Below, one piece after another: positions 1-64,000 of a DNA stretch of 64,000 bases. Below the pieces are notes generated by a model. That model was not told the origin of the DNA and made no database searches. It was given only the letters and a program-made list of their open reading frames with translations. Position numbers and translations under genes: made by a program. The stretch's first letter is position 1. The number at the start of each line of letters is the position of its first letter. The DNA is from a virus. The stretch lies in IMG/VR virus record IMGVR_UViG_3300047497_000053, positions 1-64,000 of that record; one strand, given 5' to 3'.

Positions 1-354
1 ACCGACGCCGCGACCCGCGCCGCGACCAGCGTTGCGACCTACGCCGCGACCGACGTCGCGACCCGTGCCACGACCGACGTCGCGACCCGCGACGCGACCT
101 ACGACGCGACCTACGACGCGACCGACGCCGCGACCCGCGCCGCGACCGACGACGCGACCCGCGCCGCGACCGACGCCGCGACCCGCGCCGCGACCAGCGT
201 TGCGACCTACGCCGCGACCGACGTCGCGACCCGTGCCACGACCGACGTCGCGACCCGCGACGCGACCAGCGTTGCGACCTACGCCGCGACCGACGTCGCG
301 ACCCGTGCCACGACCGACGTCGCGACCCGCGACGCGACCGACGACGCGACCGAC
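1..354 (+). repeat. 12-nt (TxxA) coding tandem array with 72-bp higher-order unit
   Basis: The array consists of 12-nt units beginning GCGACC or ACCGAC and encoding T-x-x-A. A 72-nt (24-codon) block at 25-96 recurs at 193-264 and immediately again at 265-336 with the same sequence, which indicates recent segmental duplication inside the array. It continues past the left edge. Confidence 0.9.
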
Positions 355-1155
355 GAATGGCATATCTTCATTCGATTGGCGCAGGAGATGTTTGGCAAGG
401 ATTTTATGTTTGCCATCAATTGCGCAAACAATTGGGGGCAAATGTACCAAGGCGGAAACATGTGGTCAGCGTGGAATTGTTATTTAACTGCTTACCGCGA
501 CATCTTGGGACTACGTCTTGCCGAGTATGAAAAATACGCTGCGTGGGAACAAGCTGCGAAAACCGGCGGATTTCGGATCATGCACGACGAATTTTGCATG
601 GTCTCAGATTTCCCATGCCGATTACGCGTTGATGAGGAAAATCGACCCCACTGCGCAAACGGCCCGTCCCATCAATGGCGCGACGGTTGGTCGTTGTATT
701 ACTGGCACGGCGTGCGGGTCACGCGGCAGATCGTTGAAGCGCCGCAGACGTTAACCGTAGAGCAGATTGAAGCGGAACCCAACGCTGAAGTTCGACGCAT
801 TATGATTGACCGTTACGGTGCGAAACGCTATGCCGAAGATTCTGGCGCGGTTGTGATTCACGAATTATCCGCCGATCATCCGATCAAGGGCCTACGCACC
901 GCACGGCTGTTGCGCAAAGAAGTTCCCAACGACGTGCCTATCGTGATGCTGGATGTGCTCAACAGCACGCCCGAGCCTGACGGCACAACGAAACGCTACC
1001 AGCTTAGAATTGACCCGGATGCGTACAGCGGCATGGCCGGTCACGATTGCTGGGCCGCCGCCGCCTCCACATGGCGCACGCGCAATCCCGATGGGACGTT
1101 GGGCAAGCTGGCGTTCGCGGATTATCGGGATTATGTGCCGGAGTTTGAGTCGTGA
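1..1155 (+). CDS. DUF6745-type phage protein with N-terminal TxxA repeat (5'-truncated)
   Basis: The reading frame is open from base 1, so the real start lies left of the window; at least 384 residues are encoded here. Residues 1-~118 are a tetrapeptide array of the form T-[DRSY]-[AVD]-A. It runs without a break into a globular domain that contains a GPSHQWRDGW-LYYWHGVRV motif, then E-x-N-A-E-x-RR-x-M-I-D-RYG and a DSGA segment. I recall this pattern from the DUF6745 family, where similar alanine/threonine repeats often precede the domain. Function is unknown. The methionine at 376 is an internal codon, not the start, because the array is in frame with it. Two other repeat-array proteins lie downstream. 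Confidence 0.75.
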   Translation, partial: TDAATRAATSVATYAATDVATRATTDVATRDATYDATYDATDAATRAATDDATRAATDAATRAATSVATYAATDVATRATTDVATRDATSVATYAATDVATRATTDVATRDATDDATDEWHIFIRLAQEMFGKDFMFAINCANNWGQMYQGGNMWSAWNCYLTAYRDILGLRLAEYEKYAAWEQAAKTGGFRIMHDEFCMVSDFPCRLRVDEENRPHCANGPSHQWRDGWSLYYWHGVRVTRQIVEAPQTLTVEQIEAEPNAEVRRIMIDRYGAKRYAEDSGAVVIHELSADHPIKGLRTARLLRKEVPNDVPIVMLDVLNSTPEPDGTTKRYQLRIDPDAYSGMAGHDCWAAAASTWRTRNPDGTLGKLAFADYRDYVPEFES

Positions 1156-1197
1156 GCGCGACGGCGAATATTAAATCCATGACCCACGGGATATGCC

Positions 1198-1440
1198 ATG
1201 AATACATTTGAGCGAATAGACAGCATCAAGCAAGGCATTCTTCTTCAGCGGAAATTAACGCAGGATCTGATTAACGCTGTCGCAACGGCTATTGCGGGAT
1301 TGGATGACATGGAAAAAGCGAATGCAGTGCTGGGGCGTAATGTCATGGCTGTAACATGTTTGGTGATTTCCAATGGACTGCGCAATGCTCTCATTCAAAC
1401 CACCACGGATGCGCGTTCGTTTTCGGACAACACTCCATGA
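1198..1440 (+). CDS. Hypothetical 80-aa protein
   Basis: A small, mostly helical protein that I do not recognise. Its stop overlaps the ATG of the Gp157-like gene (ATGA at 1437-1440), so the two are probably translationally coupled. No signal peptide or metal-binding motif is visible. Confidence 0.6.
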   Translation: MNTFERIDSIKQGILLQRKLTQDLINAVATAIAGLDDMEKANAVLGRNVMAVTCLVISNGLRNALIQTTTDARSFSDNTP

Positions 1441-1940
1441 CCCTACGCCTCTTTGAAATCACCCAGCAACTGCGCGAACTGGAAATCCTCGCCGATTCCG
1501 AGGATATTCCCGATGACGTGCTGCGCGATACCGTCGAAGGACTGACCGGCGATTTTGAAACAAAAGCGGTCGCAACGGCGAAATTCATCCTGTCGATGGA
1601 AGCAACCGCCGAGGCCATTAAGGCCGCCGCCGATGCGATGGCGATTCGAGCTAAGCGGGTGCAGAAACGCGCCGATGCCGTGCGGCATTATCTGTTGTTG
1701 CAATTCCAGATGATTGACCATCGTAAGTTAGACACGCCCGAGTTGGTCATTTCGCGGCGCGCGAACCCAGTTGCTGTGCAAATCAGCGATGAAGCGGCGA
1801 TTCCTCGGGATTATTTCGTGCAACCGCCGCCCCCGCCGCCGAAATTGGATAAAAAAGCCGTCAAGGACGCGCTGCAGGCGGGCGCAACCGTGCCAGGTGC
1901 TTATCTGGAATCGGGTGAGCATCTGAGGATCACGCTGTGA
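1437..1940 (+). CDS. Siphovirus Gp157-like protein
   Basis: 167 residues. The N-terminal half is a long charged helix starting LFEITQQLRELE, followed by the middle segment AKRVQKRADAVRHYL and a C-terminal part with a polyproline stretch (PPPPPPKLDKKAVKDALQAG). This order (EAxAxRAKRxxxRAxxLR, then LxxRKxP-like, then D.KAVKxALKxG) is the signature of the Gp157 family (PF05565). The family is linked to phage resistance in Streptococcus, but its biochemical role is not established. I chose the ATG at 1437 because it overlaps the preceding stop. A longer in-frame start at 1356 would lie entirely within the preceding gene. Confidence 0.85.
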   Translation: MTLRLFEITQQLRELEILADSEDIPDDVLRDTVEGLTGDFETKAVATAKFILSMEATAEAIKAAADAMAIRAKRVQKRADAVRHYLLLQFQMIDHRKLDTPELVISRRANPVAVQISDEAAIPRDYFVQPPPPPPKLDKKAVKDALQAGATVPGAYLESGEHLRITL

Positions 1941-2101
1941 CGAAACGGCTGAAACGTCCGAAACGGCGCGTGCCACCCGAGGTGTCGGCGTACATGGCGA
2001 AAATCGGTGCCAAAGGCGGCGCGGCCGGCAAAGGCACAACGAAATCGCGGCGCGTCCCGCAACGGCCGATAGCGCGCGAGAAAATAGTTGACGCAGAATA
2101 G
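1937..2101 (+). CDS. Small basic AKIGAKGG-type protein
   Basis: 54 residues from a GTG that overlaps the Gp157-like stop (GTGA). It is strongly basic and contains the short motif MAKIGAKGGAAGKG, a pattern common in tiny phage proteins. Function unknown; nucleic-acid binding is possible from the charge alone. Too short for most gene callers. Confidence 0.55.
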   Translation: MTKRLKRPKRRVPPEVSAYMAKIGAKGGAAGKGTTKSRRVPQRPIAREKIVDAE

Positions 2102-2149
2102 CGGCTGTGATTGAATAGCCGCTATTGCAAAAACGTAAGGAGACGGAAG

Positions 2150-2356
2150 ATGGAACAATTGATTGGACGCCCAGATTTGACCGTCAGGCCTGACCTAGAC
2201 CGCCGATTACAAACCGTCCGCGCCGCGTTTAAGAACGCCGATATGTCTTACGCTGACACGCTGACCTCGGACGCCGACCTTGAATCGTACGTTGAATGGT
2301 GGGAAACCCGCCGCGATTTTTACGCGGCCCAAGCGATAGAGGAGATGGTACGGTGA
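2150..2356 (+). CDS. Hypothetical 68-aa protein
   Basis: A clear Shine-Dalgarno AAGGAG (2137-2142) sits 7 nt before the ATG at 2150, making this one of the few independently initiated genes in the cassette. An upstream in-frame start at 2111 lacks that support. Acidic/polar protein ending in a helical WWETRRDFYAAQAIEEM segment; family not recognised. Confidence 0.65.
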   Translation: MEQLIGRPDLTVRPDLDRRLQTVRAAFKNADMSYADTLTSDADLESYVEWWETRRDFYAAQAIEEMVR

Positions 2357-2640
2357 CAGATCAATATCGAATTCAGGTCGGCCTCATTGGCGACGACGCT
2401 TCGTTGTCAAAGTCGCCGAATGAGATGCGTCAGGAAATTCTACGCCAGAGCCGTGACAGCTCGGTAATCAAGAATTCGCTGGAGATGGCGCGGCATTACG
2501 GTTTGAGCGGCGAGGATATGTACGTATCAATGGCATTCCATGCGTTGCTTATGCTTGAGCGATATGCGCAAATTGCTATCAAGCGCAGCATGATGGAGAC
2601 CGGGCGGCCGACGATCATCAACCCGGACGCGCCGCTATGA
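2353..2640 (+). CDS. Hypothetical 95-aa protein
   Basis: It starts at the GTG overlapping the previous stop. It has a helical central region around residues 28-75. No enzyme motif is seen. It is coupled on both sides (GTGA upstream, ATGA downstream). Confidence 0.6.
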   Translation: MTDQYRIQVGLIGDDASLSKSPNEMRQEILRQSRDSSVIKNSLEMARHYGLSGEDMYVSMAFHALLMLERYAQIAIKRSMMETGRPTIINPDAPL

Positions 2641-2906
2641 CCCCCACCCACACGCCGGGACCGTGGAAAGATAAGCCGTCAATTCACGGCAACCAATATC
2701 GTTATGTGCAGATTGGAAAGGACGAGACATATACGACACTTGAGGTATTGCCGGCCGATGCAAAGTTAATCGCCGCCGCCCCCGACCTACGCGACGCCTT
2801 GGAGGGTTTGCTAGCCGAAGTAGACGCCATGACCGCCCGCACCGGTTGGGCGGGTAATGGGTTTCGCGAAAAGGCCCGCGCGGCGTTGGCGAGGTGCGAA
2901 CTGTGA
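2637..2906 (+). CDS. HTPGPW-type phage protein
   Basis: 89 residues. It begins with the THTPGPW motif and later has ADAKLIAAAPDLRDALEGLL. This combination is a recurrent small phage protein family of unknown function. Overlaps its neighbours at both ends. Confidence 0.8.
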   Translation: MTPTHTPGPWKDKPSIHGNQYRYVQIGKDETYTTLEVLPADAKLIAAAPDLRDALEGLLAEVDAMTARTGWAGNGFREKARAALARCEL

Positions 2907-3769
2907 ACACCCCCGTTTCCCCAATGATCACCCCCGCCGACCAAACCAAAATCGCGGCCCTGTTGGAGCGCATGCACCTGCCCTCCGGCTTGGGCACGCG
3001 CGACGAGGCGTGCTCGATCGCCGCAATCAATTTAGCGCTGACCGGCGTGTTGACGGATGAGATTCCGGAATGCATGTCGGAAGTCGTCGGGAGGTGGATC
3101 ATTATTACGCAAGACGCGATGCCGGATAAGATGCGCAACTCCGCGCGCTGGAAATCGTTGCTGCCGCTCGCAGCGGGCACGGGCCGCGCGCACGAAGCGG
3201 AGCGGCTTGAGATCATCCTCGATCACATGTGGACCGTGGCGCTGCGGTTATTGAAGCCTTTTGCCGACGCGCAAGGGTTTGGTCCGCAATGGCACGCGAT
3301 GCTGACTGAGCGCACCACCGAGGCCGCCGAGGCCGCCGAGGCCGCCGGCTGGGCCGACGCCAGGGCCGGCTGGGCCGCCGCCAGGGCCGCCGAGGCCGCC
3401 GGCTGGGCCGCCGCCAGGGCCGCCAGGGCCGCCAAGGCCGCCAAGGCCGGCTGGGCCGCCGCCAGGGCCGCCGCCGAGGCCGCCGGGGCCGCCGGCTGGG
3501 CCGCCGCCAGGGCCGCCGCCAGGGCCGCCGCCGAGGCCGCCGGGGCCGCCGAGGCCGCCGCCAAGGCCGCCAAGGCCGCCAAGGCCGCCAAGGCCGCCAA
3601 GGCCGCCGCCAAGGCCGGCTGGGCCGCCGGCTGGGCCGCCGCCAGGGCCGCCAGGGCCGCCAAGGCCGCCAAGGCCGGCTGGGCCGCCGGGGCCGCCGGA
3701 GCCCCTTGGCAATCCTTAGATCCCTGCGCGCTCCTTGAGCGCCTCATCGCCGCAGGCGGTGCGGCATGA
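2903..3769 (+). CDS. Alanine-array phage protein 1
   Basis: 288 residues. Residues 1-~135 are a globular domain (motifs EACSIAAINLALTG, IPECMS, GRWII, QDAMP, LLPLAAGTGR). Then comes an alanine-rich array of about 130 residues built on A-A-x tripeptides with Lys, Glu, Arg and Gly-Trp at x, and a short C-terminal cap (DPCALLERLIAAG). The same plan appears in phage proteins I recall as having highly variable Ala-rich tails; function unknown. The array is encoded by 9-nt GCCGCCNNG units, so its copy number is likely to be unstable. The GTG at 2903 overlapping the preceding stop is preferred over the GTG at 2894. Confidence 0.8.
   Translation: MNTPVSPMITPADQTKIAALLERMHLPSGLGTRDEACSIAAINLALTGVLTDEIPECMSEVVGRWIIITQDAMPDKMRNSARWKSLLPLAAGTGRAHEAERLEIILDHMWTVALRLLKPFADAQGFGPQWHAMLTERTTEAAEAAEAAGWADARAGWAAARAAEAAGWAAARAARAAKAAKAGWAAARAAAEAAGAAGWAAARAAARAAAEAAGAAEAAAKAAKAAKAAKAAKAAAKAGWAAGWAAARAARAAKAAKAGWAAGAAGAPWQSLDPCALLERLIAAGGAA
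3316..3702 (+). repeat. 9-nt GCCGCCNNG coding repeat array
   Basis: Near-continuous 9-nt units encode A-A-x inside the alanine-array protein. Blocks of AAGGCCGCC and of GGCTGGGCCGCC alternate. The antisense frames read as glycine- or alanine/glutamine-rich open frames for this reason only. Confidence 0.9.
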
Positions 3770-3984
3770 GCGCCTCCGTGCGCCTGCACGCCGGTTTGTG
3801 GACGGTATTTTCCGGGGATCAACCCGTATTGGCTTGTCGTTCGTGGGCCGCTGCGATGCAAGCATTGAGCGACGCGATGCTGCCAGCGGAACCCGATCCC
3901 GCTGATACGGCATCGGAATTTTGGCGCAATTTCGAGAACACGTTGAACGACATCATCGGGGACCGTCGCCGTGAATCACGCTGA
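3766..3984 (+). CDS. Hypothetical 72-aa protein
   Basis: ATGA overlap with the alanine-array gene. Its N-terminal part (LHAGLWTVFSGDQPVLACRSWAAA) looks like a small beta-rich fold and the C-terminal half is helical. Not recognised. Confidence 0.55.
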   Translation: MSASVRLHAGLWTVFSGDQPVLACRSWAAAMQALSDAMLPAEPDPADTASEFWRNFENTLNDIIGDRRRESR

Positions 3985-4180
3985 ACCCGAAGAATGTTCT
4001 CACAAGTGGGAACTGATCGCCGACGAACAAGGTGATCCGCACGAAGCGCATTTGTGGGGCGATTACTCGCATATGGAGTGCTGCGCTTGCGGCGAGACGC
4101 GCGACATCACGGACGCAGACCGGCGCAAGTGGAAGGACGATGCGGATTACGATCGCTGGGAACGGAGGAGCGGTCGGTGA
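3971..4180 (+). CDS. Small Cys/His-rich protein
   Basis: 69 residues from a GTG that overlaps the previous gene by 14 nt. It contains C-S-H-K-W near the N terminus and a C-C-x-C-G motif in the middle, suggesting one metal-binding knuckle. The C-terminal third is charged (DDADYDRWERR). Function unknown. Confidence 0.55.
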   Translation: MNHAEPEECSHKWELIADEQGDPHEAHLWGDYSHMECCACGETRDITDADRRKWKDDADYDRWERRSGR

Positions 4181-4317
4181 AGTGGGTATGTCTGACCGTG
4201 TACTCAGTATTTGTTATCGCCTCTTGCGGCTACGTGGTCTTTTGGCTAGGGCATTCAGCGTGGTGGTTTTTGCTCGCAATTATGATCCTGCCTTCGTCTG
4301 TGAGCGACGATTCGTGA
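4177..4317 (+). CDS. Small single-pass membrane protein
   Basis: 46 residues from a GTG overlapping the preceding stop, with a GGAGGAG ribosome-binding site just upstream. Almost the whole chain is hydrophobic (YSVFVIASCGYVVFWLGH, then WWFLLAIMILP), giving one or two membrane segments. Function unknown. Confidence 0.55.
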   Translation: MKWVCLTVYSVFVIASCGYVVFWLGHSAWWFLLAIMILPSSVSDDS

Positions 4318-4499
4318 CCCGCACCGAATACGACAACTTTTACGCCGTCATCCCCGCCGACACCAACGGATTCATTGACGGCGCTGCGCTCGCGCAATTG
4401 AACGATGCGGGATTCTGGTTCGCGAATCTAGCGCCCGACACCGCAACACTCAACCGATTCCTGACCCTGCAAATCAACACCATGACGGACACATTATGA
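4314..4499 (+). CDS. Hypothetical 61-aa protein
   Basis: GTG start overlapping the previous stop and ATGA overlap with the next gene. The sequence has an NFYAVIPADTNGFIDG segment. Not recognised. Confidence 0.5.
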   Translation: MTRTEYDNFYAVIPADTNGFIDGAALAQLNDAGFWFANLAPDTATLNRFLTLQINTMTDTL

Positions 4500-4672
4500 C
4501 CTGGCAATTCTGCGGCATCGCGATCTGCTTGGGCCTCGTTGCCCTTGGCGTCGTCTCCATCATCGCGCACGAATTCGGCGAACGGCGTCGGCATCGTCGC
4601 GCGTTTCGGATTCATCCGATGTTCCGTCGAGATGGCTACCGGGTAGGGCAAGACGCCAAGGACTTTTCATGA
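4496..4672 (+). CDS. Small membrane protein
   Basis: 58 residues. One N-terminal transmembrane helix (residues ~5-24, GIAICLGLVALGVVSIIA) is followed by a basic cytoplasmic-type tail (GERRRHRRAFR). ATGA overlaps on both sides. Confidence 0.55.
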   Translation: MTWQFCGIAICLGLVALGVVSIIAHEFGERRRHRRAFRIHPMFRRDGYRVGQDAKDFS

Positions 4673-4743
4673 GCGCGCATATTTGCCATACCTGTGCGTA
4701 TTTTGTACTGGTGCCGGCAATGACCCCGAGGAAGAAGAAATGA
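4669..4743 (+). CDS. Possible 24-aa coupling peptide
   Basis: A 24-codon frame whose ATG overlaps the upstream stop and whose TGA overlaps the ATG of the DUF1566 gene, following the coupling style of the cassette. It has a CHTC motif and ends in a Lys/Arg run. It may be a real peptide or only a translational bridge. Confidence 0.35.
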   Translation: MSAHICHTCAYFVLVPAMTPRKKK

Positions 4744-5168
4744 CGATCTACACCAAAATAGGCGCCGAAGGCCAAGACTTGCCGCCGGACGCGACCGGTC
4801 ACCAGGCCGTGCGGGTCGAGCACCCGCTGCTCGCAAAACCACTGATCTTCACCGCGTCCCGCTCACCCAAGGAATTGACGTATAAAGAGGCGCTCAAGTG
4901 GGCCGAAAGCCTTGAGATCAACGGCTGGTCCTGGCGCGTCCCTACCGTTGAGGAAGCGCTGTTCCTGCCGGATCGATGCAAATATCCAGCGCTTGATTCG
5001 AGCTACTTTTCCGACTTCGACGGCTACGAATGGCTTTGGACGTCGACGCCGGACGCCGGATCACCGTCCGAGTACGCGTGGTTCGTCGCCTCGGGCGCTG
5101 GCGGTTCCCTCCGCGGTCCTCAGAGCGATCGGCTCTGCGTGCGCGCGGTCCGCGCCGGTCAGGTCTAG
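4740..5168 (+). CDS. DUF1566 (lectin-fold) protein A with diversified C terminus
   Basis: 142 residues. It carries DUF1566/Lcl_C landmarks: TYKEALKWAESL, then WSWRVPTVEEAL, then PALDSSYFSD and WLWTST, ending in VRAVRAGQ. This is the formylglycine/C-type-lectin-like fold frequently used as a target of diversity-generating retroelements. The last 101 nt are nearly identical to the end of the next gene except at 13 first or second codon positions (see the repeat entries), while the rest of the two proteins is clearly divergent. The ATG at 4740 follows GAGGAAG. A longer TTG start at 4683 is less likely. Confidence 0.75.
   Translation: MTIYTKIGAEGQDLPPDATGHQAVRVEHPLLAKPLIFTASRSPKELTYKEALKWAESLEINGWSWRVPTVEEALFLPDRCKYPALDSSYFSDFDGYEWLWTSTPDAGSPSEYAWFVASGAGGSLRGPQSDRLCVRAVRAGQV
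5062..5162 (+). repeat. Variable-region-like repeat, copy A
   Basis: A 101-nt segment paired with 5651-5751. Identical flanks (33 nt internal and 24 nt at the 3' end) surround eight variable codons: TAC, CTC, GGT, CCT, GAT, CGG, CTC and TGC. No third-position difference from copy B occurs. Confidence 0.8.
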
Positions 5169-5202
5169 GAAATTTGCCTAGCCGCAACATCAGGAACACG
5201 CA

Positions 5203-5772
5203 ATGAGCTCACTTGCCGACGACATCCGCCGCCTCATCACTCAGCGCCTCGCGCACGCGACCGATATCGACATTCTGCAACTCGCGAGCGCGCTGTGCGC
5301 CAACGAGGATCAGGTAACGCAGCCGCAAGCAATTAAGCGGCCTCGCTTCACGAAGATCAACGACGAAAGGTTATTCGTGCTCGATGATTCCTCGTCCGAC
5401 TGGGTCGCCGTTTACGATTCACTCCACGACCTGACCTGGACGCGCAAGACGCTAGATTGCGGGGAAGTGAATCACGCCGACGCGATGCGTGCCGCCGGCG
5501 CCGTCAAGCTGCTGGGAGCTTCCGACTGGCGCGCGCCGACGATTCAGGAGCGCTTATCCATCGTCGATTACGCCCGGATCGATCCGGCGCTCGACACCGA
5601 TTACTTCGACGGGTCCAGCGTCTTGGAATGTACAGGCACGATTGCGGCTGCACCGTCCGAGGTCGCGTGGTTCGTCGCCTCGGGCGCTGGCGGTTCCTCC
5701 CGCTATCATCAGAGCCGTCTGGGCTACGTGCGCGCGGTCCGCGCCGGTCAGCAACTTGGGCGCGTTGATTGA
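5203..5772 (+). CDS. DUF1566 (lectin-fold) protein B with diversified C terminus
   Basis: 189 residues. An N-terminal helical extension (~1-60) precedes a DUF1566 domain: [50 protein letters not shown], then the C-terminal segment [11 protein letters not shown]...YVRAVRAGQ. The fold's usual WTST strand reads LECTGT here. The shared 3' segment is the putative diversified region; the exposed variable residues relative to protein A are V, S, Y, H, R, L, G and Y. A likely role is ligand or receptor binding, but no virion gene is adjacent and no export signal is evident. Confidence 0.75.
5651..5751 (+). repeat. Variable-region-like repeat, copy B
   Basis: Partner of 5062-5162. The variable codons here are GTC, TCC, TAT, CAT, CGT, CTG, GGC and TAC. 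Each pair could derive from AAC, AAT, CAT, CAG or TAC template codons by changes at adenines only. Confidence 0.8.
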
Positions 5773-5843
5773 AACCGCTAGCAATTGAGTTGTTTTCCGG
5801 CTTATTCGGATGGGGAGAAGGTCTCGTCATGGAAGGATACGAC
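5769..5843 (+). pseudogene. Relic of a cytosine-C5 DNA methyltransferase N terminus
   Basis: From a TTG overlapping the preceding stop, 25 codons read (M)[18 protein letters not shown] then VMEGYD. This matches motif I of phage and bacterial Dcm-type enzymes (PLAIDLFCGLGGW-EGL-x-EGYD). The frame then runs straight into csrA with no stop. No other methyltransferase motif follows, so the enzyme is gone and only its first segment remains. Confidence 0.6.
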
Positions 5844-6038
5844 ATGCTAATTCTGACTCGCAGAGTGGAAGAAACCGTATTTATCGGTGACGCGATCACG
5901 GTCACCGTGCTCGGCATCAAAGGCAACCAGGTAAAACTCGGCATCGAAGCGCCGAAGCATATTCCGGTGCATCGGGAAGAAGTCGCCGAGCGGATCGAGG
6001 CTGAACGGATTGAAGCGCATTTGAAGGGGGATGCATGA
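5844..6038 (+). CDS. csrA: Carbon storage regulator CsrA/RsmA homologue
   Basis: 64 residues beginning [16 protein letters not shown], followed by [20 protein letters not shown] and [17 protein letters not shown]. These are the five beta strands and C-terminal helix of CsrA, including the strand-1 arginine pair and the V-R/H-R-E-E segment that contact RNA. CsrA dimers bind ANGGA motifs in leader RNAs and block or alter translation. The ATG at 5844 follows GGAAGGA (5831-5837). A TTG at 5769 would give an 89-aa fusion with the methyltransferase relic. Possible targets are host mRNAs or the phage's own late leaders (see findings). Confidence 0.9.
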
Positions 6039-6193
6039 CCTACGCAATGAGCAATGAAGCTGTGATCGAGTCAGCCACAAGCGACCCCCAAGAATGGACC
6101 GAGTGGGACGACTACGAAGAAGCCGGCCCGATGGATTTAGAGGATCAGTTGGAGAAAGCGATGGAGAATCTGCGCGGAAGTGGAAATGTATGA
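6035..6193 (+). CDS. Small acidic protein
   Basis: 52 residues, very acidic ([26 protein letters not shown]). ATGA overlaps join it to csrA and to the helicase gene. Acidity and size would fit a nucleic-acid mimic or an adaptor, but this is inference only. Confidence 0.55.
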
Positions 6194-7575
6194 CGACGAA
6201 TTTTGAGTATCAGCGGTTTTTAGAATCAAAAGCGCCAAAGGCCGTGAAGCGCGGGCTGCGTGATGTGCCTCGATTGTCCGCGCATTTGAAACCGCTGCAA
6301 GCGCATTGCGTGCAATTTGCATTGCAAGGCGCGTCTACCTTGAATGCGTTGGACACTGGCCTCGGCAAAAGCATGATTGAGTTGGAATTCTGCGAACACG
6401 CGCGCCACGTTGAAAATGGCAAAGCGTTGATTTTAACACCATTGGCGGTTGCCAAGCAGTTTGAGCGCGAAGGTAAGAAGTGGGGGTATGACGCTCGCGT
6501 GATCCGCGATCAATCAGAAGCGTTTGAAGGCATCAATATCTGCAATTATGATCGACTTCATCTGCTGGACCATACCGAATTTGGCGTGGTCACTTTGGAC
6601 GAAGCCGACATCCTCAAGAACTTTTCAGGCAAAACCTCGCGCAGCCTTATCAACGCATTTGCGAATCACCGCTGGCGCTTGCCAGCGACGGCGACACCCG
6701 CGCCGAACTCGCCGATGGAGATCGGGCAATACGCGGAATTCTGCGGCGTCATGCAGTCAAACGAAATGCTGTCGCGTTTTTTCATGAACGATACTGCGAC
6801 GGCCAGCCAGCAATGGACCTTGAAACCGCACGGCGTGGAGGCGTTTTGGGATTGGATGGCTTCGTGGTGCCGCATGGCGCAACTGCCCAGCGATCTAGGA
6901 TTTGATGACACGGGTTATATCCTGCCATCACTTGAGGTCGTGCGGCATCGCGCTGCGGAAAGCGCGCCGACTTTGAAAGGCGGTTTATTCGGTGACGAAG
7001 TGGTCAACGCCACCAATATGCACCAAGTCAAACGCGCCACCGCCAACAAACGCGCCGGTCTCGCCGTGGCTTTAGCCACGTCCAACTCCGAGCCGTGGGT
7101 AGTGTGGACCGATACCGATTACGAAGCCGATGAAGTGATGACGCTATTCGGCAATTCGCCGGACGTGGTGGAGGTTCGCGGTTCCATGGATGCTGACAAA
7201 AAAGAGCGCAACATTGAGGCATTTATTGACGGGACCGCACGTGTGATGGTCACTAAACCCAGCGTCGCGGGACAAGGATTGAACCTTCAACACTGCGCAC
7301 GCACGGCCTACGTTGGACGCAGCTTTTCGTATGCCGATTGGTATCAATCTGTAAGACGGTTTCATCGATTCGGTCAAACTCGGACAGTAGAGGTCCATTT
7401 GATCGTGGCCGAAGGCGAGGATTCCATCGGGCGCGTTATTGACCGCAAAGCCGACGATCACATCGAAATGAAAACCCAGATGCGGGCGGCAATGATGCGA
7501 AACAACGGACAAGACAGCGCACGGCGCGTGCCTTACGAAGCGAAGCACAAAGGGAGATTGCCATCGTGGCTGTAA
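6190..7575 (+). CDS. SNF2-like superfamily 2 helicase
   Basis: 461 residues. Motif I is DTGLGKS (~residue 58), motif Ia is LILTPLAVAKQF, motif II is LDEAD (~135), motif III is ATATPAPN, and the C-terminal RecA domain has VTKPSVAGQGLNLQ and motif VI QSVRRFHRFGQ. The last is the SNF2 hallmark (QxxxRxxRxGQ). It is a double-stranded-DNA translocase predicted to remodel protein-DNA complexes in replication, recombination or modification. The stop overlaps the start of the DNA methyltransferase gene by 10 nt, suggesting the two act together. The ATG at 6190 overlaps the previous stop. Confidence 0.85.
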   Translation: MTTNFEYQRFLESKAPKAVKRGLRDVPRLSAHLKPLQAHCVQFALQGASTLNALDTGLGKSMIELEFCEHARHVENGKALILTPLAVAKQFEREGKKWGYDARVIRDQSEAFEGINICNYDRLHLLDHTEFGVVTLDEADILKNFSGKTSRSLINAFANHRWRLPATATPAPNSPMEIGQYAEFCGVMQSNEMLSRFFMNDTATASQQWTLKPHGVEAFWDWMASWCRMAQLPSDLGFDDTGYILPSLEVVRHRAAESAPTLKGGLFGDEVVNATNMHQVKRATANKRAGLAVALATSNSEPWVVWTDTDYEADEVMTLFGNSPDVVEVRGSMDADKKERNIEAFIDGTARVMVTKPSVAGQGLNLQHCARTAYVGRSFSYADWYQSVRRFHRFGQTRTVEVHLIVAEGEDSIGRVIDRKADDHIEMKTQMRAAMMRNNGQDSARRVPYEAKHKGRLPSWL

Positions 7576-8447
7576 TTGAATGTATGAACGATGCGCACGG
7601 CGAAGGATGGTCTGCGTATCACGGCGATTGCGTTTTTATTGCGCGCCAATTGCCAGATGAAAGCGTTGACTTTTCAATCTACTCTCCTCCGTTTGGCGCA
7701 ATTTTTGTTTATTCCGAGTCCGCCGCCGACATGGGTAATAGCACCGACGAAGAATTTACCGAACACTATTCCTACTTGGTTCGCGAGAAATTTCGTCTCA
7801 CAAGGCCAGGAAGATTGACCGCCGTACATTGTTCCGATCTGCCCATGACGAAATGGAAAGACGGCGCAGTCGGCATCAAGGATTTTTCGGGCGACATCAT
7901 CCGCATTCATCAGCAAGCGGGATGGATATTTCACAGCCGTCGGACGATCTGGAAATGCCCAGTTGTAGAGATGACACGCACCAAACACGTTGGGTTGCTC
8001 TACAAGCAATTGCGCAAGGATAGCTCCAAGTCACGCGGCGGGATGCCCGACTATTTGATGACGTTTATCAAGCCGGGCGATAATGCCTCACCGATCACGC
8101 ACGATGCCGCCGATTTCCCGGTTGAGCAATGGCAAAACTGGGCATCTCCCGTATGGATGGACATCAATCAGACCGACGTGCTGAATGTCAAAACCGCACG
8201 CTCTCCCGGCGATATCAAGCATCTGTGCCCACTGCAACTCGGCGTCATTGAACGCGCCGTTATCATGTGGAGCAATCCCGGCGATGTGGTGCTATCGCCA
8301 TTCATGGGTATCGGCAGCGAAGGATTCGTGTCGGTGAAGAATCATCGCAAATTTTTAGGCACGGAACTCAAATTTCAATATTGGAAGCAGGCATGCGATA
8401 ACCTCGCGGGCGCCGCCGCTCAATCCGATCTATTCCACATTGCATAG
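7566..8447 (+). CDS. DNA amino-methyltransferase (N6-adenine or N4-cytosine)
   Basis: 293 residues. The catalytic motif IV is Y-SPPF (~residue 42), and the AdoMet motif I-like segment VVLSPFMGIGSEG lies near the C terminus, followed by GTELKFQYWKQA. Motif IV before motif I indicates the beta-class arrangement. SPPF rather than SPPY or DPPY fits both N4-cytosine and some N6-adenine enzymes. No cognate restriction endonuclease is visible, so protection of phage DNA from host restriction is the likely role. GTG start, overlapping the helicase. Confidence 0.85.
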   Translation: MAVIECMNDAHGEGWSAYHGDCVFIARQLPDESVDFSIYSPPFGAIFVYSESAADMGNSTDEEFTEHYSYLVREKFRLTRPGRLTAVHCSDLPMTKWKDGAVGIKDFSGDIIRIHQQAGWIFHSRRTIWKCPVVEMTRTKHVGLLYKQLRKDSSKSRGGMPDYLMTFIKPGDNASPITHDAADFPVEQWQNWASPVWMDINQTDVLNVKTARSPGDIKHLCPLQLGVIERAVIMWSNPGDVVLSPFMGIGSEGFVSVKNHRKFLGTELKFQYWKQACDNLAGAAAQSDLFHIA

Positions 8448-8455
8448 GATGCTTT

Positions 8456-8638
8456 ATGAAAACTAAACGACCCCAGCGCCGCAAACCCAAACTCACCCCC
8501 GCCCGTGCCGACGCGATCCGCCGCCAATACAAACGCGGCATGACGCAATCGCGATTGGCCGAGAAATACGGAATCGCACAGGCGACCGTTTCCAACGTTG
8601 TCACGGGACGGATATGGAACCGGAAGGCCACGCCATGA
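8456..8638 (+). CDS. Small helix-turn-helix protein
   Basis: 60 residues with a basic N terminus (KTKRPQRRKPK) and a resolvase/CENP-B-type HTH: RADAIRRQYKRGMTQSRLAEKYGI, then AQATVSNVV. Likely DNA-binding; target unknown. A second gene of this type is at 11938. Confidence 0.7.
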   Translation: MKTKRPQRRKPKLTPARADAIRRQYKRGMTQSRLAEKYGIAQATVSNVVTGRIWNRKATP

Positions 8639-8853
8639 TCTCCCTCTACCACGTTGAAACCCTCGAATGGATCGAGCCGCGCCACCATCTCCCCGACGAC
8701 GATACGATGGTGCTGATTTACGCGCCGCGCAGATCTGAGCCAGTGTGGTTTGGATGGCACGAGGACAGCGGATGGTGTTCGGGGACAGGAATCTGGTACG
8801 ACGAAGGCGATGTGACGGCTTGGGCGGAAATGCCGCGAGGGTCGCAGTCATGA
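8635..8853 (+). CDS. DUF551-like small protein
   Basis: 72 residues. Pattern W-I-E-P..LPDDDTMVLIYAPR..EPVWFGWHED..W followed by VTAWAEMP resembles the DUF551 family of phage proteins (W...LP.....VL....W...VTHW.PLP). Function unknown. ATGA overlaps on both sides. Confidence 0.7.
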   Translation: MISLYHVETLEWIEPRHHLPDDDTMVLIYAPRRSEPVWFGWHEDSGWCSGTGIWYDEGDVTAWAEMPRGSQS

Positions 8854-8987
8854 TCGACGATGCCGGCAAAGCCATGCCGGTCGACGCGGACACGGTTGAG
8901 CCTGAGGACGATGAACTCGATTTGCCGCGTCATGTCAGCCATTTCGCAACGTGTGAGCACGCCAACCAACACAGGAAACCCCGATGA
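8850..8987 (+). CDS. Hypothetical 45-aa acidic protein
   Basis: Begins MIDDAGKAMPVDADTVEPED and is acidic, with a His/Cys-containing tail (HVSHFATCEHANQH). Its first 23 nt including context (8843-8865) recur at the start of the gene at 9760, so one start region was copied from the other. Confidence 0.45.
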   Translation: MIDDAGKAMPVDADTVEPEDDELDLPRHVSHFATCEHANQHRKPR

Positions 8988-9763
8988 GCACTGAAACTGT
9001 CGACCCACTTCTCGCCTACCACGGCGACCCGAAGGTCAAAGCGTTCTACCTCGATCGCGTCGAAGCGCACGCCAAAGCCGATGAGATCGCGCAATCTTAC
9101 GGTTATTGGCACGACGGTCGAGGCTGCGCTGTGGGCTGCACGGTGCATGTCGGCAAGTCAGGCACTCCGCATCGGCGCTATCCGATCGAATTGGGCATCC
9201 CTGAAGAACTTGCGTACCTCGAAGATCACTTCTTCGAGAATCTCCCCGTCGAGGTGGCGAAACAGTGGCCCGCTCGTTTCCTCAACGCCATCACGCCAGG
9301 CGCGAATCTTTCGCGGGTTTACGACCTGTGGAGCGCGTGGAACCTGATCGATCCCATCGATGGCGTGATTACGCTCGTGACCGACGACTTCCCAGACATC
9401 CAGCGCATCGTTCGCGAAACGGGCCAAGCCTGCTTGGATGGCGACAGGGTGTCGGCGGCGGAGGCGGCGCGGGCGGCGGAGGCGGCGCGGGCGGCGGAGG
9501 CGGCGTGGGCGGCGCGGGCGGCGGAGGCGGCGCGGGCGGCGGAGGCGGCGCGGGCGGCCTTGGCGGCCCTGGCGGCGCGGGCGGCGGAGGCGGCGCGGGC
9601 GGCGACGGCGGCGTGGGCGGCGCGGGCGGCGGGGGCGGCGTGGGCGGCGTGGGCGGCGTGGGCGGCGCCGGCGGCGTGGGCGGCGCCGGCGGCGTGGGCG
9701 GCGTATTACCAGCGCGCCTCGGACAAGCTCATTCAGTTGCTCGAGGGGGCGCCGCAGTCATGA
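8984..9763 (+). CDS. Alanine-array phage protein 2
   Basis: 259 residues. The N-terminal domain (~1-155) has SYGYWHDGRGCAVGC, a Cys/His segment, and RYPIELGIPEELAYLED; it is unrelated to the N-terminal domain of the first alanine-array protein. An array of about 85 residues follows, built on A-A-x (x = R, E, W, L, P), then a cap YYQRASDKLIQLLEGAP. As in the 2903 gene, the cap has an L-I-x-L-L helix. A role is not known; the array probably forms a single long helix or coiled coil. Confidence 0.8.
   Translation: MSTETVDPLLAYHGDPKVKAFYLDRVEAHAKADEIAQSYGYWHDGRGCAVGCTVHVGKSGTPHRRYPIELGIPEELAYLEDHFFENLPVEVAKQWPARFLNAITPGANLSRVYDLWSAWNLIDPIDGVITLVTDDFPDIQRIVRETGQACLDGDRVSAAEAARAAEAARAAEAAWAARAAEAARAAEAARAALAALAARAAEAARAATAAWAARAAGAAWAAWAAWAAPAAWAAPAAWAAYYQRASDKLIQLLEGAPQS
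9454..9710 (+). repeat. 9-nt GCGGCGNNG coding repeat array
   Basis: Units of GCGGCGGAG, GCGGCGCGG and GCGGCGTGG encode A-A-E/R/W. Codon choice (GCG) differs from the GCC-based array at 3316-3702, so the two arrays arose separately rather than by copying. Confidence 0.9.
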
Positions 9764-10209
9764 TCGACGATGCCGAACTGGCTGCGATACGCGAGTGGGA
9801 TTCTGGCACAAGCGACACCAAGGCTTTGCTTGACGTTTACAGGCACCGCCGCACCCTTCTACGCCGTCTCGACGCCATGACCGCCGAGCGCGACGCCGTC
9901 GCCGCCGACAACGCCGCCCTGCGCGTGGAGATTGCCCAGTGGCGCGCGGAGCGGGATGCGCTTGCGGCCGATAGCGAGGCACGGCACCAATCGTGCCTAG
10001 TATTGATGAATTCCATCACGCAGTATCGCGCCAGGGTGCAGGCGTTGGAGTCGGCGCTGCGGAAGATCGCTGCGTGGGAGTCGTGCGACTCTACGTGCGA
10101 GTTCGACGGCAACCCTGGCGAATGCATCCGTGACTTCGCGCTTGATGCTTTGAAACCGACACAATCCACCGAACGCCTAGCATCGGAAACGGGAGTAGCT
10201 CATGAGTGA
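9760..10209 (+). CDS. Coiled-coil protein
   Basis: 149 residues. Residues ~25-105 form a predicted coiled coil (RLDAMTAERDAVAADNAALRVE, QWRAERDALAADSEA, QALESALRKIA). A short C-terminal part contains CDSTCEFDGNPGEC. Coupled to the alanine-array gene by ATGA. Function unknown. Confidence 0.6.
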   Translation: MIDDAELAAIREWDSGTSDTKALLDVYRHRRTLLRRLDAMTAERDAVAADNAALRVEIAQWRAERDALAADSEARHQSCLVLMNSITQYRARVQALESALRKIAAWESCDSTCEFDGNPGECIRDFALDALKPTQSTERLASETGVAHE

Positions 10210-10399
10210 CGTTATTTCAATTCGTCCGCAACTTTTGTGCGGCAAGCTTTCGCGAGAATTGGGACGCTACATCGAAAGCGATCCCGGCGCATCGCCAGCC
10301 GAGATGCTAGAACTCTGCAATCAGATCTTTGCCGAAATTGGCGCTGTCCAGGTCGATGGCGCCTGGTCGTTACCTGACCAGGGAGCGGAGCATGATTGA
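10202..10399 (+). CDS. Hypothetical 65-aa protein
   Basis: Small polar protein (SIRPQLLCGKLSRELGRYIE). Overlaps its neighbours by 8 nt on each side. Not recognised. Confidence 0.5.
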   Translation: MSDVISIRPQLLCGKLSRELGRYIESDPGASPAEMLELCNQIFAEIGAVQVDGAWSLPDQGAEHD

Positions 10400-10685
10400 T
10401 CGGTACGATGTCTACGGCAGGAGCATGGAGGACACCGAGCCTGACAGGGACGCATGGTTTGTTCGATTTGATCAACACAATGACCGCATTCGCGAGCTTG
10501 AGGCGGCGCTGCGCGATGCTCAGAACCGACTACTTCAAGTCACTGAGCCGTGGCTAGGGGCACGGGCCGCTATCATCCCCGCAGCCGTGATCGCGATTGT
10601 GCCGATTCTTAACGAATGGCAGCGCCTTCTACGCTCACCTCCGAGTGAGACAGCCGAGCCCACCGCGCCGCCGGGGGGACGCTAA
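10392..10685 (+). CDS. Hypothetical protein with helix and hydrophobic segment
   Basis: 97 residues. The N-terminal half is a coiled-coil-like helix (DQHNDRIRELEAALRDAQNRL) and the middle has a hydrophobic stretch (AAIIPAAVIAIVPIL) that could be a membrane or buried helix. Ends in EPTAPPGG, a tail also found in the gene at 10889. Confidence 0.5.
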   Translation: MIDRYDVYGRSMEDTEPDRDAWFVRFDQHNDRIRELEAALRDAQNRLLQVTEPWLGARAAIIPAAVIAIVPILNEWQRLLRSPPSETAEPTAPPGGR

Positions 10686-10688
10686 TTT

Positions 10689-10892
10689 ATGATTTCCGAA
10701 TACGTTGATAACATCCGCGCAAGATTGAACGCCGCATTGCGTTCCGAAGACAAAACAGAGATCGCCAGACTTTCATCATTATTGAACGCGGCAGTCACCG
10801 ATGCTTGTGCGACAGGCGAATTGATGCCGTGGGATCGGCGATGCCCACTATGTGGCAAACCTAACGACGCGCCGCCGAGGGAGGGGACGTGA
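10689..10892 (+). CDS. Small CxxC protein
   Basis: 67 residues. Helical N-terminal part, then WDRRCPLCGKPND, a single CxxC knuckle. Stop overlaps the following GTG start. Confidence 0.5.
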   Translation: MISEYVDNIRARLNAALRSEDKTEIARLSSLLNAAVTDACATGELMPWDRRCPLCGKPNDAPPREGT

Positions 10893-11224
10893 GCAATTTC
10901 ACAAACAACACCGGCAGCGCTGGCGCATCGGGAACGCTGACGATCAAGAAAATTCGCGACATGATGGATGCGTTGCCACCGGATTTACCAGCGCCTAGAT
11001 ACGACTTGTATCCTCACGATCTGCCCGACAACAATCTGATGTACACCATCAATCGCAGCGGCAATCCGAGCTTGTACATCGGTCAAGACATTTCCCGCCA
11101 CATGCTTATCGTACCGAGGTCGCGAATGATGGCTATTTACCACGACCTGCGCAATGCGGGCATCGATGTGATGTTGGAGCCACGTGTCGCCGAGCCCACC
11201 ACGCCGCCCGGAGATGGGACGTGA
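10889..11224 (+). CDS. Hypothetical 111-aa protein
   Basis: GTG start overlapping the previous stop. The pattern LTIKKIRDMMDALP, YDLYPHDLPDNNLMYTINR and a C-terminal helix looks like a compact fold, but no family is recognised. Ends VAEPTTPPGDG, echoing the C terminus of the gene at 10392. Confidence 0.5.
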   Translation: MSNFTNNTGSAGASGTLTIKKIRDMMDALPPDLPAPRYDLYPHDLPDNNLMYTINRSGNPSLYIGQDISRHMLIVPRSRMMAIYHDLRNAGIDVMLEPRVAEPTTPPGDGT

Positions 11225-11514
11225 AGCCCGTGCCCGGTGCAGTCGGATGTTCTGACGGCGGCTGCATTTTTGGCCACCCCGGTGGCATGCACACGAACGG
11301 CGGCTGCAATTGTTTGCGCGCCATACCGACGAAAGACCGAATAAAGATTGTGCGCAACATCATGGCGATGTGGCATCACATTGACGATCAAACCGCTCGT
11401 TACGCGCGCCTAAAAACCATATTGCATGACGTGCGCAACATTATCGCTTCGGATTCGGTGGAGTACGACGACATCAGCAACGCATTGCGAATGATTGACG
11501 AGGTGCTATCTTGA
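11221..11514 (+). CDS. Small Cys/His-rich N-terminal protein
   Basis: 97 residues from GTG. The N terminus reads GCSDGGCIFGHPGGMHTNGGCNC, a glycine/cysteine/histidine cluster with likely metal-binding capacity. It is followed by a helical region (RIKIVRNIMAMWHHI). I recall this GGC-xFGxPGGMHTNGGC pattern from other phage genomes without a known function. Confidence 0.6.
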   Translation: MKPVPGAVGCSDGGCIFGHPGGMHTNGGCNCLRAIPTKDRIKIVRNIMAMWHHIDDQTARYARLKTILHDVRNIIASDSVEYDDISNALRMIDEVLS

Positions 11515-11693
11515 CCCCCACTTTAACCCAATGCCCACCCGAGCAGGCCGCCAACACCTGCGAGCCGTTTGACGATCCGCGTGCACACGACTTCCAAGGC
11601 TGGGTTGAATTTGATAACGGTCTCGGCGGTACGACGGTGTGCACCCGCTGCGGTATCACCAGCTTTCAACACGCCATGAGGTACGCCCCATGA
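11511..11693 (+). CDS. Small zinc-ribbon-like protein
   Basis: 60 residues from a TTG overlapping the previous stop. It ends VCTRCGITSFQHAMR (CxxC plus His) after a H-D-F-Q-G-W segment, as in small phage zinc-binding proteins. The start codon is uncertain. Confidence 0.5.
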   Translation: MTPTLTQCPPEQAANTCEPFDDPRAHDFQGWVEFDNGLGGTTVCTRCGITSFQHAMRYAP

Positions 11694-11941
11694 CCCCACT
11701 GCACCCCGGCGACATCGTCCTCGTCATCGGCCGCAGCTACCCGTTCCAAGCGCCACCGGGCTGCGTGGGAACGGTGCTTTTCCCGTGCCCGATGTGCCGC
11801 GCGTTGGGCACCGAGGCATACAACGTGGAATTTTCTGACCATCGAATCTGGTGCTATGACCGACCCGAATTGCGCAAACTGGAGCCACCAGCGGACGGCG
11901 AGACAGATTCGGTGGAACGCGAACGGGAGGAAGTCACGTGA
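11690..11941 (+). CDS. Small SH3-like/CPMC protein
   Basis: 83 residues. Starts HPGDIVLVIGRSYPF...GCVGTVLFPCPMC, a beta-barrel-type opening with a CxxC knuckle, then HRIWCYDRPELRKLEPP. Function unknown. ATGA start, GTGA end. Confidence 0.55.
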   Translation: MTPLHPGDIVLVIGRSYPFQAPPGCVGTVLFPCPMCRALGTEAYNVEFSDHRIWCYDRPELRKLEPPADGETDSVEREREEVT

Positions 11942-12120
11942 AAATAGGCCGGCCGCCCACGGGCCGACCGCTGAGGGGCCGACGCCCGAAGCTCACGCGC
12001 CTGCAACGGTGGTCCGTCGCCTCGTTTCTGCGGGATCGCGTTGCGACGCAGAAGCAGATCGCAAGTTGGTTCGGGGTGAGTCAGGCGACGGTGGCGCGAA
12101 TTTGGAGGGACGCGGTGTGA
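11938..12120 (+). CDS. Small helix-turn-helix protein
   Basis: 60 residues, basic N terminus (GRPPTGRPLRGRRPK), then an HTH with TQKQIASWFGVSQATVARIW. Probably DNA-binding and possibly a regulator of this cassette. Confidence 0.65.
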   Translation: MKIGRPPTGRPLRGRRPKLTRLQRWSVASFLRDRVATQKQIASWFGVSQATVARIWRDAV

Positions 12121-12341
12121 ACCCGATTACATGGGAATTTAAAGCCGACAGCACCGATTCTGACACGCGCAGCGGCGTCGCTACATTTACGGTGGGTGAG
12201 ATTGATATTGAGATTCACTTGGCGTCGTTTGGGCAAGGTGTATCAATATTTAATCACCTTGAACGCGCGTACCGGCTGGGCGCGGAGGATCGGACCAAAA
12301 CGCTGAAGCGAGTGATTGACCGGGAATTGGGGACGTTATGA
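12117..12341 (+). CDS. Hypothetical 74-aa protein
   Basis: GTG overlapping the HTH gene stop. Beta-rich N-terminal part (ITWEFKADSTD, GVATFTVGEIDIEIH) and a helical C terminus. Not recognised. Confidence 0.5.
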   Translation: MNPITWEFKADSTDSDTRSGVATFTVGEIDIEIHLASFGQGVSIFNHLERAYRLGAEDRTKTLKRVIDRELGTL

Positions 12342-12359
12342 TTAAGGAGGTGGTGCCCG

Positions 12360-12422
12360 ATGACTGCGGTTGCTCCCCGGTTTTTTAAGCCAATGACTCT
12401 CCGGGGCGCGCGCATCCGGTGA
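12360..12422 (+). other. 20-codon frame resembling the N terminus of Old Yellow Enzyme-type oxidoreductases
   Basis: Preceded by a strong AAGGAGG (12343-12349). It reads MTAVAPRFFKPMTLRGARIR and stops. NADH:flavin oxidoreductases begin with P-R-L-F-x-P-L-T-L-R-G-x-x-x-R-N-R, so this looks like a captured gene start. Twenty residues are too few for certainty. A 16-codon frame from 12338 overlaps it. Confidence 0.3.
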
Positions 12423-12477
12423 CAACACGCGCTGATTATACGGTATCAATCGATCACGCCAACATAGGATATCCATC

Positions 12478-12687
12478 ATGACCGACATCAAATGGCTGAA
12501 CCTCGCGGAACCGGACGACGATCCCGACTGCGCCTCGTTCCGCGATGCGTTCCCGCGTCGCCAGCGCGCCGGTCGGCGTGACATGCTCATCATCCTTGCC
12601 ATCGGCTGGTGGTCCATCATCGCATTCACCATCGGTTCGTGGGTGATGCTGTCGTGGATCGCGCACGGACTGCGCCGGCTACTGTAA
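12478..12687 (+). CDS. Small membrane protein
   Basis: 69 residues. A polar, acidic/basic N-terminal half is followed by a transmembrane segment (DMLIILAIGWWSIIAFTIGS, ~35-60). Stop overlaps the next ATG by 1 nt. Confidence 0.55.
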   Translation: MTDIKWLNLAEPDDDPDCASFRDAFPRRQRAGRRDMLIILAIGWWSIIAFTIGSWVMLSWIAHGLRRLL

Positions 12688-12815
12688 TGGCGTGGCTGTT
12701 CGCGTTAGGCGTGATTGTGCTGGCCGTGTACCACGAAGGATTCCGGCAAGTCGTGCTGTGGTTGGCGTTAATCGCGGGCACGGGTGTGTTATTCGCCGCG
12801 TTTTCAATCCACTGA
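12687..12815 (+). CDS. Small membrane protein
   Basis: 42 residues with two short hydrophobic stretches (WLFALGVIVLAVYH and VVLWLALIAGTGVLFAAF). Last gene of the rightward cassette; it meets the leftward late region 8 bp further on. I see no hairpin terminator at this convergent junction. Confidence 0.5.
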   Translation: MAWLFALGVIVLAVYHEGFRQVVLWLALIAGTGVLFAAFSIH

Positions 12816-12823
12816 ATCTCGCG

Positions 12824-15052
12824 TCACACCGCCGCCTTCGCCACCGCCAACGCTTTAACAATCGCCTCATCGGGCACGTGTAGCAGCGGTTTCGTGCCCG
12901 CGTCCGTTTCGCGTTTCGCCGCGCGCCAGCGGGCCACCAGCCGATCCACGAGGGCGTCTACGTCGGGGACTCGGCCGCCGGAGGCGCGCGGCGTGCGCGG
13001 TGGAACGTCGTCCAAGCCCGCACCCGGCTTGGTCGCGTCAATGGCGAATTTGAGTTTGGCGTCCTTCACGGATTGTTCTGCGGCGTCAGCCGCCGCTTTC
13101 GCTTTCGCAGCTGCGCGACCTTTTAGCACGGTATTTCCGACGGCATGCAGAATGCCACCGCCTGGAACCTGATGCGCCACCAATCCCGCAGCCGTGTGCG
13201 CCAGATCACCGCCGATGGACGGCGCTTTATCCGCAATCTGCGGCACAATGGCACCGAACCTTGACAGCGCCACCATGGTATTTGATCGATTGGTGGAATC
13301 CGCTTTGCTTTCGTCGTTGACGTAGCCCGCGACCCGTTTTAGCCGGTCCGTATGCTCAATGCTCTCGGGACTCAGTAACAACTGTTTTTTTGGCTCTATC
13401 GCAGACAATGCTTTTCGATATCGGTCGGTCGCAAAATTGCCTTCGCCGAATTTGCTGATTCCAGCCGACTCCGACAGATTGTTGAGCGTTGCCGCCTCAA
13501 TGGCGCGCGATAGATCGGGATCGGGCACCGCAGCTTTGAGTCGCTTCAATAAAGCAGGCGATGCGTTTCCGCCATCACCCGTTGCAAACCGATTCAAAAA
13601 ATTACCTGCTAACGGAGAATCTGCCGTCAGGTCATGCAATCCGTCTTCGGTTTTGGGCACGTTGTCTTCAACCGCCGTCTTGTAAGCCGGGTTGCGTTTT
13701 TTTGTTTCAAATTGCTGGTATGCGGCGCGGCGCGCTGTGTCGGCCAAATCCCGAAGCGGAGCCGCCTCGGGCGTCAACGGCATTTTGTTGAGCGCATCGT
13801 GAATGATGGATGCAGCCGCCCCTTCCGAGCTTCCTTTGCGCTCCACTTCCGCCAATCGAGTGCGCCAATTTTCAAACGTTTCAAAATCAATGGGATCGCC
13901 TGATTTCATTGAATCCATGATTGCCGACAACACCTTGTGGTCACCTACGAGCGGACCCAACGTTTGCTTTTTCAGACGCGCATTGATATCGCTTAAAACG
14001 GCTGATGTGTCTATCGGTAGATCGCCGCCGTTGGCGTCTGCGAGCGCCTTGTATTTCGCGCGTTTATCAAGCGTTGTTGCGTTGTCTTGTTGTTTGATTG
14101 CATTGATCGCCGCCTGATCGTGATCCACATTGGTACGCCCTAGAATATCCGGGCTCGCGCGCCTGCGAATTTCCAGCATGCTTAAGCCCAGTTTTTTATT
14201 TTGATCCTCAATTGAATTGGTCAAAATGCCCTGCGTGTCCGGATCGGCGCGCAAGTTTTTTTCATCCGAGCGTTGCTGAGCGTTGTCCGTGGCTTGGCCT
14301 TTGCGAAGCTCCAACGGACCCGTCCCTTCGGGCAGCGGCAGTTGCGCGGCGTCCAAATGGCGCTCAAGCGCAACAGGATGCGGGTTCGGCGTGTTCTCAA
14401 TGGCTTCACGCAGCGCCGGGTGTGCAACGCTGACATCGGGAGCCACGTGCGCTGCGCTAATGGACTGCGGATTCGGTTGCGTGGCGTTTTTTGCGATATC
14501 GTCGCCAACGCTTGCGGCTTCAGTGGATCGCGGTGCGCGCAATGAAGTGGCGATGCGCGGCCCTGTCATTCCCATCGCGGCAGATAATGCCGTCGGCAAA
14601 GATTTTAGTTCCGCCGAAACAGCCGGACTTAATCCGTAATCGGCTGCCTTATCGGCACCGTAATCACCCAGCTCTTGAGCATAATTCAGCGGGTTATATT
14701 TTGATTCCAATACCGATTTCAATCCGCTTTCGGGCGCCTGATATGTTTTTCCGGTTTCCTCGTTAACTGCGTCGGCTGCTCGGTTTGGATCACGCGTTGC
14801 AATTAGCGTGTTGATGCCTTTGTAACCGCCAATAAAATTGTGGTACGCGCCAGAAGCCATTGCATGCAGGTTGTCGCGAACCGGGTCGGTTGCGCGCGGT
14901 TTATTGATATCCAAATCATCCAACATCACATGACGCGGATTCGTCGGCGTCGCCGCCGCGACTGTATCCTCATCCGGTATCTTGTCGTAAATGTTCGGGC
15001 CGCTGGAAGCGTCATCATCAGCGGGCACTTGATCGTAAACGTTAGGCATCAA
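12824..15052 (-). CDS. Large virion-associated (putative ejection) protein
   Basis: 742 residues. N terminus has two similar stretches (NVYDQVPADDD and NIYDKIPDED). The rest is helix-rich with long charged segments and no enzyme motif I can identify. Located at the distal end of the late operon behind the other giant internal protein and coupled to it (start overlaps its stop). In podovirus-type genomes this position holds DNA-ejection or internal virion proteins, so that role is inferred from context and size only. Confidence 0.6.
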   Translation of the reverse strand: MMPNVYDQVPADDDASSGPNIYDKIPDEDTVAAATPTNPRHVMLDDLDINKPRATDPVRDNLHAMASGAYHNFIGGYKGINTLIATRDPNRAADAVNEETGKTYQAPESGLKSVLESKYNPLNYAQELGDYGADKAADYGLSPAVSAELKSLPTALSAAMGMTGPRIATSLRAPRSTEAASVGDDIAKNATQPNPQSISAAHVAPDVSVAHPALREAIENTPNPHPVALERHLDAAQLPLPEGTGPLELRKGQATDNAQQRSDEKNLRADPDTQGILTNSIEDQNKKLGLSMLEIRRRASPDILGRTNVDHDQAAINAIKQQDNATTLDKRAKYKALADANGGDLPIDTSAVLSDINARLKKQTLGPLVGDHKVLSAIMDSMKSGDPIDFETFENWRTRLAEVERKGSSEGAAASIIHDALNKMPLTPEAAPLRDLADTARRAAYQQFETKKRNPAYKTAVEDNVPKTEDGLHDLTADSPLAGNFLNRFATGDGGNASPALLKRLKAAVPDPDLSRAIEAATLNNLSESAGISKFGEGNFATDRYRKALSAIEPKKQLLLSPESIEHTDRLKRVAGYVNDESKADSTNRSNTMVALSRFGAIVPQIADKAPSIGGDLAHTAAGLVAHQVPGGGILHAVGNTVLKGRAAAKAKAAADAAEQSVKDAKLKFAIDATKPGAGLDDVPPRTPRASGGRVPDVDALVDRLVARWRAAKRETDAGTKPLLHVPDEAIVKALAVAKAAV

Positions 15053-18000
15053 CCGCCGCCTGGCAACCAGCCATATTTTTTCTTAAAATCAGGTGCCGTT
15101 TCAGGGTGCTTTACCAAATAATCCAGATGCGATTTCGGCGTGTTGACTGATTCGCGCGGATAGTATTTCTGATTCCACTTGAAGAAATCCAACGCGCGCC
15201 CGTTGTATCCGTTCGGGCCATCGTCTAAATACTCCGTTGCCCGATTCGCCGTGTCACGCATATACGTGTTTTGACGCACAATAGAATTGAGTAAATTCTT
15301 CAACGATTCTTCGTTGTTTGCCGTGCTTGGGCTTAGTTGCTCAAATTGAATGCCAACCTCTTTTTGTGTGGCATTTGGAAAATTGCCCTTGCCGGATTGA
15401 ACGGCCAAATTGCCGAGGTATTTCGCTAGCTCCTCGTAATTGCTGGCATCGTGACCTCTGCCCACCCACGAATCAATGGCTTTTTGCGCCGGTCCCCACC
15501 TTCCAACCGTCGGCGCCCCTTTTGAGTTCAAGATATCTTGCGCCGCTTTAGCATACTGAATTGCAGCCGATGCGGATTGCACGGTGGAACTGGAATCTTG
15601 TTGGAGTTCGGCCCGCGCCTTTGTATTGGCGTCCGCTTTTCCGGCCGTCGCGGTGCCCACGGTTTTTCCCATTTGCCCCGCGTTTTGCGGCAAGCGAAAT
15701 TGCGGATCGGCTAACGCTTTGTCGTGAATTGTTTTGTCCAGGAAATCCGACGGGCGTGGCCCTGGCGTTGCCGGTGGCGGATTGGGCGTCTTTGGTTGAA
15801 TTGCCGTTTGCGCGGGTGGTGTGTTAGCCGTCGGCGCAGCTCCGCGAGGCGGGGCAGCTTGCGCGCCAGTGCGTCCCGGCACGTCGGGTGTCCCAGAAGG
15901 CGGCAGAGTGGACATCGCTTCCTCAACGCTGCCTGCTTGCGGAAAATCACGCTTCCACTTCGGCACCAATACTGTTTCGCCAGGATCGTTTGGGTTGCCG
16001 GTTGAGACCGGCACACGCTCCATAAGGCCCGCTTTCATGTTGGTGTACGTATCAGGCGACAACCGCTGCGCTTCGGCGCCAATGAACGGCTGAAGTTTTC
16101 GGCTATTGAGTACGACGCCGTTTTGGTTGATCGGCGTGTCACCAGTCCATTGTTGATAAGCGTCCACAGCCGCAGTGGCGGATTTCTTGACATTCGGGTC
16201 TTGCGCATGGGTCGCCACGTAATACGCCTGATCGTAATTGTTCTGCGCGTCTTGTTGCGCGTGAAATTTCTGATCGGCGAGCCGCTGTTTGTAATCGTTC
16301 AATACGGTCTGCACGGGTGCTTGGCCCAACACCGTAGACTGGCGCTGCGCGTACGCATACCGTGCCTGTTCTTGTGGCGTCATGGCAGGATTCACGGCAT
16401 ATTTTTGGCGCAGTTCTTCGGCCAAGTTCGTGGGTTTTGGCGCGGGCGCAGTCGGCTGGCTTGTCGCTGCGCTCGGTGGCGGCTGCGTCAGATAGCCGAG
16501 TTTCTGGCGCGCAATCTGGTTCTGGATATCTAGCCCCTGATTCTCCAAACTCTCCTGCTGCGCCGGCAAATACGCCTGCGCGCCCGCGCCCAACCCCGAT
16601 GCCAACGCGACTCCAAGATGCCGCGTCGGCGCGGTCCCCATGGCGGCGATCCCTTGCAACAGCGGCACCACGTTGGAAGCGTGCTTCCACCAGTGATCCT
16701 CGGGCTCGCCAGACGCCGCTGGTGCCGACTTCGCAGGCGGTGCGGTGGTTGCGCCAGCCAAGCCGACCGGGGCAGCTATGGGGTCCTTGCGTGGATCGGC
16801 TTGGCGCGGATCGGGGATAGCCTCCGCGTCCGGATCGTCGGTCGGATCGCCGCCGTCGGCGTACCCGCGCCGGCCGGCGACGCCGCCACGGGCGAACATA
16901 TCGGCGATGGCCATCGCATCCTCGGCCAAGTTGCCCATGCTCTGCAAATTTCCCATCGTTTGCTGCAACCCAGACTTTTGCTGCGGCGATTCGGCGGCGG
17001 TCGCCAGCTTCGTTTCATTCGGATCGTCCGGAATATCCAGTCCGGTTGTCAGATACGGCGTGCCACCTTGGTCAAACCGCGCTCGACCGCCGCGTGCCAG
17101 TCCTGAGCCGTCCCAATTTCCGGCTGGCGCGTCCGAAGTCGCCGCTGGCACGGGATCGGGCGCCGCACCCGTCACGCCGCCCGCTTCGCCAGGGTGCGCC
17201 TTCTTATACGCCGAATACAAACCGCCGTAGGTTTTCGCCACATCGCCGACCGCCGCCGCGTTCTGCAATCCGGTCGGCTGCTGGCGCACGCCGCCTTGCG
17301 CGGTCACGAGGTGCGGCGTCGCGCCCTCCGGGGCTGGCACGCGCGCAGAACCGCCACGCGGCACGCTGCCGGCGACCCCGCCATAGGGTCCGGAACTCCC
17401 GGCCATCGGAGCGTACATGGCCTGCTGCGCTTGCAGGATCGCGGAATAGTCCGACGGCGACACAATCATGCCGCCGCTGTCGTACCCGGCGACGCCACCC
17501 GCCGCGAATTTGCCCTTGCGCGCGGCCTTCTCAGTAGCTTTGCCGTAATCCACGGTTTTGAACCCCGCCGCAAGGCCCACGGCGCCGGGGTGCTTTTTCT
17601 CCACGTCTTGCGCAATCAATCCGATGCGCGTGCGCGGGTCGCCGTGCATTTTATAGCTGACGATATCCTGACCGTCGTACAGCTCGCCGATTTTCTTGAC
17701 ATCGGATTTCAGCCGTTTGTCGCTGAAGAAACCGCCCGGCTGCGTTGTTGTCGTGGTCGATCCCGACAGCGCGCCAGTCCCCTCAGCGATGTTCGCTAAA
17801 AACTGATCCACTTGGAACGGGTACGACTGTTGCTGCAAGAACTGCTGATATTCCGCCGTGTCTTGCGCCTGCTGCGTCTGTTGCTGCACTGTGCCGGCTG
17901 CCAACTGCGCATTCGCGCCCTGCAATCCCGCCGTCTGCGCGCTCGAACCCAACGCGCCCATCTCGGTCGCGGTGTTCGCTCCTTCGCCGTACGCCGTCTG

Positions 18001-18876
18001 TCCCAGCGCCGCCGCTTGCGCAGCGGTGTTGGCGCCTTCCCCGTACGCCGTCTGTCCCAGCGCCGCCGCTTGCGATGCCGTGTTGGCGCCTTCGCCATAC
18101 GCCGTCTGACCGATGCTGGCCAGCTCGCTGCCCGCGCTGCCCAATGCCGCTCGATTGGCCTGCGCGGCGGCCAACCCGACGCCTTGCTGTTGCTGCGCAG
18201 TTGAGAGCGCCGTGTTGTATCCCTGATTGAGCAGGTTGGAATAGATGCTGGCGTTTGAGAGATTCTGTTGCTGCTCCAAATTCGCCGCCGCGATCCCCGT
18301 GCGGTCGCCGCCAAACGCGCCCGACGATATCGCCGTGCCCAACTGACCCGCTTGCTGTTGCTGATTGTTTTGGTTGAGCAACGCCGATTCCGAGCCCACG
18401 ACATCCGACAAATACGGCGATAGGTATTGATTGATGTCCTGCGATGTCAACGCAGTGGGATTGACCGCTTGCCCCGACGCCGCCGCCAGACCCTCGGCGG
18501 TTTTGTTGACGCCACTGGTGCCCGCTTGCGCTGCGTTCAGATTGCTGGCCGCTGCTGCGTTGTACGCGTTCGTGCCCGCTTGCGCTGCACCCAGCGCCGA
18601 GGCCGCCGTGTTGTTGTACGCCGTGGTTCCCGCTTGCGCTTTGCCGAGCGTTCCCGTTGCTGCGCTGTAATACGGCTGCGCTTCGTTCGCGGCGGTGTTG
18701 GTGTTCGTGATTCCGGTTTGTTGCTCGGCGTTGACGGGTGCGACGAATTGACCGCTGTAATCTTTAAACGGTGTGTTGGCGGTTGCGTTCGCTTTCGCGT
18801 TGACAGAATTGTATTGGGCAAGGACGGATGGCGGAATTGATACCGTATTCGTTGACGTTGACGATTTACCTCCCAC
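15049..18876 (-). CDS. Giant internal virion protein with central S74 peptidase-type domain
   Basis: 1275 residues. N-terminal ~380 residues are low-complexity and Gln/Ala/Asn-rich, with three copies of an 18-residue repeat (GQTAYGEGANTAxQAAAL) at ~255-308. A segment at ~380-440 reads FFSDKRLKSDVKKIG, then IVSYKM, RTRIGLIAQDVEKKHPGAV. This is the pattern of the peptidase S74 intramolecular chaperone, whose serine in SD-x-RLK is the usual self-cleavage nucleophile. The ~800 residues downstream are Gly/Pro/Ala-rich with a helical C-terminal domain (DYLVKHPETAPDFKKKYGW at the end). A role in genome ejection is likely from size and position. An S74 domain in the middle rather than at the C-terminus of a fibre is unusual. 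Confidence 0.65.
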   Translation of the reverse strand: MGGKSSTSTNTVSIPPSVLAQYNSVNAKANATANTPFKDYSGQFVAPVNAEQQTGITNTNTAANEAQPYYSAATGTLGKAQAGTTAYNNTAASALGAAQAGTNAYNAAAASNLNAAQAGTSGVNKTAEGLAAASGQAVNPTALTSQDINQYLSPYLSDVVGSESALLNQNNQQQQAGQLGTAISSGAFGGDRTGIAAANLEQQQNLSNASIYSNLLNQGYNTALSTAQQQQGVGLAAAQANRAALGSAGSELASIGQTAYGEGANTASQAAALGQTAYGEGANTAAQAAALGQTAYGEGANTATEMGALGSSAQTAGLQGANAQLAAGTVQQQTQQAQDTAEYQQFLQQQSYPFQVDQFLANIAEGTGALSGSTTTTTQPGGFFSDKRLKSDVKKIGELYDGQDIVSYKMHGDPRTRIGLIAQDVEKKHPGAVGLAAGFKTVDYGKATEKAARKGKFAAGGVAGYDSGGMIVSPSDYSAILQAQQAMYAPMAGSSGPYGGVAGSVPRGGSARVPAPEGATPHLVTAQGGVRQQPTGLQNAAAVGDVAKTYGGLYSAYKKAHPGEAGGVTGAAPDPVPAATSDAPAGNWDGSGLARGGRARFDQGGTPYLTTGLDIPDDPNETKLATAAESPQQKSGLQQTMGNLQSMGNLAEDAMAIADMFARGGVAGRRGYADGGDPTDDPDAEAIPDPRQADPRKDPIAAPVGLAGATTAPPAKSAPAASGEPEDHWWKHASNVVPLLQGIAAMGTAPTRHLGVALASGLGAGAQAYLPAQQESLENQGLDIQNQIARQKLGYLTQPPPSAATSQPTAPAPKPTNLAEELRQKYAVNPAMTPQEQARYAYAQRQSTVLGQAPVQTVLNDYKQRLADQKFHAQQDAQNNYDQAYYVATHAQDPNVKKSATAAVDAYQQWTGDTPINQNGVVLNSRKLQPFIGAEAQRLSPDTYTNMKAGLMERVPVSTGNPNDPGETVLVPKWKRDFPQAGSVEEAMSTLPPSGTPDVPGRTGAQAAPPRGAAPTANTPPAQTAIQPKTPNPPPATPGPRPSDFLDKTIHDKALADPQFRLPQNAGQMGKTVGTATAGKADANTKARAELQQDSSSTVQSASAAIQYAKAAQDILNSKGAPTVGRWGPAQKAIDSWVGRGHDASNYEELAKYLGNLAVQSGKGNFPNATQKEVGIQFEQLSPSTANNEESLKNLLNSIVRQNTYMRDTANRATEYLDDGPNGYNGRALDFFKWNQKYYPRESVNTPKSHLDYLVKHPETAPDFKKKYGWLPGGG
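17960..18117 (-). repeat. 54-bp coding repeat, three copies
   Basis: Three tandem 54-nt units encode GQTAYGEGANTAxQAAAL within the giant internal protein; the copies differ at a few positions. Confidence 0.8.
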
Positions 18877-18877
18877 G

Positions 18878-19384
18878 TTACGCTCCTACCCCATGCCCCG
18901 GCTCAGCCTTCGCGCCATACAGAAAAAACGCGCCCGCTGGTTCACCGAACAATCGTTGATACAGCCGTACCTTGCCCGCCGTGCGCGTGCTTGACAGGAT
19001 GCCCATAATGAGCGGCATGCCCAATTGATCGGCGCAGTGCTTGCTGTACTCCACCAGCTTGCGCGCCCGGCCGCCTTTGGCGGATCGATATTCAGGGTAG
19101 ATGAAGACGGCGCGTTCTTCAATCACATCGGCAGTGCTATACCACATGCGGCCCAATCGAAGCAGCACCAAGCCTTGGATTTCCTTGGTTCCCGTTGGCC
19201 CGATGACAGGACACAGCCCGTGATCTTGGCAGAGCGCGGGCCAGATTTCTTTGGCCAACAGATCGGTGCTAGCGTTCAAGAACGAATTTTCCTCGCACGC
19301 CGTAATCGCCAAACGCATCACCTCAGCCATGTCATCGGTTGTGGCTAAACGGATGCTTAAGTTCTCGGCGGTGGGGTCAGTCAC
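18878..19384 (-). CDS. GNAT-family N-acetyltransferase
   Basis: 168 residues from the GTG at 19384, which overlaps the upstream stop. GNAT features: N-terminal SIRLATTDDMAEVMRLA, strand ERAVFIYPEYRSAKGGRARKLVEYSK (acetyl-CoA loop region R-x-x-G-G-R/G-R), and LIMGILSSTRTAGKVRLYQRLF. It transfers an acetyl group to an unknown amine. GNAT genes inside phage late operons recur in related genomes; the substrate may be a virion or host protein. Confidence 0.75.
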   Translation of the reverse strand: MTDPTAENLSIRLATTDDMAEVMRLAITACEENSFLNASTDLLAKEIWPALCQDHGLCPVIGPTGTKEIQGLVLLRLGRMWYSTADVIEERAVFIYPEYRSAKGGRARKLVEYSKHCADQLGMPLIMGILSSTRTAGKVRLYQRLFGEPAGAFFLYGAKAEPGHGVGA

Positions 19385-19871
19385 GTTTCGGTCCTGGCAA
19401 TTTTTTAAGCGTATCCACAAGTTCCTTGCGCATGCGCAGCACGAATTTGTCTAACACCCGATGCCCGGTATCCATATCGCCGTTGCCGGCCATTCTGACC
19501 TGATCGGGGTGCAAGACGTATTCGCCGCCGGCCGCGACGATGGGGACGCCGGAGGACGCGCCGCCGTCCGCCTTCGGTGCGGGCGATCCATACACCCCAC
19601 CCGACTGACCATAGGGTGCCGATCCCGCGCCGTAGGGCTCGCCGCCGAACATGCGGCGCATGTGGCGAAAGCCCGCCATGGTGTTGCCCTCTCCCATACC
19701 ACTCACGATATCGGCAGGAATTACGTATGCACCTTCGGGAACATGAATCGGCAAATGATCCGTGCGCCCCGCCACGTGACTGTGAATCGGCCCCGTGTGC
19801 AGTTTCGGGCCATAGGTGCGATGCGGCGTCAGTTTCACGCCCTTCATTTCAACGGTTGAGGTTTCGCTCAT
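19377..19871 (-). CDS. Late-operon protein of HTGPIHS-VAGRTDHLP type
   Basis: 164 residues. Carries LHTGPIHSHVAGRTDHLPIHVPEGAYVIPADIVSGMGEGNTMAGF and a second conserved stretch VPIVAAGGEYVLHPDQV. I recall this family from many podovirus-like phages between nozzle and internal-protein genes; it has no known function. Overlaps the GNAT gene by 8 nt. Confidence 0.7.
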   Translation of the reverse strand: MSETSTVEMKGVKLTPHRTYGPKLHTGPIHSHVAGRTDHLPIHVPEGAYVIPADIVSGMGEGNTMAGFRHMRRMFGGEPYGAGSAPYGQSGGVYGSPAPKADGGASSGVPIVAAGGEYVLHPDQVRMAGNGDMDTGHRVLDKFVLRMRKELVDTLKKLPGPKRD

Positions 19872-19883
19872 GAATAGCTCATA

Positions 19884-20279
19884 TCATGACCAACTCACTG
19901 CAATCACTTGGCCCGTGCCAGGAACCGCCAAAATGCCAAACGAAGTCGGCAGATTCACAAAGTAGGTGCCGACCACAGTCGGAATAACATACAACACACG
20001 CGCAGATGCACCCAGTTGATTTGTGTCGTAAACGTGTCCGACGGCGCTTCCCGCCGTAGTTACGCTCACCGATGCTAGTCGCCCTGCCGACGTTTTGCAA
20101 AGCGATGGCGCCGCCACGCCGGTGACAACGAGTTGTCCATTTACCGCCAAATACGTCTGCGTCAAGTTATTGACCGCGACGACCAGATTCTTGAGCGTCG
20201 TCAGGATGTCCGAGATGGACGCGCCGCCTTGGACGGGTGCGGGCTGACGGCCCGTTGCGTTGTTCACGGCGGGTTGCAT
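19884..20279 (-). CDS. Small beta-rich virion protein (putative)
   Basis: 131 residues. After a helical N-terminal stretch it has short beta segments (YLAVNGQLVVTG, SVSVTTAGSAVGHVYDT, RVLYVIPTVVGTYFVNLP). Such small proteins typically follow nozzle genes. Its start overlaps the stop of the next upstream gene by 1 nt. Confidence 0.6.
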   Translation of the reverse strand: MQPAVNNATGRQPAPVQGGASISDILTTLKNLVVAVNNLTQTYLAVNGQLVVTGVAAPSLCKTSAGRLASVSVTTAGSAVGHVYDTNQLGASARVLYVIPTVVGTYFVNLPTSFGILAVPGTGQVIAVSWS

Positions 20280-22333
20280 CAGAATTTCCCATCCGGCGCG
20301 TATCGATAGCGCAGCGCGCCCGTGCGCCAGAAGCTGCCCAAGTCAGACGAACCGATGCGCACGCTGACCAGTCGTGCCCGCAGTCGCGTATTGAAATACT
20401 CAGTCGCTTGGGTCACTGTGTACGGCCCGAACACCTGCGGAGTGTCGCCGGGATAATCGGCGCAGTAGAACGTGATTTGCACGCTGGCGGTTTGAGCGGC
20501 GCTCACTTGTCCCCATTTCATGTCGGGCCACACCAGATCAATGAACGATTTATTGTCGCCTTCATTGATTGCGTAATAGCCCGTTTGGAAATACGAGACC
20601 ATTGGAGAGCCTGCGGCATCATTGGATGTCTCGTGCTGGTAAAGGTAGTTGTAGGGGCCGACGTTTGATCCGTACGTCGCACCAATCGGTGGACCCAAGA
20701 TGGATTGGTCTATCCATGCCGTGCGATTCAGCGCGCCGTAATCCCATGTACCCAAGGCTATGTTGTATTTGACATAGAGATCGTTTTCGCCCGTGCCCGT
20801 GCTGACCGATGCGATGGATGGATAGAACCATTGAATCTCGTTGAACAACGAATTAACAGCCACGCGAATGTTGTTTCGATACGGGTTCGCTTGTCCATTG
20901 AGGAATTGCGGCGTGATGTTTTGAAATACCCGATCCCAAACGCTGCACGGAAGCGGCGTGACGCCCGAACTGGATAGAATGAAAAACTGCGATTGCCCCA
21001 TCCAATACTCAATGCCGTTCACAAACGCGGCGGCTTTTGGCGCGATGAGCCCGCAACCCGTGCCAATTTGGTTGAACGAGTACACATACGGAGGTCCGAT
21101 ATACTGCATGGACCAAGCATCCACGTCCGTATGCACGATGGCTTGTTGTGGACCCTGAACGCATCCGACGATTTGCGATCCCTTGGAAATACGGAACGAT
21201 CCGGCCTGATTGGCAACCGTTGGAATCCACTGATTGAAATTGCCGACATCGCACCACGAAATCAATAAAGGATCGGGAATGCCTGTCTGGGTAGAGCCCC
21301 ACGCGATGAGTTGTCGCTGAGGCATAGCGACAAAGATACCCGCGTTCGTGGTCGGCGCATTGGCGATGACTTGCGCTTTCAACATGCCGGGAGACCAATA
21401 AAAAATTGGGCTATAAGACGGAAAAATGGTTTGCGGACATGCGATCAACTCTTGTCCGAAATTATCCAGCGTCCAACTTTCGGTGTTTTGTTCGGTTCCA
21501 TAGTTTGTGTAATAAATTGTGTATTCCAATGCATAACCGTATCCATTCGCTTGTGCAATAGCTGGCCCTAAAATAGTAAAATTATTGGCGTCTATTAAAG
21601 ACTGGATCACGTAATTGCCAATCGGCAAGACAACTTGTGCCGCCGAAATATCAATTTCACTTTGAATCGGAAACGAATCGCCAACCCCGTATGTGTAATT
21701 GGGTAGATTTACCGTAACTACATTGGAATTTATTACCATTGAATAAAGGGGAAACTCGATGGTTGTAGACGTAGATGTGGCGGGTGTTAACTCGCCAAGT
21801 ATGTTTGTAGCGGCAATCGTGTAGGTATTATCGGTATTATGGCCGTCAGGATCGCATGCGTATTGACCGTACAAAACAAGGCCGCCAATTGAGAATTGAG
21901 TCTCAATGCAAACGACCATTGAATTATTAACTAAAGTGATATTTGGATCTACAATGATGATATACGGGCTTCCATTGAGTGATGAAGCCACTAAGTCAGT
22001 ATAGACACCAAATGATTGACGGATATTGGGGGAAATGTCGGTATCTATTGCTTGATTCGTGACGATTGTCAAAAACCCCTCGCCGCCTACCGCCAGATGC
22101 GCCTGCGCGTTCAAATCCTCCCACGCCCACAATTGCCGGATCACATTCGGAAAGGTCTGCGGCGCGTACAAAATATACTGAAGCCACCCGCCCAGTTTCT
22201 GCACCAACCCGAGTCCGTTGGCGTCATAGAAAAACCGAATCAGTTGCGACTGCGATATCCCGGAGTTTTCATTGAGCGCGGGTGTTTCGTTGGTATCAGT
22301 TCCCGGCACCAGCTTCATGACGGCGTGTGGCAT
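20279..22333 (-). CDS. Tail nozzle / packaged-DNA stabilisation-type protein
   Basis: 684 residues, dominated by beta-propeller-like repeats with aromatic strands. N terminus has NENSGISQSQLIRFFYDANGLGLVQKLGGWLQY, then LWAWEDLNAQAHLAVGGEGFL. This layout resembles the gp10-type DNA-stabilisation proteins (Phage_stabilise) that close the podovirus tail. Upstream is an adaptor-type protein. The assignment is from fold impression, length and position rather than a diagnostic motif. Confidence 0.6.
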   Translation of the reverse strand: MPHAVMKLVPGTDTNETPALNENSGISQSQLIRFFYDANGLGLVQKLGGWLQYILYAPQTFPNVIRQLWAWEDLNAQAHLAVGGEGFLTIVTNQAIDTDISPNIRQSFGVYTDLVASSLNGSPYIIIVDPNITLVNNSMVVCIETQFSIGGLVLYGQYACDPDGHNTDNTYTIAATNILGELTPATSTSTTIEFPLYSMVINSNVVTVNLPNYTYGVGDSFPIQSEIDISAAQVVLPIGNYVIQSLIDANNFTILGPAIAQANGYGYALEYTIYYTNYGTEQNTESWTLDNFGQELIACPQTIFPSYSPIFYWSPGMLKAQVIANAPTTNAGIFVAMPQRQLIAWGSTQTGIPDPLLISWCDVGNFNQWIPTVANQAGSFRISKGSQIVGCVQGPQQAIVHTDVDAWSMQYIGPPYVYSFNQIGTGCGLIAPKAAAFVNGIEYWMGQSQFFILSSSGVTPLPCSVWDRVFQNITPQFLNGQANPYRNNIRVAVNSLFNEIQWFYPSIASVSTGTGENDLYVKYNIALGTWDYGALNRTAWIDQSILGPPIGATYGSNVGPYNYLYQHETSNDAAGSPMVSYFQTGYYAINEGDNKSFIDLVWPDMKWGQVSAAQTASVQITFYCADYPGDTPQVFGPYTVTQATEYFNTRLRARLVSVRIGSSDLGSFWRTGALRYRYAPDGKF

Positions 22334-22336
22334 ACC

Positions 22337-23137
22337 TCACCGAGTCTGCGTCGCCGAGGTCGGCGTGGAATACCCAGACCATGACGAGCCTTCTTGTTTT
22401 TTCTGATTCTCTTTCGGGATCGCACCCAACCGAAGCGCTTGATACGCTTTTTCGTACGAGAGACCCATGTCCGCACTATCCGACGTTGCGCTGAAATTGC
22501 GCTGGAACGCCGAGACGTAAATCATGCTCGCCATCAACAGCATGTCGGGATAATAGGTTGATATATACGTGCTGGCCGTATCCGCGACACCTGAAACGGC
22601 GTATTTATATAGCGACGGCGGCACGACGGTTCCCGTGACGCGCAGCGTGTAACCATAGTTCGGTGCCGGTCCCAAAAGAATATTGGTGTTCGTGTTGTAC
22701 GCACCCGGTGTTGGCGTTGCCGCAAACGTGTCGCCGTACATCGCGTAATACTTCGGCGTGCCCGCACTGTAAAGACCGCTGTACACGTTCTGAATGAATT
22801 CCTTGCTGACCGGCAAGAGCGGCGTCGCGTTCACCACTTGCGCGCCGTTGATCTGTGCGATTTCCAACGTTTGCACGGTGAAAAAATCGTCAATCGGCAA
22901 CGCAAACACGGGTTGTCCCGCCGTCAGCGCGTAAGTGTTTGATGTCTGCGACGGCAAGATGTCCAAGTCGCGGGCGATGCGCTGCTCCGCGTAGTTGAGC
23001 ATCTGTTGCACGATGCCCTGCAGCGGCGCGTCGTTGAACTGCCAGACGCCCGCGTTTTCGCTGGTGAGCGCAACCGCCAAAATGCCGATCTGTTGCACGT
23101 ACAGGTTATACGTGAGCGGATTCGTGTTGGCGGTCAC
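22337..23137 (-). CDS. Head-tail adaptor-type protein
   Basis: 266 residues. N-terminal helix (QGIVQQMLNYAEQRIARDLDI), then a beta section around FALPIDDFFTVQTLEIAQ and a C-terminal helical region (YYPDMLLMASMIYVSAFQR). This helix-beta-helix plan with a P-x-DF strand is typical of gp4/gp6-like adaptors or tail tubular A-like proteins. It lies directly before the nozzle gene. Confidence 0.6.
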   Translation of the reverse strand: MTANTNPLTYNLYVQQIGILAVALTSENAGVWQFNDAPLQGIVQQMLNYAEQRIARDLDILPSQTSNTYALTAGQPVFALPIDDFFTVQTLEIAQINGAQVVNATPLLPVSKEFIQNVYSGLYSAGTPKYYAMYGDTFAATPTPGAYNTNTNILLGPAPNYGYTLRVTGTVVPPSLYKYAVSGVADTASTYISTYYPDMLLMASMIYVSAFQRNFSATSDSADMGLSYEKAYQALRLGAIPKENQKKQEGSSWSGYSTPTSATQTR

Positions 23138-23628
23138 GGCGGATATTCCGTAAGAGTGCCGCCGATCACTTCGTCAATTAGCAACAAGTCATCCGGCGTC
23201 ACGCGATGCGCCGGAATCGACAACGGATACGGCACGCGGCGGATGTGCTGGAGCGCGTTGATTTGCAGTGCCGAGCAAATCCAGTGGCCGTCCTGATGGT
23301 TGTCGCGGCCCAAGATGAAATCCACGATGTCCCATTTGCCGTACGGCGTGCCGATCTTGGCTCGAAGCGCCGCTTCCCAGCCAGCGTACTCGGCAGGTGT
23401 GCACTCTAGCGTCACGACCGTGCGTCGCTTCCACCGTTCGTATCCTGCGGGCCGTATATGCGTTCCAGCGGGTTGGCCGCCCACGTAATCACTACGGGCA
23501 CCCAAGAGGCGTCCGTCCGCTAGCACGGCGTCTACGTGGCTGTAACCGCCAAATCCTTGGCCATACCACGCGATCAGTCGTGAGGACAGCCCCGCGCCCA
23601 ATACGAACTGGTGGCGGATTTGCGGCAC
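23134..23628 (-). CDS. NlpC/P60 or YiiX-like cysteine peptidase/amidase
   Basis: 164 residues. A histidine in GYSHVDAVLADGRLLGARSD and a cysteine in HWICSALQINAL are placed as in permuted papain-like amidases, with GTPYGKWDIVDF between them. These cleave peptide or amide bonds in peptidoglycan or acyl-amides. It sits next to a lysozyme-like gene, so it is likely to serve lysis or virion entry. Confidence 0.7.
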   Translation of the reverse strand: MPQIRHQFVLGAGLSSRLIAWYGQGFGGYSHVDAVLADGRLLGARSDYVGGQPAGTHIRPAGYERWKRRTVVTLECTPAEYAGWEAALRAKIGTPYGKWDIVDFILGRDNHQDGHWICSALQINALQHIRRVPYPLSIPAHRVTPDDLLLIDEVIGGTLTEYPP

Positions 23629-23629
23629 C

Positions 23630-23887
23630 TCACTTCGCGGCGAGTAGCGCCGTGGCCTCGGTCTGGATGATCTGCGCCAGCGCCTTCAGTTCGTCTTGCG
23701 CAATCGTCGGCAACGCGGCCAGCACATCCACCTCCAATTTCGCCACCGAGGCCAAGATGTTCACCTCGTTCGGGTTGGTGGAAATTGAGGTCAGGAACGT
23801 GATGAGCTGCGGCAGGATCAGTTTCGCGGTGTCCTGCTTGGCAATCGCAATGAGCGGGGCCAAAACAGTGGAAATGTTCGTGGTCAT
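23630..23887 (-). CDS. Hypothetical 85-aa helical protein
   Basis: Amphipathic helices (TVLAPLIAIAKQDTAKLILPQLITFLTSIS, LASVAKLEVDVLAALPTIAQ) and an alanine-rich end. Lies in the lysis cluster; it could be membrane-active but has no clear transmembrane helix. Confidence 0.55.
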   Translation of the reverse strand: MTTNISTVLAPLIAIAKQDTAKLILPQLITFLTSISTNPNEVNILASVAKLEVDVLAALPTIAQDELKALAQIIQTEATALLAAK

Positions 23888-24132
23888 GATGGGTCCTTTT
23901 TGGTGGGTTCGGCGGGGACAACCGAAACGACTTTGGTAGCCAGCGTATCCAGCTTCGCCATCGTATCGGCGTGATTGTCCGCGTTAGTTTGCGTGAGGCG
24001 CGTGTTTTCGTCTAGCTTCGCCGAATTGGCCCTAGAACGGAAATACGCAGCCAGCGCCGCCAATAGCGCGCCCAAACTGCCAATCGCGCCTGCGATTGCC
24101 GAGATGATTTGCGGGTCCATGTACCATTTCAT
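23884..24132 (-). CDS. Holin-like small membrane protein
   Basis: 82 residues from the ATG at 24132 overlapping the lysozyme stop (an ATG at 24120 is equally possible). One transmembrane helix near the N terminus (IISAIAGAIGSLGALLAALAAYF) is followed by a polar, charged tail (RSRANSAKLDENTRLTQ). Size, topology and position beside the endolysin suggest a holin or accessory lysis protein. Confidence 0.55.
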   Translation of the reverse strand: MKWYMDPQIISAIAGAIGSLGALLAALAAYFRSRANSAKLDENTRLTQTNADNHADTMAKLDTLATKVVSVVPAEPTKKDPS

Positions 24133-24584
24133 GCGGGCACTCCTTGAGCAATTGGAATCAGCGAGCCGGTCAGCGGCACATCGGCGAATACTTGGCGCAC
24201 GTAATTCTGCGTCTCGGTGGGCATGTCCGAAAACGCTTGGCCCGACGCGATCCAGCGATGCACGTTGCCCTCGCCCCAGTCGTACGCCGCGACGGCGAGC
24301 TGCCAGTCGCTGAAACGCGCGTCGCAATGCGACAGCAATTCGGCGGCCGTCGCCACGTCATTCGGAATGGACCGACCCGCGTGCGGAAAATCCTTGGGGT
24401 TCAATTGCATCATGCCGACGCAGCCCGCCGAGGATATTTCGGTGCCATTGATGACCTCGGGACGCCACGAGCATTCTTGGAAGGCAATGCGCACCAACAG
24501 ATTTCTAGGAATAGAGTAGTGATCTTCCGCGCCGTTGAGGAGCGACAGATACGGGCCTGCGCCATCCAAATAGTTATCGGCCAC
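24129..24584 (-). CDS. Lytic transglycosylase-type endolysin
   Basis: 151 residues. SLT-type features: IPRNLLVRIAFQECSW with the catalytic glutamate (~residue 37), SAGCVGMMQLNP, and LAVAAYDWGEGNVHRW. It cleaves the MurNAc-GlcNAc bond. No signal peptide, so it depends on a holin, or it could be carried in the virion. Confidence 0.85.
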   Translation of the reverse strand: MADNYLDGAGPYLSLLNGAEDHYSIPRNLLVRIAFQECSWRPEVINGTEISSAGCVGMMQLNPKDFPHAGRSIPNDVATAAELLSHCDARFSDWQLAVAAYDWGEGNVHRWIASGQAFSDMPTETQNYVRQVFADVPLTGSLIPIAQGVPA

Positions 24585-24912
24585 GATTTAACGCCTCCAT
24601 CTTGTTGCGGTACTCCTTCAATTCCTCTTTCACGTCGTCCTGATTTTGAATGACGTGACTCATGTTGGCTGCCAACACCTGCGTCTGCGTATCCAAGCGC
24701 TGCATGATGTTGCGCATGTCGTGGCGAAACGTGGAATTCGCTTCCTCGGATGCCTTCTGTGCTTTCTGCTGATCGGAGACCAATGATCGTACTTCGTTCA
24801 CAGCCGATAACCTCCGTTCGAGACGCATCAGCCAGCCGACGATGCCGACCACGCTGCCACCCAACGCCACCAAAATCGTCGCCAATGCACCTGCGTATTC
24901 TTCAAGATTCAT
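24574..24912 (-). CDS. Membrane-anchored coiled-coil protein (putative spanin/holin partner)
   Basis: 112 residues from the ATG overlapping the upstream stop. One N-terminal transmembrane helix (ATILVALGGSVVGIVGWLM, ~10-29) then a long coiled coil (RLSAVNEVRSLVSDQQKAQKA, MRNIMQRLDTQTQVLAANM, KEELKEYRNKMEALN). Topology matches inner-membrane spanins or DUF-type holins; no lipoprotein partner is visible. Confidence 0.55.
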   Translation of the reverse strand: MNLEEYAGALATILVALGGSVVGIVGWLMRLERRLSAVNEVRSLVSDQQKAQKASEEANSTFRHDMRNIMQRLDTQTQVLAANMSHVIQNQDDVKEELKEYRNKMEALNRGR

Positions 24913-25532
24913 CCTGTTTTCCAGATAGCGCCGGTCCAGTAGCCTGACCATGATCCGTAGGCGGTGCTGATGAGGTAGGTTGCGGAACCGTCAATGGTAC
25001 CGCTTGCCGGGGTAATCGTGATGTTGTTTGTGGCGGCATCGCCTTTGACATCGCTGATGGTAATCCGATGTCCTGGAGCAACGGTAACGTAAAGTGCAAC
25101 CGAAGTTGATTCCGTTATTATTTTATTGATGCCGACATTGCGGTCTGTACAGAACGTTTGCACAAGTCCTGAGGCGGTGATAATACGAGTTTGCCCAAGG
25201 CCGCAAATATTCCATTGCGTTCCGTCAAAAAAACAAAGACCAGCATCCGAGGTTTGGCTAAAAACAGGTGACGTTATTTCATTTGGAAGCATGGCAAACG
25301 CGGGCTGCGCGCCGCTAGGCAATGGCGGAACCACGGCCGACAAACCAGATGGGCCAGTAGGTCCGATAGCGCCCGTTAAACCCTGTGGACCGCTCGGCCC
25401 AATCAATGCCCCCAATGCGGCGATCTGCGCCGTTGTCACGCGCACCGATGTGCCCGCTTGTACGGCCTCCATTTGTTCATCGCCCGTGATGGCAATCGCT
25501 TGGGTGAGCTGAGGAATCGTTGATGTCGCCAT
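24909..25532 (-). CDS. Short collagen-like fibre protein
   Basis: 207 residues. N-terminal TTAQIAALG, a short Gly-x-Pro stretch (GPSGPQGLTGAIGPTGPSG) and a C-terminal beta domain ending YGSWSGYWTGAIWKTG. The N-terminal [11 protein letters not shown]-type sequence is shared with the large fibre gene at 35864, implying the same assembly partner. Confidence 0.65.
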   Translation of the reverse strand: MATSTIPQLTQAIAITGDEQMEAVQAGTSVRVTTAQIAALGALIGPSGPQGLTGAIGPTGPSGLSAVVPPLPSGAQPAFAMLPNEITSPVFSQTSDAGLCFFDGTQWNICGLGQTRIITASGLVQTFCTDRNVGINKIITESTSVALYVTVAPGHRITISDVKGDAATNNITITPASGTIDGSATYLISTAYGSWSGYWTGAIWKTG

Positions 25533-26482
25533 TACGGACCGTTCTCCAGTTCCAAGTAATCGGTCCCGTCTTCCAGCAAAAACACCCCTTGGCCGTTCTC
25601 GGTCTCAAAGAAATAGCCGGCCACGTTCTGGCACGTCTCCAAATCCAACATGCCTGAACCATTTTCCAGCAAAAATACACCCGTGCCGTTTTCTAGCGCG
25701 AAGTAACACTGCTGCGCAACCGGCATCGGCGGCATCGGATTCAACGTCGGCCCGTTGATCTTCGGAATCTGCAAGAAACCGCGCGGCAAACCGATCTTGC
25801 ACGTGATGATGCGCGTCGTCGGCGTCAACAGCGCGGCCGACGGAATGGACCCGTACGTCTGATACGTAAACGCCATTGCCGTGATCGGATTGACTGAATA
25901 CGCGCCACACGCGGCGGGATTGGCAAGACCTTGAATCACGACTTGGGAATCCGGTTGCAGGCCGTGCGCCTTGGAGCACGTGACTTGCACGGTTGCGGTG
26001 TTGTTTGAGGTCACCGACAAAATCGACAACGGCACGCCGTAGGGCACCGCATCCGACAGCGGCGTCACCGCGCGCTGATCCAGTCCCGGCCGCTCGCCAA
26101 ACGGCGTCGTCACGCGGTTGTGGCAGTCCTGCGTGATGCGTAGCGCCGTCTGCGGTATCGGAATGCCGGTCACGGGGTCAATCACATCCGGTTGCGAGGT
26201 GCCGCGATAATCAATTTCCGCGCCGTCAAAATCTTCAACGCTAGGGTAGAACACGGGCACCGGATCGGCGGGTAACGTGATTGCGCGCAATTGTTCTTGC
26301 GGTATGTCAAGACAACGTTTGCATACCAGCTTGTACGTGTTTTGGATCGCCGCTCCGCGCCACTGAAACTGAAAAATGAGGTCAACGCGGTTGTACCATT
26401 CGCCGCAGCGCTGACACACGCCAAACGCCTGCGGGTTGACCGATGAGGCTCTGGCGCGACCGGCTTTAGACGCGTATCCCAT
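25532..26482 (-). CDS. Zinc-ribbon virion protein with repeated LENG motifs
   Basis: 316 residues. Two CxxC pairs (CQRCGEWYNR and CKRCLD, residues ~23-60) form a zinc ribbon. The C terminus contains four related motifs (ALENGTGVFLLENGSG, FETENGQGVFLLEDGTD, ELENG), a repeat I associate with phage structural proteins next to adaptors. Function unknown. Confidence 0.6.
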   Translation of the reverse strand: MGYASKAGRARASSVNPQAFGVCQRCGEWYNRVDLIFQFQWRGAAIQNTYKLVCKRCLDIPQEQLRAITLPADPVPVFYPSVEDFDGAEIDYRGTSQPDVIDPVTGIPIPQTALRITQDCHNRVTTPFGERPGLDQRAVTPLSDAVPYGVPLSILSVTSNNTATVQVTCSKAHGLQPDSQVVIQGLANPAACGAYSVNPITAMAFTYQTYGSIPSAALLTPTTRIITCKIGLPRGFLQIPKINGPTLNPMPPMPVAQQCYFALENGTGVFLLENGSGMLDLETCQNVAGYFFETENGQGVFLLEDGTDYLELENGP

Positions 26483-26485
26483 GCG

Positions 26486-27181
26486 TCACCTAAAATATCC
26501 GCCGATCATCGGCGACACATACACCTGCGCCGTTTCAATATTCTGACGGCTGGCGATCCCGTAGGCTTCGTCCGCCAAGGGTTTCAAGATCGGCGCTTGC
26601 GCGGGTGCCCATGACAGCGCCAAGCGATACGCCAGCGCAAACGCGAAGGCTTCCAAGAAATAATAGGGCATCTCAACGCTTTGGCCGTTGTCAAAGTTCG
26701 CATCTTGGGATTGGCGCAATCGATAGTATTTGAACGCGGCCTGCTGCCCGTTCGGTACGGGCCACACCGTCACGGTCGGTTGCAGCAATCGATCCATCCA
26801 AAACACCGTGGGCGCGCCTTGTTGCGCCTTATTGCCGTAGCTCGCATATTCCGAGCGGCTGATCGGCAGCATGATGCGGTCAATCTGCTGCGTGTTTTGA
26901 ATCAGCGTATAATACGCATCCAGCATGACGATGGTGTTTGACGGCACGGGATAGGTCCCACACCCTTGCGACAGCGGAATGATCTGCAAATCCACCTGCC
27001 ACAGATTGACGCCATCGGCGCTCCATCGACCGAGCACCATTCCTGATGCCATGCGCGCGGTTTGAAAATGCTGCTGCGTGAGCGCGGTGGAGCGAATGAG
27101 GCACATCTCATAGGCGTACAGCACCAGCTCGCCCATGGACGGCGAGAAGTTATACGTGCCCGATGTGGCGGGGACGCTCAC
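26486..27181 (-). CDS. Tail tubular / head-closure-type protein
   Basis: 231 residues. MGELVLYAYEMCLI, MASGMVLGRWSADGVNLWQVDLQ, YPVPSNTIVMLDAYY, and a C-terminal LADEAYGIASRQN helix. This is the layout of small adaptor proteins at the podovirus neck. Distinct in sequence from the adaptor at 22337. Confidence 0.6.
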   Translation of the reverse strand: MSVPATSGTYNFSPSMGELVLYAYEMCLIRSTALTQQHFQTARMASGMVLGRWSADGVNLWQVDLQIIPLSQGCGTYPVPSNTIVMLDAYYTLIQNTQQIDRIMLPISRSEYASYGNKAQQGAPTVFWMDRLLQPTVTVWPVPNGQQAAFKYYRLRQSQDANFDNGQSVEMPYYFLEAFAFALAYRLALSWAPAQAPILKPLADEAYGIASRQNIETAQVYVSPMIGGYFR

Positions 27182-28272
27182 GCGGCCTCAGTTGACACCG
27201 ACGGTTCAATCGGTGTGGTCATCAATTTCAAATTCTCGCGGAATCGAAACTCTTGCGGGTCCAATTCAATCGCTTTGCGTACGTGGTCAATCGCGATGTC
27301 CTTCCATCCCAAGTTCCACGCTGCGATGGATGCCAAATCATGCGGCGTCGAGCCCCACACAGCGGGGTCAACCGTGTATACCTTCTCCTTGGTGATGATG
27401 GAGAGACACATCAGCGCCGCGCTGAAACACTCGCTCCAGCGTTTTAAGTGATGGCACAGCATCGCCAATTCACACCACGGCTCGCGCGTGTCGGGCGCTT
27501 CGGCAGCGGCACGCCTAAGCCACGTGAGCGCCGTCCAGGGATCGCCCAATTCTTGATGGCACTTGGCAATTACGCGCATTGCATACGCGCGTTCATTGAT
27601 CCACGTGGCGCGCGGCAATTCCAAGTAGCGCTTCGCCTCGGTAATCGCGGTCTGCCATTGGCTTTTGAACGATAGTTCTCTTGCGTAGTAAAACGCATTG
27701 CGCGGGCAATGGGGATCTTCCTCCACCGATGCACGCAGCAAGTCCAGATATTGCGCGCGAGACTTTGACGGGTCGGGTTTGTGCACGACCAAGAGTTTAT
27801 CCGTATGCGCCCACACCTCGGGTGTGCGGTCGGGAACCACGAATTCGTGGCACGGGTGATGCCACCTGAAACCGTGGCGCGCGTGAATTTTTTCGTACTG
27901 AAATTGAATGCCCGCGCCCCAGTCAAATCCATAGCGCAAACGATTGGTGCCCGGCACCCACACGCGTTCAATTTCCTCACGCCAGCCGGGCTGCAATACC
28001 TCGTCCAAATCCAACGAGACGCACACGTCTACATCGTCGGGGAGGAGCGCAAGCGTTGCGTTTCGTGCATCGTCGAACCGCCACGGTTTGATACGGATGT
28101 CCACCACAAATACGCCCCACGATTGCAGGATTTTGATGGTGCTGTCGGTTGAACCCGTATCGGCGACAAAAATCAGATCGGCGTCTTTCGCTGAGTCGCA
28201 AAAACGCGTCGCGTGTTTTTCTTCGTTGAGCGCGATGGCGTAAACAGCGATTTTCAAGCGATCCGATTTCAC
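27178..28272 (-). CDS. GT2-type glycosyltransferase with C-terminal TPR-like helices
   Basis: 364 residues from the GTG at 28272. GT-A features: IAVYAIALNEEKHATRF, VADTGSTDST, and a DLDE (DxD-type) metal site at ~95. Residues ~200-340 are TPR-like helices (AYLDLLRASVEEDPHCPRNAFYYARE, IAKCHQELGDPWTALTWLRRAA). It would transfer sugar from a nucleotide-sugar to a virion or surface acceptor. It lies among fibre genes and is coupled to the 28269 fibre gene. Confidence 0.8.
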   Translation of the reverse strand: MKSDRLKIAVYAIALNEEKHATRFCDSAKDADLIFVADTGSTDSTIKILQSWGVFVVDIRIKPWRFDDARNATLALLPDDVDVCVSLDLDEVLQPGWREEIERVWVPGTNRLRYGFDWGAGIQFQYEKIHARHGFRWHHPCHEFVVPDRTPEVWAHTDKLLVVHKPDPSKSRAQYLDLLRASVEEDPHCPRNAFYYARELSFKSQWQTAITEAKRYLELPRATWINERAYAMRVIAKCHQELGDPWTALTWLRRAAAEAPDTREPWCELAMLCHHLKRWSECFSAALMCLSIITKEKVYTVDPAVWGSTPHDLASIAAWNLGWKDIAIDHVRKAIELDPQEFRFRENLKLMTTPIEPSVSTEAA

Positions 28273-30797
28273 GGCAAATTGCTCGGCCGATAATTTGGTT
28301 GATTCGTCGGCGTGCCGTACGCTTGCGTGCCGGCGGTGAAAGCGGGTTGGATCGTTGCGCCGTACACTGAATAAGCGAACGTATTGTCTTGCACGGACCA
28401 CAATCGATGGGTTGTTTGCACATACGTCATGCTAGTGATGAGTTTGTTGACGTTTGCCGTAGTGGCTGAACTTGTTCCGGTGTAAACCGTGTAATCTTCG
28501 GGCTCAACCTGAATCACGGCAGGCATCACACCGACATAATTCGCTGAAAACGAGCCAAACGCTGGCAATGTCCCCGCGTATGAACCGTCTGGATTTAATC
28601 CGATGTAAGCCAACATGGCGCCGCTCGGATGCGCGCTGCCCGGCGTGAATGTATTGACAAAAATATCCGCTTGAGTAAACGCAATTCCTTGCGATGCGTT
28701 GAGCGTTGCCAAATATCCAGTCCATGTTCCTGCGTCTTGCTCGCCCGTTGTGCCCGTGATAACAAACGTAAAGCAGCCGCCGCCCATAGTGTTCGGAAAA
28801 GACGTTTTTTTCTGTTGCAAGAATTTGAAATAACCCGCGTAATAGTTTTGATAACTACACACGTTTGCGCTGCTCGTGTTACCGGGCGTTGCCGGTCCTT
28901 GGTTGAACGTGGCGGATGTCTCGTCATTGTTGCCAAAGTACTCAATTAATCCACATTGATTAAGGGTCTGTCCCGCATAGTTGTTGCTGGATATTTTCCA
29001 CCATGTTGTATTGGTCACGGCGTTGCCGGTATTGCCCGCTTGGATGCTGCAATAAATGCTGCCACCGGAACTGACCAATGCGCCCAAACCATAGGTGGTT
29101 CCCGATAGGTATGCGGTAGCGGTCGGCAATTGATACAGCGCGAGCGCTTGAATCATATTGCAGATCGCTTGCACGCATGCCGGGTCCCACCATGCGTTCA
29201 TCAAAAATCCATAATCTCCCGCTGCTGGCGAATTGTAGCCGTAGAACCCGATGCCGCAATAACCGCCAGAATACTTGTACAGGGTGTAATTGGTAGATGA
29301 ACCAGAGCCAAACGAGTTTGCAATCGTGATGCTGCCACCGCAATTTAAAATATAGTTTGGAACAGAGCAATTATTTGTTGGCGCTGATCCCGCAATCGGA
29401 CTGCCCCATATTTGAATAGTGTTGATGAAAATTCCCAAATGCGTACCGGGACAATAAGTTTGCAGAAGGTTAAACACCGCGCCGATTTGCGTTGTAAAAC
29501 CAGTGAAGTTACCTGTTCCCGCAACAGCATGCGCTGGGTTATTGTCAATCGCTGAGCCTTGGTCCAAATCAGCCCATTGACGTTGCATAACAAACCCCTT
29601 TGCGGGGTGGCTAACCAGTGTTTTGATCCAAGTCAGATCGTTGCTTGTGCTGGCTTCATTGGTAATGCCGTACTGAGGCACGATTGCGTAGTCGCCTGGG
29701 TTGAATTTATAGACGGCTCCAGCCGTATTGATTGTGTAGGCAGCGCTTCCGACCGCGCTTTGCGTGTAACCCGCAGCAATCGCAATTGCTTGGACGGTGG
29801 ATGTGGTATTGATCATGATCGGCGCTGTGTATGGCGTGCTTGAGGTTGTCGGTGTTGAGCCATTGGTCGTGTAAAAAATAGACGCGCCCGCCGTGGCGCA
29901 TGCAATCGTGATCGTCTGTGACACCGAATACGAACCGGCAGCCGGCGTGAACGTCGGCGTTGCGGCGGCAGTGGGTGCCGAACCTGTGACGGTGATGGAA
30001 AACAGTTTTTGCGTGGTCGCGCCGGTTGAGTCGGAAACCTGCACCATAAACGCATCGGTTTCGGCGGTTGATGGCGTCAACGAAATGACACCCGTGCTGG
30101 AATTGATAGCCCACGCGTTGGCCGATACGAATCGAGACACGATGGACCACGTATACGGCGGCGCGCCGTTGGTTGCGTTGATCGTCGCGGTGTACGCCGT
30201 GCCGGTGACGGCACTTGGCAGCGGGGTGTTCGTTGAAATGCCGACCGTCGCGTTCGTCGGGTTATACAACAGGAGCCACGTGGCGCCGTTGCTGTACACG
30301 GCCCCCTGATCGGTCGTGGCCGCGTACAGGTTGGGGTTCGCGACCGCAGGCGGCAGCGTGGCATACGTGAATGTACCCGCAAGCACGGGAACCGAAGCCG
30401 GTGCGTCAATAGCGGTCCATACGATACCGTTTGAGAACTGCAGCCCTTGATCGGTTGTGATCGCGACGAAACCGTTCCAGAGCGACGGTGCGGGCAAATT
30501 GGTGAAATTCGTCACGATGGGCAACAGATTTGGCGTTGCCGAGAGTCCCCACGCCGTGCCGTTCCAAAGGGCAAATCCGGAATCCACCGTGTACGCCAGC
30601 GGATACGTCCCGGTCGGAATCTGCCCCGACGGGTATTGCGCTTGGAGCGTCGCGAACGTCGCGAAACTGCCTAAAAAGCTCGTGATGAGGGTTTGCGTAC
30701 TGCCGGGCGCGCCAGTCGGACCCGTGGGACCGGTCGTGCCTGCGCCGCCTGGAGGGCCTTGGGGACCCGGTACACCGACTTGGACGTTGAAGCTCAT
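28269..30797 (-). CDS. Collagen-like fibre with Ig-like and chitobiase-type domains
   Basis: 842 residues. Gly-Pro-rich N terminus (VGVPGPQGPPGGAGTTGPTGP). Putative Ig domain around LPSAVTGTAYTATINATNG...WAINSSTGVISLTP (He_PIG pattern). CHB_HEX_C-like repeat ATPTFTPAAGSYSVSQTITI, then YTTNGSTPTTSSTPY. The C-terminal ~480 residues contain an aromatic-rich catalytic- or carbohydrate-type domain with FMQRQWADLDQG. Likely a host-surface-binding fibre or spike. A GTTTCC dyad lies 15 bp upstream of the start. Confidence 0.7.
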   Translation of the reverse strand: MSFNVQVGVPGPQGPPGGAGTTGPTGPTGAPGSTQTLITSFLGSFATFATLQAQYPSGQIPTGTYPLAYTVDSGFALWNGTAWGLSATPNLLPIVTNFTNLPAPSLWNGFVAITTDQGLQFSNGIVWTAIDAPASVPVLAGTFTYATLPPAVANPNLYAATTDQGAVYSNGATWLLLYNPTNATVGISTNTPLPSAVTGTAYTATINATNGAPPYTWSIVSRFVSANAWAINSSTGVISLTPSTAETDAFMVQVSDSTGATTQKLFSITVTGSAPTAAATPTFTPAAGSYSVSQTITIACATAGASIFYTTNGSTPTTSSTPYTAPIMINTTSTVQAIAIAAGYTQSAVGSAAYTINTAGAVYKFNPGDYAIVPQYGITNEASTSNDLTWIKTLVSHPAKGFVMQRQWADLDQGSAIDNNPAHAVAGTGNFTGFTTQIGAVFNLLQTYCPGTHLGIFINTIQIWGSPIAGSAPTNNCSVPNYILNCGGSITIANSFGSGSSTNYTLYKYSGGYCGIGFYGYNSPAAGDYGFLMNAWWDPACVQAICNMIQALALYQLPTATAYLSGTTYGLGALVSSGGSIYCSIQAGNTGNAVTNTTWWKISSNNYAGQTLNQCGLIEYFGNNDETSATFNQGPATPGNTSSANVCSYQNYYAGYFKFLQQKKTSFPNTMGGGCFTFVITGTTGEQDAGTWTGYLATLNASQGIAFTQADIFVNTFTPGSAHPSGAMLAYIGLNPDGSYAGTLPAFGSFSANYVGVMPAVIQVEPEDYTVYTGTSSATTANVNKLITSMTYVQTTHRLWSVQDNTFAYSVYGATIQPAFTAGTQAYGTPTNQPNYRPSNLP

Positions 30798-30811
30798 CGC
30801 GAAAATCCTTG

Positions 30812-30827
30812 GGTTTCCATGGAAACC
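30812..30827. promoter_or_regulatory. Late dyad site 1 (GGTTTCCATGGAAACC)
   Basis: Perfect 16-bp palindrome in the short gap between the genes ending at 30844 and starting at 30797. On the leftward transcript it contains ATGGA (ANGGA core) 14 nt before the AAGGAT ribosome-binding site. Confidence 0.6.
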
Positions 30828-30843
30828 GAATATACGTGAAAAA

Positions 30844-31233
30844 TCAGGGCATCGTCACTGCGGGTGACACGGTGACAAGGCCGGATAAGAGGCGCGTCAC
30901 TTGACCGCCCGCGCTGGTGAGCAAGAGGTCATAGACCCCTTGCCACCATGTAAACGTCTCGGTATCTGACGCAGATATGGTGAGCGTGATGGACCCGGCC
31001 GTGCCGCCTAAGACCAGATCGGCGGACGCGTCATACAGCACAGCCGGGGCCAACGGGAACGCCTTGATCTGCATCTGCGCCGTGTAGCCCGTGAGGTCCA
31101 CGGGCGGCGGCGTTGTCTGCCCCGCTGGCGTGCATCCGCATTGGCCGTTGAGCCAATAGAAAATGCGCTCGTAGGTCGCGCCTTGATTGATGCAGAGGTT
31201 GAACGCGTCCGTCCCGTTGAATACGGCACTCAC
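30844..31233 (-). CDS. Small virion protein of the NIxQGATYER type
   Basis: 129 residues from the GTG at 31233. Pattern FNLCINQGATYERIFYWLNG..., VDLTGYTAQMQIKAFP, then ITLTISASDTETFTWWQGVYDLLL matches a widespread beta-sandwich phage structural protein encoded near fibres. Function unknown. Confidence 0.65.
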   Translation of the reverse strand: MSAVFNGTDAFNLCINQGATYERIFYWLNGQCGCTPAGQTTPPPVDLTGYTAQMQIKAFPLAPAVLYDASADLVLGGTAGSITLTISASDTETFTWWQGVYDLLLTSAGGQVTRLLSGLVTVSPAVTMP

Positions 31234-31841
31234 GCGGGCGCGCTCGGCTTGATCGCTTCCATGGTCACAACCAAGTCCGTGACGGCATCTTTGAAAAACT
31301 GCGCTGCAAAGATTTTGTATTCGTCGTTTCGAGCGTTCAAATCGGGCAACAGATTGTGTCCCCACGTGCAAGCCCAGTGGCAGCGGTAGCCGTGCGGGAC
31401 GTGCACGCTGTCAATATGCGGTGCATTCGTTGCGCGCCAATTCGGGTCCAAGTAGTAAAACGTGAATTCGGACAACGGCTCCTTGTGCGTGGGATCACCA
31501 TAGAATCGATTGGACCCCCAGTACGGAAACGTTAACGTGCACTTTCCACCCGGTACCGTGATGCGCCACAGCTCGTTGAAGAAATGCACGCGTTCCCATC
31601 GGTCGTTCAGGTTCGTCAGGTGCTCAATGAAATGCGAGCAGTGCGAGACGCCCACGCTGTTGTCCGCGAACGGCCACGGACCGCCGCGAAGATCGTGCAC
31701 GATGTCCACGTTCGGGAACGCGATGGCGTCCACGCCAATATAGCCGGGTTTTTTGTTGATGCCACAGCCGATATCCAGAGAGATGGGATCGGGAGCGGTG
31801 GGGCCTTGAATCGCGGCGTTGATGTCCATGTTGGCTACCAT
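31230..31841 (-). CDS. Class I SAM-dependent methyltransferase
   Basis: 203 residues. Motif I SLDIGCGINKKPGYIGVDA; post-I acidic stretch VDIVHDLRGGPWPFADNSVG; SHFIEHL and VPGGKCTLTFPYWG complete the Rossmann core. Resembles methyltransferases of glycan- or lipid-modifying clusters rather than DNA enzymes. Between two GT-type genes, it probably methylates a sugar or virion substrate. Confidence 0.7.
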   Translation of the reverse strand: MVANMDINAAIQGPTAPDPISLDIGCGINKKPGYIGVDAIAFPNVDIVHDLRGGPWPFADNSVGVSHCSHFIEHLTNLNDRWERVHFFNELWRITVPGGKCTLTFPYWGSNRFYGDPTHKEPLSEFTFYYLDPNWRATNAPHIDSVHVPHGYRCHWACTWGHNLLPDLNARNDEYKIFAAQFFKDAVTDLVVTMEAIKPSAPA

Positions 31842-32578
31842 ACGAAATCCTTGATACCGAATGCACCTGTAATATCAATGTGGCCGACGCGCACCGAGCA
31901 ATCAATGGCGCATCGATAACCGTATTTGCGCGCGTCCGCCCAAAACGCTAGGTCTTGAGTTGCAATGCCGTTGCCGTCTTTTCCATTCAACGTGCGAAAC
32001 CACGGACGCTTCAATCGTTCGTCTTTGAACATGGGCAAGCGCCACAGATTGAAGCCCATGCCGGTCCCGCAGCATTCCACCAGACCGCCCTCAAGGTCGG
32101 GCAATTGCGGTCGGAAATTCGGAATCGGATCGCGCACGTCACCCCATATCTGACTACACCCTTGGGGTCCTTTACAAAAATAAAGTCCACCGATGCATGC
32201 CAATTCCGGATGCTGCTCCATGCGTTCAACAAGTTTGATGACGCCATCAACTGGCGGTATGTTGTCGTGCTCAACCGTTAGGATGTATTCCCAGTCTTTC
32301 AACTGCGGATGATTGAGCACGCTTTCAATTGCCGTGGAGTACGCCACTCCCACTTCATCACCGAGGGCCGCGATTTTAGCAACGCCGTTGTTAGGAGGAA
32401 ACGCCAAGTTCCAAAGCGACATCATGACTTTCACCGAAATCATGTCGGCACTGGGAATGATGACCACAATGCGCTGCGTGTGCCAACTCCCGCCCCGCTG
32501 CAATCGTGACACCGTTTCGGGCAAGTTTTGCGCGTGGTGTCCGGATAAATCGGTGACGACTAATTCAACTTTGCTCAT
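31835..32578 (-). CDS. Glycosyltransferase (GT-A type)
   Basis: 247 residues from the ATG at 32578 (ATGA with the upstream stop). RIVVIIPSADMISVKVMMSLW, YSTAIESVLNHPQLKDWEYILTVEHDNIPP (acidic metal-binding region), VECCGTGMGFNLWR, and a late acidic pair in TQDLAFWADARKYGY. Forms a cassette with the methyltransferase at 31230 and the glycosyltransferase at 27178. Confidence 0.7.
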   Translation of the reverse strand: MSKVELVVTDLSGHHAQNLPETVSRLQRGGSWHTQRIVVIIPSADMISVKVMMSLWNLAFPPNNGVAKIAALGDEVGVAYSTAIESVLNHPQLKDWEYILTVEHDNIPPVDGVIKLVERMEQHPELACIGGLYFCKGPQGCSQIWGDVRDPIPNFRPQLPDLEGGLVECCGTGMGFNLWRLPMFKDERLKRPWFRTLNGKDGNGIATQDLAFWADARKYGYRCAIDCSVRVGHIDITGAFGIKDFVW

Positions 32579-33255
32579 TTGGTCCACGCGATAGTGGCAG
32601 TGTTGGTCTGTGCAGGATATTCCAAAAATGCCGCTGCCACCGTAATAAATAAATCGCTGCCATTCGTCGTGGTAAACGTGCCCGCGATGCTGCCGTAGCC
32701 GGTAATTTCCATGTGCTCAGCGCGGGCAACCGTTTGCCCCGAGCCGCCGATGGCGGCCCACAGTGGATTGATGCCGACAAACCCGGTGCCTGCCGCAGGA
32801 GCGCCATGCGAATTTCCAGAGCCCGTGGAATTGAACGAAATGGCGAACAAATGCGCGGGCAAATTCAAGACCGCGATGGAGCCGCTGGTAATTGCGTCCG
32901 CCGCTGCTCCAGGACCGTTCTGATTTTGTCCCGCGCTGCCGAGAAGCGTCCCGATCCCTGAATATTCGTTTGCAAAAATGCCGTTGAACAAACCGCCCGT
33001 CGCGGATACTTGGGTGGGTCCGCCCAGGATGGCTTGTGCGTAATACACCTGCAATCCGGCGGCGTACGCCGATGCCGAGCCCGCTGCGATGTACGTGTTG
33101 CCGTTGGTATCGGTGATCGTCGGCGTGTTACTCGCTTGACACTGCACGGCAACGATCATGGAATTACCGCCCGCGACGGTCAGCGACGGTGCCACAAGCG
33201 TGCCGACTTGAGAGGACGTTGAATTTTGCGACGATTGGACGTAACTGCCGGGCAT
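32575..33255 (-). CDS. Beta-rich fibre-associated protein
   Basis: 226 residues, low-complexity Ser/Gly/Thr/Asn with beta strands (SMIVAVQCQASNTPTITDTNGNTY). Typical of phage fibre or decoration subunits; no catalytic motif. Confidence 0.55.
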   Translation of the reverse strand: MPGSYVQSSQNSTSSQVGTLVAPSLTVAGGNSMIVAVQCQASNTPTITDTNGNTYIAAGSASAYAAGLQVYYAQAILGGPTQVSATGGLFNGIFANEYSGIGTLLGSAGQNQNGPGAAADAITSGSIAVLNLPAHLFAISFNSTGSGNSHGAPAAGTGFVGINPLWAAIGGSGQTVARAEHMEITGYGSIAGTFTTTNGSDLFITVAAAFLEYPAQTNTATIAWTK

Positions 33256-35864
33256 TACGCATTAATCCAGTTGATACACCCCTGATACTTGGGAGGCGCG
33301 GAGGTGAGCGGCGAAATGGTTTGCATGACGGACGACAAAATGCCGTAGTCGTACGATGGCGCGATATCGTAATAGATGTTGATTGACTGAAACCCCGCCG
33401 CGACGATGCCCGGCAGATAGCCGGTGCCTGCGCTTGATAATTGATTCGTCGGATCGTAGAACAGATACTGAAATCGGGGATCGCTGTACGCCGTTTGCAG
33501 CATCGTTGAATATGATCCCGAATAACTGGAAAAATCGTTTCCCGATTCATAGCCGATGAGCGGCAAGTTGGGCAGTCCAAAACCCGCGATCTGCGATTTG
33601 ATCCAGATCGTTTCCTGTTCAACGTAGCCGATGAATCCCAGCGGGCTGCAACTGGATAGGGTTGTGCCGTTGACCACGTTGCCATACGCCAATTGGAAAT
33701 AGGCACCCACCGGATCGCTCTGCGCCAACACATAAGTCTGATCGCTGGAACTGATAAGTCCCGAGCCGTTGTTGGGATTGCCGCCGCCATTGAAATACGG
33801 TGCAAATAAATAAGCGCCGATGTGGTGTTGATAGGCTGGCGTGCCGCCAACACTGACGTTCATCGAAACGCTGAGATAATACGAACCGGTTCCACCCGTG
33901 GAAGTCGCCGTGAATTGGGAACCAATGCCAATTACAACGCGGCTCGCAAATTGCGATCCATACACGGCATACCACGCATCACCAATTGTCGCGCACATAT
34001 ACCCGTTGTATTGCTGCGAGGTGGTCAGTCCCGTACCCAATCCTTGCGCGTAATACCCTGCAAAATGATATTGAGTGAACGTTGCATTCCATATCTCGTT
34101 GGAGAATTCCACGAGGCATTTTTGGCCGGTGTTGTTGAGCCCAGTGAACTGCGAAAGCTGCGAGCCCGCGCCGTTATAAGCCATGTTGGCCACGCCATTT
34201 ATGTACGTGGAATCCGCCGTGATCGGATAGCAGTAATGCGCGTCGCTATTGGCTTCCACGCAAAATTGAAAAAACACTTCAACGGGTACGCCTTTCAATG
34301 TTGCATACGAGAAATCGCCGGGCAGTGATCGATTCGCCCAGCCTTGATTCGCAGAGTAATACGCTTGCGCGGAATTCACGTTGACGAATGCGACATTGGT
34401 CGTCACGGCCGAGCCGAAATAGACGTAGATCGAGTTCCAATTGACCGTGCAATTGGTAACGACTTGGCCGCTGGTAAACGTCACGGTGAGATTCGTCAAC
34501 GACACGCCGGTCCACGCAAACGGCGCGGGTACGTTCAAGTTTGTCCACAGTACAGCGGCCAACTGGCCGTAATACATCGTGGGGGCACCGCTTGCGTTGA
34601 TCGTGATCGGCGTGCCGCCCGGTGTTGCCGAGACGGTGACATACGAACCGGTGCTGGTCACGATGTAATATACCGTGTTGATGGCGATCTGACCCGCGCC
34701 CGTGCCGACGGTCTGCGAAAAACTGACCGGCGCATTCGCGCTGAATACGCTACCTTGGACCACGGGGAATGCGAATCCGGAACCAGAACCCGAGCCTATG
34801 ATGGCGTTAGACGCCGATAGCTGATCGCCTGCCGAATAGCCCACGCCGTTGGTGGTCAACGTTGCGGAACTCACGGTTCCGGACGAACCCACCACAATCG
34901 TCGCAACCGCGCCCGATCCCGTGCCGCCAGTCAAGGATATGTTGGTATACGTGCCAGCCGTGTAACCCGAGCCTTTGCCGGCCGTGGTCAACAACCCCAT
35001 GACCATGAAGTTATTCGTAAAGCCGATATGCGAACTGCCGCTATTCGTCGTCGTTGAAGTACTCGTTAACTGGCCGCCGAACTGCATCGGCGGCGTCACA
35101 TTGTTCGTTTGCATCTGGTCCATGCAGCGAAAGCGTGCAAAAGGGCCGTCTGCCGCCAGATACAGCGGATTGGTCTGCTCGCCCGCGTCATAGGAGGATG
35201 TATATGCGGCGGGCACCAACGACATCGCGCGGATGTAATTCACGCTGTCAGGCAGCGCGCTGATGGTCGTTTTGATGCCGCTGGATGACGGTGTGGTCAC
35301 GTTGATGGTGAAAAAATACGCGCCCGTACCGGTTGTGGTTGCGGTGTTCCCCGAGATGGAATATCCGCCGCCCGACACGAACGCCAAGCTGTTGTTATCC
35401 ACGGCCCCTGAGAAATTGATTGTGCCTTTGCCCGTGAACCCGATGCGCCATTGGCCCGGTGGAAACTGATACGTCTGCGAGCCGGATGGGCCGGTGCCGA
35501 TGTTGACGAACGAATAGCATTCAATGCTGCCGTAGTTCGTGATGCCGTCCAATCCTAAGAGCGATTTGACGTAGCCATTCGCATCGGCGTTGAGGTTGCC
35601 CCAGCCGTTGGATGGCGAATTGGTGTACCAGCACGAACTCGGTCCTAAGTTCGTTTTGTAGCCGCCATTGCTGGAACCCGACGTGGTGCTGTCGTTGGAT
35701 GCCTGTTTGTAGGCGTTCAAATACGGGATGCTGGAGGCGTAGTAATTGAGTCCCGACAAATTGACGCCCAGATAATTCGTGGTCACGGGCGGTGCGCCTG
35801 AGTCGGGCACGACAACGCTGCCGCCCGCTTTGACGACAAACCCGCCCGCCACGGCGACGTGCAT
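33255..35864 (-). CDS. Tail spike-like protein with glycoside-hydrolase-type domain
   Basis: 869 residues. Contains NYLGVNLSGLNYYASSIPYLN near the N terminus, a long Gly/Thr-rich beta region, and CLVEFSNEIWNATFTQ, the [EY]SNE-x-WN motif of clan-A-like glycosidases in phage and bacterial surface proteins (the Glu is the presumed acid/base). A second region, LPLIGYESGNDF, could supply the other glutamate. It probably degrades or binds host surface polysaccharide. Confidence 0.65.
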   Translation of the reverse strand: MHVAVAGGFVVKAGGSVVVPDSGAPPVTTNYLGVNLSGLNYYASSIPYLNAYKQASNDSTTSGSSNGGYKTNLGPSSCWYTNSPSNGWGNLNADANGYVKSLLGLDGITNYGSIECYSFVNIGTGPSGSQTYQFPPGQWRIGFTGKGTINFSGAVDNNSLAFVSGGGYSISGNTATTTGTGAYFFTINVTTPSSSGIKTTISALPDSVNYIRAMSLVPAAYTSSYDAGEQTNPLYLAADGPFARFRCMDQMQTNNVTPPMQFGGQLTSTSTTTNSGSSHIGFTNNFMVMGLLTTAGKGSGYTAGTYTNISLTGGTGSGAVATIVVGSSGTVSSATLTTNGVGYSAGDQLSASNAIIGSGSGSGFAFPVVQGSVFSANAPVSFSQTVGTGAGQIAINTVYYIVTSTGSYVTVSATPGGTPITINASGAPTMYYGQLAAVLWTNLNVPAPFAWTGVSLTNLTVTFTSGQVVTNCTVNWNSIYVYFGSAVTTNVAFVNVNSAQAYYSANQGWANRSLPGDFSYATLKGVPVEVFFQFCVEANSDAHYCYPITADSTYINGVANMAYNGAGSQLSQFTGLNNTGQKCLVEFSNEIWNATFTQYHFAGYYAQGLGTGLTTSQQYNGYMCATIGDAWYAVYGSQFASRVVIGIGSQFTATSTGGTGSYYLSVSMNVSVGGTPAYQHHIGAYLFAPYFNGGGNPNNGSGLISSSDQTYVLAQSDPVGAYFQLAYGNVVNGTTLSSCSPLGFIGYVEQETIWIKSQIAGFGLPNLPLIGYESGNDFSSYSGSYSTMLQTAYSDPRFQYLFYDPTNQLSSAGTGYLPGIVAAGFQSINIYYDIAPSYDYGILSSVMQTISPLTSAPPKYQGCINWINA

Positions 35865-37972
35865 CAGTAATTCCTAAAGATCACGGGGAAGTTGCCGGCT
35901 TGGCCGCCCGTGCCCGTCGCGACCAAATTGGATAGCGCAATGGTTTGCGCCGTGCCCGTGATGGACGCGGATAGCACGCCTTGACTTGAAATGTTTTTGG
36001 ATGCCGCGTAGGTGCTGCCGAAATCACCATATTGATTCACGGTGTCCTGCACGCCGTAGATCATCTGAATCGTGTTGCCCAGTTGCGTCGTCGCGGTGCC
36101 GATGCTGGAATTGTTCGTAGTAGATAGCTGAAATCCGATCCAATATTCGCCCGCCGAGAGCGAACCCGCGATGGGAAACGAGATGTTGCGACCGCCCGTG
36201 AGGTTGGCATATCCCGATGAGTTGGACGCCCATGTGTACGTCGTGGTGCCGAACGCGCCAATAATGGGTGACAGCGTAGAGCCGTTGAACGAGTATATCA
36301 CCAAGCCCGATGAGATGTTGAGGTCCGCCGTGTTGGCGTTCGCGGCCGATTGCAGCGCGAATACGGCCGGCACGTCCACGCGCGAAAAGGTCACGGGGTT
36401 GTCGAGTTGGATATAGCGGAACGTGGCGTTTGATTGCGCTGTGAGCGCCTGCGACGATACCTGACCCATCGGCCACAAATCTTGCCGCGACAACAACGTG
36501 GGTCCGATGTTGATGGTGTTGCCCGCCGTGCTCACCATGCCGCCGTTAACGCCCGATATGGATGACGTGGCTGGCCCAAGGATAGAGATTGATGCGCCGC
36601 CCGTGCCGGTCGCTTGCGAGAGCGACATCGCGCCGACAGCCGCCAGCGCCACGCTGCCGGAATTGAACGTGCCCGTATTGCCGGTGGTGTTGCCGCCCGT
36701 GGACACACCGAATGCCACGCCGCCCGCGCCGCCGCCGGAGCCCGCGCCCGAGATCACGACAATGTTGCCGGTGACGCCCACGGAGACGTTGCCCGCGCCT
36801 GAGAAACTCAAAGCCCCTAACGAAGTGGCGCCTGAGCTGGATTGCGTGGTGTTACCGACCGCATACAAGGACTGCGAAAGAGCGGTTGATCCCGGCGCGG
36901 AAATGATGAGCGTGTTGGCCGACCATCCTAACGAAATGATCCCCGCGCCCGACAAATTGAGTGCGGACTGTGCATACGTATTTGATGACGACCCGCCGGT
37001 GGTGTTGGAGCCCGACAGAATGACGCCGCCAGTCGTGATGCCCGCAGCGGTCGCGCCGTTGATAGAAATCGTCGCGCCGTTGGAATTCGTCGCTTGCGAC
37101 AGCGTGATGTTGGAGCCGCCGACGAACGCGAGCTGCGACCCCGTGAGTCCCGTCGTACCGCCTGAGTTGCCGCCGGAGACACCCGCCGAGAATCCACCAC
37201 CGCCGCCTGCGCCGCCGACGATGGCGATGGTGTTGGACGTTTGCGAGAGCGTGATGTTAGCGCCGCCGTAGAAATACGCGGTGCCGTTCGAGATGATCGT
37301 GGGCACGCCCAGCGTGTTGCCGCCGATGGACACGGCAGGACCGGTGCCCGTGGGTCCGGTGGGGCCGCCAAGGCCGGTCGGTCCCGTGGGGCCGTTCGCG
37401 CCTAATAGGCCGGTAGGACCCGTGGGGCCGCCAGGGCCAGTCGGGCCGCCCGGTCCGGTCGGACCCGTAACGGATAGTCCCGTGGGGCCGGTCGGGCCGG
37501 TCGGGCCGTTTGCGGGGCCGGTGGGGCCGGTGGGGCCTATCGGGCCACCTGACGGTCCAGTCGGTCCCGTGGGGCCGTTGGGGCCGCCGGACGGGCCAGT
37601 GGGGCCAAGCGCGCCCGTGGTGCCCGTGGGACCGGTGGGGCCGACGCCGCCGCCGTTGCCGGTGGGGCCGGTGGGGCCGGTGATGCTGGGACCCGTGGGA
37701 CCCGTGACGCCATTGGTGCCAGCGATTCCGGTCGGACCGGTGGGACCCGTGGGGCCGTTATTGCCTGCAAGTCCCGCCGCGCCTGTGGGGCCGGTCGGAC
37801 CTGTCGCGCCGCCGCCAGGACCTGTGGGGCCGGTCGGACCCATGCCGCCGCCCAGCGCGGCGATCTGCGCCGCGGTCAGGCTGTAATTCGCGCCCGCGCG
37901 GGCGATGGGGATTTCGTCGCTCGGTTGCGCGGGACCACCAGGGGCAAGGTCTGAGATTTTCTCGTTAGCCAT
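35864..37972 (-). CDS. Large collagen-like tail fibre
   Basis: 702 residues from the ATG at 37972. N-terminal [23 protein letters not shown] and [13 protein letters not shown], then ~180 residues of G-P-T/G-x-x collagen-like triplets (~40-220), then Gly/Ser/Thr-rich beta repeats, and a C-terminal domain around [21 protein letters not shown]. Collagen-like triplets form trimeric rods in phage fibres. The repetitive DNA invites recombination. Confidence 0.75.
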
Positions 37973-38186
37973 CGGGCACGTCCGGGGTAATCTCGGCGCG
38001 ACCCTCGGCGCGACCCTGCGCGAGTTTCGTCTCGCCCAATTTCTCCACCAAGCCGTCCGTCTGGCGCTTGACGGCGGAGAGCGCGCGCCCGTTGCGCGCG
38101 GAGATGACGCCGACAATCGCCGTGCCGATGGCCGCGATCAAGGCCGAGACCGCGCCGATGAGTTGAACGATTTCGGATGGCGTCAT
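37965..38186 (-). CDS. Small membrane protein (holin-like)
   Basis: 73 residues from the ATG at 38186. One transmembrane helix ([25 protein letters not shown], ~5-29), then a basic, helical tail ([15 protein letters not shown]). Lies between fibre genes, away from the lysis cluster, so it may be a second holin or a membrane anchor for virion assembly. Confidence 0.55.
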
Positions 38187-38187
38187 G

Positions 38188-38640
38188 TCACGAGGTCGGA
38201 ATCGGCGCGATCGGATTCGCAGTAGTGTGCGGTGGATAGCGAACGGAATCAACCGCAATGATTCCGTAATTGTACGGATTGGTTGTGACAATGGGATTCG
38301 TTACTAACGCGGGCTCTGATGATGCTGTGGTTCCCGAATTCCCATTTGGAGCAAAATAAACAAACTGATGAGTGCCGGCGGCGTTCGTGACCAACTCACC
38401 GCCATTATAGGAAGTAGAATTTGCTCGAACTAAATTTCCTGGTCCGGTGTTCAGCGTCGCTGGTGGCAAATAAGGTTGTCTTTCAACAGATGGCCGTATA
38501 AGAATTTGCCCGTACACTATGTTTGCATTTAACGCGCTTGGTGTGGTCTGAACTGTGACACCAGCTTGGTTCATCGGAATTACTTCATTACCGACTACAG
38601 TGCCACCCACAGGCAGTTGGTTAAATGTTTGCATCAACAT
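38188..38640 (-). CDS. Small fibre-associated protein
   Basis: 150 residues. N terminus FNQLPVGGTVVGNEVIPMNQAG resembles the attachment region of phage fibres; the rest is beta-rich with no enzyme motif. Confidence 0.55.
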   Translation of the reverse strand: MLMQTFNQLPVGGTVVGNEVIPMNQAGVTVQTTPSALNANIVYGQILIRPSVERQPYLPPATLNTGPGNLVRANSTSYNGGELVTNAAGTHQFVYFAPNGNSGTTASSEPALVTNPIVTTNPYNYGIIAVDSVRYPPHTTANPIAPIPTS

Positions 38641-40529
38641 TACTTAGCGCCTAATACAGCCCTAAGGCCCTGTAGATTGCGAGACGCGATCAACAGATGC
38701 CCATCGCCGGTGGGATGACCCGAAAACGTCACACTCGATAGTATGTCGTTGGTGTTTGAAGTAGGCGACGCTGCTGTGCCGCTGCCCGTGATCCAACCGT
38801 TGCCGCCCACGCCCGTCGCATACGTGTCTAGGAATGGAACTGACCCGTTGATCGGTGTGAGAGAGGCTGCAGCGGTCGCCAGCGCAGTGTTATAGGCGAT
38901 GTTTCCTGACGTCAGTGTCGTCGAGGATATCGAAGTCACGCCCGAGAAAATGGCGATCGCGGTTGGAAACCTGGCGACGATTTGCTGTGCCGTATAAGTC
39001 GCATTGATCTGTACCTGCGATGCGGTAAAAGCGCTGCCGGGGTCATTGCCTGAGCCCTGTACGAACAACACAAATGGCAACGGAAAGCCATTCCCATCAT
39101 AGGGAACATTGGGTGCCACTGTACCCAAGTAATTAGTCAGCGACGATGCGGTGAGCCCCGTAATTCCTGACAGATTGGCGGTCATGGTCGCGCCGCTCAT
39201 GCTATGTAGGCATACGACCCAACCTGGCGGATAGCCGACCACGGACCCCACGGCCACCGCATTGGCGACCACATTGGAAAGCGCCTGTATCGCGGTCTGC
39301 ACGGTTGCGGCGGTCGCGTTATAGGCAATCGCGCTGGTCGTCTGTGTTGAGCCGCCGTAGGTGATTGAGACGGTAAACGTTCCGCCCGTACCGCCCGTTT
39401 GGGTGAGGATGAAACTCTCGGTGGGCGGGGCGATGCGATCCATGAAAGTCAGGCTAATACCGGTATTGGTTGCGCACCAACCCGTGCCGCCACTCCCGTC
39501 TATCCATCCTTGCATTCCCAAGGAGCGTGGTAGCATGTGGGACATTTGCGGGTTGATGCGATAGGGACCACCGGTCCCGCCCACAAATGAATCGCCAACA
39601 TACATGAACCGCATCAAGCCATCGAATGGCGCGGGGGCGATTGTGTCATGAGAGCCCGTGTAGACTCCGCCAAAATCCACGCCCACGTACGTGATCTTTC
39701 GTGTGGCGATGCTCCCCCAATTCAATGTGACGTAGTTGACACTGCCGTCCAATGGATTGCAGTAATAGCCATTCGCGTCATCGCAGACAACGTAGACCGA
39801 GGTGGAGTCCGGATTCGTCGTCCAGTTGTTTGCCATCGTGGCCACTTTCGTGGACCCCACATAGCCCGTGATTTGATTGACCTGTCCTGCCCCCGTGCCG
39901 GAGATGATCGCGACGGTGTAATAGATGTACCAGTTGTTACTCGCGTTAGCACCGGAAGCCAACGTGATCGTATTCGAGCCCCCGCCTTGCGCAGTCCCCG
40001 TGTTGGTGAGTGGCTGAAACTTCCCGACATAAACATCATCCACCCAAAGACTAAATCCGCTGCCGCTGCCGTACTTCAAGATGTCCAGCACAGAGCCCGT
40101 GTGAAAAAACTGGACACTGAAATCAGCGGCAGCCGTGGAGTAATTTGTTTGAAGGATTTGATTTTGGGGGACTGCGGTATTTCGTATGCCGAAGTTGGCG
40201 ATTGCCGCGGAAAACGAAAAGAGCAGCGTGTTGGGCGTGTTCGTCGTGCCGGGACTCGTGACAGCGTTGACACGCTTCGTCCCAGACTGCGTCCCTGAGT
40301 AGGTGATGGTGGGCTTGGTGCTGGCGGGTATCGGTTTCGCTCCGCCTTTCCCTGCCTCGCGTACTGCCAGGCTTGTGCTTGCGCTCTGCCATGAAGTGCC
40401 GTTGCATGTGAATACGCTATTGACGCCTGACACATAGGCTGTTGTTCCGGCAGAAACGCTGGTTGGCGGAAAGGCGGAATTCAAAGAACCTATTGAAATA
40501 AAGCTGCCTAAGTTCGTGACCTGGCTCAT
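38640..40529 (-). CDS. SGNH-hydrolase-type fibre protein
   Basis: 629 residues. A FMYVGDSFVGGTGG block (GDS, nucleophile serine, ~residue 310) and a C-terminal HPTGDGH block (Asp-x-x-His region) are the SGNH/GDSL signatures. A ~100-residue beta insert with TGGTFTVSITYGG lies between them. The N-terminal ~290 residues are a beta-rich fibre or attachment part. It likely deacetylates host surface glycans during adsorption. Confidence 0.75.
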   Translation of the reverse strand: MSQVTNLGSFISIGSLNSAFPPTSVSAGTTAYVSGVNSVFTCNGTSWQSASTSLAVREAGKGGAKPIPASTKPTITYSGTQSGTKRVNAVTSPGTTNTPNTLLFSFSAAIANFGIRNTAVPQNQILQTNYSTAAADFSVQFFHTGSVLDILKYGSGSGFSLWVDDVYVGKFQPLTNTGTAQGGGSNTITLASGANASNNWYIYYTVAIISGTGAGQVNQITGYVGSTKVATMANNWTTNPDSTSVYVVCDDANGYYCNPLDGSVNYVTLNWGSIATRKITYVGVDFGGVYTGSHDTIAPAPFDGLMRFMYVGDSFVGGTGGPYRINPQMSHMLPRSLGMQGWIDGSGGTGWCATNTGISLTFMDRIAPPTESFILTQTGGTGGTFTVSITYGGSTQTTSAIAYNATAATVQTAIQALSNVVANAVAVGSVVGYPPGWVVCLHSMSGATMTANLSGITGLTASSLTNYLGTVAPNVPYDGNGFPLPFVLFVQGSGNDPGSAFTASQVQINATYTAQQIVARFPTAIAIFSGVTSISSTTLTSGNIAYNTALATAAASLTPINGSVPFLDTYATGVGGNGWITGSGTAASPTSNTNDILSSVTFSGHPTGDGHLLIASRNLQGLRAVLGAK

Positions 40530-41077
40530 GTTCCGACTCCAATAAATGTCACGATGTCATTAAGCGCTGCGGCGCCAGTGACCGTACACGTAGTCGCTGA
40601 CTGTGCGGTCTGGGTAAACAATATTTGCCCGGTCACATCGTTTACCCAGCACGCCCAATTGTTAGCGACACTTGAAAAAGTCAATACGATGGTGCAGCTG
40701 CCTGCAGCACCGACTTTGAAATTTCCGCTAGCAACTGTCACTCCTTTCAGGTAAACGGCGCCGCCTGTCAATGCTGAATTGGAACAACCCGAAGCAGTGT
40801 AAGAGGCCAGCCCTAGACTGACCCCGCTATCCGCCGCCCCGCCCGACCCGTTGCCGGTGAGCACGTCGGTGGTGGAGGGAATGGAGCCGCCGCCGCCCGT
40901 CGCATTGATCGTGACCGCGCCCGTGCCCGACGTGGGCGAAATCGTCACTCCGGTCCCCGCAATAATCTGCGACACTGGCGTCACGTTGGAATTGCCGCCG
41001 TTGCTGTTTTGATCCCACGCAGGCGTTAACACCAGCAGCGCCAACGCCCCCCAGCTCAAGCGACGAAACAGGGTCAT
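40526..41077 (-). CDS. Beta-rich fibre protein with signal-peptide-like N terminus
   Basis: 183 residues. Starts MTLFRRLSWGALALLVLTPAW, a basic stretch plus hydrophobic core like a Sec signal, then a fibre-type Gly/Ser/Thr region (TTDVLTGNGSGGAADSGVS). A signal sequence is unexpected for a virion protein assembled in the cytoplasm. Confidence 0.6.
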   Translation of the reverse strand: MTLFRRLSWGALALLVLTPAWDQNSNGGNSNVTPVSQIIAGTGVTISPTSGTGAVTINATGGGGSIPSTTDVLTGNGSGGAADSGVSLGLASYTASGCSNSALTGGAVYLKGVTVASGNFKVGAAGSCTIVLTFSSVANNWACWVNDVTGQILFTQTAQSATTCTVTGAAALNDIVTFIGVGT

Positions 41078-41721
41078 ATTGTCACCACGTTGTACTGCAG
41101 GACGTGCGCAAGCACCGAACCCGACCCCGAATTAAGCAAAATCCGCACGAAACGCGGCGCAAATAAATAGTTCGTCTGCAAACTCACCGTGGCGCCCACT
41201 GCATTTGTATCCGACGTGTTGATCCAGGTCATGGCAGACGGCGCGATGGGTTTCACCGTGCCGTTAGGATTGTCGTACGTAGACTGAATCGTGTAATTCA
41301 CGGTGCCCGTGACCACGGTCTGAATGCCGACCTGCGGCGATGCCCATTCGTCAAGCGCCGCCCAATTGCTGGTGGCGATGCCGTTGGTACCGACCGTCAC
41401 CGCGGCGGTGGCTGCGCCTGAAATAGTCACCGAGGTCACGGTCGCGTAACTCAACACCGACGCATAAGACGACGCAGCCGATCCCACGATCGTTTCCGAC
41501 AACGCATCGCCCGCAACGCTGGTTCCAGTGATCGTGAAGTTGTGCGTTGAATCTGCGGTGGTGATGAGCACTTGGCGGGGTGTGTCCATGACCGCGACGC
41601 CGTTTGTCACCAGCGCGCCGTTCAGCGTCAGCGGTCCTGCTGCGCCGGGCGTTTGCGATAGCGCAATGGCGTTTGCGCTGGCGGCCGCCAACGGCCCTAC
41701 GGTGATCGTCACTGGACGCAT
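41074..41721 (-). CDS. Virion protein, first gene after the late terminator
   Basis: 215 residues, beta-rich (VTITVGPLAAASANAIALSQ, TVTSVTISGAATAAVTVGTNG). The C-terminal part contains NYLFAPRFVRILLNSGSGS. Family not recognised; probably a neck or decoration protein. Confidence 0.55.
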   Translation of the reverse strand: MRPVTITVGPLAAASANAIALSQTPGAAGPLTLNGALVTNGVAVMDTPRQVLITTADSTHNFTITGTSVAGDALSETIVGSAASSYASVLSYATVTSVTISGAATAAVTVGTNGIATSNWAALDEWASPQVGIQTVVTGTVNYTIQSTYDNPNGTVKPIAPSAMTWINTSDTNAVGATVSLQTNYLFAPRFVRILLNSGSGSVLAHVLQYNVVTI

Positions 41722-41737
41722 GTGTTACCTCTGAAAA

Positions 41738-41765
41738 GAAAAACGGGGCCATGTGCCGGCCCCGT
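41738..41765 (-). terminator. Rho-independent terminator, leftward
   Basis: On the minus strand ACGGGGCC - 7-nt loop - GGCCCCGT is an 8-bp perfect GC-rich stem followed by TTTTTCTTTT. It lies between the basic-protein gene (ending 41792) and the next gene (starting 41721), separating the capsid block from the fibre block. Confidence 0.8.
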
Positions 41766-41791
41766 CACCGCCGCCCACCGATCACCCAACC

Positions 41792-42199
41792 TCAATCCGA
41801 CGAATCCTTCTCGAAACTGTGCCCTTGCGGCGCTTTGCCATAGCGCGCCGACGTGAACGGGCTGGAATCTGAGCCCGTGCGACCGCCATTTTTGCGTGGC
41901 ATGCGCCCGGCGTGCTCTTTCGCCTTGTCGCCGTGCATCTTCATTTCGGTTTTGCCGCCCGACTTGCGCGCGGCCCGGCCACCCGTCGCCAACGCGGCCG
42001 GCGCTGCGCCGCCCGTCGCGCGTGCCGTGACGCCGCCCGTGGCTTTCTTGGTGCGACCGCCCTTCTTCATCTCCTCGGCTTCCTTGGAGACTTTGTTGTC
42101 GGCCGTGTAATCCATCGGCTTGTCTTTCACATCCGCTTCCGCATCGTTGCGCTCGCCTTGGCCGGCTTCGCCGCCGCTCGCTCGCTTCTTGCCTTTCAT
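41792..42199 (-). CDS. Basic KxGG-rich protein
   Basis: 135 residues, very basic (GGRTKKATGGVTARATGG, RAARKSGGKTEMKMHGDK, KEHAGRMPRKNGGRTG). The repeated RK-x-GGR/HAGR-x-PR-x-x-GG elements also occur in the 47985 protein. A DNA-condensing or virion-internal role is plausible from charge. Confidence 0.65.
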   Translation of the reverse strand: MKGKKRASGGEAGQGERNDAEADVKDKPMDYTADNKVSKEAEEMKKGGRTKKATGGVTARATGGAAPAALATGGRAARKSGGKTEMKMHGDKAKEHAGRMPRKNGGRTGSDSSPFTSARYGKAPQGHSFEKDSSD

Positions 42200-42214
42200 T
42201 CGCTTTGTCCTCGC

Positions 42215-42739
42215 TTACGATGCGTTGTTGATGCAGGGGATGTAGAACACGGTCAGTGTGCCCACGAAAGCACCCGTGGCGCTGAATGTCACAATTACCT
42301 GAATATCGGTGTTGCCCACGTTGTCCCAATTGCCGATCTGCGTGCCTGTGGTCGGCAACAGCGTGGAATTCAGTTGCCCCAGTGTGGTCGTGGAACCCGC
42401 CGTTGCGGCCGTGAGCGCGGTCGCGGATAAGGTCGTGCCCAAACCGAAGGTCGCGCCCGCTTGCACGGTTGTCACCATCATGTAAATGTCGGTGATCTGG
42501 CTCTGTGCGGGAATCACAATCGGCGTCGTGAACGTCGCCGCCGTGCTGTTGATCACGGCCGACTGCGCAACCTGCGCATAGCCTGCGTTCGCCGTGCCGG
42601 TCTGGCCTCCTAACCCCGCGAGGTTCCCAGAACCGTCGCTGTGCGGAATCGGGCCGACGAGAACCGGGCCAGTGAACTGCGTGCCGGGCTGGATCGGGCT
42701 GCCGTTGGCGTTGGGCGAAAAACCACCGTTGATATCCAT
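42215..42739 (-). CDS. Capsid-proximal virion protein
   Basis: 174 residues. Gly/Thr/Ala-rich with SQITDIYMMVTTVQAGATFGLG. Just downstream of the major capsid gene; likely a decoration or head-completion protein, but family not recognised. Confidence 0.55.
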   Translation of the reverse strand: MDINGGFSPNANGSPIQPGTQFTGPVLVGPIPHSDGSGNLAGLGGQTGTANAGYAQVAQSAVINSTAATFTTPIVIPAQSQITDIYMMVTTVQAGATFGLGTTLSATALTAATAGSTTTLGQLNSTLLPTTGTQIGNWDNVGNTDIQVIVTFSATGAFVGTLTVFYIPCINNAS

Positions 42740-42751
42740 TTGCGGTGGCCC

Positions 42752-43666
42752 TTACGAGGTCGGAAACACGCCGTAAATACAGCGGGGATTGAAGTAGGAA
42801 AAACTGTATCTTTGATAACCTTTGACAAGCAAATTGTCCGTGGTGAAGTCCACCTGCATGCTGGTCTCAAAAGGTATGCGCGACATGTATGCAAGCCCCG
42901 CGATGTTCGTGAGCAGAAACCACGCGTACTGCGAAGTCAGGTAGTCAAGCGTAATGAAGCCTTCGGTCAGGCCGCCGGCCGTGGACAGGATCGCATTGAC
43001 ATCGTTGTCGGCCGTACCGGGGCGAAGTTCCGTTTTCATCAAGCGAATCGCGACCGGTTCCAACTGCGGCGGCACAACGAGCTTGCGCGCGCGCGCGAAC
43101 ATTTTCAGGCCCGCTTGATCGCGAAAGTTGTAACGGATGCCGATCATGGAGGCGAGCAGCGTCGCTTCGTTCAAGTCCACCTGAATCGCGGGCGTGTTTG
43201 CATACGTTCCCGCATCGATGGGGTGATTCGTCGCGCACAGCGCCACGCCGTCGCCGCCCACGGACGTGTTGTACGTGGTCGCGGTATTGAGCACGTTGGC
43301 CGCGTAGATTTCCTGCGTCTGTTGAAACGACTCCATCAATCCCAGATTGGACGGATGAAACTGCGTTTTATACAAGTTGTCATCAATGGCCTTTCTGGTG
43401 ATTGCGTAGCCCAAACCGATCTCGTTATGCTCCTGGTTATAAACATACCGCTCGCCCGCGCCGTTATCGAAGGACGTTTGACCGCCTTCCGTTTTCAATT
43501 GCGCATAGGAGAGGTAGCGCATTTCCGCCGTGCGCTCCAAAGCCATTTTTGACTCGTACTTGGTGAAATACTTGTCGTACTGAGATTCGATTTGCTCGTA
43601 TTTTCCCGTAATTCCCCGCAGTCCAGGAAGCAGAAGGTCTTTGATCGCACTTAGGTTAACGGCCAT
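42752..43666 (-). CDS. Major capsid protein (HK97 fold, Mu gpT-like)
   Basis: 304 residues. AIKDLLLPGLRGITGKYEQ, a long helix-rich N-terminal region (KYESKMALERTAEM), then ALCATNHPIDAG and KLVVPPQLEPVAIRLMKTEL, NDVNAIL. These match gpT-type (PF10124) capsid subunits. It follows the decoration-type gene in the leftward order and has its own GGAG ribosome-binding site (TTGGAGAATTTAG before ATG). Confidence 0.85.
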   Translation of the reverse strand: MAVNLSAIKDLLLPGLRGITGKYEQIESQYDKYFTKYESKMALERTAEMRYLSYAQLKTEGGQTSFDNGAGERYVYNQEHNEIGLGYAITRKAIDDNLYKTQFHPSNLGLMESFQQTQEIYAANVLNTATTYNTSVGGDGVALCATNHPIDAGTYANTPAIQVDLNEATLLASMIGIRYNFRDQAGLKMFARARKLVVPPQLEPVAIRLMKTELRPGTADNDVNAILSTAGGLTEGFITLDYLTSQYAWFLLTNIAGLAYMSRIPFETSMQVDFTTDNLLVKGYQRYSFSYFNPRCIYGVFPTS

Positions 43667-43799
43667 CTAAATTCTCCAACGGGATACTCACGGTCCATAG
43701 CCAGCAACCGGTGTCCGATAAACGGCATCGATTGAAAAAAGTTGCTTGGAGCAAATCTTGTTTGGATACTGATTGGAAAGGAAAAAATTCCATAATTCT
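43667..43799. other. 133-nt gap upstream of the capsid gene
   Basis: Contains the capsid ribosome-binding site (near 43675) and, on the minus strand, a weak hairpin (TTGCT-CCA-AGCAA, 43742-43754) followed by CTTTTTT, a possible attenuator between the decoration-type and capsid genes. No ORF of note. Confidence 0.4.
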
Positions 43800-44408
43800 T
43801 CAAACAGCCAAAGTGTTTTTTGTCTCAACATTGTTGAACGCGACAACGACGTAGTTGTTCGCTCCGGTTTGCGTGCCCGGTGCGCCGGGCGGACTCGTAA
43901 TCAGTGCGTTGACTCGAAACGGCAGCGTAGCGGTCGTGGCCGGCGTCACCGAGATATCAACGAACGCGCCCGAGATGCCGTTGGCGGTGTTGCCCGTGCC
44001 GTACGCGAATTGAACGTTCAGGCCAATGTTCGCGGCCACGATGCCGGTGGATGTGGACGTGCCGACCTGCGCTTTGAACTGCGCGTTGGGGTCGTTTACG
44101 ATGTAGCCCGTCACAAGGTTCGTGCTGGCGACATCATAGCCGGGCCAAAAGTTGGACCAGACCTTGCGTTTGTTGGCGACAGAGACATATTCGCAGCCGA
44201 TGAACACGCCTGCGATGGGCGTGGTGCCAGGGCCAGGGCCGGTCGTGATGCCCGCGATGGTGCCGTCCGCAGCCAGACGAAACACCGGATCACCCCAGAA
44301 GATGTTCGCGGTGTTGTAGTCAATGTTGACCGGCACGTTCTCAGTGGTCGGCGCAGAGCCGTTGCCTTTGAGGTACGAGAAGCCGAAAGGTGCAAACGTA
44401 TTAGCCAC
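43800..44408 (-). CDS. Decoration/head-stabilising protein
   Basis: 202 residues. FAPFGFSYLKGNGSAPTTEN, YNTANIFWGDPVFRLAADGTIAG, VFIGCEYVS and FWPGYDVASTN match a phage decoration-type family next to capsid genes. GTG start with an AGGAG ribosome-binding site (44416-44420 complement). Confidence 0.7.
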   Translation of the reverse strand: MANTFAPFGFSYLKGNGSAPTTENVPVNIDYNTANIFWGDPVFRLAADGTIAGITTGPGPGTTPIAGVFIGCEYVSVANKRKVWSNFWPGYDVASTNLVTGYIVNDPNAQFKAQVGTSTSTGIVAANIGLNVQFAYGTGNTANGISGAFVDISVTPATTATLPFRVNALITSPPGAPGTQTGANNYVVVAFNNVETKNTLAV

Positions 44409-44434
44409 GCGAAAACTCCTATCACGGAGGTCGC

Positions 44435-44554
44435 ATGGCTACCGGAGCAATGGGGGACCTAGAATCGTCTCAAGAGCCACACCGGGCGGCTCGGTTTCTA
44501 TGGGCGTCGCGCACCGGGCGCAACGTGTGGCGTGAATATCCTACGGAAAAATGA
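44435..44554 (+). CDS. Antisense-oriented 39-aa ORF with strong SD
   Basis: ATG at 44435 follows CGGAGG with 5-nt spacing. 39 codons (ATGAMGDLESSQEPHRAARF start; ends WREYPTEK). It points against all late genes in the intergenic gap between 44408 and 44608. Composition (Arg/Trp/Glu) is gene-like. Its SD and that of the decoration gene (44408) face each other across a few bases. Function unknown; a small regulatory protein is possible. Confidence 0.4.
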   Translation: MATGAMGDLESSQEPHRAARFLWASRTGRNVWREYPTEK

Positions 44555-44607
44555 GACTGTCAAGGGTGGCGCGAACGGAATGTATTAGAGGACGCGAACG
44601 CTGGGTA

Positions 44608-44778
44608 TCAAATGACACCCAAAAACCGCAGCAATACCAGCACCAGAATGAGGGTCAACAGCCCCGAGGTGCCGTACCCACCGCCCCACATGCCGCCGTG
44701 ATACCAATTGACCTGCGGCGTGCCGCCGATGGCGCCGAAAAACAGCAGCACTAGGACAACGATGAGCAGTAATTTCAT
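44608..44778 (-). CDS. Small DUF3309-like membrane protein
   Basis: 56 residues from ATG 44778. Two transmembrane helices (KLLLIVVLVLLFFGAIGG and GLLTLILVLVLLRFLGVI) flank WYHGGMWGGGYGTSG. Matches the DUF3309-type pattern. Function unknown. Confidence 0.6.
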   Translation of the reverse strand: MKLLLIVVLVLLFFGAIGGTPQVNWYHGGMWGGGYGTSGLLTLILVLVLLRFLGVI

Positions 44779-44987
44779 ATGTGTGGTTTCGGAGCGGTTG
44801 TTAGTGGTTCCGGCGCGATTGTTCGCGAGTCCGGGGTCACGATAACGGCCGTGGTCGGCGCGTAGTGCGGCGTCGGACGTAGCTCCGCCAAGATGTCCAT
44901 GCAGATCGTGAGCAAAATATCGCACGTCGCCTCAACGCGTTTGAGACGGCGCACGATGCTTTCTTCTTCGTGAGTTTGCAGGGTCAC
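44775..44987 (-). CDS. Hypothetical 70-aa protein
   Basis: GTG start at 44987; stop overlaps the next ATG (ATGA). N-terminal helix (EESIVRRLKRVEATCDILL), Pro/Thr-rich tail. Not recognised. Confidence 0.5.
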   Translation of the reverse strand: MTLQTHEEESIVRRLKRVEATCDILLTICMDILAELRPTPHYAPTTAVIVTPDSRTIAPEPLTTAPKPHI

Positions 44988-45012
44988 TTATGCGCCTTAT
45001 GGGCCTAAAGCG

Positions 45013-45360
45013 TTACTTACGCAGCGCTGCGCTCGCGGCCGTGGCCACGACCGGCGTTACCGTGATGCCCGTTGTCGGCGTGAATGCGGGCGGCGAGCCG
45101 GCTTCGGTGAAGGTCACCGTTACGGGCGTGCCCAGCGTCGCGCCGTTGACATCAAGGTCGGTCGCGGTCACGGAGCCTGCGCCGGGAGCAACGCTGGTCA
45201 CGAACGAAAACGGCGCGGCGGTCAGCGTCACGGCAGGCTGCGCCACGCCCGTGGAATCGGTGACGACAACGGATGTGCCCGCGTAGGCTGCGCCAGTCGG
45301 GGTTGGAGTGGAAGCGCCTTGGGTCAGCGCGATGGTGACTTGAATGAGAGTCGTGGACAT
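45013..45360 (-). CDS. Small Ig-like virion protein
   Basis: 115 residues, beta-rich (LIQVTIALTQ, GTSVVVTDSTGVAQPAVTLT, VTVTFTEAGSPP). Pattern of a single Ig-type decoration domain; the operon context suggests a head-decoration or display role. Confidence 0.55.
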   Translation of the reverse strand: MSTTLIQVTIALTQGASTPTPTGAAYAGTSVVVTDSTGVAQPAVTLTAAPFSFVTSVAPGAGSVTATDLDVNGATLGTPVTVTFTEAGSPPAFTPTTGITVTPVVATAASAALRK

Positions 45361-45392
45361 GATGGATTACTCGGTGTTGAGGGAGATGGATT

Positions 45393-45602
45393 TCAGTACG
45401 GGTTCAGCGAAGATTTCAATGAAAGGTCCAGTGGGATCGCATGCAGTGATGGGCCATAACCGCCGCAGGCGGCAAAACACGATGGGCACAGTATATGGTG
45501 CGCCATGTGCGTGCGTTGGTCGCAGACGGCGCAAAGACGGCGCATTGTGATGTCAGCGGGCGCCGACACGGGCGCGTGATCGGGGATGTAATCGCGCGCC
45601 AT
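45393..45602 (-). CDS. Small zinc-binding protein
   Basis: 69 residues. CAVCDQRTHMAHHILCPSCF gives two CxxC pairs, a zinc-ribbon or knuckle. Followed by a Gly/Ser/Leu tail. Function unknown. Confidence 0.6.
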   Translation of the reverse strand: MARDYIPDHAPVSAPADITMRRLCAVCDQRTHMAHHILCPSCFAACGGYGPSLHAIPLDLSLKSSLNPY

Positions 45603-45607
45603 CGGGG

Positions 45608-46207
45608 TTATGCGGCGTCCTTCGGGATCTGCATCGGCACGTACTCGTATTCCTTTTTGATTTGCACCAGCGGATCGCCCTTGTTGTCGCGCGGGAGCGT
45701 GCCTGGCGGTGCGCCGCGAAGCTGCGCTTCCTTGTCGCGCACGCGATTGACCGCGCGGGCGTAGTCCAACCGTTTCACCTCATCGGTGATTTCTTTAGGT
45801 CGCTCGCACAGTATTAGACCCTCGTTCAAAATGGTCTCGCCACGCCAACTGCGTGGCATCAGCTCGGGATGACGCGCGGCGGGCACGGCTTCCCAGCCGC
45901 GATTGGCGATGACGACGGCATACGAGGCATCCTCTTTGCCCATGACCGAATGCCGCTTCCATTCGTAAGACCAGCCCTCGGGGATGATGCGCGGGTCGAT
46001 GTAGAACTTGTCGTGATCCTCATCCAGATTGCCCAAGTGGGCGCGAAGTTCCGCAGCACGCTGCGCCGCGCGCACGCGCGGATCGTCGGGGTTGGGCGTG
46101 GACACGGCCTCAACGGGTTTCGCTTGCGCAGTCGGCATGGGCACGTCGCGCGGCTTCATGCGCTCGTTTTTCAGTTGCGTGGAATTCAGTACGTCATCAA
46201 TACTCAT
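45608..46207 (-). CDS. Head-module hypothetical protein
   Basis: 199 residues. Contains FYIDPRIIPEGWSYEWKRHSVMGKED and a WEAVPAARHPELMPR segment, then basic helices. I recall similar proteins beside scaffold and portal genes, possibly a head-assembly or capsid-maturation component. No protease motif seen. Confidence 0.6.
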   Translation of the reverse strand: MSIDDVLNSTQLKNERMKPRDVPMPTAQAKPVEAVSTPNPDDPRVRAAQRAAELRAHLGNLDEDHDKFYIDPRIIPEGWSYEWKRHSVMGKEDASYAVVIANRGWEAVPAARHPELMPRSWRGETILNEGLILCERPKEITDEVKRLDYARAVNRVRDKEAQLRGAPPGTLPRDNKGDPLVQIKKEYEYVPMQIPKDAA

Positions 46208-46219
46208 GGGGTCACCTGA

Positions 46220-47272
46220 CTAGTTGAGTTGGCCTTCGCGTTGCAGGATTAGTTTGTTGCGCGCGTATTCTTCGTCCGACATGCCCATGTTCTTTGCCAT
46301 CTCGCGCTCGGCGGATGACAAACGCACGGAGCGCGGTGAGGAGCCGTTGCCGGTGCCGTTTCGAGACACGGGCGCGGCGGCGGGTGCGACTTGACGCGAT
46401 TTGGACTGTGCGGCCGGCGCGGCGGCGCCCGACAGCGCCGTGTCGGTGGTCGGTTCGGCGCGCGGACTCGGCGCGGGCTCGGCGCGCAGCCCCAGCGTGT
46501 TTTCAATTGCCGCGAAGTATTCTGGCGTATCGGGCGCAATACCGTCCTCAATCGCATCGTAGTGCGCGGCCAGCATGCGCCGGTTCTTTTTAGGGTCCAG
46601 CGCGAACTCAGGGTGTGCGCGCACCCACTGCGCCGATTTCGGCGTACACTGCGCGGCCATTTTTTCAACCGGATCGTCCGGCAGCGTGGGCGTGGGTTTC
46701 GGCGCTTTTTCAAGCGCGATTTTGCCCCGCTCCAAATCCTGCAATTTCGCCGCATTGGACGCCATTTCGATCTGCAAATCGGCGACTTTGGCGAAATCCT
46801 GCACGGTCAGCGCTTCAACGTACTGCGCTTTCAGCATGTCGTTTGTTTGCTTGACTTGCGTGATGGCTTGCGTCACCAACGTCAAGCGCGTGTCTTGATT
46901 TTCGGTGCGCGCCCGTACTTCGGATTCCGCGGCGTCACGGGCGCGCCGTTCGGCGGCTTCACGGGCCGCTTTTTCGGCTGCTAATTGGGCTTTGAGCTTT
47001 TCAATGCCCTCATCCACGGTGATGTCGGGCGTGGCGGCAGTGGCCGGCGAGGGTTCGTCGTCTTCCGTAATGACGGTGACTGGCTCATCGGCCGGTTTTC
47101 GCACGACTTTCGGCGGTTTTTCAATCGAAACCGTTTTTGGATCGGCCAAACGCGCCGCTTCCGGCGCGGTATCGGTCGCTGCGGCCTTGTCGGCGGCTTT
47201 CAGCTTGTCAATGGCGTCAAAGTCAATCTCGACTTCTTCCAATTCCTTGCCGATTTCAGCGAGTGTGGCCAT
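46220..47272 (-). CDS. Scaffolding protein
   Basis: 350 residues. Acidic N terminus, a long coiled coil (~100-200, KLKAQLAAEKAAREAAERRA, QAITQVKQTNDMLKAQ), and a basic C-terminal helix (SSAEREMAKNMGMSDEEYARN). This is the usual layout of a podovirus scaffold, located upstream of capsid in transcription order. ATG at 47272 preferred over the TTG at 47284. Confidence 0.7.
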   Translation of the reverse strand: MATLAEIGKELEEVEIDFDAIDKLKAADKAAATDTAPEAARLADPKTVSIEKPPKVVRKPADEPVTVITEDDEPSPATAATPDITVDEGIEKLKAQLAAEKAAREAAERRARDAAESEVRARTENQDTRLTLVTQAITQVKQTNDMLKAQYVEALTVQDFAKVADLQIEMASNAAKLQDLERGKIALEKAPKPTPTLPDDPVEKMAAQCTPKSAQWVRAHPEFALDPKKNRRMLAAHYDAIEDGIAPDTPEYFAAIENTLGLRAEPAPSPRAEPTTDTALSGAAAPAAQSKSRQVAPAAAPVSRNGTGNGSSPRSVRLSSAEREMAKNMGMSDEEYARNKLILQREGQLN

Positions 47273-47277
47273 GGCGA

Positions 47278-47727
47278 TTACCAAATCATCCCAGGATGCG
47301 GGATGCGGGCGCGAATTTGATCGTCATACACCAGCCGGCAGGGTACAAAATCGCGAATATCCAGCGTGTTCAGGTGCGCATTGACATCCAACGACCACGC
47401 ATCAGAGGGTCGCAGCAGCACCCAGTCATGCAATTGCACGTCCACATTTTTGAACTGACAGCCGGGACCGATCTTTACCACCAGATGCGCTTTGCCTTGA
47501 TAGCGATCTTCTTTCAAGTTCTGATGCGGCAGCACAATACCGCCCGAGGTCATCTCGGGACGCATGTAAATCGCCACCAGCAGCTCGTTGTGCGCGATTT
47601 CAAAGCCGGAAATGTCGCCGATTTTGTCCAATAGCAGACGTTTCGGATCGTCGGCGAGCGTTTCACGTGAAACGTGAGTTTCCTTGGAAACTCGGGACTC
47701 GGAAACTCGGGATGCAGTGGCGGGCAT
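47278..47727 (-). CDS. GroES (Cpn10)-like protein
   Basis: 149 residues. ELLVAIYMRPEMTSGGIVLPHQNLKEDRYQGKAHLVVKIGPG followed by VDVQLHDWVLLRPSDAW. This is the Cpn10 pattern of a mobile loop, GGIVLP strand and V-x-x-G-D-x-V-L strand. It probably works with host GroEL to fold the capsid, as T4 gp31 does. The first ~25 residues (SRVSESRVSKETHVSRET) are encoded by the GTTTCC/GTTTCACGTGAAAC dyad elements. Confidence 0.75.
   Translation of the reverse strand: MPATASRVSESRVSKETHVSRETLADDPKRLLLDKIGDISGFEIAHNELLVAIYMRPEMTSGGIVLPHQNLKEDRYQGKAHLVVKIGPGCQFKNVDVQLHDWVLLRPSDAWSLDVNAHLNTLDIRDFVPCRLVYDDQIRARIPHPGMIW
47659..47674. promoter_or_regulatory. Exact ParB-type palindrome CGTTTCACGTGAAACG
   Basis: Perfect 16-bp palindrome with the 14-bp core GTTTCACGTGAAAC identical to the core of chromosomal parS (TGTTTCACGTGAAACA). 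It lies inside the start of the GroES-like gene. Confidence 0.65.
47676..47693. promoter_or_regulatory. Late dyad site 2 (GAGTTTCC-TT-GGAAACTC)
   Basis: 8-bp arms around TT, 2 bp from the ParB-type palindrome. A half-site GGAAACTCGGG follows at 47701. On the leftward transcript it reads AAGGA in a potential hairpin. Confidence 0.6.
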
Positions 47728-47730
47728 GGA

Positions 47731-47934
47731 TTACCTTTTGCTGAGAGTGGTGTTCACGTCGTCCGTGAAATCTTGGATGACGCGGCGGTAGGCGTAGAGT
47801 TGCCCCGCAAGGTGCCGATAGTCCGCGTAATCATTGACGCTGGCGCCAGTGCAGAGTCTGTCGGTGATGCGGTTCATTTCTTCGATGATGCGTTTCTTGA
47901 GTTCTTGCTCAAAGGCGTTGCTGACGGTGAACAT
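47731..47934 (-). CDS. Hypothetical 67-aa protein
   Basis: Begins MFTVSNAFEQELKKRIIEEMNR and is helical. Its start region is duplicated 38 bp upstream (47943-47972), where the copy gives the 11-residue frame MFTVNNAFEQP and stops. Confidence 0.55.
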   Translation of the reverse strand: MFTVSNAFEQELKKRIIEEMNRITDRLCTGASVNDYADYRHLAGQLYAYRRVIQDFTDDVNTTLSKR

Positions 47935-47972
47935 AATCAGGGTTGCTCAAAGGCGTTGTTGACGGTGAACAT
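47905..47972 (-). repeat. 30-bp direct repeat of a gene start
   Basis: 47905-47934 and 47943-47972 are identical except for one base and both carry the ATG and first codons of the 67-aa gene, separated by 8 bp. A recent tandem duplication. Confidence 0.85.
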
Positions 47973-47984
47973 CGGGCTGGCGCG

Positions 47985-48986
47985 TCACCCGTAAGCCTTT
48001 GCCTTCTCCAACCGCCCGAGACCGCCGCCTGCGCCCGATTCGATGGGATACCCGGTGCGACCGCCGGACTTGCGGGGCATCGGCATCGGCGGTGCGCCAC
48101 CCGCAGGCGGTCCCATCGGCGCGGCGGCGGCCGGCGGCGGTACGCCTTGATGCAGACCCACGGGGCCGGGCGGCATCGCACCGGGCGGCGGCATGGGCAT
48201 CGGGGGTTTCTGGCCCGCGCCGCCCGCGATGATAACGTTGACCGTCGTGCCTTTCTTGGCGCGTCCACCCTTCGCGCGGGCGATGCGGTCGCCTTTCGGG
48301 CGCGTGCCGCCGTCCAAGACGCCGCCGGCCGACTTACCGACGCGTCCCCCGCCGCACTTGGCGCAATCGCAATCGGGGCCGTGAGTGCGACCGCCGGAAG
48401 CGCGCTGTACCGCGTCGGACCATGCGGGTAGCGCAAGGCCGCCCATGGTTTTGTGCGCGCGCCCGCCGCTGGCGCGACGGCTCACAACGGCCTGTGACGG
48501 TCGCTGATTTGGCTGAACCGTGGGATACGGTGCGTAGCCCTTTTTGATGTTTTCCGCGTTCTCAGCGTGTAGCGCAGCCATTTCGTCTGGTTTCAATGGT
48601 GCGTTGTGTGCCCACCTGCGTTCGGGCGTCTTACCGCCTCCGGCTTTGCCACCACGCTTCATGCCGCCCACGTGCTTCAATCCGGGTCGTTCTTCGTTCG
48701 CGGCCTTCATATCACGGTTGGCGTAGGAGATACCAACGTTGCCGCCGCTGGCGCGCGGCTTGCGGCCCGCGTGTTCGGTGGCTTTCTCGCCCGAGACCTT
48801 GCCGCCGGCCTTGAACTGCCGGCGCGAAATGGGCCGCATGCCCGTTTTGATGTCGTTCATCATGGCGCCGGGCGGCGTGTAGCCCGAGGCGTCCACGGGT
48901 TTGGTGGGGTCCGCCCCGATCATGCGGTCGGCGCGCGCTTTGGTTTCGCCGCGAACGCCCGACGTGATGCTGTTGAAATCGGCCAT
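47985..48986 (-). CDS. Basic RKSGGR-type virion/DNA-associated protein
   Basis: 333 residues, Lys/Arg/Gly-rich. RPISRRQFKAGGKVSGEKATEHAGRKPRASGG, RRASGGRAHKTMGG, a CDCAKCGGGRVGKSAGG metal-type knuckle and a C-terminal RKSGGRTGYPIE. Shares HAGR-x-PR and RKSGGR elements with the 41792 protein. Possibly packaged with DNA. Confidence 0.6.
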   Translation of the reverse strand: MADFNSITSGVRGETKARADRMIGADPTKPVDASGYTPPGAMMNDIKTGMRPISRRQFKAGGKVSGEKATEHAGRKPRASGGNVGISYANRDMKAANEERPGLKHVGGMKRGGKAGGGKTPERRWAHNAPLKPDEMAALHAENAENIKKGYAPYPTVQPNQRPSQAVVSRRASGGRAHKTMGGLALPAWSDAVQRASGGRTHGPDCDCAKCGGGRVGKSAGGVLDGGTRPKGDRIARAKGGRAKKGTTVNVIIAGGAGQKPPMPMPPPGAMPPGPVGLHQGVPPPAAAAPMGPPAGGAPPMPMPRKSGGRTGYPIESGAGGGLGRLEKAKAYG

Positions 48987-48989
48987 GTG

Positions 48990-49005
48990 AGTTTCCTTGG
49001 AAACT
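48990..49005. promoter_or_regulatory. Late dyad site 3 (AGTTTCCTTGGAAACT) at a start codon
   Basis: Lies 4 nt upstream of the ATG at 48986. On the leftward transcript it includes AAGGA, which would serve as the Shine-Dalgarno of that gene. A half-site AGTTTCC follows at 49008. Confidence 0.6.
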
Positions 49006-49023
49006 GAAGTTTCCAGCGTGAAT

Positions 49024-51420
49024 TTACGACTTATCCAAGCCCCGGTCTACATCCGCGATGATTTTGTTGGTTTTCTCGCCGACCGAGGACACGCTTGCTG
49101 GCTTGCCGGCCTCGTTCGAGGGTGCCCTAATCACATCGGATGCCAGCCGGATCGCCGCCTCGCGTTCGGCGGCCTCGCGATCCTGATCGCGGTTCTGATC
49201 CTCAACCGACGCCATGCGTTCTTTCACGGCCACCTCACGCGACTTCGTGTGAGCATCGATGAGTTTCGCCGTCGCCGTGACCATATCGGGCGTGTTGTCT
49301 TCAGGTTGTTCCGGATGCTGCGCCGCGTCGCGCTTGGGTTCGTAGGCGCCGGCCGCCATTTTCGCCTGTACTTCGTCGGCTTTGGCCTTGGCCTCGGCGG
49401 CGCGGGCGTTCGCTTCGGTGACCTTGGCATCGGCCGCCGTTTTCTCGTTCTGCATCTTGGCCTGCATTTCCTGCAATTGCGGCGGCGGCTGCGCGCGGGC
49501 TTCTTTCGGCACCATGAATTGCTCGGGGTTGGCCCAGCCAATGGCTTGGACGGCAGCGGTGCAGATCGATACCGGATCCATCAAATTCGGCATGGCTTGT
49601 TGCAATTGCATGAGCCCCTGCACCTTCATGACGCGCTGACCCATGCTGGCCGTGTTGGGATCGGCCACAGGCACCAGCTCACAGTTATTGATGGCCTGCA
49701 AAAATTTATCCTCGTTCCACGCCATGCCCGACTTGCACTTTTTCTGCCAGAAACTCGCCGGGTGTTCTCGGAAAACGTCCACCAGCAATTGGAATTCTTC
49801 GGCTTGAGACGCGTGCAATCGTTTGTGCACCGAGTTCATGACTTTGACGGCTTGGTCAATGAGCGCAAGCGTCGTGCCCACGGGCGCGTCCGCACGGCCT
49901 TCGCCTACTTGCAGCTCGGACGTGCCGCCTACGCGCTGGCCGGTCGTCACCATGTCCTGCACCAGCGCCATGAGTGCGGGCATGCCTTGCGTGTTGTACG
50001 GCAGCGCCATGATGGATTGCTGAATCGGCAGACCGCCCGTCTTGATTTGCGCCGCGCCACCTGGGGGCACACGGAAAATGTTGGTGTTTTGTCGAAGGCC
50101 GGTGTCCGACATGATAAAGCCGGGAAAATTCGCGTACATGCCCGAATCCAGCATTTCGCGCCACGCCGCCGTGACTGCGTTCGTCGTGTTGCCCAGAATG
50201 TGCAGCAATCCCAGATCGTAGAATCCAAAGCCAGGCACGAACGTGAATTTCACGTAGCGCTTGCGCGCGGTCGGTAGTTCTTGATCGTCTTGGTTGTAAT
50301 TGCGCGTGAGCGCGAGCAACTGCTGCGAGGATACGTCGATGGTCGCGACGTACGGAATCTCAAGCCCCGAGTCCTTGCCTTTGTGCCGGTGCGCGTAGCC
50401 TGGCACGTCCAATTCGCACTGAATTTCGTAGATTTCGCGGTCGCGATCCGGGTCTAAGATGCCGGTATCGGTGATACCTGCGATTTCTTTTTCGCCCAAC
50501 TGCACCGAATCTAATTCGGGCATGATCGGCGTGGACAGTTCCACGTCGCGGTACACGCCCAAAATCTGCAAACGCTTGATCGTTGAGGGGCGCATCATGA
50601 CGCGGTGCGTGATGCGTCGGGCGTTTTCCAGATTCACCGCCGATTGGTTGACGATGATGTCATCCGCATCCACGGATTCGGACACGGGACGATTGCGCAG
50701 CGGGCAGAAATACACTTTCTTGAACGTCGTGCCGCCCAATCCCAGCATTAACAGCATCCGGTCGGTGTCCGGGTAATACTCGGTGGCGTGCGCGGTCAGG
50801 TAGTGATTCATGTCGCGTTCGTAGGCGTTCGCGAGCTGATCCTCTTTCAAGTCCGCGTTGTTATCGTCGTTGCGAATTTTGACCGGCCCATCGGTCGGCA
50901 AGAGTTCTGCGCGGGCGTTCGCGTTGAAGCGCAGCACCGCTTCCAAGAGGAGCGGGTGACGCACCTTGGACATGCCTTCAACGGGCGCGCCGTCGGTGGA
51001 CCCTTGCACGTTCGGGATTTCAATCTTGAGCCCGAGCAACGTGAGACCTTGAGCGCGCGATTCGATCCAATCCTTGCGCGAATCAATGTCCTGGCGCACC
51101 CCTAAGAGCAGTTTTTGAACGATGTGGGAGCATTCGTCGGCGGAGAGTTTTTGCGCCAAATTGCCGAACCATTCGTCGGGTTCTTCCGCCGCGCCAGCTT
51201 CTTGCAGCGGTTTTCCGTCCATTGAAATCGTGACGCTGCCGTCGGCGTGGTTGATTTTGACGACATTGCCCGCGTCGTCAAAATCGGGGATGTCATCGGT
51301 GTCAGAAGTTGTGTCAACGATGACTTGGATGGGGTCCAACGACTCCGAATCAGGTTCACCCACCAACCGCAGATTCGCGCGGCCCATGCTGGCGGCGCCC
51401 AAGCCCGCCGCCGCGCTCAC
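49024..51420 (-). CDS. Portal protein
   Basis: 798 residues. Acidic N terminus, then GMSKVRHPLLLEAVLRFNANARAELLP, YERDMNHYLTAHATEYYPDTDRMLL and DAPVGTTLALIDQAVKVMNSVHKRLH. These are the wing/stem/clip helices of large podovirus portals (family pattern of P22-like/N4-like head-tail connectors). A long C-terminal coiled coil (QEMQAKMQNEKTAADAKVTEA...) is typical of the portal barrel. Confidence 0.85.
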   Translation of the reverse strand: MSAAAGLGAASMGRANLRLVGEPDSESLDPIQVIVDTTSDTDDIPDFDDAGNVVKINHADGSVTISMDGKPLQEAGAAEEPDEWFGNLAQKLSADECSHIVQKLLLGVRQDIDSRKDWIESRAQGLTLLGLKIEIPNVQGSTDGAPVEGMSKVRHPLLLEAVLRFNANARAELLPTDGPVKIRNDDNNADLKEDQLANAYERDMNHYLTAHATEYYPDTDRMLLMLGLGGTTFKKVYFCPLRNRPVSESVDADDIIVNQSAVNLENARRITHRVMMRPSTIKRLQILGVYRDVELSTPIMPELDSVQLGEKEIAGITDTGILDPDRDREIYEIQCELDVPGYAHRHKGKDSGLEIPYVATIDVSSQQLLALTRNYNQDDQELPTARKRYVKFTFVPGFGFYDLGLLHILGNTTNAVTAAWREMLDSGMYANFPGFIMSDTGLRQNTNIFRVPPGGAAQIKTGGLPIQQSIMALPYNTQGMPALMALVQDMVTTGQRVGGTSELQVGEGRADAPVGTTLALIDQAVKVMNSVHKRLHASQAEEFQLLVDVFREHPASFWQKKCKSGMAWNEDKFLQAINNCELVPVADPNTASMGQRVMKVQGLMQLQQAMPNLMDPVSICTAAVQAIGWANPEQFMVPKEARAQPPPQLQEMQAKMQNEKTAADAKVTEANARAAEAKAKADEVQAKMAAGAYEPKRDAAQHPEQPEDNTPDMVTATAKLIDAHTKSREVAVKERMASVEDQNRDQDREAAEREAAIRLASDVIRAPSNEAGKPASVSSVGEKTNKIIADVDRGLDKS

Positions 51421-51632
51421 CGGATTCCCATTGCGTCCAGCATCCGTAGCGGATGGGACATTTCATGCACGAATCGGTCTATTCCCGCTTGCGCCGCGTC
51501 CGAATCCGACCGCGCCATGATTTCGTAGACCCGGCGCGCGTAGTGCGGCGGTTTGCCTTGGACAGTCACAGCGAACCGATACGGGCGTTCGGTGCGCGAC
51601 AGAAGATCCACGGTTGCATGACACAGTACCAT
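51417..51632 (-). CDS. Hypothetical 71-aa protein
   Basis: PYRFAVTVQGKPPHYARRVYEIMARSDSDAAQAGIDRFVHEM; beta-helix pattern of a small adaptor. Preceded by a GTTTCC dyad at 51655-51672. Function unknown. Confidence 0.55.
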   Translation of the reverse strand: MVLCHATVDLLSRTERPYRFAVTVQGKPPHYARRVYEIMARSDSDAAQAGIDRFVHEMSHPLRMLDAMGIR

Positions 51633-51654
51633 GGCTGCCGAGAATACACGGCTT

Positions 51655-51672
51655 GGGTTTCCGTGGAAACCC
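51655..51672. promoter_or_regulatory. Late dyad site 4 (GGGTTTCC-GT-GGAAACCC)
   Basis: 8-bp arms with GT centre in the gap between the terminase stop (51674) and the gene starting at 51632. The leftward transcript carries ACGGA. Confidence 0.6.
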
Positions 51673-51673
51673 G

Positions 51674-53293
51674 TCAGGCGGGATAGAGGGGTTCGGCCTG
51701 TCGGCCGGGGTATATCTTCAAGGATTCTAATTCTTCGGCGCGTTCGGTGGCGCGACTGATGAGTCCATTGTCGCGCAAATGCCGCAGCGCCTGCGAAACC
51801 GTATCGGTTAAGTCATCGTGCTTGGAGTGCGGAAATTGCGACGCTTCCGAAATCACCATATCGGCAAACGTGTACTTGGGTGCATAAATAATCCCTTCCG
51901 CAAACAAGTGCTGCACTGAATACAAGCGTGATAATTTGTCCTGCGACTTTGGGTCAAACAGTTGCACGCCGAATTTCTTGTTGTAATACAAGCGCCTGAT
52001 TTCTTGCGCTACCGAGATGCCGGCCGCTTTGTTTTCAATGAGCAAGAGGTCCACCTTATGCTTGATGCAGCGGCGCGCGACTTCTTCCACCAGATTATGC
52101 AGTTCCAGCCGATCCCGCCATGCATCAATCATGATGACCTTGGGTGCGGTCTCGTTGTAACTGCGGTCAATCACCAGCGGCCGGCCTTGCGGGTCCACCA
52201 ATCGACCGGGATGCGCGACGGTATCCGTTGAGAACACGCCCCAGATGGTCAGCGCCGAGTAATCGTTTGACGTTTTCATCGTGTAGGCGGTGTCCAACGA
52301 CGCCAACACGAAATCAAGCGGCGGCAACGCTTCGGTTTCCCACACTTGCCACCACTCGCGCCGGATAATGCCACCGCCGATGGGTTCCGGACGCTGTTGC
52401 AATTGCCCATTCGCGATCATCGGACCCAATGATTTTTCAAGCGACCGCACGGCCGCTTCGTCAAACCGTTCAGGCCAGAGCAATTGGCCTTCAACGGTGC
52501 GCGGATCGCTCCAGCCGATGACGGTAGTGCGTGCTCGATCTGATTCATAGCGCATGGGCAGACAAAGATGAACCCATTCATCGCCGTTGGAATCCAATAT
52601 GTAGCCAGTCAGATCATCCTCGGCCAAACGCTGCTGAATCACGATGTACGCGCCCGTTGCCATATCGTTGAGGCGCGTGCTCATTGATTGCGTCCACCAA
52701 TCAATCGTCGTTTGGATGGCGGCTTCTGAGAAAGCTTCGCCGGCAGAATTCGGATCGTCCGCTATGATGCACGTCCCGCCCTCCCCAGTTACGCCCGCGC
52801 CGATGGACGTAATCAATCGTTCGCCGCCCTTGTCGTTGGTGAATCGTGACTTCGTGTTTTGATCGGATGTTAATTTGAAACGCGATCCCCAGCGTTCTTG
52901 ATACCATTGCGATTCAATGAGGCGACGGCTTTTAACGGAATCCCGAAGCGATAGTTTGTCCGCATAGGACGCATACAAAAACTGCGCGCCTGGACCGCAG
53001 ATGGGCCCGTGTGCGGGTTGCGCCCACACCCACGGCCCAAACGCCACAGAAATGAGGCTCGACTTGGCCATTCTTGGAGGGACGTTGACCACAAGCCGCT
53101 TAATATCGCCATCACAAACGGCCTGCAGGTGCTCCGCAATCGCTTGCACAACCCAACCGTCTTTCCACGGATTCGGATCAATATACCGCCACGCACTTCT
53201 CAAAAACTGATACAGCGATTGCTCACATTCGTATCGATTCACATCCAGAAGCTGCGCTTTCGGATCAAACGCTTGGCCGTTATAGTTCAGCAT
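51674..53293 (-). CDS. terL: Terminase large subunit
   Basis: 539 residues. Walker A VVNVPPRMAKSSL (~residue 70), acidic Walker B region GGTCIIADDPN, and the nuclease core LASLDTAYTMKTSNDYSALTIWG followed by LIENKAAGISVAQEI. It pumps and cuts concatemeric DNA during packaging. Follows the small subunit without gap. Confidence 0.9.
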   Translation of the reverse strand: MLNYNGQAFDPKAQLLDVNRYECEQSLYQFLRSAWRYIDPNPWKDGWVVQAIAEHLQAVCDGDIKRLVVNVPPRMAKSSLISVAFGPWVWAQPAHGPICGPGAQFLYASYADKLSLRDSVKSRRLIESQWYQERWGSRFKLTSDQNTKSRFTNDKGGERLITSIGAGVTGEGGTCIIADDPNSAGEAFSEAAIQTTIDWWTQSMSTRLNDMATGAYIVIQQRLAEDDLTGYILDSNGDEWVHLCLPMRYESDRARTTVIGWSDPRTVEGQLLWPERFDEAAVRSLEKSLGPMIANGQLQQRPEPIGGGIIRREWWQVWETEALPPLDFVLASLDTAYTMKTSNDYSALTIWGVFSTDTVAHPGRLVDPQGRPLVIDRSYNETAPKVIMIDAWRDRLELHNLVEEVARRCIKHKVDLLLIENKAAGISVAQEIRRLYYNKKFGVQLFDPKSQDKLSRLYSVQHLFAEGIIYAPKYTFADMVISEASQFPHSKHDDLTDTVSQALRHLRDNGLISRATERAEELESLKIYPGRQAEPLYPA

Positions 53294-53977
53294 TTACGAA
53301 TCGGCGTACGAATCCGAGTCGGAAGAATCGGAATCGGACCCATCATCGCCCGCCAGGTCGTCCAATATTTCAGCCGCACCCAATCCCGCGCGGGTCGCGT
53401 CGTCGGTCACCGCGTTCGGGCGGTTCACCACGCGCTCGCAGATCGCTTTCAACTGCGCGCGTTCTTCGTCGGTCAGCAACGATGAGTCAATCACGGGCGG
53501 CGCGGTCGTATCGTTCACTTCCACGCGCTTGGCGGCCGGCTTCCACGTATCGCCGCCCGCCCGCTCGAGCCACGCCAAGCCCACCTTGGCGGCCGAGGGG
53601 TCGTTGGTCGAGGTCGCGATCCTGAGCATGTTCCGGGTCACGTTTACCATGGCTTCCGCTTCGCCCGCGATGATTTCGGCCGCATAGTGCTTCTCAATGG
53701 TCTGGACCGGGATACACATGAGAGCCGCGATGTGCGAATGCGGCAAGCGCAGGCGCGCGTGCTCGCGCACCATGCGGGCAAATACGGGGGAGGGGTGCTC
53801 GCCCACGTTGCGCAGTTTTTCAATGCGCTCGGCGGTTTCGGCTTCGATGGCCTCCACGGTCTCGCGCATCCACGCGGCCAGCGTCTCGCGTTCGTCGGGG
53901 GCGACCGGCGGTCGGGAATCATAGGGATCGTCCGCACCAGAGCGGCCGATAAAAGTCACGCGGGGACGGCGGGCCAC
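53294..53977 (-). CDS. terS: Terminase small subunit-type protein
   Basis: 227 residues from a GTG at 53977. HTH segment RLPHSHIAALMCIPVQTIEKHYAAEI and a helical central part suit DNA recognition of the packaging initiation site. C terminus is acidic Ser/Asp-rich (DGSDSDSSDSDSYADS). The stop abuts the TerL start. Confidence 0.75.
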   Translation of the reverse strand: MARRPRVTFIGRSGADDPYDSRPPVAPDERETLAAWMRETVEAIEAETAERIEKLRNVGEHPSPVFARMVREHARLRLPHSHIAALMCIPVQTIEKHYAAEIIAGEAEAMVNVTRNMLRIATSTNDPSAAKVGLAWLERAGGDTWKPAAKRVEVNDTTAPPVIDSSLLTDEERAQLKAICERVVNRPNAVTDDATRAGLGAAEILDDLAGDDGSDSDSSDSDSYADS

Positions 53978-54042
53978 GGAGGGGCTGACTAGCGTTGCGA
54001 TGAGGGACGGCGGGGCATATCCGCCGACTATAGAACGATTGA

Positions 54043-54056
54043 GTTTCCTTGGAAAC
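54043..54056. promoter_or_regulatory. Late dyad site 5 (GTTTCCTTGGAAAC)
   Basis: 14-bp dyad 65 bp upstream of the terS start, in the 105-nt gap 53978-54082. The leftward leader carries AAGGA. The rest of the gap shows no ORF. Confidence 0.6.
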
Positions 54057-54082
54057 CGATTAGGGGCCGGGTCGGCGACTCG

Positions 54083-54364
54083 CTAGTGGTAAAACGCCCG
54101 ATACGAGGGCGCAGTCAGCACCGCCTCGGCCAGCTTTTCAGGATGCGGGTCACCGTCGTAAATCTGCGCCACGGTCTGGTAGAACCGCACGTTGTCGGCT
54201 TCCAGCGCCTCCAAGAGGTCCGCCGCGCGGTGCAGCGCCGCCCCTAGTTGAGTCTGGGTGCCATCGGGTTCCACGAACATCGCATCGTAGGGCACGGCGC
54301 GCAGCGTTTGGGTGAGGTAACCGACTTCGGAAAGGACGGCGGCGAGGGGGCGGGTGGGTATCAT
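54083..54364 (-). CDS. Hypothetical 93-aa protein
   Basis: Start at the ATG overlapping the upstream stop (ATGA). Helical (PLAAVLSEVGYLTQTLRAV, ALHRAADLLEALEADNVRFYQ). Not recognised. Confidence 0.55.
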   Translation of the reverse strand: MIPTRPLAAVLSEVGYLTQTLRAVPYDAMFVEPDGTQTQLGAALHRAADLLEALEADNVRFYQTVAQIYDGDPHPEKLAEAVLTAPSYRAFYH

Positions 54365-54897
54365 TGCCACGACATTGTTCTGCCTTGGGTTGTCATCCGG
54401 TCAATAGCGGCCATCACGTCGCGTACCCGCATCATGGGGCATTCCCAGACTTCCAGAAATCCGTTTTGCTGAAACCGATGAAATTCAGAAAAATCTTGTG
54501 TGAACATACCGCCGATTAATTTCCACGATGGGATTTTTTCGCGTCGCTCGGATACGGATTGGCCTTTGCGGGGCGTGCCATAAATGGAACAATCCATCAT
54601 CTCCAAAGCATACGCAAAATAGACCACGATTCCGCCCGCGCGATCCTCGCCTAAATTGATTGTCTTTTCGTGCATCGGCCAGCAGATGCTTTCCGCGAAA
54701 GGCGCCCACGGAGTTCGTTGATACTGGCTCACTTCATACGCAAATACACACGCACTGCGCAACGGCACCAACCGCCACGGAGTCAGCTTGTTTGATAACC
54801 ACCAAAACGGTTGGCTGATTTTCATCTGCCACTGATATTTCCGTATGAGGCCGCGTAACCGTGCGGTCCATGCGGTCACGGCGGTCCATGCGGTCAC
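54361..54897 (-). CDS. Hypothetical 178-aa protein
   Basis: Aromatic-rich protein (ISQPFWWLSNKLTPWRLVPL, GGIVVYFAYALEMMDCSIYG). The N terminus is a duplicated TAWTAV made by an 18-bp tandem repeat; a second start at 54825 would exclude it. Function unknown. Confidence 0.5.
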   Translation of the reverse strand: MTAWTAVTAWTARLRGLIRKYQWQMKISQPFWWLSNKLTPWRLVPLRSACVFAYEVSQYQRTPWAPFAESICWPMHEKTINLGEDRAGGIVVYFAYALEMMDCSIYGTPRKGQSVSERREKIPSWKLIGGMFTQDFSEFHRFQQNGFLEVWECPMMRVRDVMAAIDRMTTQGRTMSWQ

Positions 54898-54898
54898 G
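54863..54898 (-). repeat. 18-bp tandem duplication in a gene start
   Basis: GCGGTCCATGCGGTCACG twice in tandem, itself two 9-bp near repeats. Encodes the TAWTA-VTAWTA start of the 178-aa protein if the GTG at 54897 is used. Confidence 0.8.
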
Positions 54899-54907
54899 GG
54901 TGACCGC

Positions 54908-55099
54908 TCACGGCTCCGCCTTCATGCGCTTGATGAACGCGTCCGCGATTTGGAACGCGCGGTCAACTATTGCGCCGTCACCGTTCCCCGTATTGCTCAG
55001 CAACCCATGCATGAACCACGCCGCGAGCGCGAGTTTCATCATGGATTCGTCAATGTCGTCGGGCGATCCGGGCAGTCCGGGCACTTTCAGCGGCGTCAC
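54908..55099 (-). CDS. Hypothetical 63-aa protein
   Basis: GTG start overlapping the upstream stop. Helical (DESMMKLALAAWFMHGLLS, AIVDRAFQIADAFIKRMK). Function unknown. Confidence 0.5.
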   Translation of the reverse strand: MTPLKVPGLPGSPDDIDESMMKLALAAWFMHGLLSNTGNGDGAIVDRAFQIADAFIKRMKAEP

Positions 55100-55488
55100 A
55101 TCGCCCCCTCGGTCACTTTCCGAAAATTCACGGACATGCTGTAGTAGCCGTTGGATTCGCCGCACCAGCGAATCGTCACGCCGCCTTTTGCCGTGTCAAT
55201 TTTATAGAACGTCCACAATGCCTCTGATTTGGGTTCCGCGCGACCTTCCGGTTTATCATGGCTTTCAACCTCCTCGGCAATCAAAATCGGGCTGCCGATG
55301 ATATCCGCCAAATCGCCGACAATTTCTTCAACCTCAACTGATTCACAGCAATCTTGCTCGTGATACGCCTGAAACGTTTCTCCATTGTCGCAGATGAAAT
55401 CAATCGCGTAACCGCCCTCGGCAACCACCACTGAAGTTAATGTTTTGCCGACCAGCACATCAAACGTAGCCCGACCCCCGTAACTCAC
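55096..55488 (-). CDS. DUF7448-type protein
   Basis: 130 residues. LVGKTLTSVVVAEGGYAIDFICDNGETFQAYHEQDCCESVEVEEIVGDLADIIGSPILIAEE, then WTFYKIDTAKGGVTIRWCGESNGYYSMSVNF. This matches phage DUF7448 proteins. Function unknown. Confidence 0.75.
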   Translation of the reverse strand: MSYGGRATFDVLVGKTLTSVVVAEGGYAIDFICDNGETFQAYHEQDCCESVEVEEIVGDLADIIGSPILIAEEVESHDKPEGRAEPKSEALWTFYKIDTAKGGVTIRWCGESNGYYSMSVNFRKVTEGAM

Positions 55489-55751
55489 GACTCATCTCCG
55501 CGCACCGGCAGCTCCGCCTGCAAATCATATCCGCTGCGCCGGCCGACCGTGCGCGCCCACTTGCCACGGCGTTCCAACAAACCCCGCACGTAGTCCTCCA
55601 ATTTCAACCCAGTCTCCCACGCCTCCATCGCCAGCGCCGCGTGCAAGGATTTTGACATGCGTAGTTTCATGAGCTCGGTGCGCGGTAGCGGCGGCCGGGC
55701 GCGCAGCGGCTTCGGCGGTGCAAGTCGTTCATATAAAGGTACCCGGCTCAC
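55485..55751 (-). CDS. RHH-like small regulator
   Basis: 88 residues. KLRMSKSLHAALAMEAWETGLKLEDYVRGLLERR follows the beta-helix-helix order of ribbon-helix-helix DNA-binding proteins. Coupled to its neighbours. Confidence 0.55.
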   Translation of the reverse strand: MSRVPLYERLAPPKPLRARPPLPRTELMKLRMSKSLHAALAMEAWETGLKLEDYVRGLLERRGKWARTVGRRSGYDLQAELPVRGDES

Positions 55752-56152
55752 AAGCGAGGACCGTCGCTCGAGCGACCGTCGCTCGAGCGACCGTCGCTTA
55801 AGCGACCCTGTGCGGCCCGCGCCACGGGTTCGTCCAGCGACGGCGCAGCCGCCAACCGACCTTTCGCGGCCGCGACTTCGCGCACGTGCGCGACCTCGGT
55901 GACAACATCGCTCGCGTCGGTGGCCGCGTTCGGTTCATCGTCCTCATCGTCGGGACCCTCGTCCTGGCCCACCGTCACATCCAGCACGTCCGCGCCCGCG
56001 CGCAGCGCCGTGTACACCGCATCGGCCGACATCACCGCCGCATCAAAGCGCTCGTTGGCCACCGCGCGCACGGCGCTATTTAACGACGCGGCGCGCACGT
56101 AGCGGATCACCGCGCCGGTTGCCACGTCGGTCACAACATATAATCGGGTCAT
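55748..56152 (-). CDS. Hypothetical protein with SSDGR repeat tail
   Basis: 134 residues. RLYVVTDVATGAVIRYVRAASLNSAVRAVAN (two-stranded start with helix), an acidic middle (QDEGPDDEDDEPNAATD) and a C-terminal SSDGR repeat from a 15-bp DNA repeat. Function unknown. Confidence 0.55.
   Translation of the reverse strand: MTRLYVVTDVATGAVIRYVRAASLNSAVRAVANERFDAAVMSADAVYTALRAGADVLDVTVGQDEGPDDEDDEPNAATDASDVVTEVAHVREVAAAKGRLAAAPSLDEPVARAAQGRLSDGRSSDGRSSDGPRL
55759..55803 (-). repeat. 15-bp coding repeat x3
   Basis: GACCGTCGCTCGAGC three times in tandem (the third with two changes), encoding the SSDGR tail of the 134-aa protein. Confidence 0.85.
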
Positions 56153-56355
56153 CGTTTATCCTCGGCTAATTCGCCCTGCCCCACCTCGGCCTCGGACACC
56201 ACCGCTGGCTTCACCGCCAGCGTCAGCACCCACGTCACGAAATCCTGGATCGTCATATCACGTTCGCCGGCCGCCGCGTGCAACTGCCGATGCACGTCGG
56301 GGCAGACGTGCACGTTCAAGCGCTTGTGCCCGAAGATTTTGCGGGGTCGGCCCAT
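56149..56355 (-). CDS. Ribbon-helix-helix/HicB-like regulator
   Basis: 68 residues. KRLNVHVCPDVHRQLHAAAGERDMTIQDFVTWVLTLAV gives the beta-helix-helix DNA-binding fold. Two 19-bp direct repeats lie just upstream (56371-56428), a candidate operator for autoregulation. Confidence 0.65.
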   Translation of the reverse strand: MGRPRKIFGHKRLNVHVCPDVHRQLHAAAGERDMTIQDFVTWVLTLAVKPAVVSEAEVGQGELAEDKR

Positions 56356-56370
56356 GATTTACTGGTGCCT

Positions 56371-56428
56371 CAATTTAATACTGGAATGGCCCATGGGTTA
56401 ACGATCCTTCAATTTAATACTGGAATGG
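56371..56428. promoter_or_regulatory. Two 19-bp direct repeats upstream of an RHH gene
   Basis: CAATTTAATACTGGAATGG at 56371-56389 and 56410-56428, 39 bp apart (start to start), in the gap between the RHH gene at 56149 and the gene at 56513. AT-rich inside GC-rich DNA and resembling a promoter/operator. Confidence 0.6.
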
Positions 56429-56512
56429 AGCATGTGTGAATAGTCGTGGTTGCGTCAGATAATGTCAACGGCTCTTGCCGCAACGGCGACCGCCCCGCAC
56501 ACCGCGCTGCGC

Positions 56513-57121
56513 CTAAACCCGACCCTTCGCGATCTGCTCATCGCGAATCAGAAAAAATTCGTCGCGGGACATGGGAAGCCAAGCGCCCGATATCCACCCA
56601 CTGAAATTCTCATAGTCTGCCTCCCGGCTCTCCGTGATAAACCGGGGCGGCAGTCTTGAAGTCAGCGGCCACGCCGTCAATTTCTTCTTTGCGGGCTTTT
56701 CGAGCTCGCGCGGCGGTGGCTGATTGCTTGGCGCCGTTGCCAGCACTGCTGCCCTATTTTCGGGGCGCGTCGGGGCGACTGCCGTGACCTCGGTCTGCGT
56801 GACCTCAGCATCATCAGTTTCCCCGGTCGGGTATTTTGCGTCCTCCCTGGCCTGCGCCCGAGCCAGAATCGCCGCAAACCGACGCGCCTTGCCGGCCGGT
56901 ACGTCAATCACGCAAGGCGTCACCTTGCCCCACGACCCTTCAACGCCCAGCGAGGTGTTCCTCAGTTCGTTGCGCAGCATACCGACCACACCTTCTTGAA
57001 TCGTCTGTCCATGTTCGGCGAATAACGTCTCCAATTCTTCGTACATACTCGGTGGTACGAACACATGGAGCTTGACCCTCTTTTTGGTATCAAACTTGTC
57101 AGCGTAATACTCACGCGGCAT
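56513..57121 (-). CDS. Hypothetical regulator-like protein
   Basis: 202 residues. VKLHVFVPPSMYEELETLFAEHGQTIQEGVVGMLRNEL resembles an RHH-type N-terminal domain; the middle is low complexity and the C terminus is aromatic (NFSGWISGAWLP). First gene of the leftward accessory block, with a GGAG ribosome-binding site at 57128-57131. Confidence 0.55.
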   Translation of the reverse strand: MPREYYADKFDTKKRVKLHVFVPPSMYEELETLFAEHGQTIQEGVVGMLRNELRNTSLGVEGSWGKVTPCVIDVPAGKARRFAAILARAQAREDAKYPTGETDDAEVTQTEVTAVAPTRPENRAAVLATAPSNQPPPRELEKPAKKKLTAWPLTSRLPPRFITESREADYENFSGWISGAWLPMSRDEFFLIRDEQIAKGRV

Positions 57122-57139
57122 ATCTTTCTCCGGTTACAT

Positions 57140-57500
57140 GGTATGTGACTGTATGTATCATTTATTGTGAACCTAATCAGTGGTTTTTTGTGTGGGTGTT
57201 GCTGTAACTGGGTTGGCCATATTTTAAGTGACTGGCTTGGTTACCTTTTAAGTGAGTGTTTGTGTCTCTGTGAGTGTCACATTTCGTGTGGGTGTATCAG
57301 TGCCTTACAATCCCATTTATACACTCACATGTTGAGTAATAGGATATGCTCCTGTATCGGTGACTGTTCAAGTGCGTTTATGAGTCACATTTATGGTGAG
57401 TGTTTATGCCACTCACATGGTGGCAGTTAATACACCAAATCAGTGATACCCCGGATACTCAATCAGTCACATACCTTGGTACACGTAGTGTGATATACAT
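57140..57500. promoter_or_regulatory. GTGAGTG-repeat intergenic region
   Basis: GT-rich, AT-rich stretch with at least five GTGAGTGT/ACACTCAC sites in both orientations (57251, 57270, 57321, 57396, 57411) plus many GTGACT/AGTCAC near-matches. No convincing ORF. Likely operator or origin-proximal sequence upstream of the leftward genes. Confidence 0.55.
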
Positions 57501-57860
57501 TACACCATTACAGGTACGGTGCCGGTATGCGGTCGGCGCAAAGAACCAGTACTTCGGGTCCCTCGCTGGCTAAAAAGCGGGGGTACCCCACCCCCAAAAA
57601 CCTGGCAGGAAACGGGCGGGCGCCTATTGGGAGGGTGTGTTCGTTTCGGCCGGCGCGTCGCTCAGCATCGCGGCGATCGATCCAGGGCCGTAAATGCGCC
57701 CAGATGGCGCTAGGTAGCCCGCTGCGCTGAGTTCTCCAGCTATGCCGCGTTAATGTCAGCCCTTGGGCTAGGGGCTGGCTGGCGAGCGCTTGAGCGGCTG
57801 GCGACGCGAGACAGCGCCGATCCGTGGCGACGGCCGAATGCGATTGATGCATTGCGGCAT
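57501..57860. other. GC-rich gap without a convincing gene
   Basis: No reading frame here looks like a real protein. On the minus strand a GGGGG-loop-CCCCC stem followed by GCTTTTT at 57572-57596 could terminate leftward transcription from the replication block. Confidence 0.4.
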
Positions 57861-58163
57861 CGCATAATAACCATTATGTTAAATTAAAATCAGCGTTTCA
57901 CGCGCCTGAACAGCCAATTCGACCCATTTTGTAACAGCGCGCTAATACAAATGTCGCGTTTGAGATGGTTTATTGCGCAGATTATGCGGCATCACATGCC
58001 GGTAATTTATCCACTCTGCGGTCATTTGCCGATCTGGTTTGCGAGATCGCGAGCGTGGCGAGGGCGATTGGCCCGCATATATGAATCAAATTCATACAAA
58101 CCGCCGTTTTTTATGAAATCCGCTCATGTTGACGACCGACGTATAAGAGGTCATTTGTTGCGT

Positions 58164-58186
58164 TAGTAAACCAGCCCGGTTTACTA
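58164..58186. repeat. Inverted repeat TAGTAAACC-agccc-GGTTTACTA
   Basis: 9-bp perfect arms separated by 5 bp. Confidence 0.85.
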
Positions 58187-58197
58187 GCGATTTTCTC

Positions 58198-58213
58198 TAT
58201 ATCGTACGATATA
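58198..58213. repeat. Perfect palindrome TATATCGTACGATATA
   Basis: 16-bp, no mismatch, 5 bp from the next palindrome. Confidence 0.85.
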
Positions 58214-58217
58214 AATA

Positions 58218-58237
58218 ACACTATCTTAAGATAGTGT
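58218..58237. repeat. Perfect palindrome ACACTATCTTAAGATAGTGT
   Basis: 20-bp, no mismatch; each end is an AGTGT/ACACT site of the iteron set. Confidence 0.9.
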
Positions 58238-58606
58238 AATTAGAGTGTTGCTTATAACCCATTGATCTATATCTTATTATTACACTCTAACAGTATATAC
58301 ACTATATATAGAACATATATACGTTAGTAAGTAGAGGATATAGCCACACCCATAGCTGACGCAGACAACAGATTACTAGAGGTTATGGGCGAAACAAGTG
58401 TTAGAAGTGTTAGAGTGTAATTTCCCGAATGGGATCAAAGACTTAAGTCATACACTAAGATATTTTTATTTTTGTCAGAGTGTATCAAGTGTTATTGGCA
58501 TGCTATTTGCTAATCGGAACGGGAGAGTCAGAAATACCCGCCGCTGCCAACGCGCAGCCAATAACCTTATGATGCTAACATACGAGCGTGATTGAAGGAG
58601 AACGCG

Positions 58607-58966
58607 ATGGCTGAATCGGTGATGGCTGAATCGTCGGAACCGGTTTCGCTAGACAACGGATCGCACGCAGCGCTGCCCAAATACCTGCAATTTGCAGCCG
58701 CTGAGGCGCAGGTTACGGTTGAACTGAATTGTTCGGTTGAATACATCGGCGACGGCGTCTATGAATGGACCATGTTCATGCGCCGTGATCCGAGTGTTGC
58801 TCGTAAGCGTGGCAAACGAGGCGAATGGAATCGCATTGCGTTGGCGTCGGGCACGGCGTTTAGCCGCAAGGCCGCATTTAAAGCTGCGCGTCGCGCGATT
58901 GCGGGGCATCGCAATGCGTTGGCACGGGATGCCTATGCGAGGATTGTGGGCGATCAGCGCGGATAG
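58607..58966 (+). CDS. Hypothetical 119-aa protein
   Basis: Start ATG 58607 follows GAAGGAGAACGCG. The central part YIGDGVYEWTMFMRRDPS, then a basic helix-rich C terminus (SRKAAFKAARRAIAGHRNALARDAY) suggests nucleic-acid binding. It is the only rightward gene in the right half and adjoins the iteron region, so it could be an origin-binding or regulatory protein. Not recognised. Confidence 0.6.
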   Translation: MAESVMAESSEPVSLDNGSHAALPKYLQFAAAEAQVTVELNCSVEYIGDGVYEWTMFMRRDPSVARKRGKRGEWNRIALASGTAFSRKAAFKAARRAIAGHRNALARDAYARIVGDQRG

Positions 58967-59029
58967 AACGTGCGCGCGATGTGACGGGAGAGCGCCAGCG
59001 TAGCGCGGTTATCGGTCCGCGTTGTGCGG

Positions 59030-61321
59030 TTATCGGTCCGCGTTGTGCGGCGCAATCCGATCCGCGCGGGGAAACCACGCGCGCTGACCGCGAATCGTTT
59101 GCTGGATGAAATGCGCATCGCGCAAGATCGTTGCGATGCGGTTTTTTTCCTTCTGAGTCTGCTTGTACAACGGCATCTCCAAGCCGAACTGAAGGATGTC
59201 GGCCGAGGTCAGCAAGCGGTGCGTGCCGTGCCGTTTGTTTTCCTCGATGAGATTTTCCGCGAAACGCAGCGTGGCTTCGCGCCAGAGGTCTGGTTCGTGC
59301 CGGGCGGCCTGTTCGGCCTGCGTTTCATCGTCGGGCATTTCGTGCCACGTGTAGCCCTTGCGATAGTGGTGCACCGCTTCGGCAAAGAGATGATCGCGCT
59401 GTTGGGCTAGTGCATCTAAGTCAATGTGGGTGCAGCGGATGGGCCAAAAGCGGCGCTTGCCCAAAAGACTGATGAGATAGTCATCCGTCTCGGAGGTCGC
59501 TGCGAACACGCAACCGCGTGGGTGATCTTGGGCCAACCGTCCGTAAGACTCGCGAAAGCGATCCCGGCGTGTTGTGATGGTGGAGAGAATCACCGAATAA
59601 TCGCGTTGCCGAAACCCGGCCATGTCCGGAATTTCCACGAGCCAGCAGCCTTGGATGGCCTCCAGAAATGCGCGATCCCCGATGGCGGTGTTGACGGTTT
59701 CGTACCACTCACCGCCCAGCATCGCGAGGAGCGACGTTTTACCGCGTCCCATCGTGCCCTCGAGCACCGGCATGTGATCGACTTGGCAGCCGGGTTGAAA
59801 GGCGCGCGCGACCATGGAGATGAGCCAGTTGCGGCCGAGGCATTGCAGGTAGTGCGTGTTCTCGGCGCTCGTGATATCGGTGAGCCAATTCTCCAGTCTG
59901 GGTTGGCCGTCCCACACGAGGGCGTTGAGATAATCGTGCAGCGAATTTTTGGCGTTCACGGTCGCCGCGTGCAGCACCGCCTCGTGCATGAGACCTGAGT
60001 TGAATTTGGAGAGTCGCATGGATTGCTGCACGAAAATGGTGAGTTCGCGCGTGTCTTGGTCGCTCCACTCGCGTTTCGTGCCCTTCATGGTGTGCCAGAC
60101 TTTGTGTTGAAACGTGTCCAGCCAGATTTTGCCGTTGACGTGCGGATGGCGCAGGATAATTGAGCTGGCGTTTGCGAGAGTGGGAAATGGCAATCCTTGG
60201 TGCGATTTGGCGAGGCCCAGACTGTCCCAATCGGTGAGCGACGCGTGCCCGTTGATGACTCGGACGGGTTCATTGATGTCGTATTCGTTGGGTTCGGACG
60301 TGTCGTCGTGGGGTTCGTATTCGTGTGCGTCGTCGGGTTCGCCGAGTGCGGAAACGGTCGTCGCGGGTGTCTGCGGCGCGTTAATCGGCACAGCCCGCTG
60401 GTCAATGTAGACCGCGATTCGCGCCGCATCCCACCCATCGGCAATCGCGTCCGCTACATCCCAACCGCGTGGACGGTCAGGTTCTGGGTTGACAACACAG
60501 ATGTGGTTACAGATCGGCGTCAGCGCGTGGATGATGTCCGTCGCGGCCTTGCGTCCTGGATCGTCCGCGTCTGGCCAGATTGTGACGCGTCGGCCCGTGA
60601 GCGGCGTCCAATCGCTTTGCTTGACGGCAATCGCACCGCCGGCCCACGTGATCACGATGGCATCTAAAATCGGCGGCTGATTGGGGTCGGCGATGAGTTT
60701 GGTGAATTCGTCCGCGCAGCGTTCGCCCTCGACGATAATCACGGGGCGGCTGGGGTTCGCTTGTAGTTCGCGGCGGTGATACAACGGCCTCGGTGCAGGA
60801 TATGCGGTCGCAGACCACTTCCCCGCTCGCCACGTGTATTGCAGGAACCGCTTGGCGATGTCGTTGCCCTGCACGATATCGTAGCGCAGCACCCAAAAGT
60901 CGTTGCCGTACTCGGCGCGGTGCGACGGTTCCCCATACGTCCAGTGCGGCGTGGGCGGCGTAGCATCGTCCGGAATGCGCTCAGGCGGCGCACGCGCGGG
61001 TTTGGGCGCGATGCGCGGTAATTCTCGTCCCAAGGGCGGAAAGGCCCCCACGTCACGGCTCAAGAGGTCGTACGCGGCGCCGTTCTCGATCTGACGCAGA
61101 GCCGCCACGGCTGAGATGATGTCGCCGCCCGCGCGTCCCGTAGCGAAATGCTGCCACTTGCCCGTGTCCAATGAGATGGACCACGAATCGCCGGGGCCGC
61201 CCTTGGATGTGGATTCGCCGATCCACTGCCGGCCGACTTTGCGACCGCCGAAATACTGCGGCAGTAGCAATTCGGCTTGCGCCAAACAGGCCGCCGCAAG
61301 GCCCTTAAAATCGTGGGCCAC
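59030..61321 (-). CDS. TOPRIM primase fused to VapE-type helicase
   Basis: 763 residues. N-terminal zinc-free primase-like region with WSISLDTGKWQHFATGRAGGDIISAVA; TOPRIM motif VIIVEGERCADEF then VTIWPDADDPGR (~200-260); a VapE/SF3-like ATPase with VLEGTMGRGKTSLLAMLGGEWY (Walker A, ~525), WLVEIPDMAGF (Walker B-like) and ATSETDDYL. It primes and unwinds DNA at the fork. The key replication gene of the window. Confidence 0.85.
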   Translation of the reverse strand: MAHDFKGLAAACLAQAELLLPQYFGGRKVGRQWIGESTSKGGPGDSWSISLDTGKWQHFATGRAGGDIISAVAALRQIENGAAYDLLSRDVGAFPPLGRELPRIAPKPARAPPERIPDDATPPTPHWTYGEPSHRAEYGNDFWVLRYDIVQGNDIAKRFLQYTWRAGKWSATAYPAPRPLYHRRELQANPSRPVIIVEGERCADEFTKLIADPNQPPILDAIVITWAGGAIAVKQSDWTPLTGRRVTIWPDADDPGRKAATDIIHALTPICNHICVVNPEPDRPRGWDVADAIADGWDAARIAVYIDQRAVPINAPQTPATTVSALGEPDDAHEYEPHDDTSEPNEYDINEPVRVINGHASLTDWDSLGLAKSHQGLPFPTLANASSIILRHPHVNGKIWLDTFQHKVWHTMKGTKREWSDQDTRELTIFVQQSMRLSKFNSGLMHEAVLHAATVNAKNSLHDYLNALVWDGQPRLENWLTDITSAENTHYLQCLGRNWLISMVARAFQPGCQVDHMPVLEGTMGRGKTSLLAMLGGEWYETVNTAIGDRAFLEAIQGCWLVEIPDMAGFRQRDYSVILSTITTRRDRFRESYGRLAQDHPRGCVFAATSETDDYLISLLGKRRFWPIRCTHIDLDALAQQRDHLFAEAVHHYRKGYTWHEMPDDETQAEQAARHEPDLWREATLRFAENLIEENKRHGTHRLLTSADILQFGLEMPLYKQTQKEKNRIATILRDAHFIQQTIRGQRAWFPRADRIAPHNADR

Positions 61322-61322
61322 G

Positions 61323-61523
61323 CTACGCCTGAGGCGTGGTCAGAAATTCGGCGGCGAGCTGCACACGCGCGTGGTAATCGGCGATCAGCATCTCAATGGC
61401 GAGCGAGCGATTCCCCCGGCCAATGGTATCCAGCGCGGCGTGCGATTCAGGGGAGAGCGAGACGGTCAACGGAATGCGGCGGGACCGACCTTTCAGTCGG
61501 GGCTGTCGATTGTTGTTATCCAT
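61323..61523 (-). CDS. Ribbon-helix-helix protein
   Basis: 66 residues. Basic N terminus (NRQPRLKGRSRR), then IPLTVSLSPESHAALDTIGRGNRSLAIEMLIADYHAR, a clear RHH fold. Located downstream of a decamer array (61631-61700), which may be its operator. Confidence 0.7.
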   Translation of the reverse strand: MDNNNRQPRLKGRSRRIPLTVSLSPESHAALDTIGRGNRSLAIEMLIADYHARVQLAAEFLTTPQA

Positions 61524-61690
61524 CCGTGGGGTCCCTGTACGTGCGTAGATATGTAAGATTAAACCGGACGCCGCCTGTAGGACAAGGTCGGGTGGGGGTC
61601 AAGACAGAATCGGGTGCGCGGCGGCTGGTATTACGCGCGACTACGCGAGGCTACGCGAGGCTACGCGAGGCTACGCGCGACGATGCGCGA
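61524..61690. other. 167-nt gap with decamer array
   Basis: Upstream of the RHH gene. Its outer part is the decamer array; the remaining ~100 nt show no ORF. Confidence 0.7.
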
Positions 61691-61700
61691 CTACGCGAGA
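61631..61700. repeat. Seven 10-bp tandem units (ctacgcgagg type)
   Basis: Seven consecutive decamers (exact CTACGCGAGG at 61641, 61651 and 61661; related units at 61631, 61671, 61681 and 61691). The spacing of one helical turn is typical of operators for RHH proteins. The last unit overlaps the stop of the VRR-NUC gene. Confidence 0.85.
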
Positions 61701-62047
61701 ATCAGCGCGCCCGCTAAAATAGCCTCGGCATCGGCCACAGACCGCGCCACGCCCGCGATCCCGCCCAAGTCGCGCACCATACCGAGATACGCGCGCTGTT
61801 CGACCGAGAGGCGTCCACGGCCGTATTTGGCCTCAATCGCGACAAATCGGCCCGCATGGATGCCCGTGATGTCCGACATGCCCGGCACGCCAACGCGCAC
61901 CACGCGCGGATGCGCCAGCGTCACGTGAGTCGCGGATTGCGATGTCACGCGACCCTGCCAGAATTGGCCGGCCTGAGTGCGAAAGAGGCGCGTGTCGCCG
62001 TGAGACAGGGCGGTGAGGATGGCGGGGTAGAGGTCGGATTCAGGCAT
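61691..62047 (-). CDS. VRR-NUC domain nuclease
   Basis: 118 residues. PESDLYPAILTAL, GMSDITGI, FVAIEAKYGRGRLSVEQRAYLGMVRDLGGIAGVARS: the D...E-x-K PD-(D/E)XK core of VRR-NUC nucleases. Family members cleave branched or single-stranded DNA. It lies among replication genes, suggesting a role in Holliday-junction or end processing. Confidence 0.85.
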   Translation of the reverse strand: MPESDLYPAILTALSHGDTRLFRTQAGQFWQGRVTSQSATHVTLAHPRVVRVGVPGMSDITGIHAGRFVAIEAKYGRGRLSVEQRAYLGMVRDLGGIAGVARSVADAEAILAGALILA

Positions 62048-62234
62048 TAATAACGGGATCGCTCACCGGATGCGCCGTATCCCACGCCGCGAGCACCCGG
62101 CAGCGCCGACATTGGTACGTGAGCAACGTATCCGAGCCGTCCTTGACCCAGCGCCGGCAACAGGAACATGGCATGTTGCGAATGCAGAGGATGGCTTCGG
62201 CGAGCCATGTGGGGTCAACGGCGTCTGCGGTCAC
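62040..62234 (-). CDS. Small zinc-binding protein
   Basis: 64 residues. CIRNMPCSCCRRWVKDGSD and YQCRRCRVL form two Cys pairs. Overlaps the VRR-NUC gene; a nucleic-acid-binding co-factor is possible. Confidence 0.6.
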   Translation of the reverse strand: MTADAVDPTWLAEAILCIRNMPCSCCRRWVKDGSDTLLTYQCRRCRVLAAWDTAHPVSDPVINA

Positions 62235-62524
62235 GTTGCGTGCAACACGGGCGCAGTCTCACCTTTTGCGACTGATTTTTGGTATGGCATCCATTCGCAG
62301 TAATAGCCGCCGCCGGGCACCAGACTATCCTCGCCTTGGATCAGCGGCACGCTGCTTCGGCCGTGGCTTTTGCCATTGGCGTCGAACACAGCAAGGTTGA
62401 CGCACGTATCCGACCAGACATGCGCGATGATCGCCGCGCAGACGGGAGTCGCGCAGAAGCTGGGGTCGCTCTCGGTGGCGGACGGATGGAACCATACCAC
62501 TCGGCCAATTGTCGGTTTAATCAT
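62231..62524 (-). CDS. Hypothetical protein of KPTIGRVVWF type
   Basis: 97 residues. Starts MIKPTIGRVVWFHPSA after a GGAGAG (an upstream GTG at 62545 overlapping the previous stop is an alternative). Middle AAIIAHVWSDTCVNLAVFDANG, end GGGYYCEWMPYQ. I recall this family widely in phages; function unknown. Confidence 0.7.
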   Translation of the reverse strand: MIKPTIGRVVWFHPSATESDPSFCATPVCAAIIAHVWSDTCVNLAVFDANGKSHGRSSVPLIQGEDSLVPGGGYYCEWMPYQKSVAKGETAPVLHAT

Positions 62525-62541
62525 GTCTGTCTCTCCATAAA

Positions 62542-62865
62542 TCACCGTCTCCCATCATTCAGTAAATACAACGGCGCGGGAATCTTCAACCACTGCGCCA
62601 TTCCCGGAATCAATCGCGTAAACACTTCCAATTCCCGCCCCGCGCGCTTCAAATGCGCGCATACATAGCCGCGCGTTTCGCCGACCGCCGTTGCAATATC
62701 GTCCACGGGCGTGCCTGCGTCAAATAATTCTCGAATCTTCAGGCGCGTTTCGCGATTCGTGCGGTAATGCACACGTCCGCGTTTCGTCGGTTTCGTTTGC
62801 TGGCCTGAAAGCGGGCGCGGGCCACCTTGGCGATGCCGGGTATAGCGGGGTCCGCCGCCGTCCAT
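62542..62865 (-). CDS. Basic HTH-type protein
   Basis: 107 residues from the ATG at 62865 (TGATG overlap with the helicase stop). Basic N terminus (RYTRHRQGGPRP), then TRLKIRELFDAGTPVDDIATAVGETRGYVCAHLKRAGREL, an HTH. DNA-binding, probably regulatory. Confidence 0.6.
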   Translation of the reverse strand: MDGGGPRYTRHRQGGPRPLSGQQTKPTKRGRVHYRTNRETRLKIRELFDAGTPVDDIATAVGETRGYVCAHLKRAGRELEVFTRLIPGMAQWLKIPAPLYLLNDGRR

Positions 62866-64000
62866 CAGCGGGCACCCTTCGCACGCTTCGCCTGCCGAGC
62901 CTGCCAAATATGCTCTGCCCAACCTGGGGCGTAGCCTTTCGCACGCGCAAACTCGATCAACTGCCCCAAGCTCTGCGCTCGTCCCTGTTCTTGTCTGCGA
63001 CCCATGCTCAACCGTTTACGCTCCAATTCTTCAGCCGTCAATTCCACCAGCTCGCCGTCCCGCTCTGGTATGGGATCGCGCGCATCGGTTTTAAATCGCG
63101 CGCCGCATTCAACGCACACGACGGAGCGCGCGGGCGACGCGGCAAAACACTGGGCACAAATGCGCGCTTGGAGGGTGGGTTTCTTTTTCGGCGTTGCATC
63201 GGCCGATAGCAACCACTCGCGCGGCTCATCCGGTAACCCGAATCGGGCCGTTGAATTGACGTGATCCAAAATCAGCGCATGTGTTTTTCCGGGCGCGGGT
63301 CGCAAAATTCGACCCACTTGTTGACGCCACAAACATTCGGACTGAGTAGGTCGAAGCAAAATCCCGCAGTGCACGCCAGGAGCGTCAAATCCTTCGGAAA
63401 AAATATCACAAGAGGCCATCGCCATGATCTTGCCGTCGCCAAAATCGCGCACGGCCATCGCTCTCACATCGCGATCTGTTTTACCGTTAATGTCGATGGA
63501 CGGAATCCCCGCGCGATTGAATTGCGCGGCGACGTGATTCGCATGGGCAACCGAGGTGCAAAAGATCAACGCAGGCTTGCCGTCCGCATATTTTCGGTAA
63601 TGCGCCAACGCATCGCCCGTGATCGCTTGCGTGTCCATCAACGCCTGCGCCGCTTCGTTTGAGTATTCGCCCGCGCGGACCAAGAGTCCCGATGTGTCCA
63701 CGGTGGGAGGTGCGTATATTTTTGCGGGTGCTAAAAATCCGTCGCTTGTCAGTTCGCGCACCGACGGACCCACGATGAGGTGGTCAAAGTGCCCTGCGAG
63801 GCCGCGCCCGTCCAATCGAATCGGCGTCGCCGTGACACCGAGTCGTTTCGCGGCGGCGTATTGTTTCAATATCAAGCCCCACGCCGAGCCGTGCGTCACG
63901 TGATGACATTCGTCAATGATGATGAGCGTCGGGCATACATAGTCGTCCAATCGGCGCACCAACGTTTGCACCGAGGCCACCGCCACCGCGTGCTGCGTCA
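62865..64000 (-). CDS. Superfamily 2 DEAH helicase (5'-truncated)
   Basis: The frame is open to the right edge; 377 residues are visible. Motif II IIIDECHH, motif III GVTATPIRLDG, a C-terminal RecA domain with FCTSVAHANHVAAQF and motif VI LWRQQVGRILRPAPGK, then a four-cysteine zinc knuckle (CAQCFAASPARSVVCVECGARF) and a basic tail. Walker A lies outside the window. Related to phage replication/recombination helicases of the RadD/UvsW-like type. Confidence 0.8.
   Translation of the reverse strand, partial: TQHAVAVASVQTLVRRLDDYVCPTLIIIDECHHVTHGSAWGLILKQYAAAKRLGVTATPIRLDGRGLAGHFDHLIVGPSVRELTSDGFLAPAKIYAPPTVDTSGLLVRAGEYSNEAAQALMDTQAITGDALAHYRKYADGKPALIFCTSVAHANHVAAQFNRAGIPSIDINGKTDRDVRAMAVRDFGDGKIMAMASCDIFSEGFDAPGVHCGILLRPTQSECLWRQQVGRILRPAPGKTHALILDHVNSTARFGLPDEPREWLLSADATPKKKPTLQARICAQCFAASPARSVVCVECGARFKTDARDPIPERDGELVELTAEELERKRLSMGRRQEQGRAQSLGQLIEFARAKGYAPGWAEHIWQARQAKRAKGAR

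What the first reader, a model, noticed from the sequence alone, without database searches (positions are those of the whole stretch)
57140..58606. Gene-poor region with two iteron sets and three perfect palindromes
Eleven AGTGT/ACACT sites lie in 275 bp (58218-58492), against about 0.5 expected by chance on both strands at even composition. With the GTGAGTG set at 57251-57418 and the palindromes at 58164, 58198 and 58218, this looks like a replication origin, centromere-like site or a divergent control region next to the replication genes. A protelomerase site is another, less supported option.
Basis: partly seen in the sequence, partly recalled or inferred. Interest (0 to 1): 0.6.

Follow-up and report, generated by a model that had tools for sequence, protein, structure and literature searches.

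The report
Phage origin with host Xer site
This stretch of a tailed phage genome looks like its replication start site, and between its two repeat clusters it carries a copy of the landing site of the host's chromosome-separating enzymes XerC and XerD, which the phage probably borrows to turn its DNA into single circles; similar sites turn up beside the packaging genes of many other tailed phages.

Summary
In detail: 11 AGTGT/ACACT sites in 58218-58492 (2000 shuffles: mean 1.2, max 6), 9 GTGASTG sites in 57140-57500 (max 3), and the window's longest palindrome (58218). Relatives keep the order vapE - AT-rich gap - small/RHH genes - terS - terL; several have iterons there, each of its own sequence. 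So 58150-58500 is most likely the origin used by the adjacent VapE/SF3 primase-helicase; the GTGASTG array is probably the operator of RHH-like gene 56513-57121.

Nine of 15 phages have one in this gap; a tenth has a serine recombinase gene there instead. None of the 15 records has a tyrosine integrase or ParA. Central regions mostly differ from chromosomal dif, as in plasmid Xer sites. The site class is common in tailed phages: >120 IMG/VR hits (reversed control 0). In 31 of 38 contigs with a terminase it lies within 2 kb 5' of terL, and two coliphages carry it in both terminal repeats. Best reading: host XerCD circularises the genome or resolves multimers, as Cre-lox does for P1. Recombination itself is untested.

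The parts
58198..58500 (.). candidate replication origin: AT-rich core (GC 26-42% per 100 bp) with 11 AGTGT(W)A iterons in both orientations, several 8-9 bp apart (AGTGTTAGA-AGTGTTAG-AGTGTAAT), and two perfect palindromes
   Evidence: origin function inferred
58161..58189 (.). stem-loop CGTTAGTAAACC-AGCCC-GGTTTACTAGCG at the edge of the origin; terminator-like on the + strand
57857..57884 (+). dif-like Xer site: XerC arm GCATCGCATAA, central region TAACCA, XerD arm TTATGTTAAAT
   Evidence: conserved position in relatives
57521..57607 (-). conserved G/C-rich non-coding element between Xer site and RHH gene (74% identity over 94 columns to L097); function unknown
57140..57478 (.). GTGASTG / CASTCAC array (9 sites, both orientations, several on an 18-bp pitch), probable operators of the RHH-like gene
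56513..57121 (-). 202-aa protein with N-terminal ribbon-helix-helix-like fold (strand 15-19, helices 24-36 and 41-55), rest mostly low confidence
   Evidence: fold match to solved RHH proteins weak
56149..56355 (-). 68-aa RHH protein (HicB/Arc-like, below Pfam cut-off)
56349..56428 (.). two copies of a 39-bp direct repeat (TTCAATTTAATACTGGAATGG) just 5' of the 68-aa RHH gene, operator-like
58607..58966 (+). 119-aa orphan gene, the only gene reading rightward from the region; no family match
59030..61321 (-). VapE-like primase-helicase (Pfam VapE-like_dom E 2.6e-63), presumed initiator/helicase
53294..53977 (-). terminase small subunit (by position before terL and synteny with relatives), 3.9 kb from the Xer site
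51674..53293 (-). terminase large subunit

Best explanation
The region is the replication and genome-topology locus of a tailed phage without an integrase. (1) 58150-58500 is an iteron origin: the neighbouring VapE-type SF3 primase-helicase binds the AGTGT iterons and opens the AT-rich core [inferred]. (2) 57857-57884 is a target of the host's XerC and XerD recombinases [site shown by sequence; binding inferred]. Its central region is private to the phage, so it should recombine with another phage copy and not with the chromosome's dif. Host XerCD then joins the two copies of the site at the ends of a terminally redundant linear genome to make a circle for replication, and/or reduces dimeric circles to monomers, the job Cre-lox does for phage P1 [inferred]. 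(3) 57140-57478 is the operator array of the adjacent RHH-like gene, or less likely a centromere [inferred].
For: Xer site: exact core CGCATAA-N6-TTATGTTAAAT, about 1e-6 expected by chance in the genome. 9 of 15 phages with related VapE have a site, always 0.5-2.4 kb past vapE and nowhere else in the loci; in the seven members where terS was located it lies 1.2-6.4 kb 5' of terS. No tyrosine integrase or ParA in the 15 records; the one serine resolvase sits in this same gap in a phage without the site. Central regions: only one phage matches a chromosomal dif exactly, and 117 of 133 chromosomal ones end in TA; closely related central regions are needed for recombination between Xer sites (PMC11705084). 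Same site class in other tailed phages: >120 IMG/VR hits against 0 for the reversed pattern; 31 of 38 contigs with Terminase_6N have it within 2 kb 5' of terL, p about 1e-12 and 1e-14 in two batches, relatedness ignored; coliphages Gotham and ECP2309 have it in both 459-bp terminal repeats, arms identical to E. coli dif. Origin: iterons beyond all shuffles at the same place in W, L098, L099, L100, L104, L105, L120, each with its own sequence. The phage encodes a RecT-like annealing protein, so dimers by homologous recombination are expected.
Against: No experiment shows binding, recombination or replication. Host and physical ends of this phage are unknown, so it is not known whether the site lies in its terminal redundancy. 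Six of 15 relatives lack a detectable site, so it is not essential in the group. Cultured relatives of the terL-linked contigs that were checked (MEP301, phiM5, BcepC6B and others) lack it near terL. Some arms are degenerate (GTAT, ATAT or TAGT for TTAT in L097-L100 and L102). XerCD at dif normally needs FtsK at division, which suits a fast lytic cycle poorly, and no FtsK-gamma domain was found in the phages. The iteron test failed for L101, L102, L103, L107, L108 and L112 and only tied the shuffle maximum in L097 and L106. The terL-linked contigs fall into only about six TerL groups.
Confidence: 0.62

Rival explanations
1. The Xer site is an attachment site: the phage is an IMEX-like temperate phage that integrates into the chromosomal dif with host XerCD, like CTX, VGJ or gokushoviruses.
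For: Dif-like site, no integrase; filamentous and micro-phages do this (PMC5357621, PMC7062461); L120 has central region TGTATA and L100 TGTAGA, like common chromosomal dif.
Against: The other seven central regions match no chromosomal dif found. None of 84,980 species genomes scanned gave a close VapE relative: best 31% identity over the full length. In all nine contigs phage genes continue on both sides of the site, i.e. the unjoined form. The same site class occurs in Vequintavirinae, generally regarded as strictly lytic (own knowledge).
Confidence: 0.12
2. The site serves a plasmid-like (phage-plasmid) prophage: XerCD resolves dimers of an extrachromosomal lysogen, with the RHH protein and GTGASTG array as partition parts.
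For: Iteron origin, RHH genes (L031 protein weakly matches ParG), private central regions as in plasmid xrs (PMC11705084); most circular plasmid prophages encode an Xer-type recombinase believed to resolve dimers (PMC8026635).
Against: No ParA found; only three distant portal relatives among 72,556 plasmids; the array and p202 are absent from the nearest relative L010.
Confidence: 0.2
3. The iterons and palindromes are only transcription operators of a divergent regulatory region and the origin lies elsewhere.
For: Divergent genes, RHH regulators, palindromes typical of operators.
Against: AT-rich core with iterons next to the helicase gene in several relatives although the flanking small genes differ.
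Confidence: 0.25
4. The whole is a protelomerase or telomere site of a linear plasmid prophage.
For: Three palindromes close together.
Against: No ResT/TelK or other tyrosine recombinase family member; palindromes of 20 bp or less; contig ends meet in one kind of tandem repeat elsewhere, which suggests a circular map.
Confidence: 0.02

Closest known systems
Chromosomal dif site and plasmid Xer sites (cer, psi, Acinetobacter pdif/xrs)
   Same: 11-bp XerC arm, short central region, 11-bp XerD arm; no recombinase encoded beside it; private central region as in plasmid xrs
   Different: carried by a tailed phage, next to its origin and upstream of its terminase; accessory ArgR/PepA sites were not looked for
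IMEX phages (CTX, VGJ, Lf, gokushoviruses)
   Same: exploit host XerCD by a dif-like site and lack an integrase
   Different: those integrate at dif and their sites match the host central region at least in part; here a dsDNA tailed phage with mostly non-matching central regions
Phage P1 Cre-loxP
   Same: site near the packaging region that could cyclise a terminally redundant genome and resolve dimers
   Different: uses host XerCD instead of a phage recombinase; sequence unrelated (P1 facts from own knowledge)
Iteron origins used by SF3/VapE-like helicases (SaPI Rep, P4 alpha)
   Same: short iterons beside an AT-rich core next to the helicase gene
   Different: iteron sequences unlike and phage-specific; no binding data here (comparison from own knowledge)
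Circular plasmid prophages with their own Xer-type recombinase (PMC8026635)
   Same: need for dimer resolution
   Different: this group encodes no such recombinase

Membership tests
Xer (dif-like) recombination site | two 11-bp arms close to dif consensus separated by 6-8 bp | tested here: met
   20 of 22 arm positions, 6-bp centre; 20 shuffled windows reach at most 16
Xer (dif-like) recombination site | ATAA-centre-TTAT core flanking the central region | tested here: met
   window site CATAA-TAACCA-TTATG; degenerate in some relatives
Xer (dif-like) recombination site | bound and recombined by XerC/XerD | not testable with these tools
   needs gel shift and resolution assay
IMEX | central region compatible with host dif | tested here: inconclusive
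   7 of 9 sites are unlike the common types among 133 Pseudomonadota dif-type sites; true host unknown
IMEX | found integrated at dif | tested here: not met
   no close VapE relative in 84,980 species genomes
P1-like site-specific cyclisation | recombination site within the terminal redundancy | tested here: inconclusive
   met in Gotham and ECP2309; ends unknown for this phage
Iteron origin | clustered short repeats beside an AT-rich segment | tested here: met
Iteron origin | initiator binds iterons and fragment replicates | not testable with these tools
   needs binding and replication assay
Partition centromere | linked ParA-type ATPase | tested here: not met
   PF13614 absent in 15 records; other NTPase types not tested
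Protelomerase site | phage-encoded protelomerase | tested here: not met
   PF16684 absent

The most novel reading that the evidence does not exclude
Many tailed phages, lytic ones included, carry a host-Xer site with a private central region in or beside their terminal repeats or packaging start, and depend on host XerCD to circularise or monomerise their genomes: a widespread, overlooked host-borrowed counterpart of Cre-lox.
Probability: 0.5. Interest if true: 0.88.

Novelty: new variant of a known kind. Interest (0 to 1): 0.74.

Why it matters
Xer exploitation is described for filamentous, micro- and tailless phages and for plasmids; in the library searched no paper reports host-Xer sites in tailed phages. 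If true, XerCD is a host factor for circularisation or dimer resolution in many integrase-less tailed phages, host xer variation could affect phage growth, and the site marks the genome-end region in metagenomic contigs. It is directly testable in E. coli K-12 with rV5-like phages and xerC or xerD deletion strains.

Tried and rejected
Direct relatives by DNA or by the small genes: none. VapE of the window alone as query: none; the six-sequence alignment worked. Portal relatives in plasmids: three distant records of two Candidatus endosymbionts only. DnaA boxes in the gap: seen in L097, L098 and L099 but only a degenerate one in the window, not pursued. FtsK-gamma mimic beside the coliphage site, suggested by an annotation 'DNA translocase FtsK' in phage nomo: not supported by Pfam. 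Conserved G/C-rich element folded singly: no consistent shape by eye. p202 structure: only the N-terminal 40 residues or so are reliable, PDB matches weak. Cultured TerL relatives of the terL-linked contigs lack the site. MW202675, CRP-902 and GB2A, which share the portal/TerL type, show no site in the stretches read.

Full report
Observation. All repeats described are present at the stated places and are far beyond local chance: 11 AGTGT/ACACT in 275 bp (2000 dinucleotide shuffles: mean 1.2, max 6) and 9 GTGASTG in 57140-57500 (max 3 in 2000). 58218-58237 is the longest perfect palindrome of the 64 kb; the one at 58164 is a stem-loop with a 5-nt loop.

Setting. The window is most of a 66,219-bp IMG/VR virus record. 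Both contig ends lie in the same kind of 24-bp tandem repeat, so the map is probably circular and nearly complete. The phage has TerL, portal, head and tail-sheath-like genes, a Gam-like Gp157 protein and a RecT-like annealing protein. To the right of the region lies a 763-aa VapE-like primase-helicase; to the left a row of small genes with several ribbon-helix-helix-like proteins, then terS, terL and portal.

Relatives. No record in the phage collection is similar in DNA. Portal, TerL and a VapE alignment brought in 14 phages with VapE 39-48% identical in the best segment. Where the contig reaches far enough they keep the order vapE - gap - RHH or other small genes - terS - terL. The gap of W, L097-L101, L104-L106 and L120 contains a GC minimum of 28-41% per 200 bp; in W, L098, L099, L100, L104, L105 and L120 it also contains short repeats more frequent than in any of 200 shuffles, each of a different sequence: AGTGTA, GGACAG, CTTACAGT, TAGACAC, GATAGAT, GGTTCA, ACGTCAC. 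Several are spaced 8-9 bp, as in the window. L103, L107, L108 and L112 show neither. This is what an origin with a co-evolving initiator would look like; I infer that VapE is that initiator.

The Xer site. Aligning the gaps showed a block shared by seven phages. On the other strand it reads XerC arm - 6 bp - XerD arm: window 57857-57884 GCATCGCATAA TAACCA TTATGTTAAAT; L097 ACTTCGCATAA TAGCCA GTATGACAAGC; L098 ACTTCGCATAA TACCTA GTATGTAAAAC; L099 ACTTCGCATAA TAACCA GTATGTTCAAT; L101 ACTTCGCATAA TCCTTA TTATGTAACAT; L102 ACTTCGCATAA TCGTTG ATATGTTAAAT; L105 ACTACGCATAA TAACTA TTATGACAAAT. A scan added L100 (ACTTCGCATAA TGTAGA TAGTGTTAAAT) and L120 (AATACGCATAA TGTATA TTATGGTAAAA). No other place in these loci, in the other terL/portal loci or in the more distant VapE loci reached the threshold. 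The exact 18-base core is expected about 1e-6 times per genome. Distances: vapE stop to site 0.5-1.4 kb in the seven members measured (about 2.4 kb in L102), site to terS 1.2-6.4 kb in those seven. The E. coli dif sequence GGTGCGCATAATGTATATTATGTTAAAT, recalled from memory, was checked: present in 4751 of 5426 genomes, median one place.

No recombinase of their own. No PF00589 integrase in any of 15 records, no ParA, and no ResT/TelK in the five tested. The only serine resolvase sits in this very gap in L106, which lacks the Xer site, as if one solution replaces the other.

Resolution or circularisation rather than integration. In a sample of 249 Pseudomonadota genomes, 116 have a dif-type site (reversed control 0) and 117 of 133 central regions end in TA (TGTATA 39, TGGATA 21, GATGTA 18, GATATA 11, TGAATA 10); no phage central region matches any of them exactly, except that of L120. 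Acinetobacter plasmid Xer sites recombine only with closely related central regions (PMC11705084), so a private central region means recombination with self. No close VapE relative is found in 84,980 species genomes.

The site class is general. Of 27 larger contigs, 16 have a terminase and one an integrase. In 12 of those 16, and in 19 of 22 of a second batch, the site lies 0.2-1.8 kb 5' of the TerL N-terminal domain. The contigs fall into about six TerL groups, so the p values overstate the number of independent events, but the pattern recurs in about five groups. Cultured examples: rV5 and relatives (arms identical to E. coli dif, centre TAGGTA or TGGGTA, in a 2.6-kb gene-free gap), EC152 and 18-1-2, Pseudomonas M1, Elizabethkingia EKP1 (just before the terminase gene). 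In coliphages Gotham and ECP2309 the site lies inside both copies of a 459-bp direct terminal repeat. phiM5, a TerL relative of the largest group, has its terminal repeat directly 5' of terL, though without a site. Together this points to joining of genome ends by host XerCD, the task of Cre-lox in P1 (own knowledge).

The GTGASTG array. It lies 5' of p202, whose N-terminus is predicted as strand-helix-helix (weak PDB matches that include RHH proteins). The nearest relative, L010, lacks both p202 and the array and has a methyltransferase-like ORF there instead, so this is an exchangeable cassette, best read as a regulator with its operators.

Shown: the repeats, the conserved position and form of the Xer site, its private central regions, its link to terminase and terminal repeats in other phages, the lack of a detected phage integrase. 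Inferred: origin function, VapE as initiator, XerCD action and its purpose, RHH regulation. Literature searches found Xer use by filamentous, micro- and tailless phages and plasmids but no host-Xer site in tailed phages; the library covers open-licence papers only, so prior description cannot be excluded.

Noticed in passing
1-351 and 65951-66217 of the 66,219-bp record: Both contig ends lie in arrays of the same kind of 24-bp tandem repeat (ACCGACGTCGCGACCCGCGCCGCG-like), so the assembly broke in a repeat and the genome is probably circularly mapped and nearly complete.
   Followed up: partly
57521-57607: G/C-rich non-coding element (GGGGGTGGGGTACCCCC..GGGACCCGAAGTACTGG) conserved between the Xer site and the RHH gene in several relatives; terminator-, operator- or packaging-like, function unknown.
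   Followed up: partly
L043 4669-5355 (also in L106, L257): Serine recombinase gene in the same intergenic place in a phage that lacks the Xer site: possible functional replacement.
   Followed up: partly
L010 366-1151: Nearest relative of the late region (84-98% protein identity) carries a DNA-methyltransferase-like ORF where the window has p202 and the GTGASTG array.
   Followed up: no
55485-55751, 56149-56355, 56513-57121, 61323-61523: Four small ribbon-helix-helix-like proteins within 6 kb; one has a 39-bp direct repeat directly upstream.
   Followed up: partly
L393 (phage nomo 52743-53006): Small gene beside the coliphage Xer site is annotated 'DNA translocase FtsK'; Pfam gives no FtsK domain.
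   Followed up: yes
genomes G140, G148, G200: Some bacterial genomes have two facing dif-type sites about 110 bp apart with central regions TTAATA and TCTACG, possibly plasmid or dif-module sites.
   Followed up: no
window 4683-5772: Two adjacent genes with Lcl C-terminal domains (Pfam PF07603) in the early region, unusual cargo.
   Followed up: no
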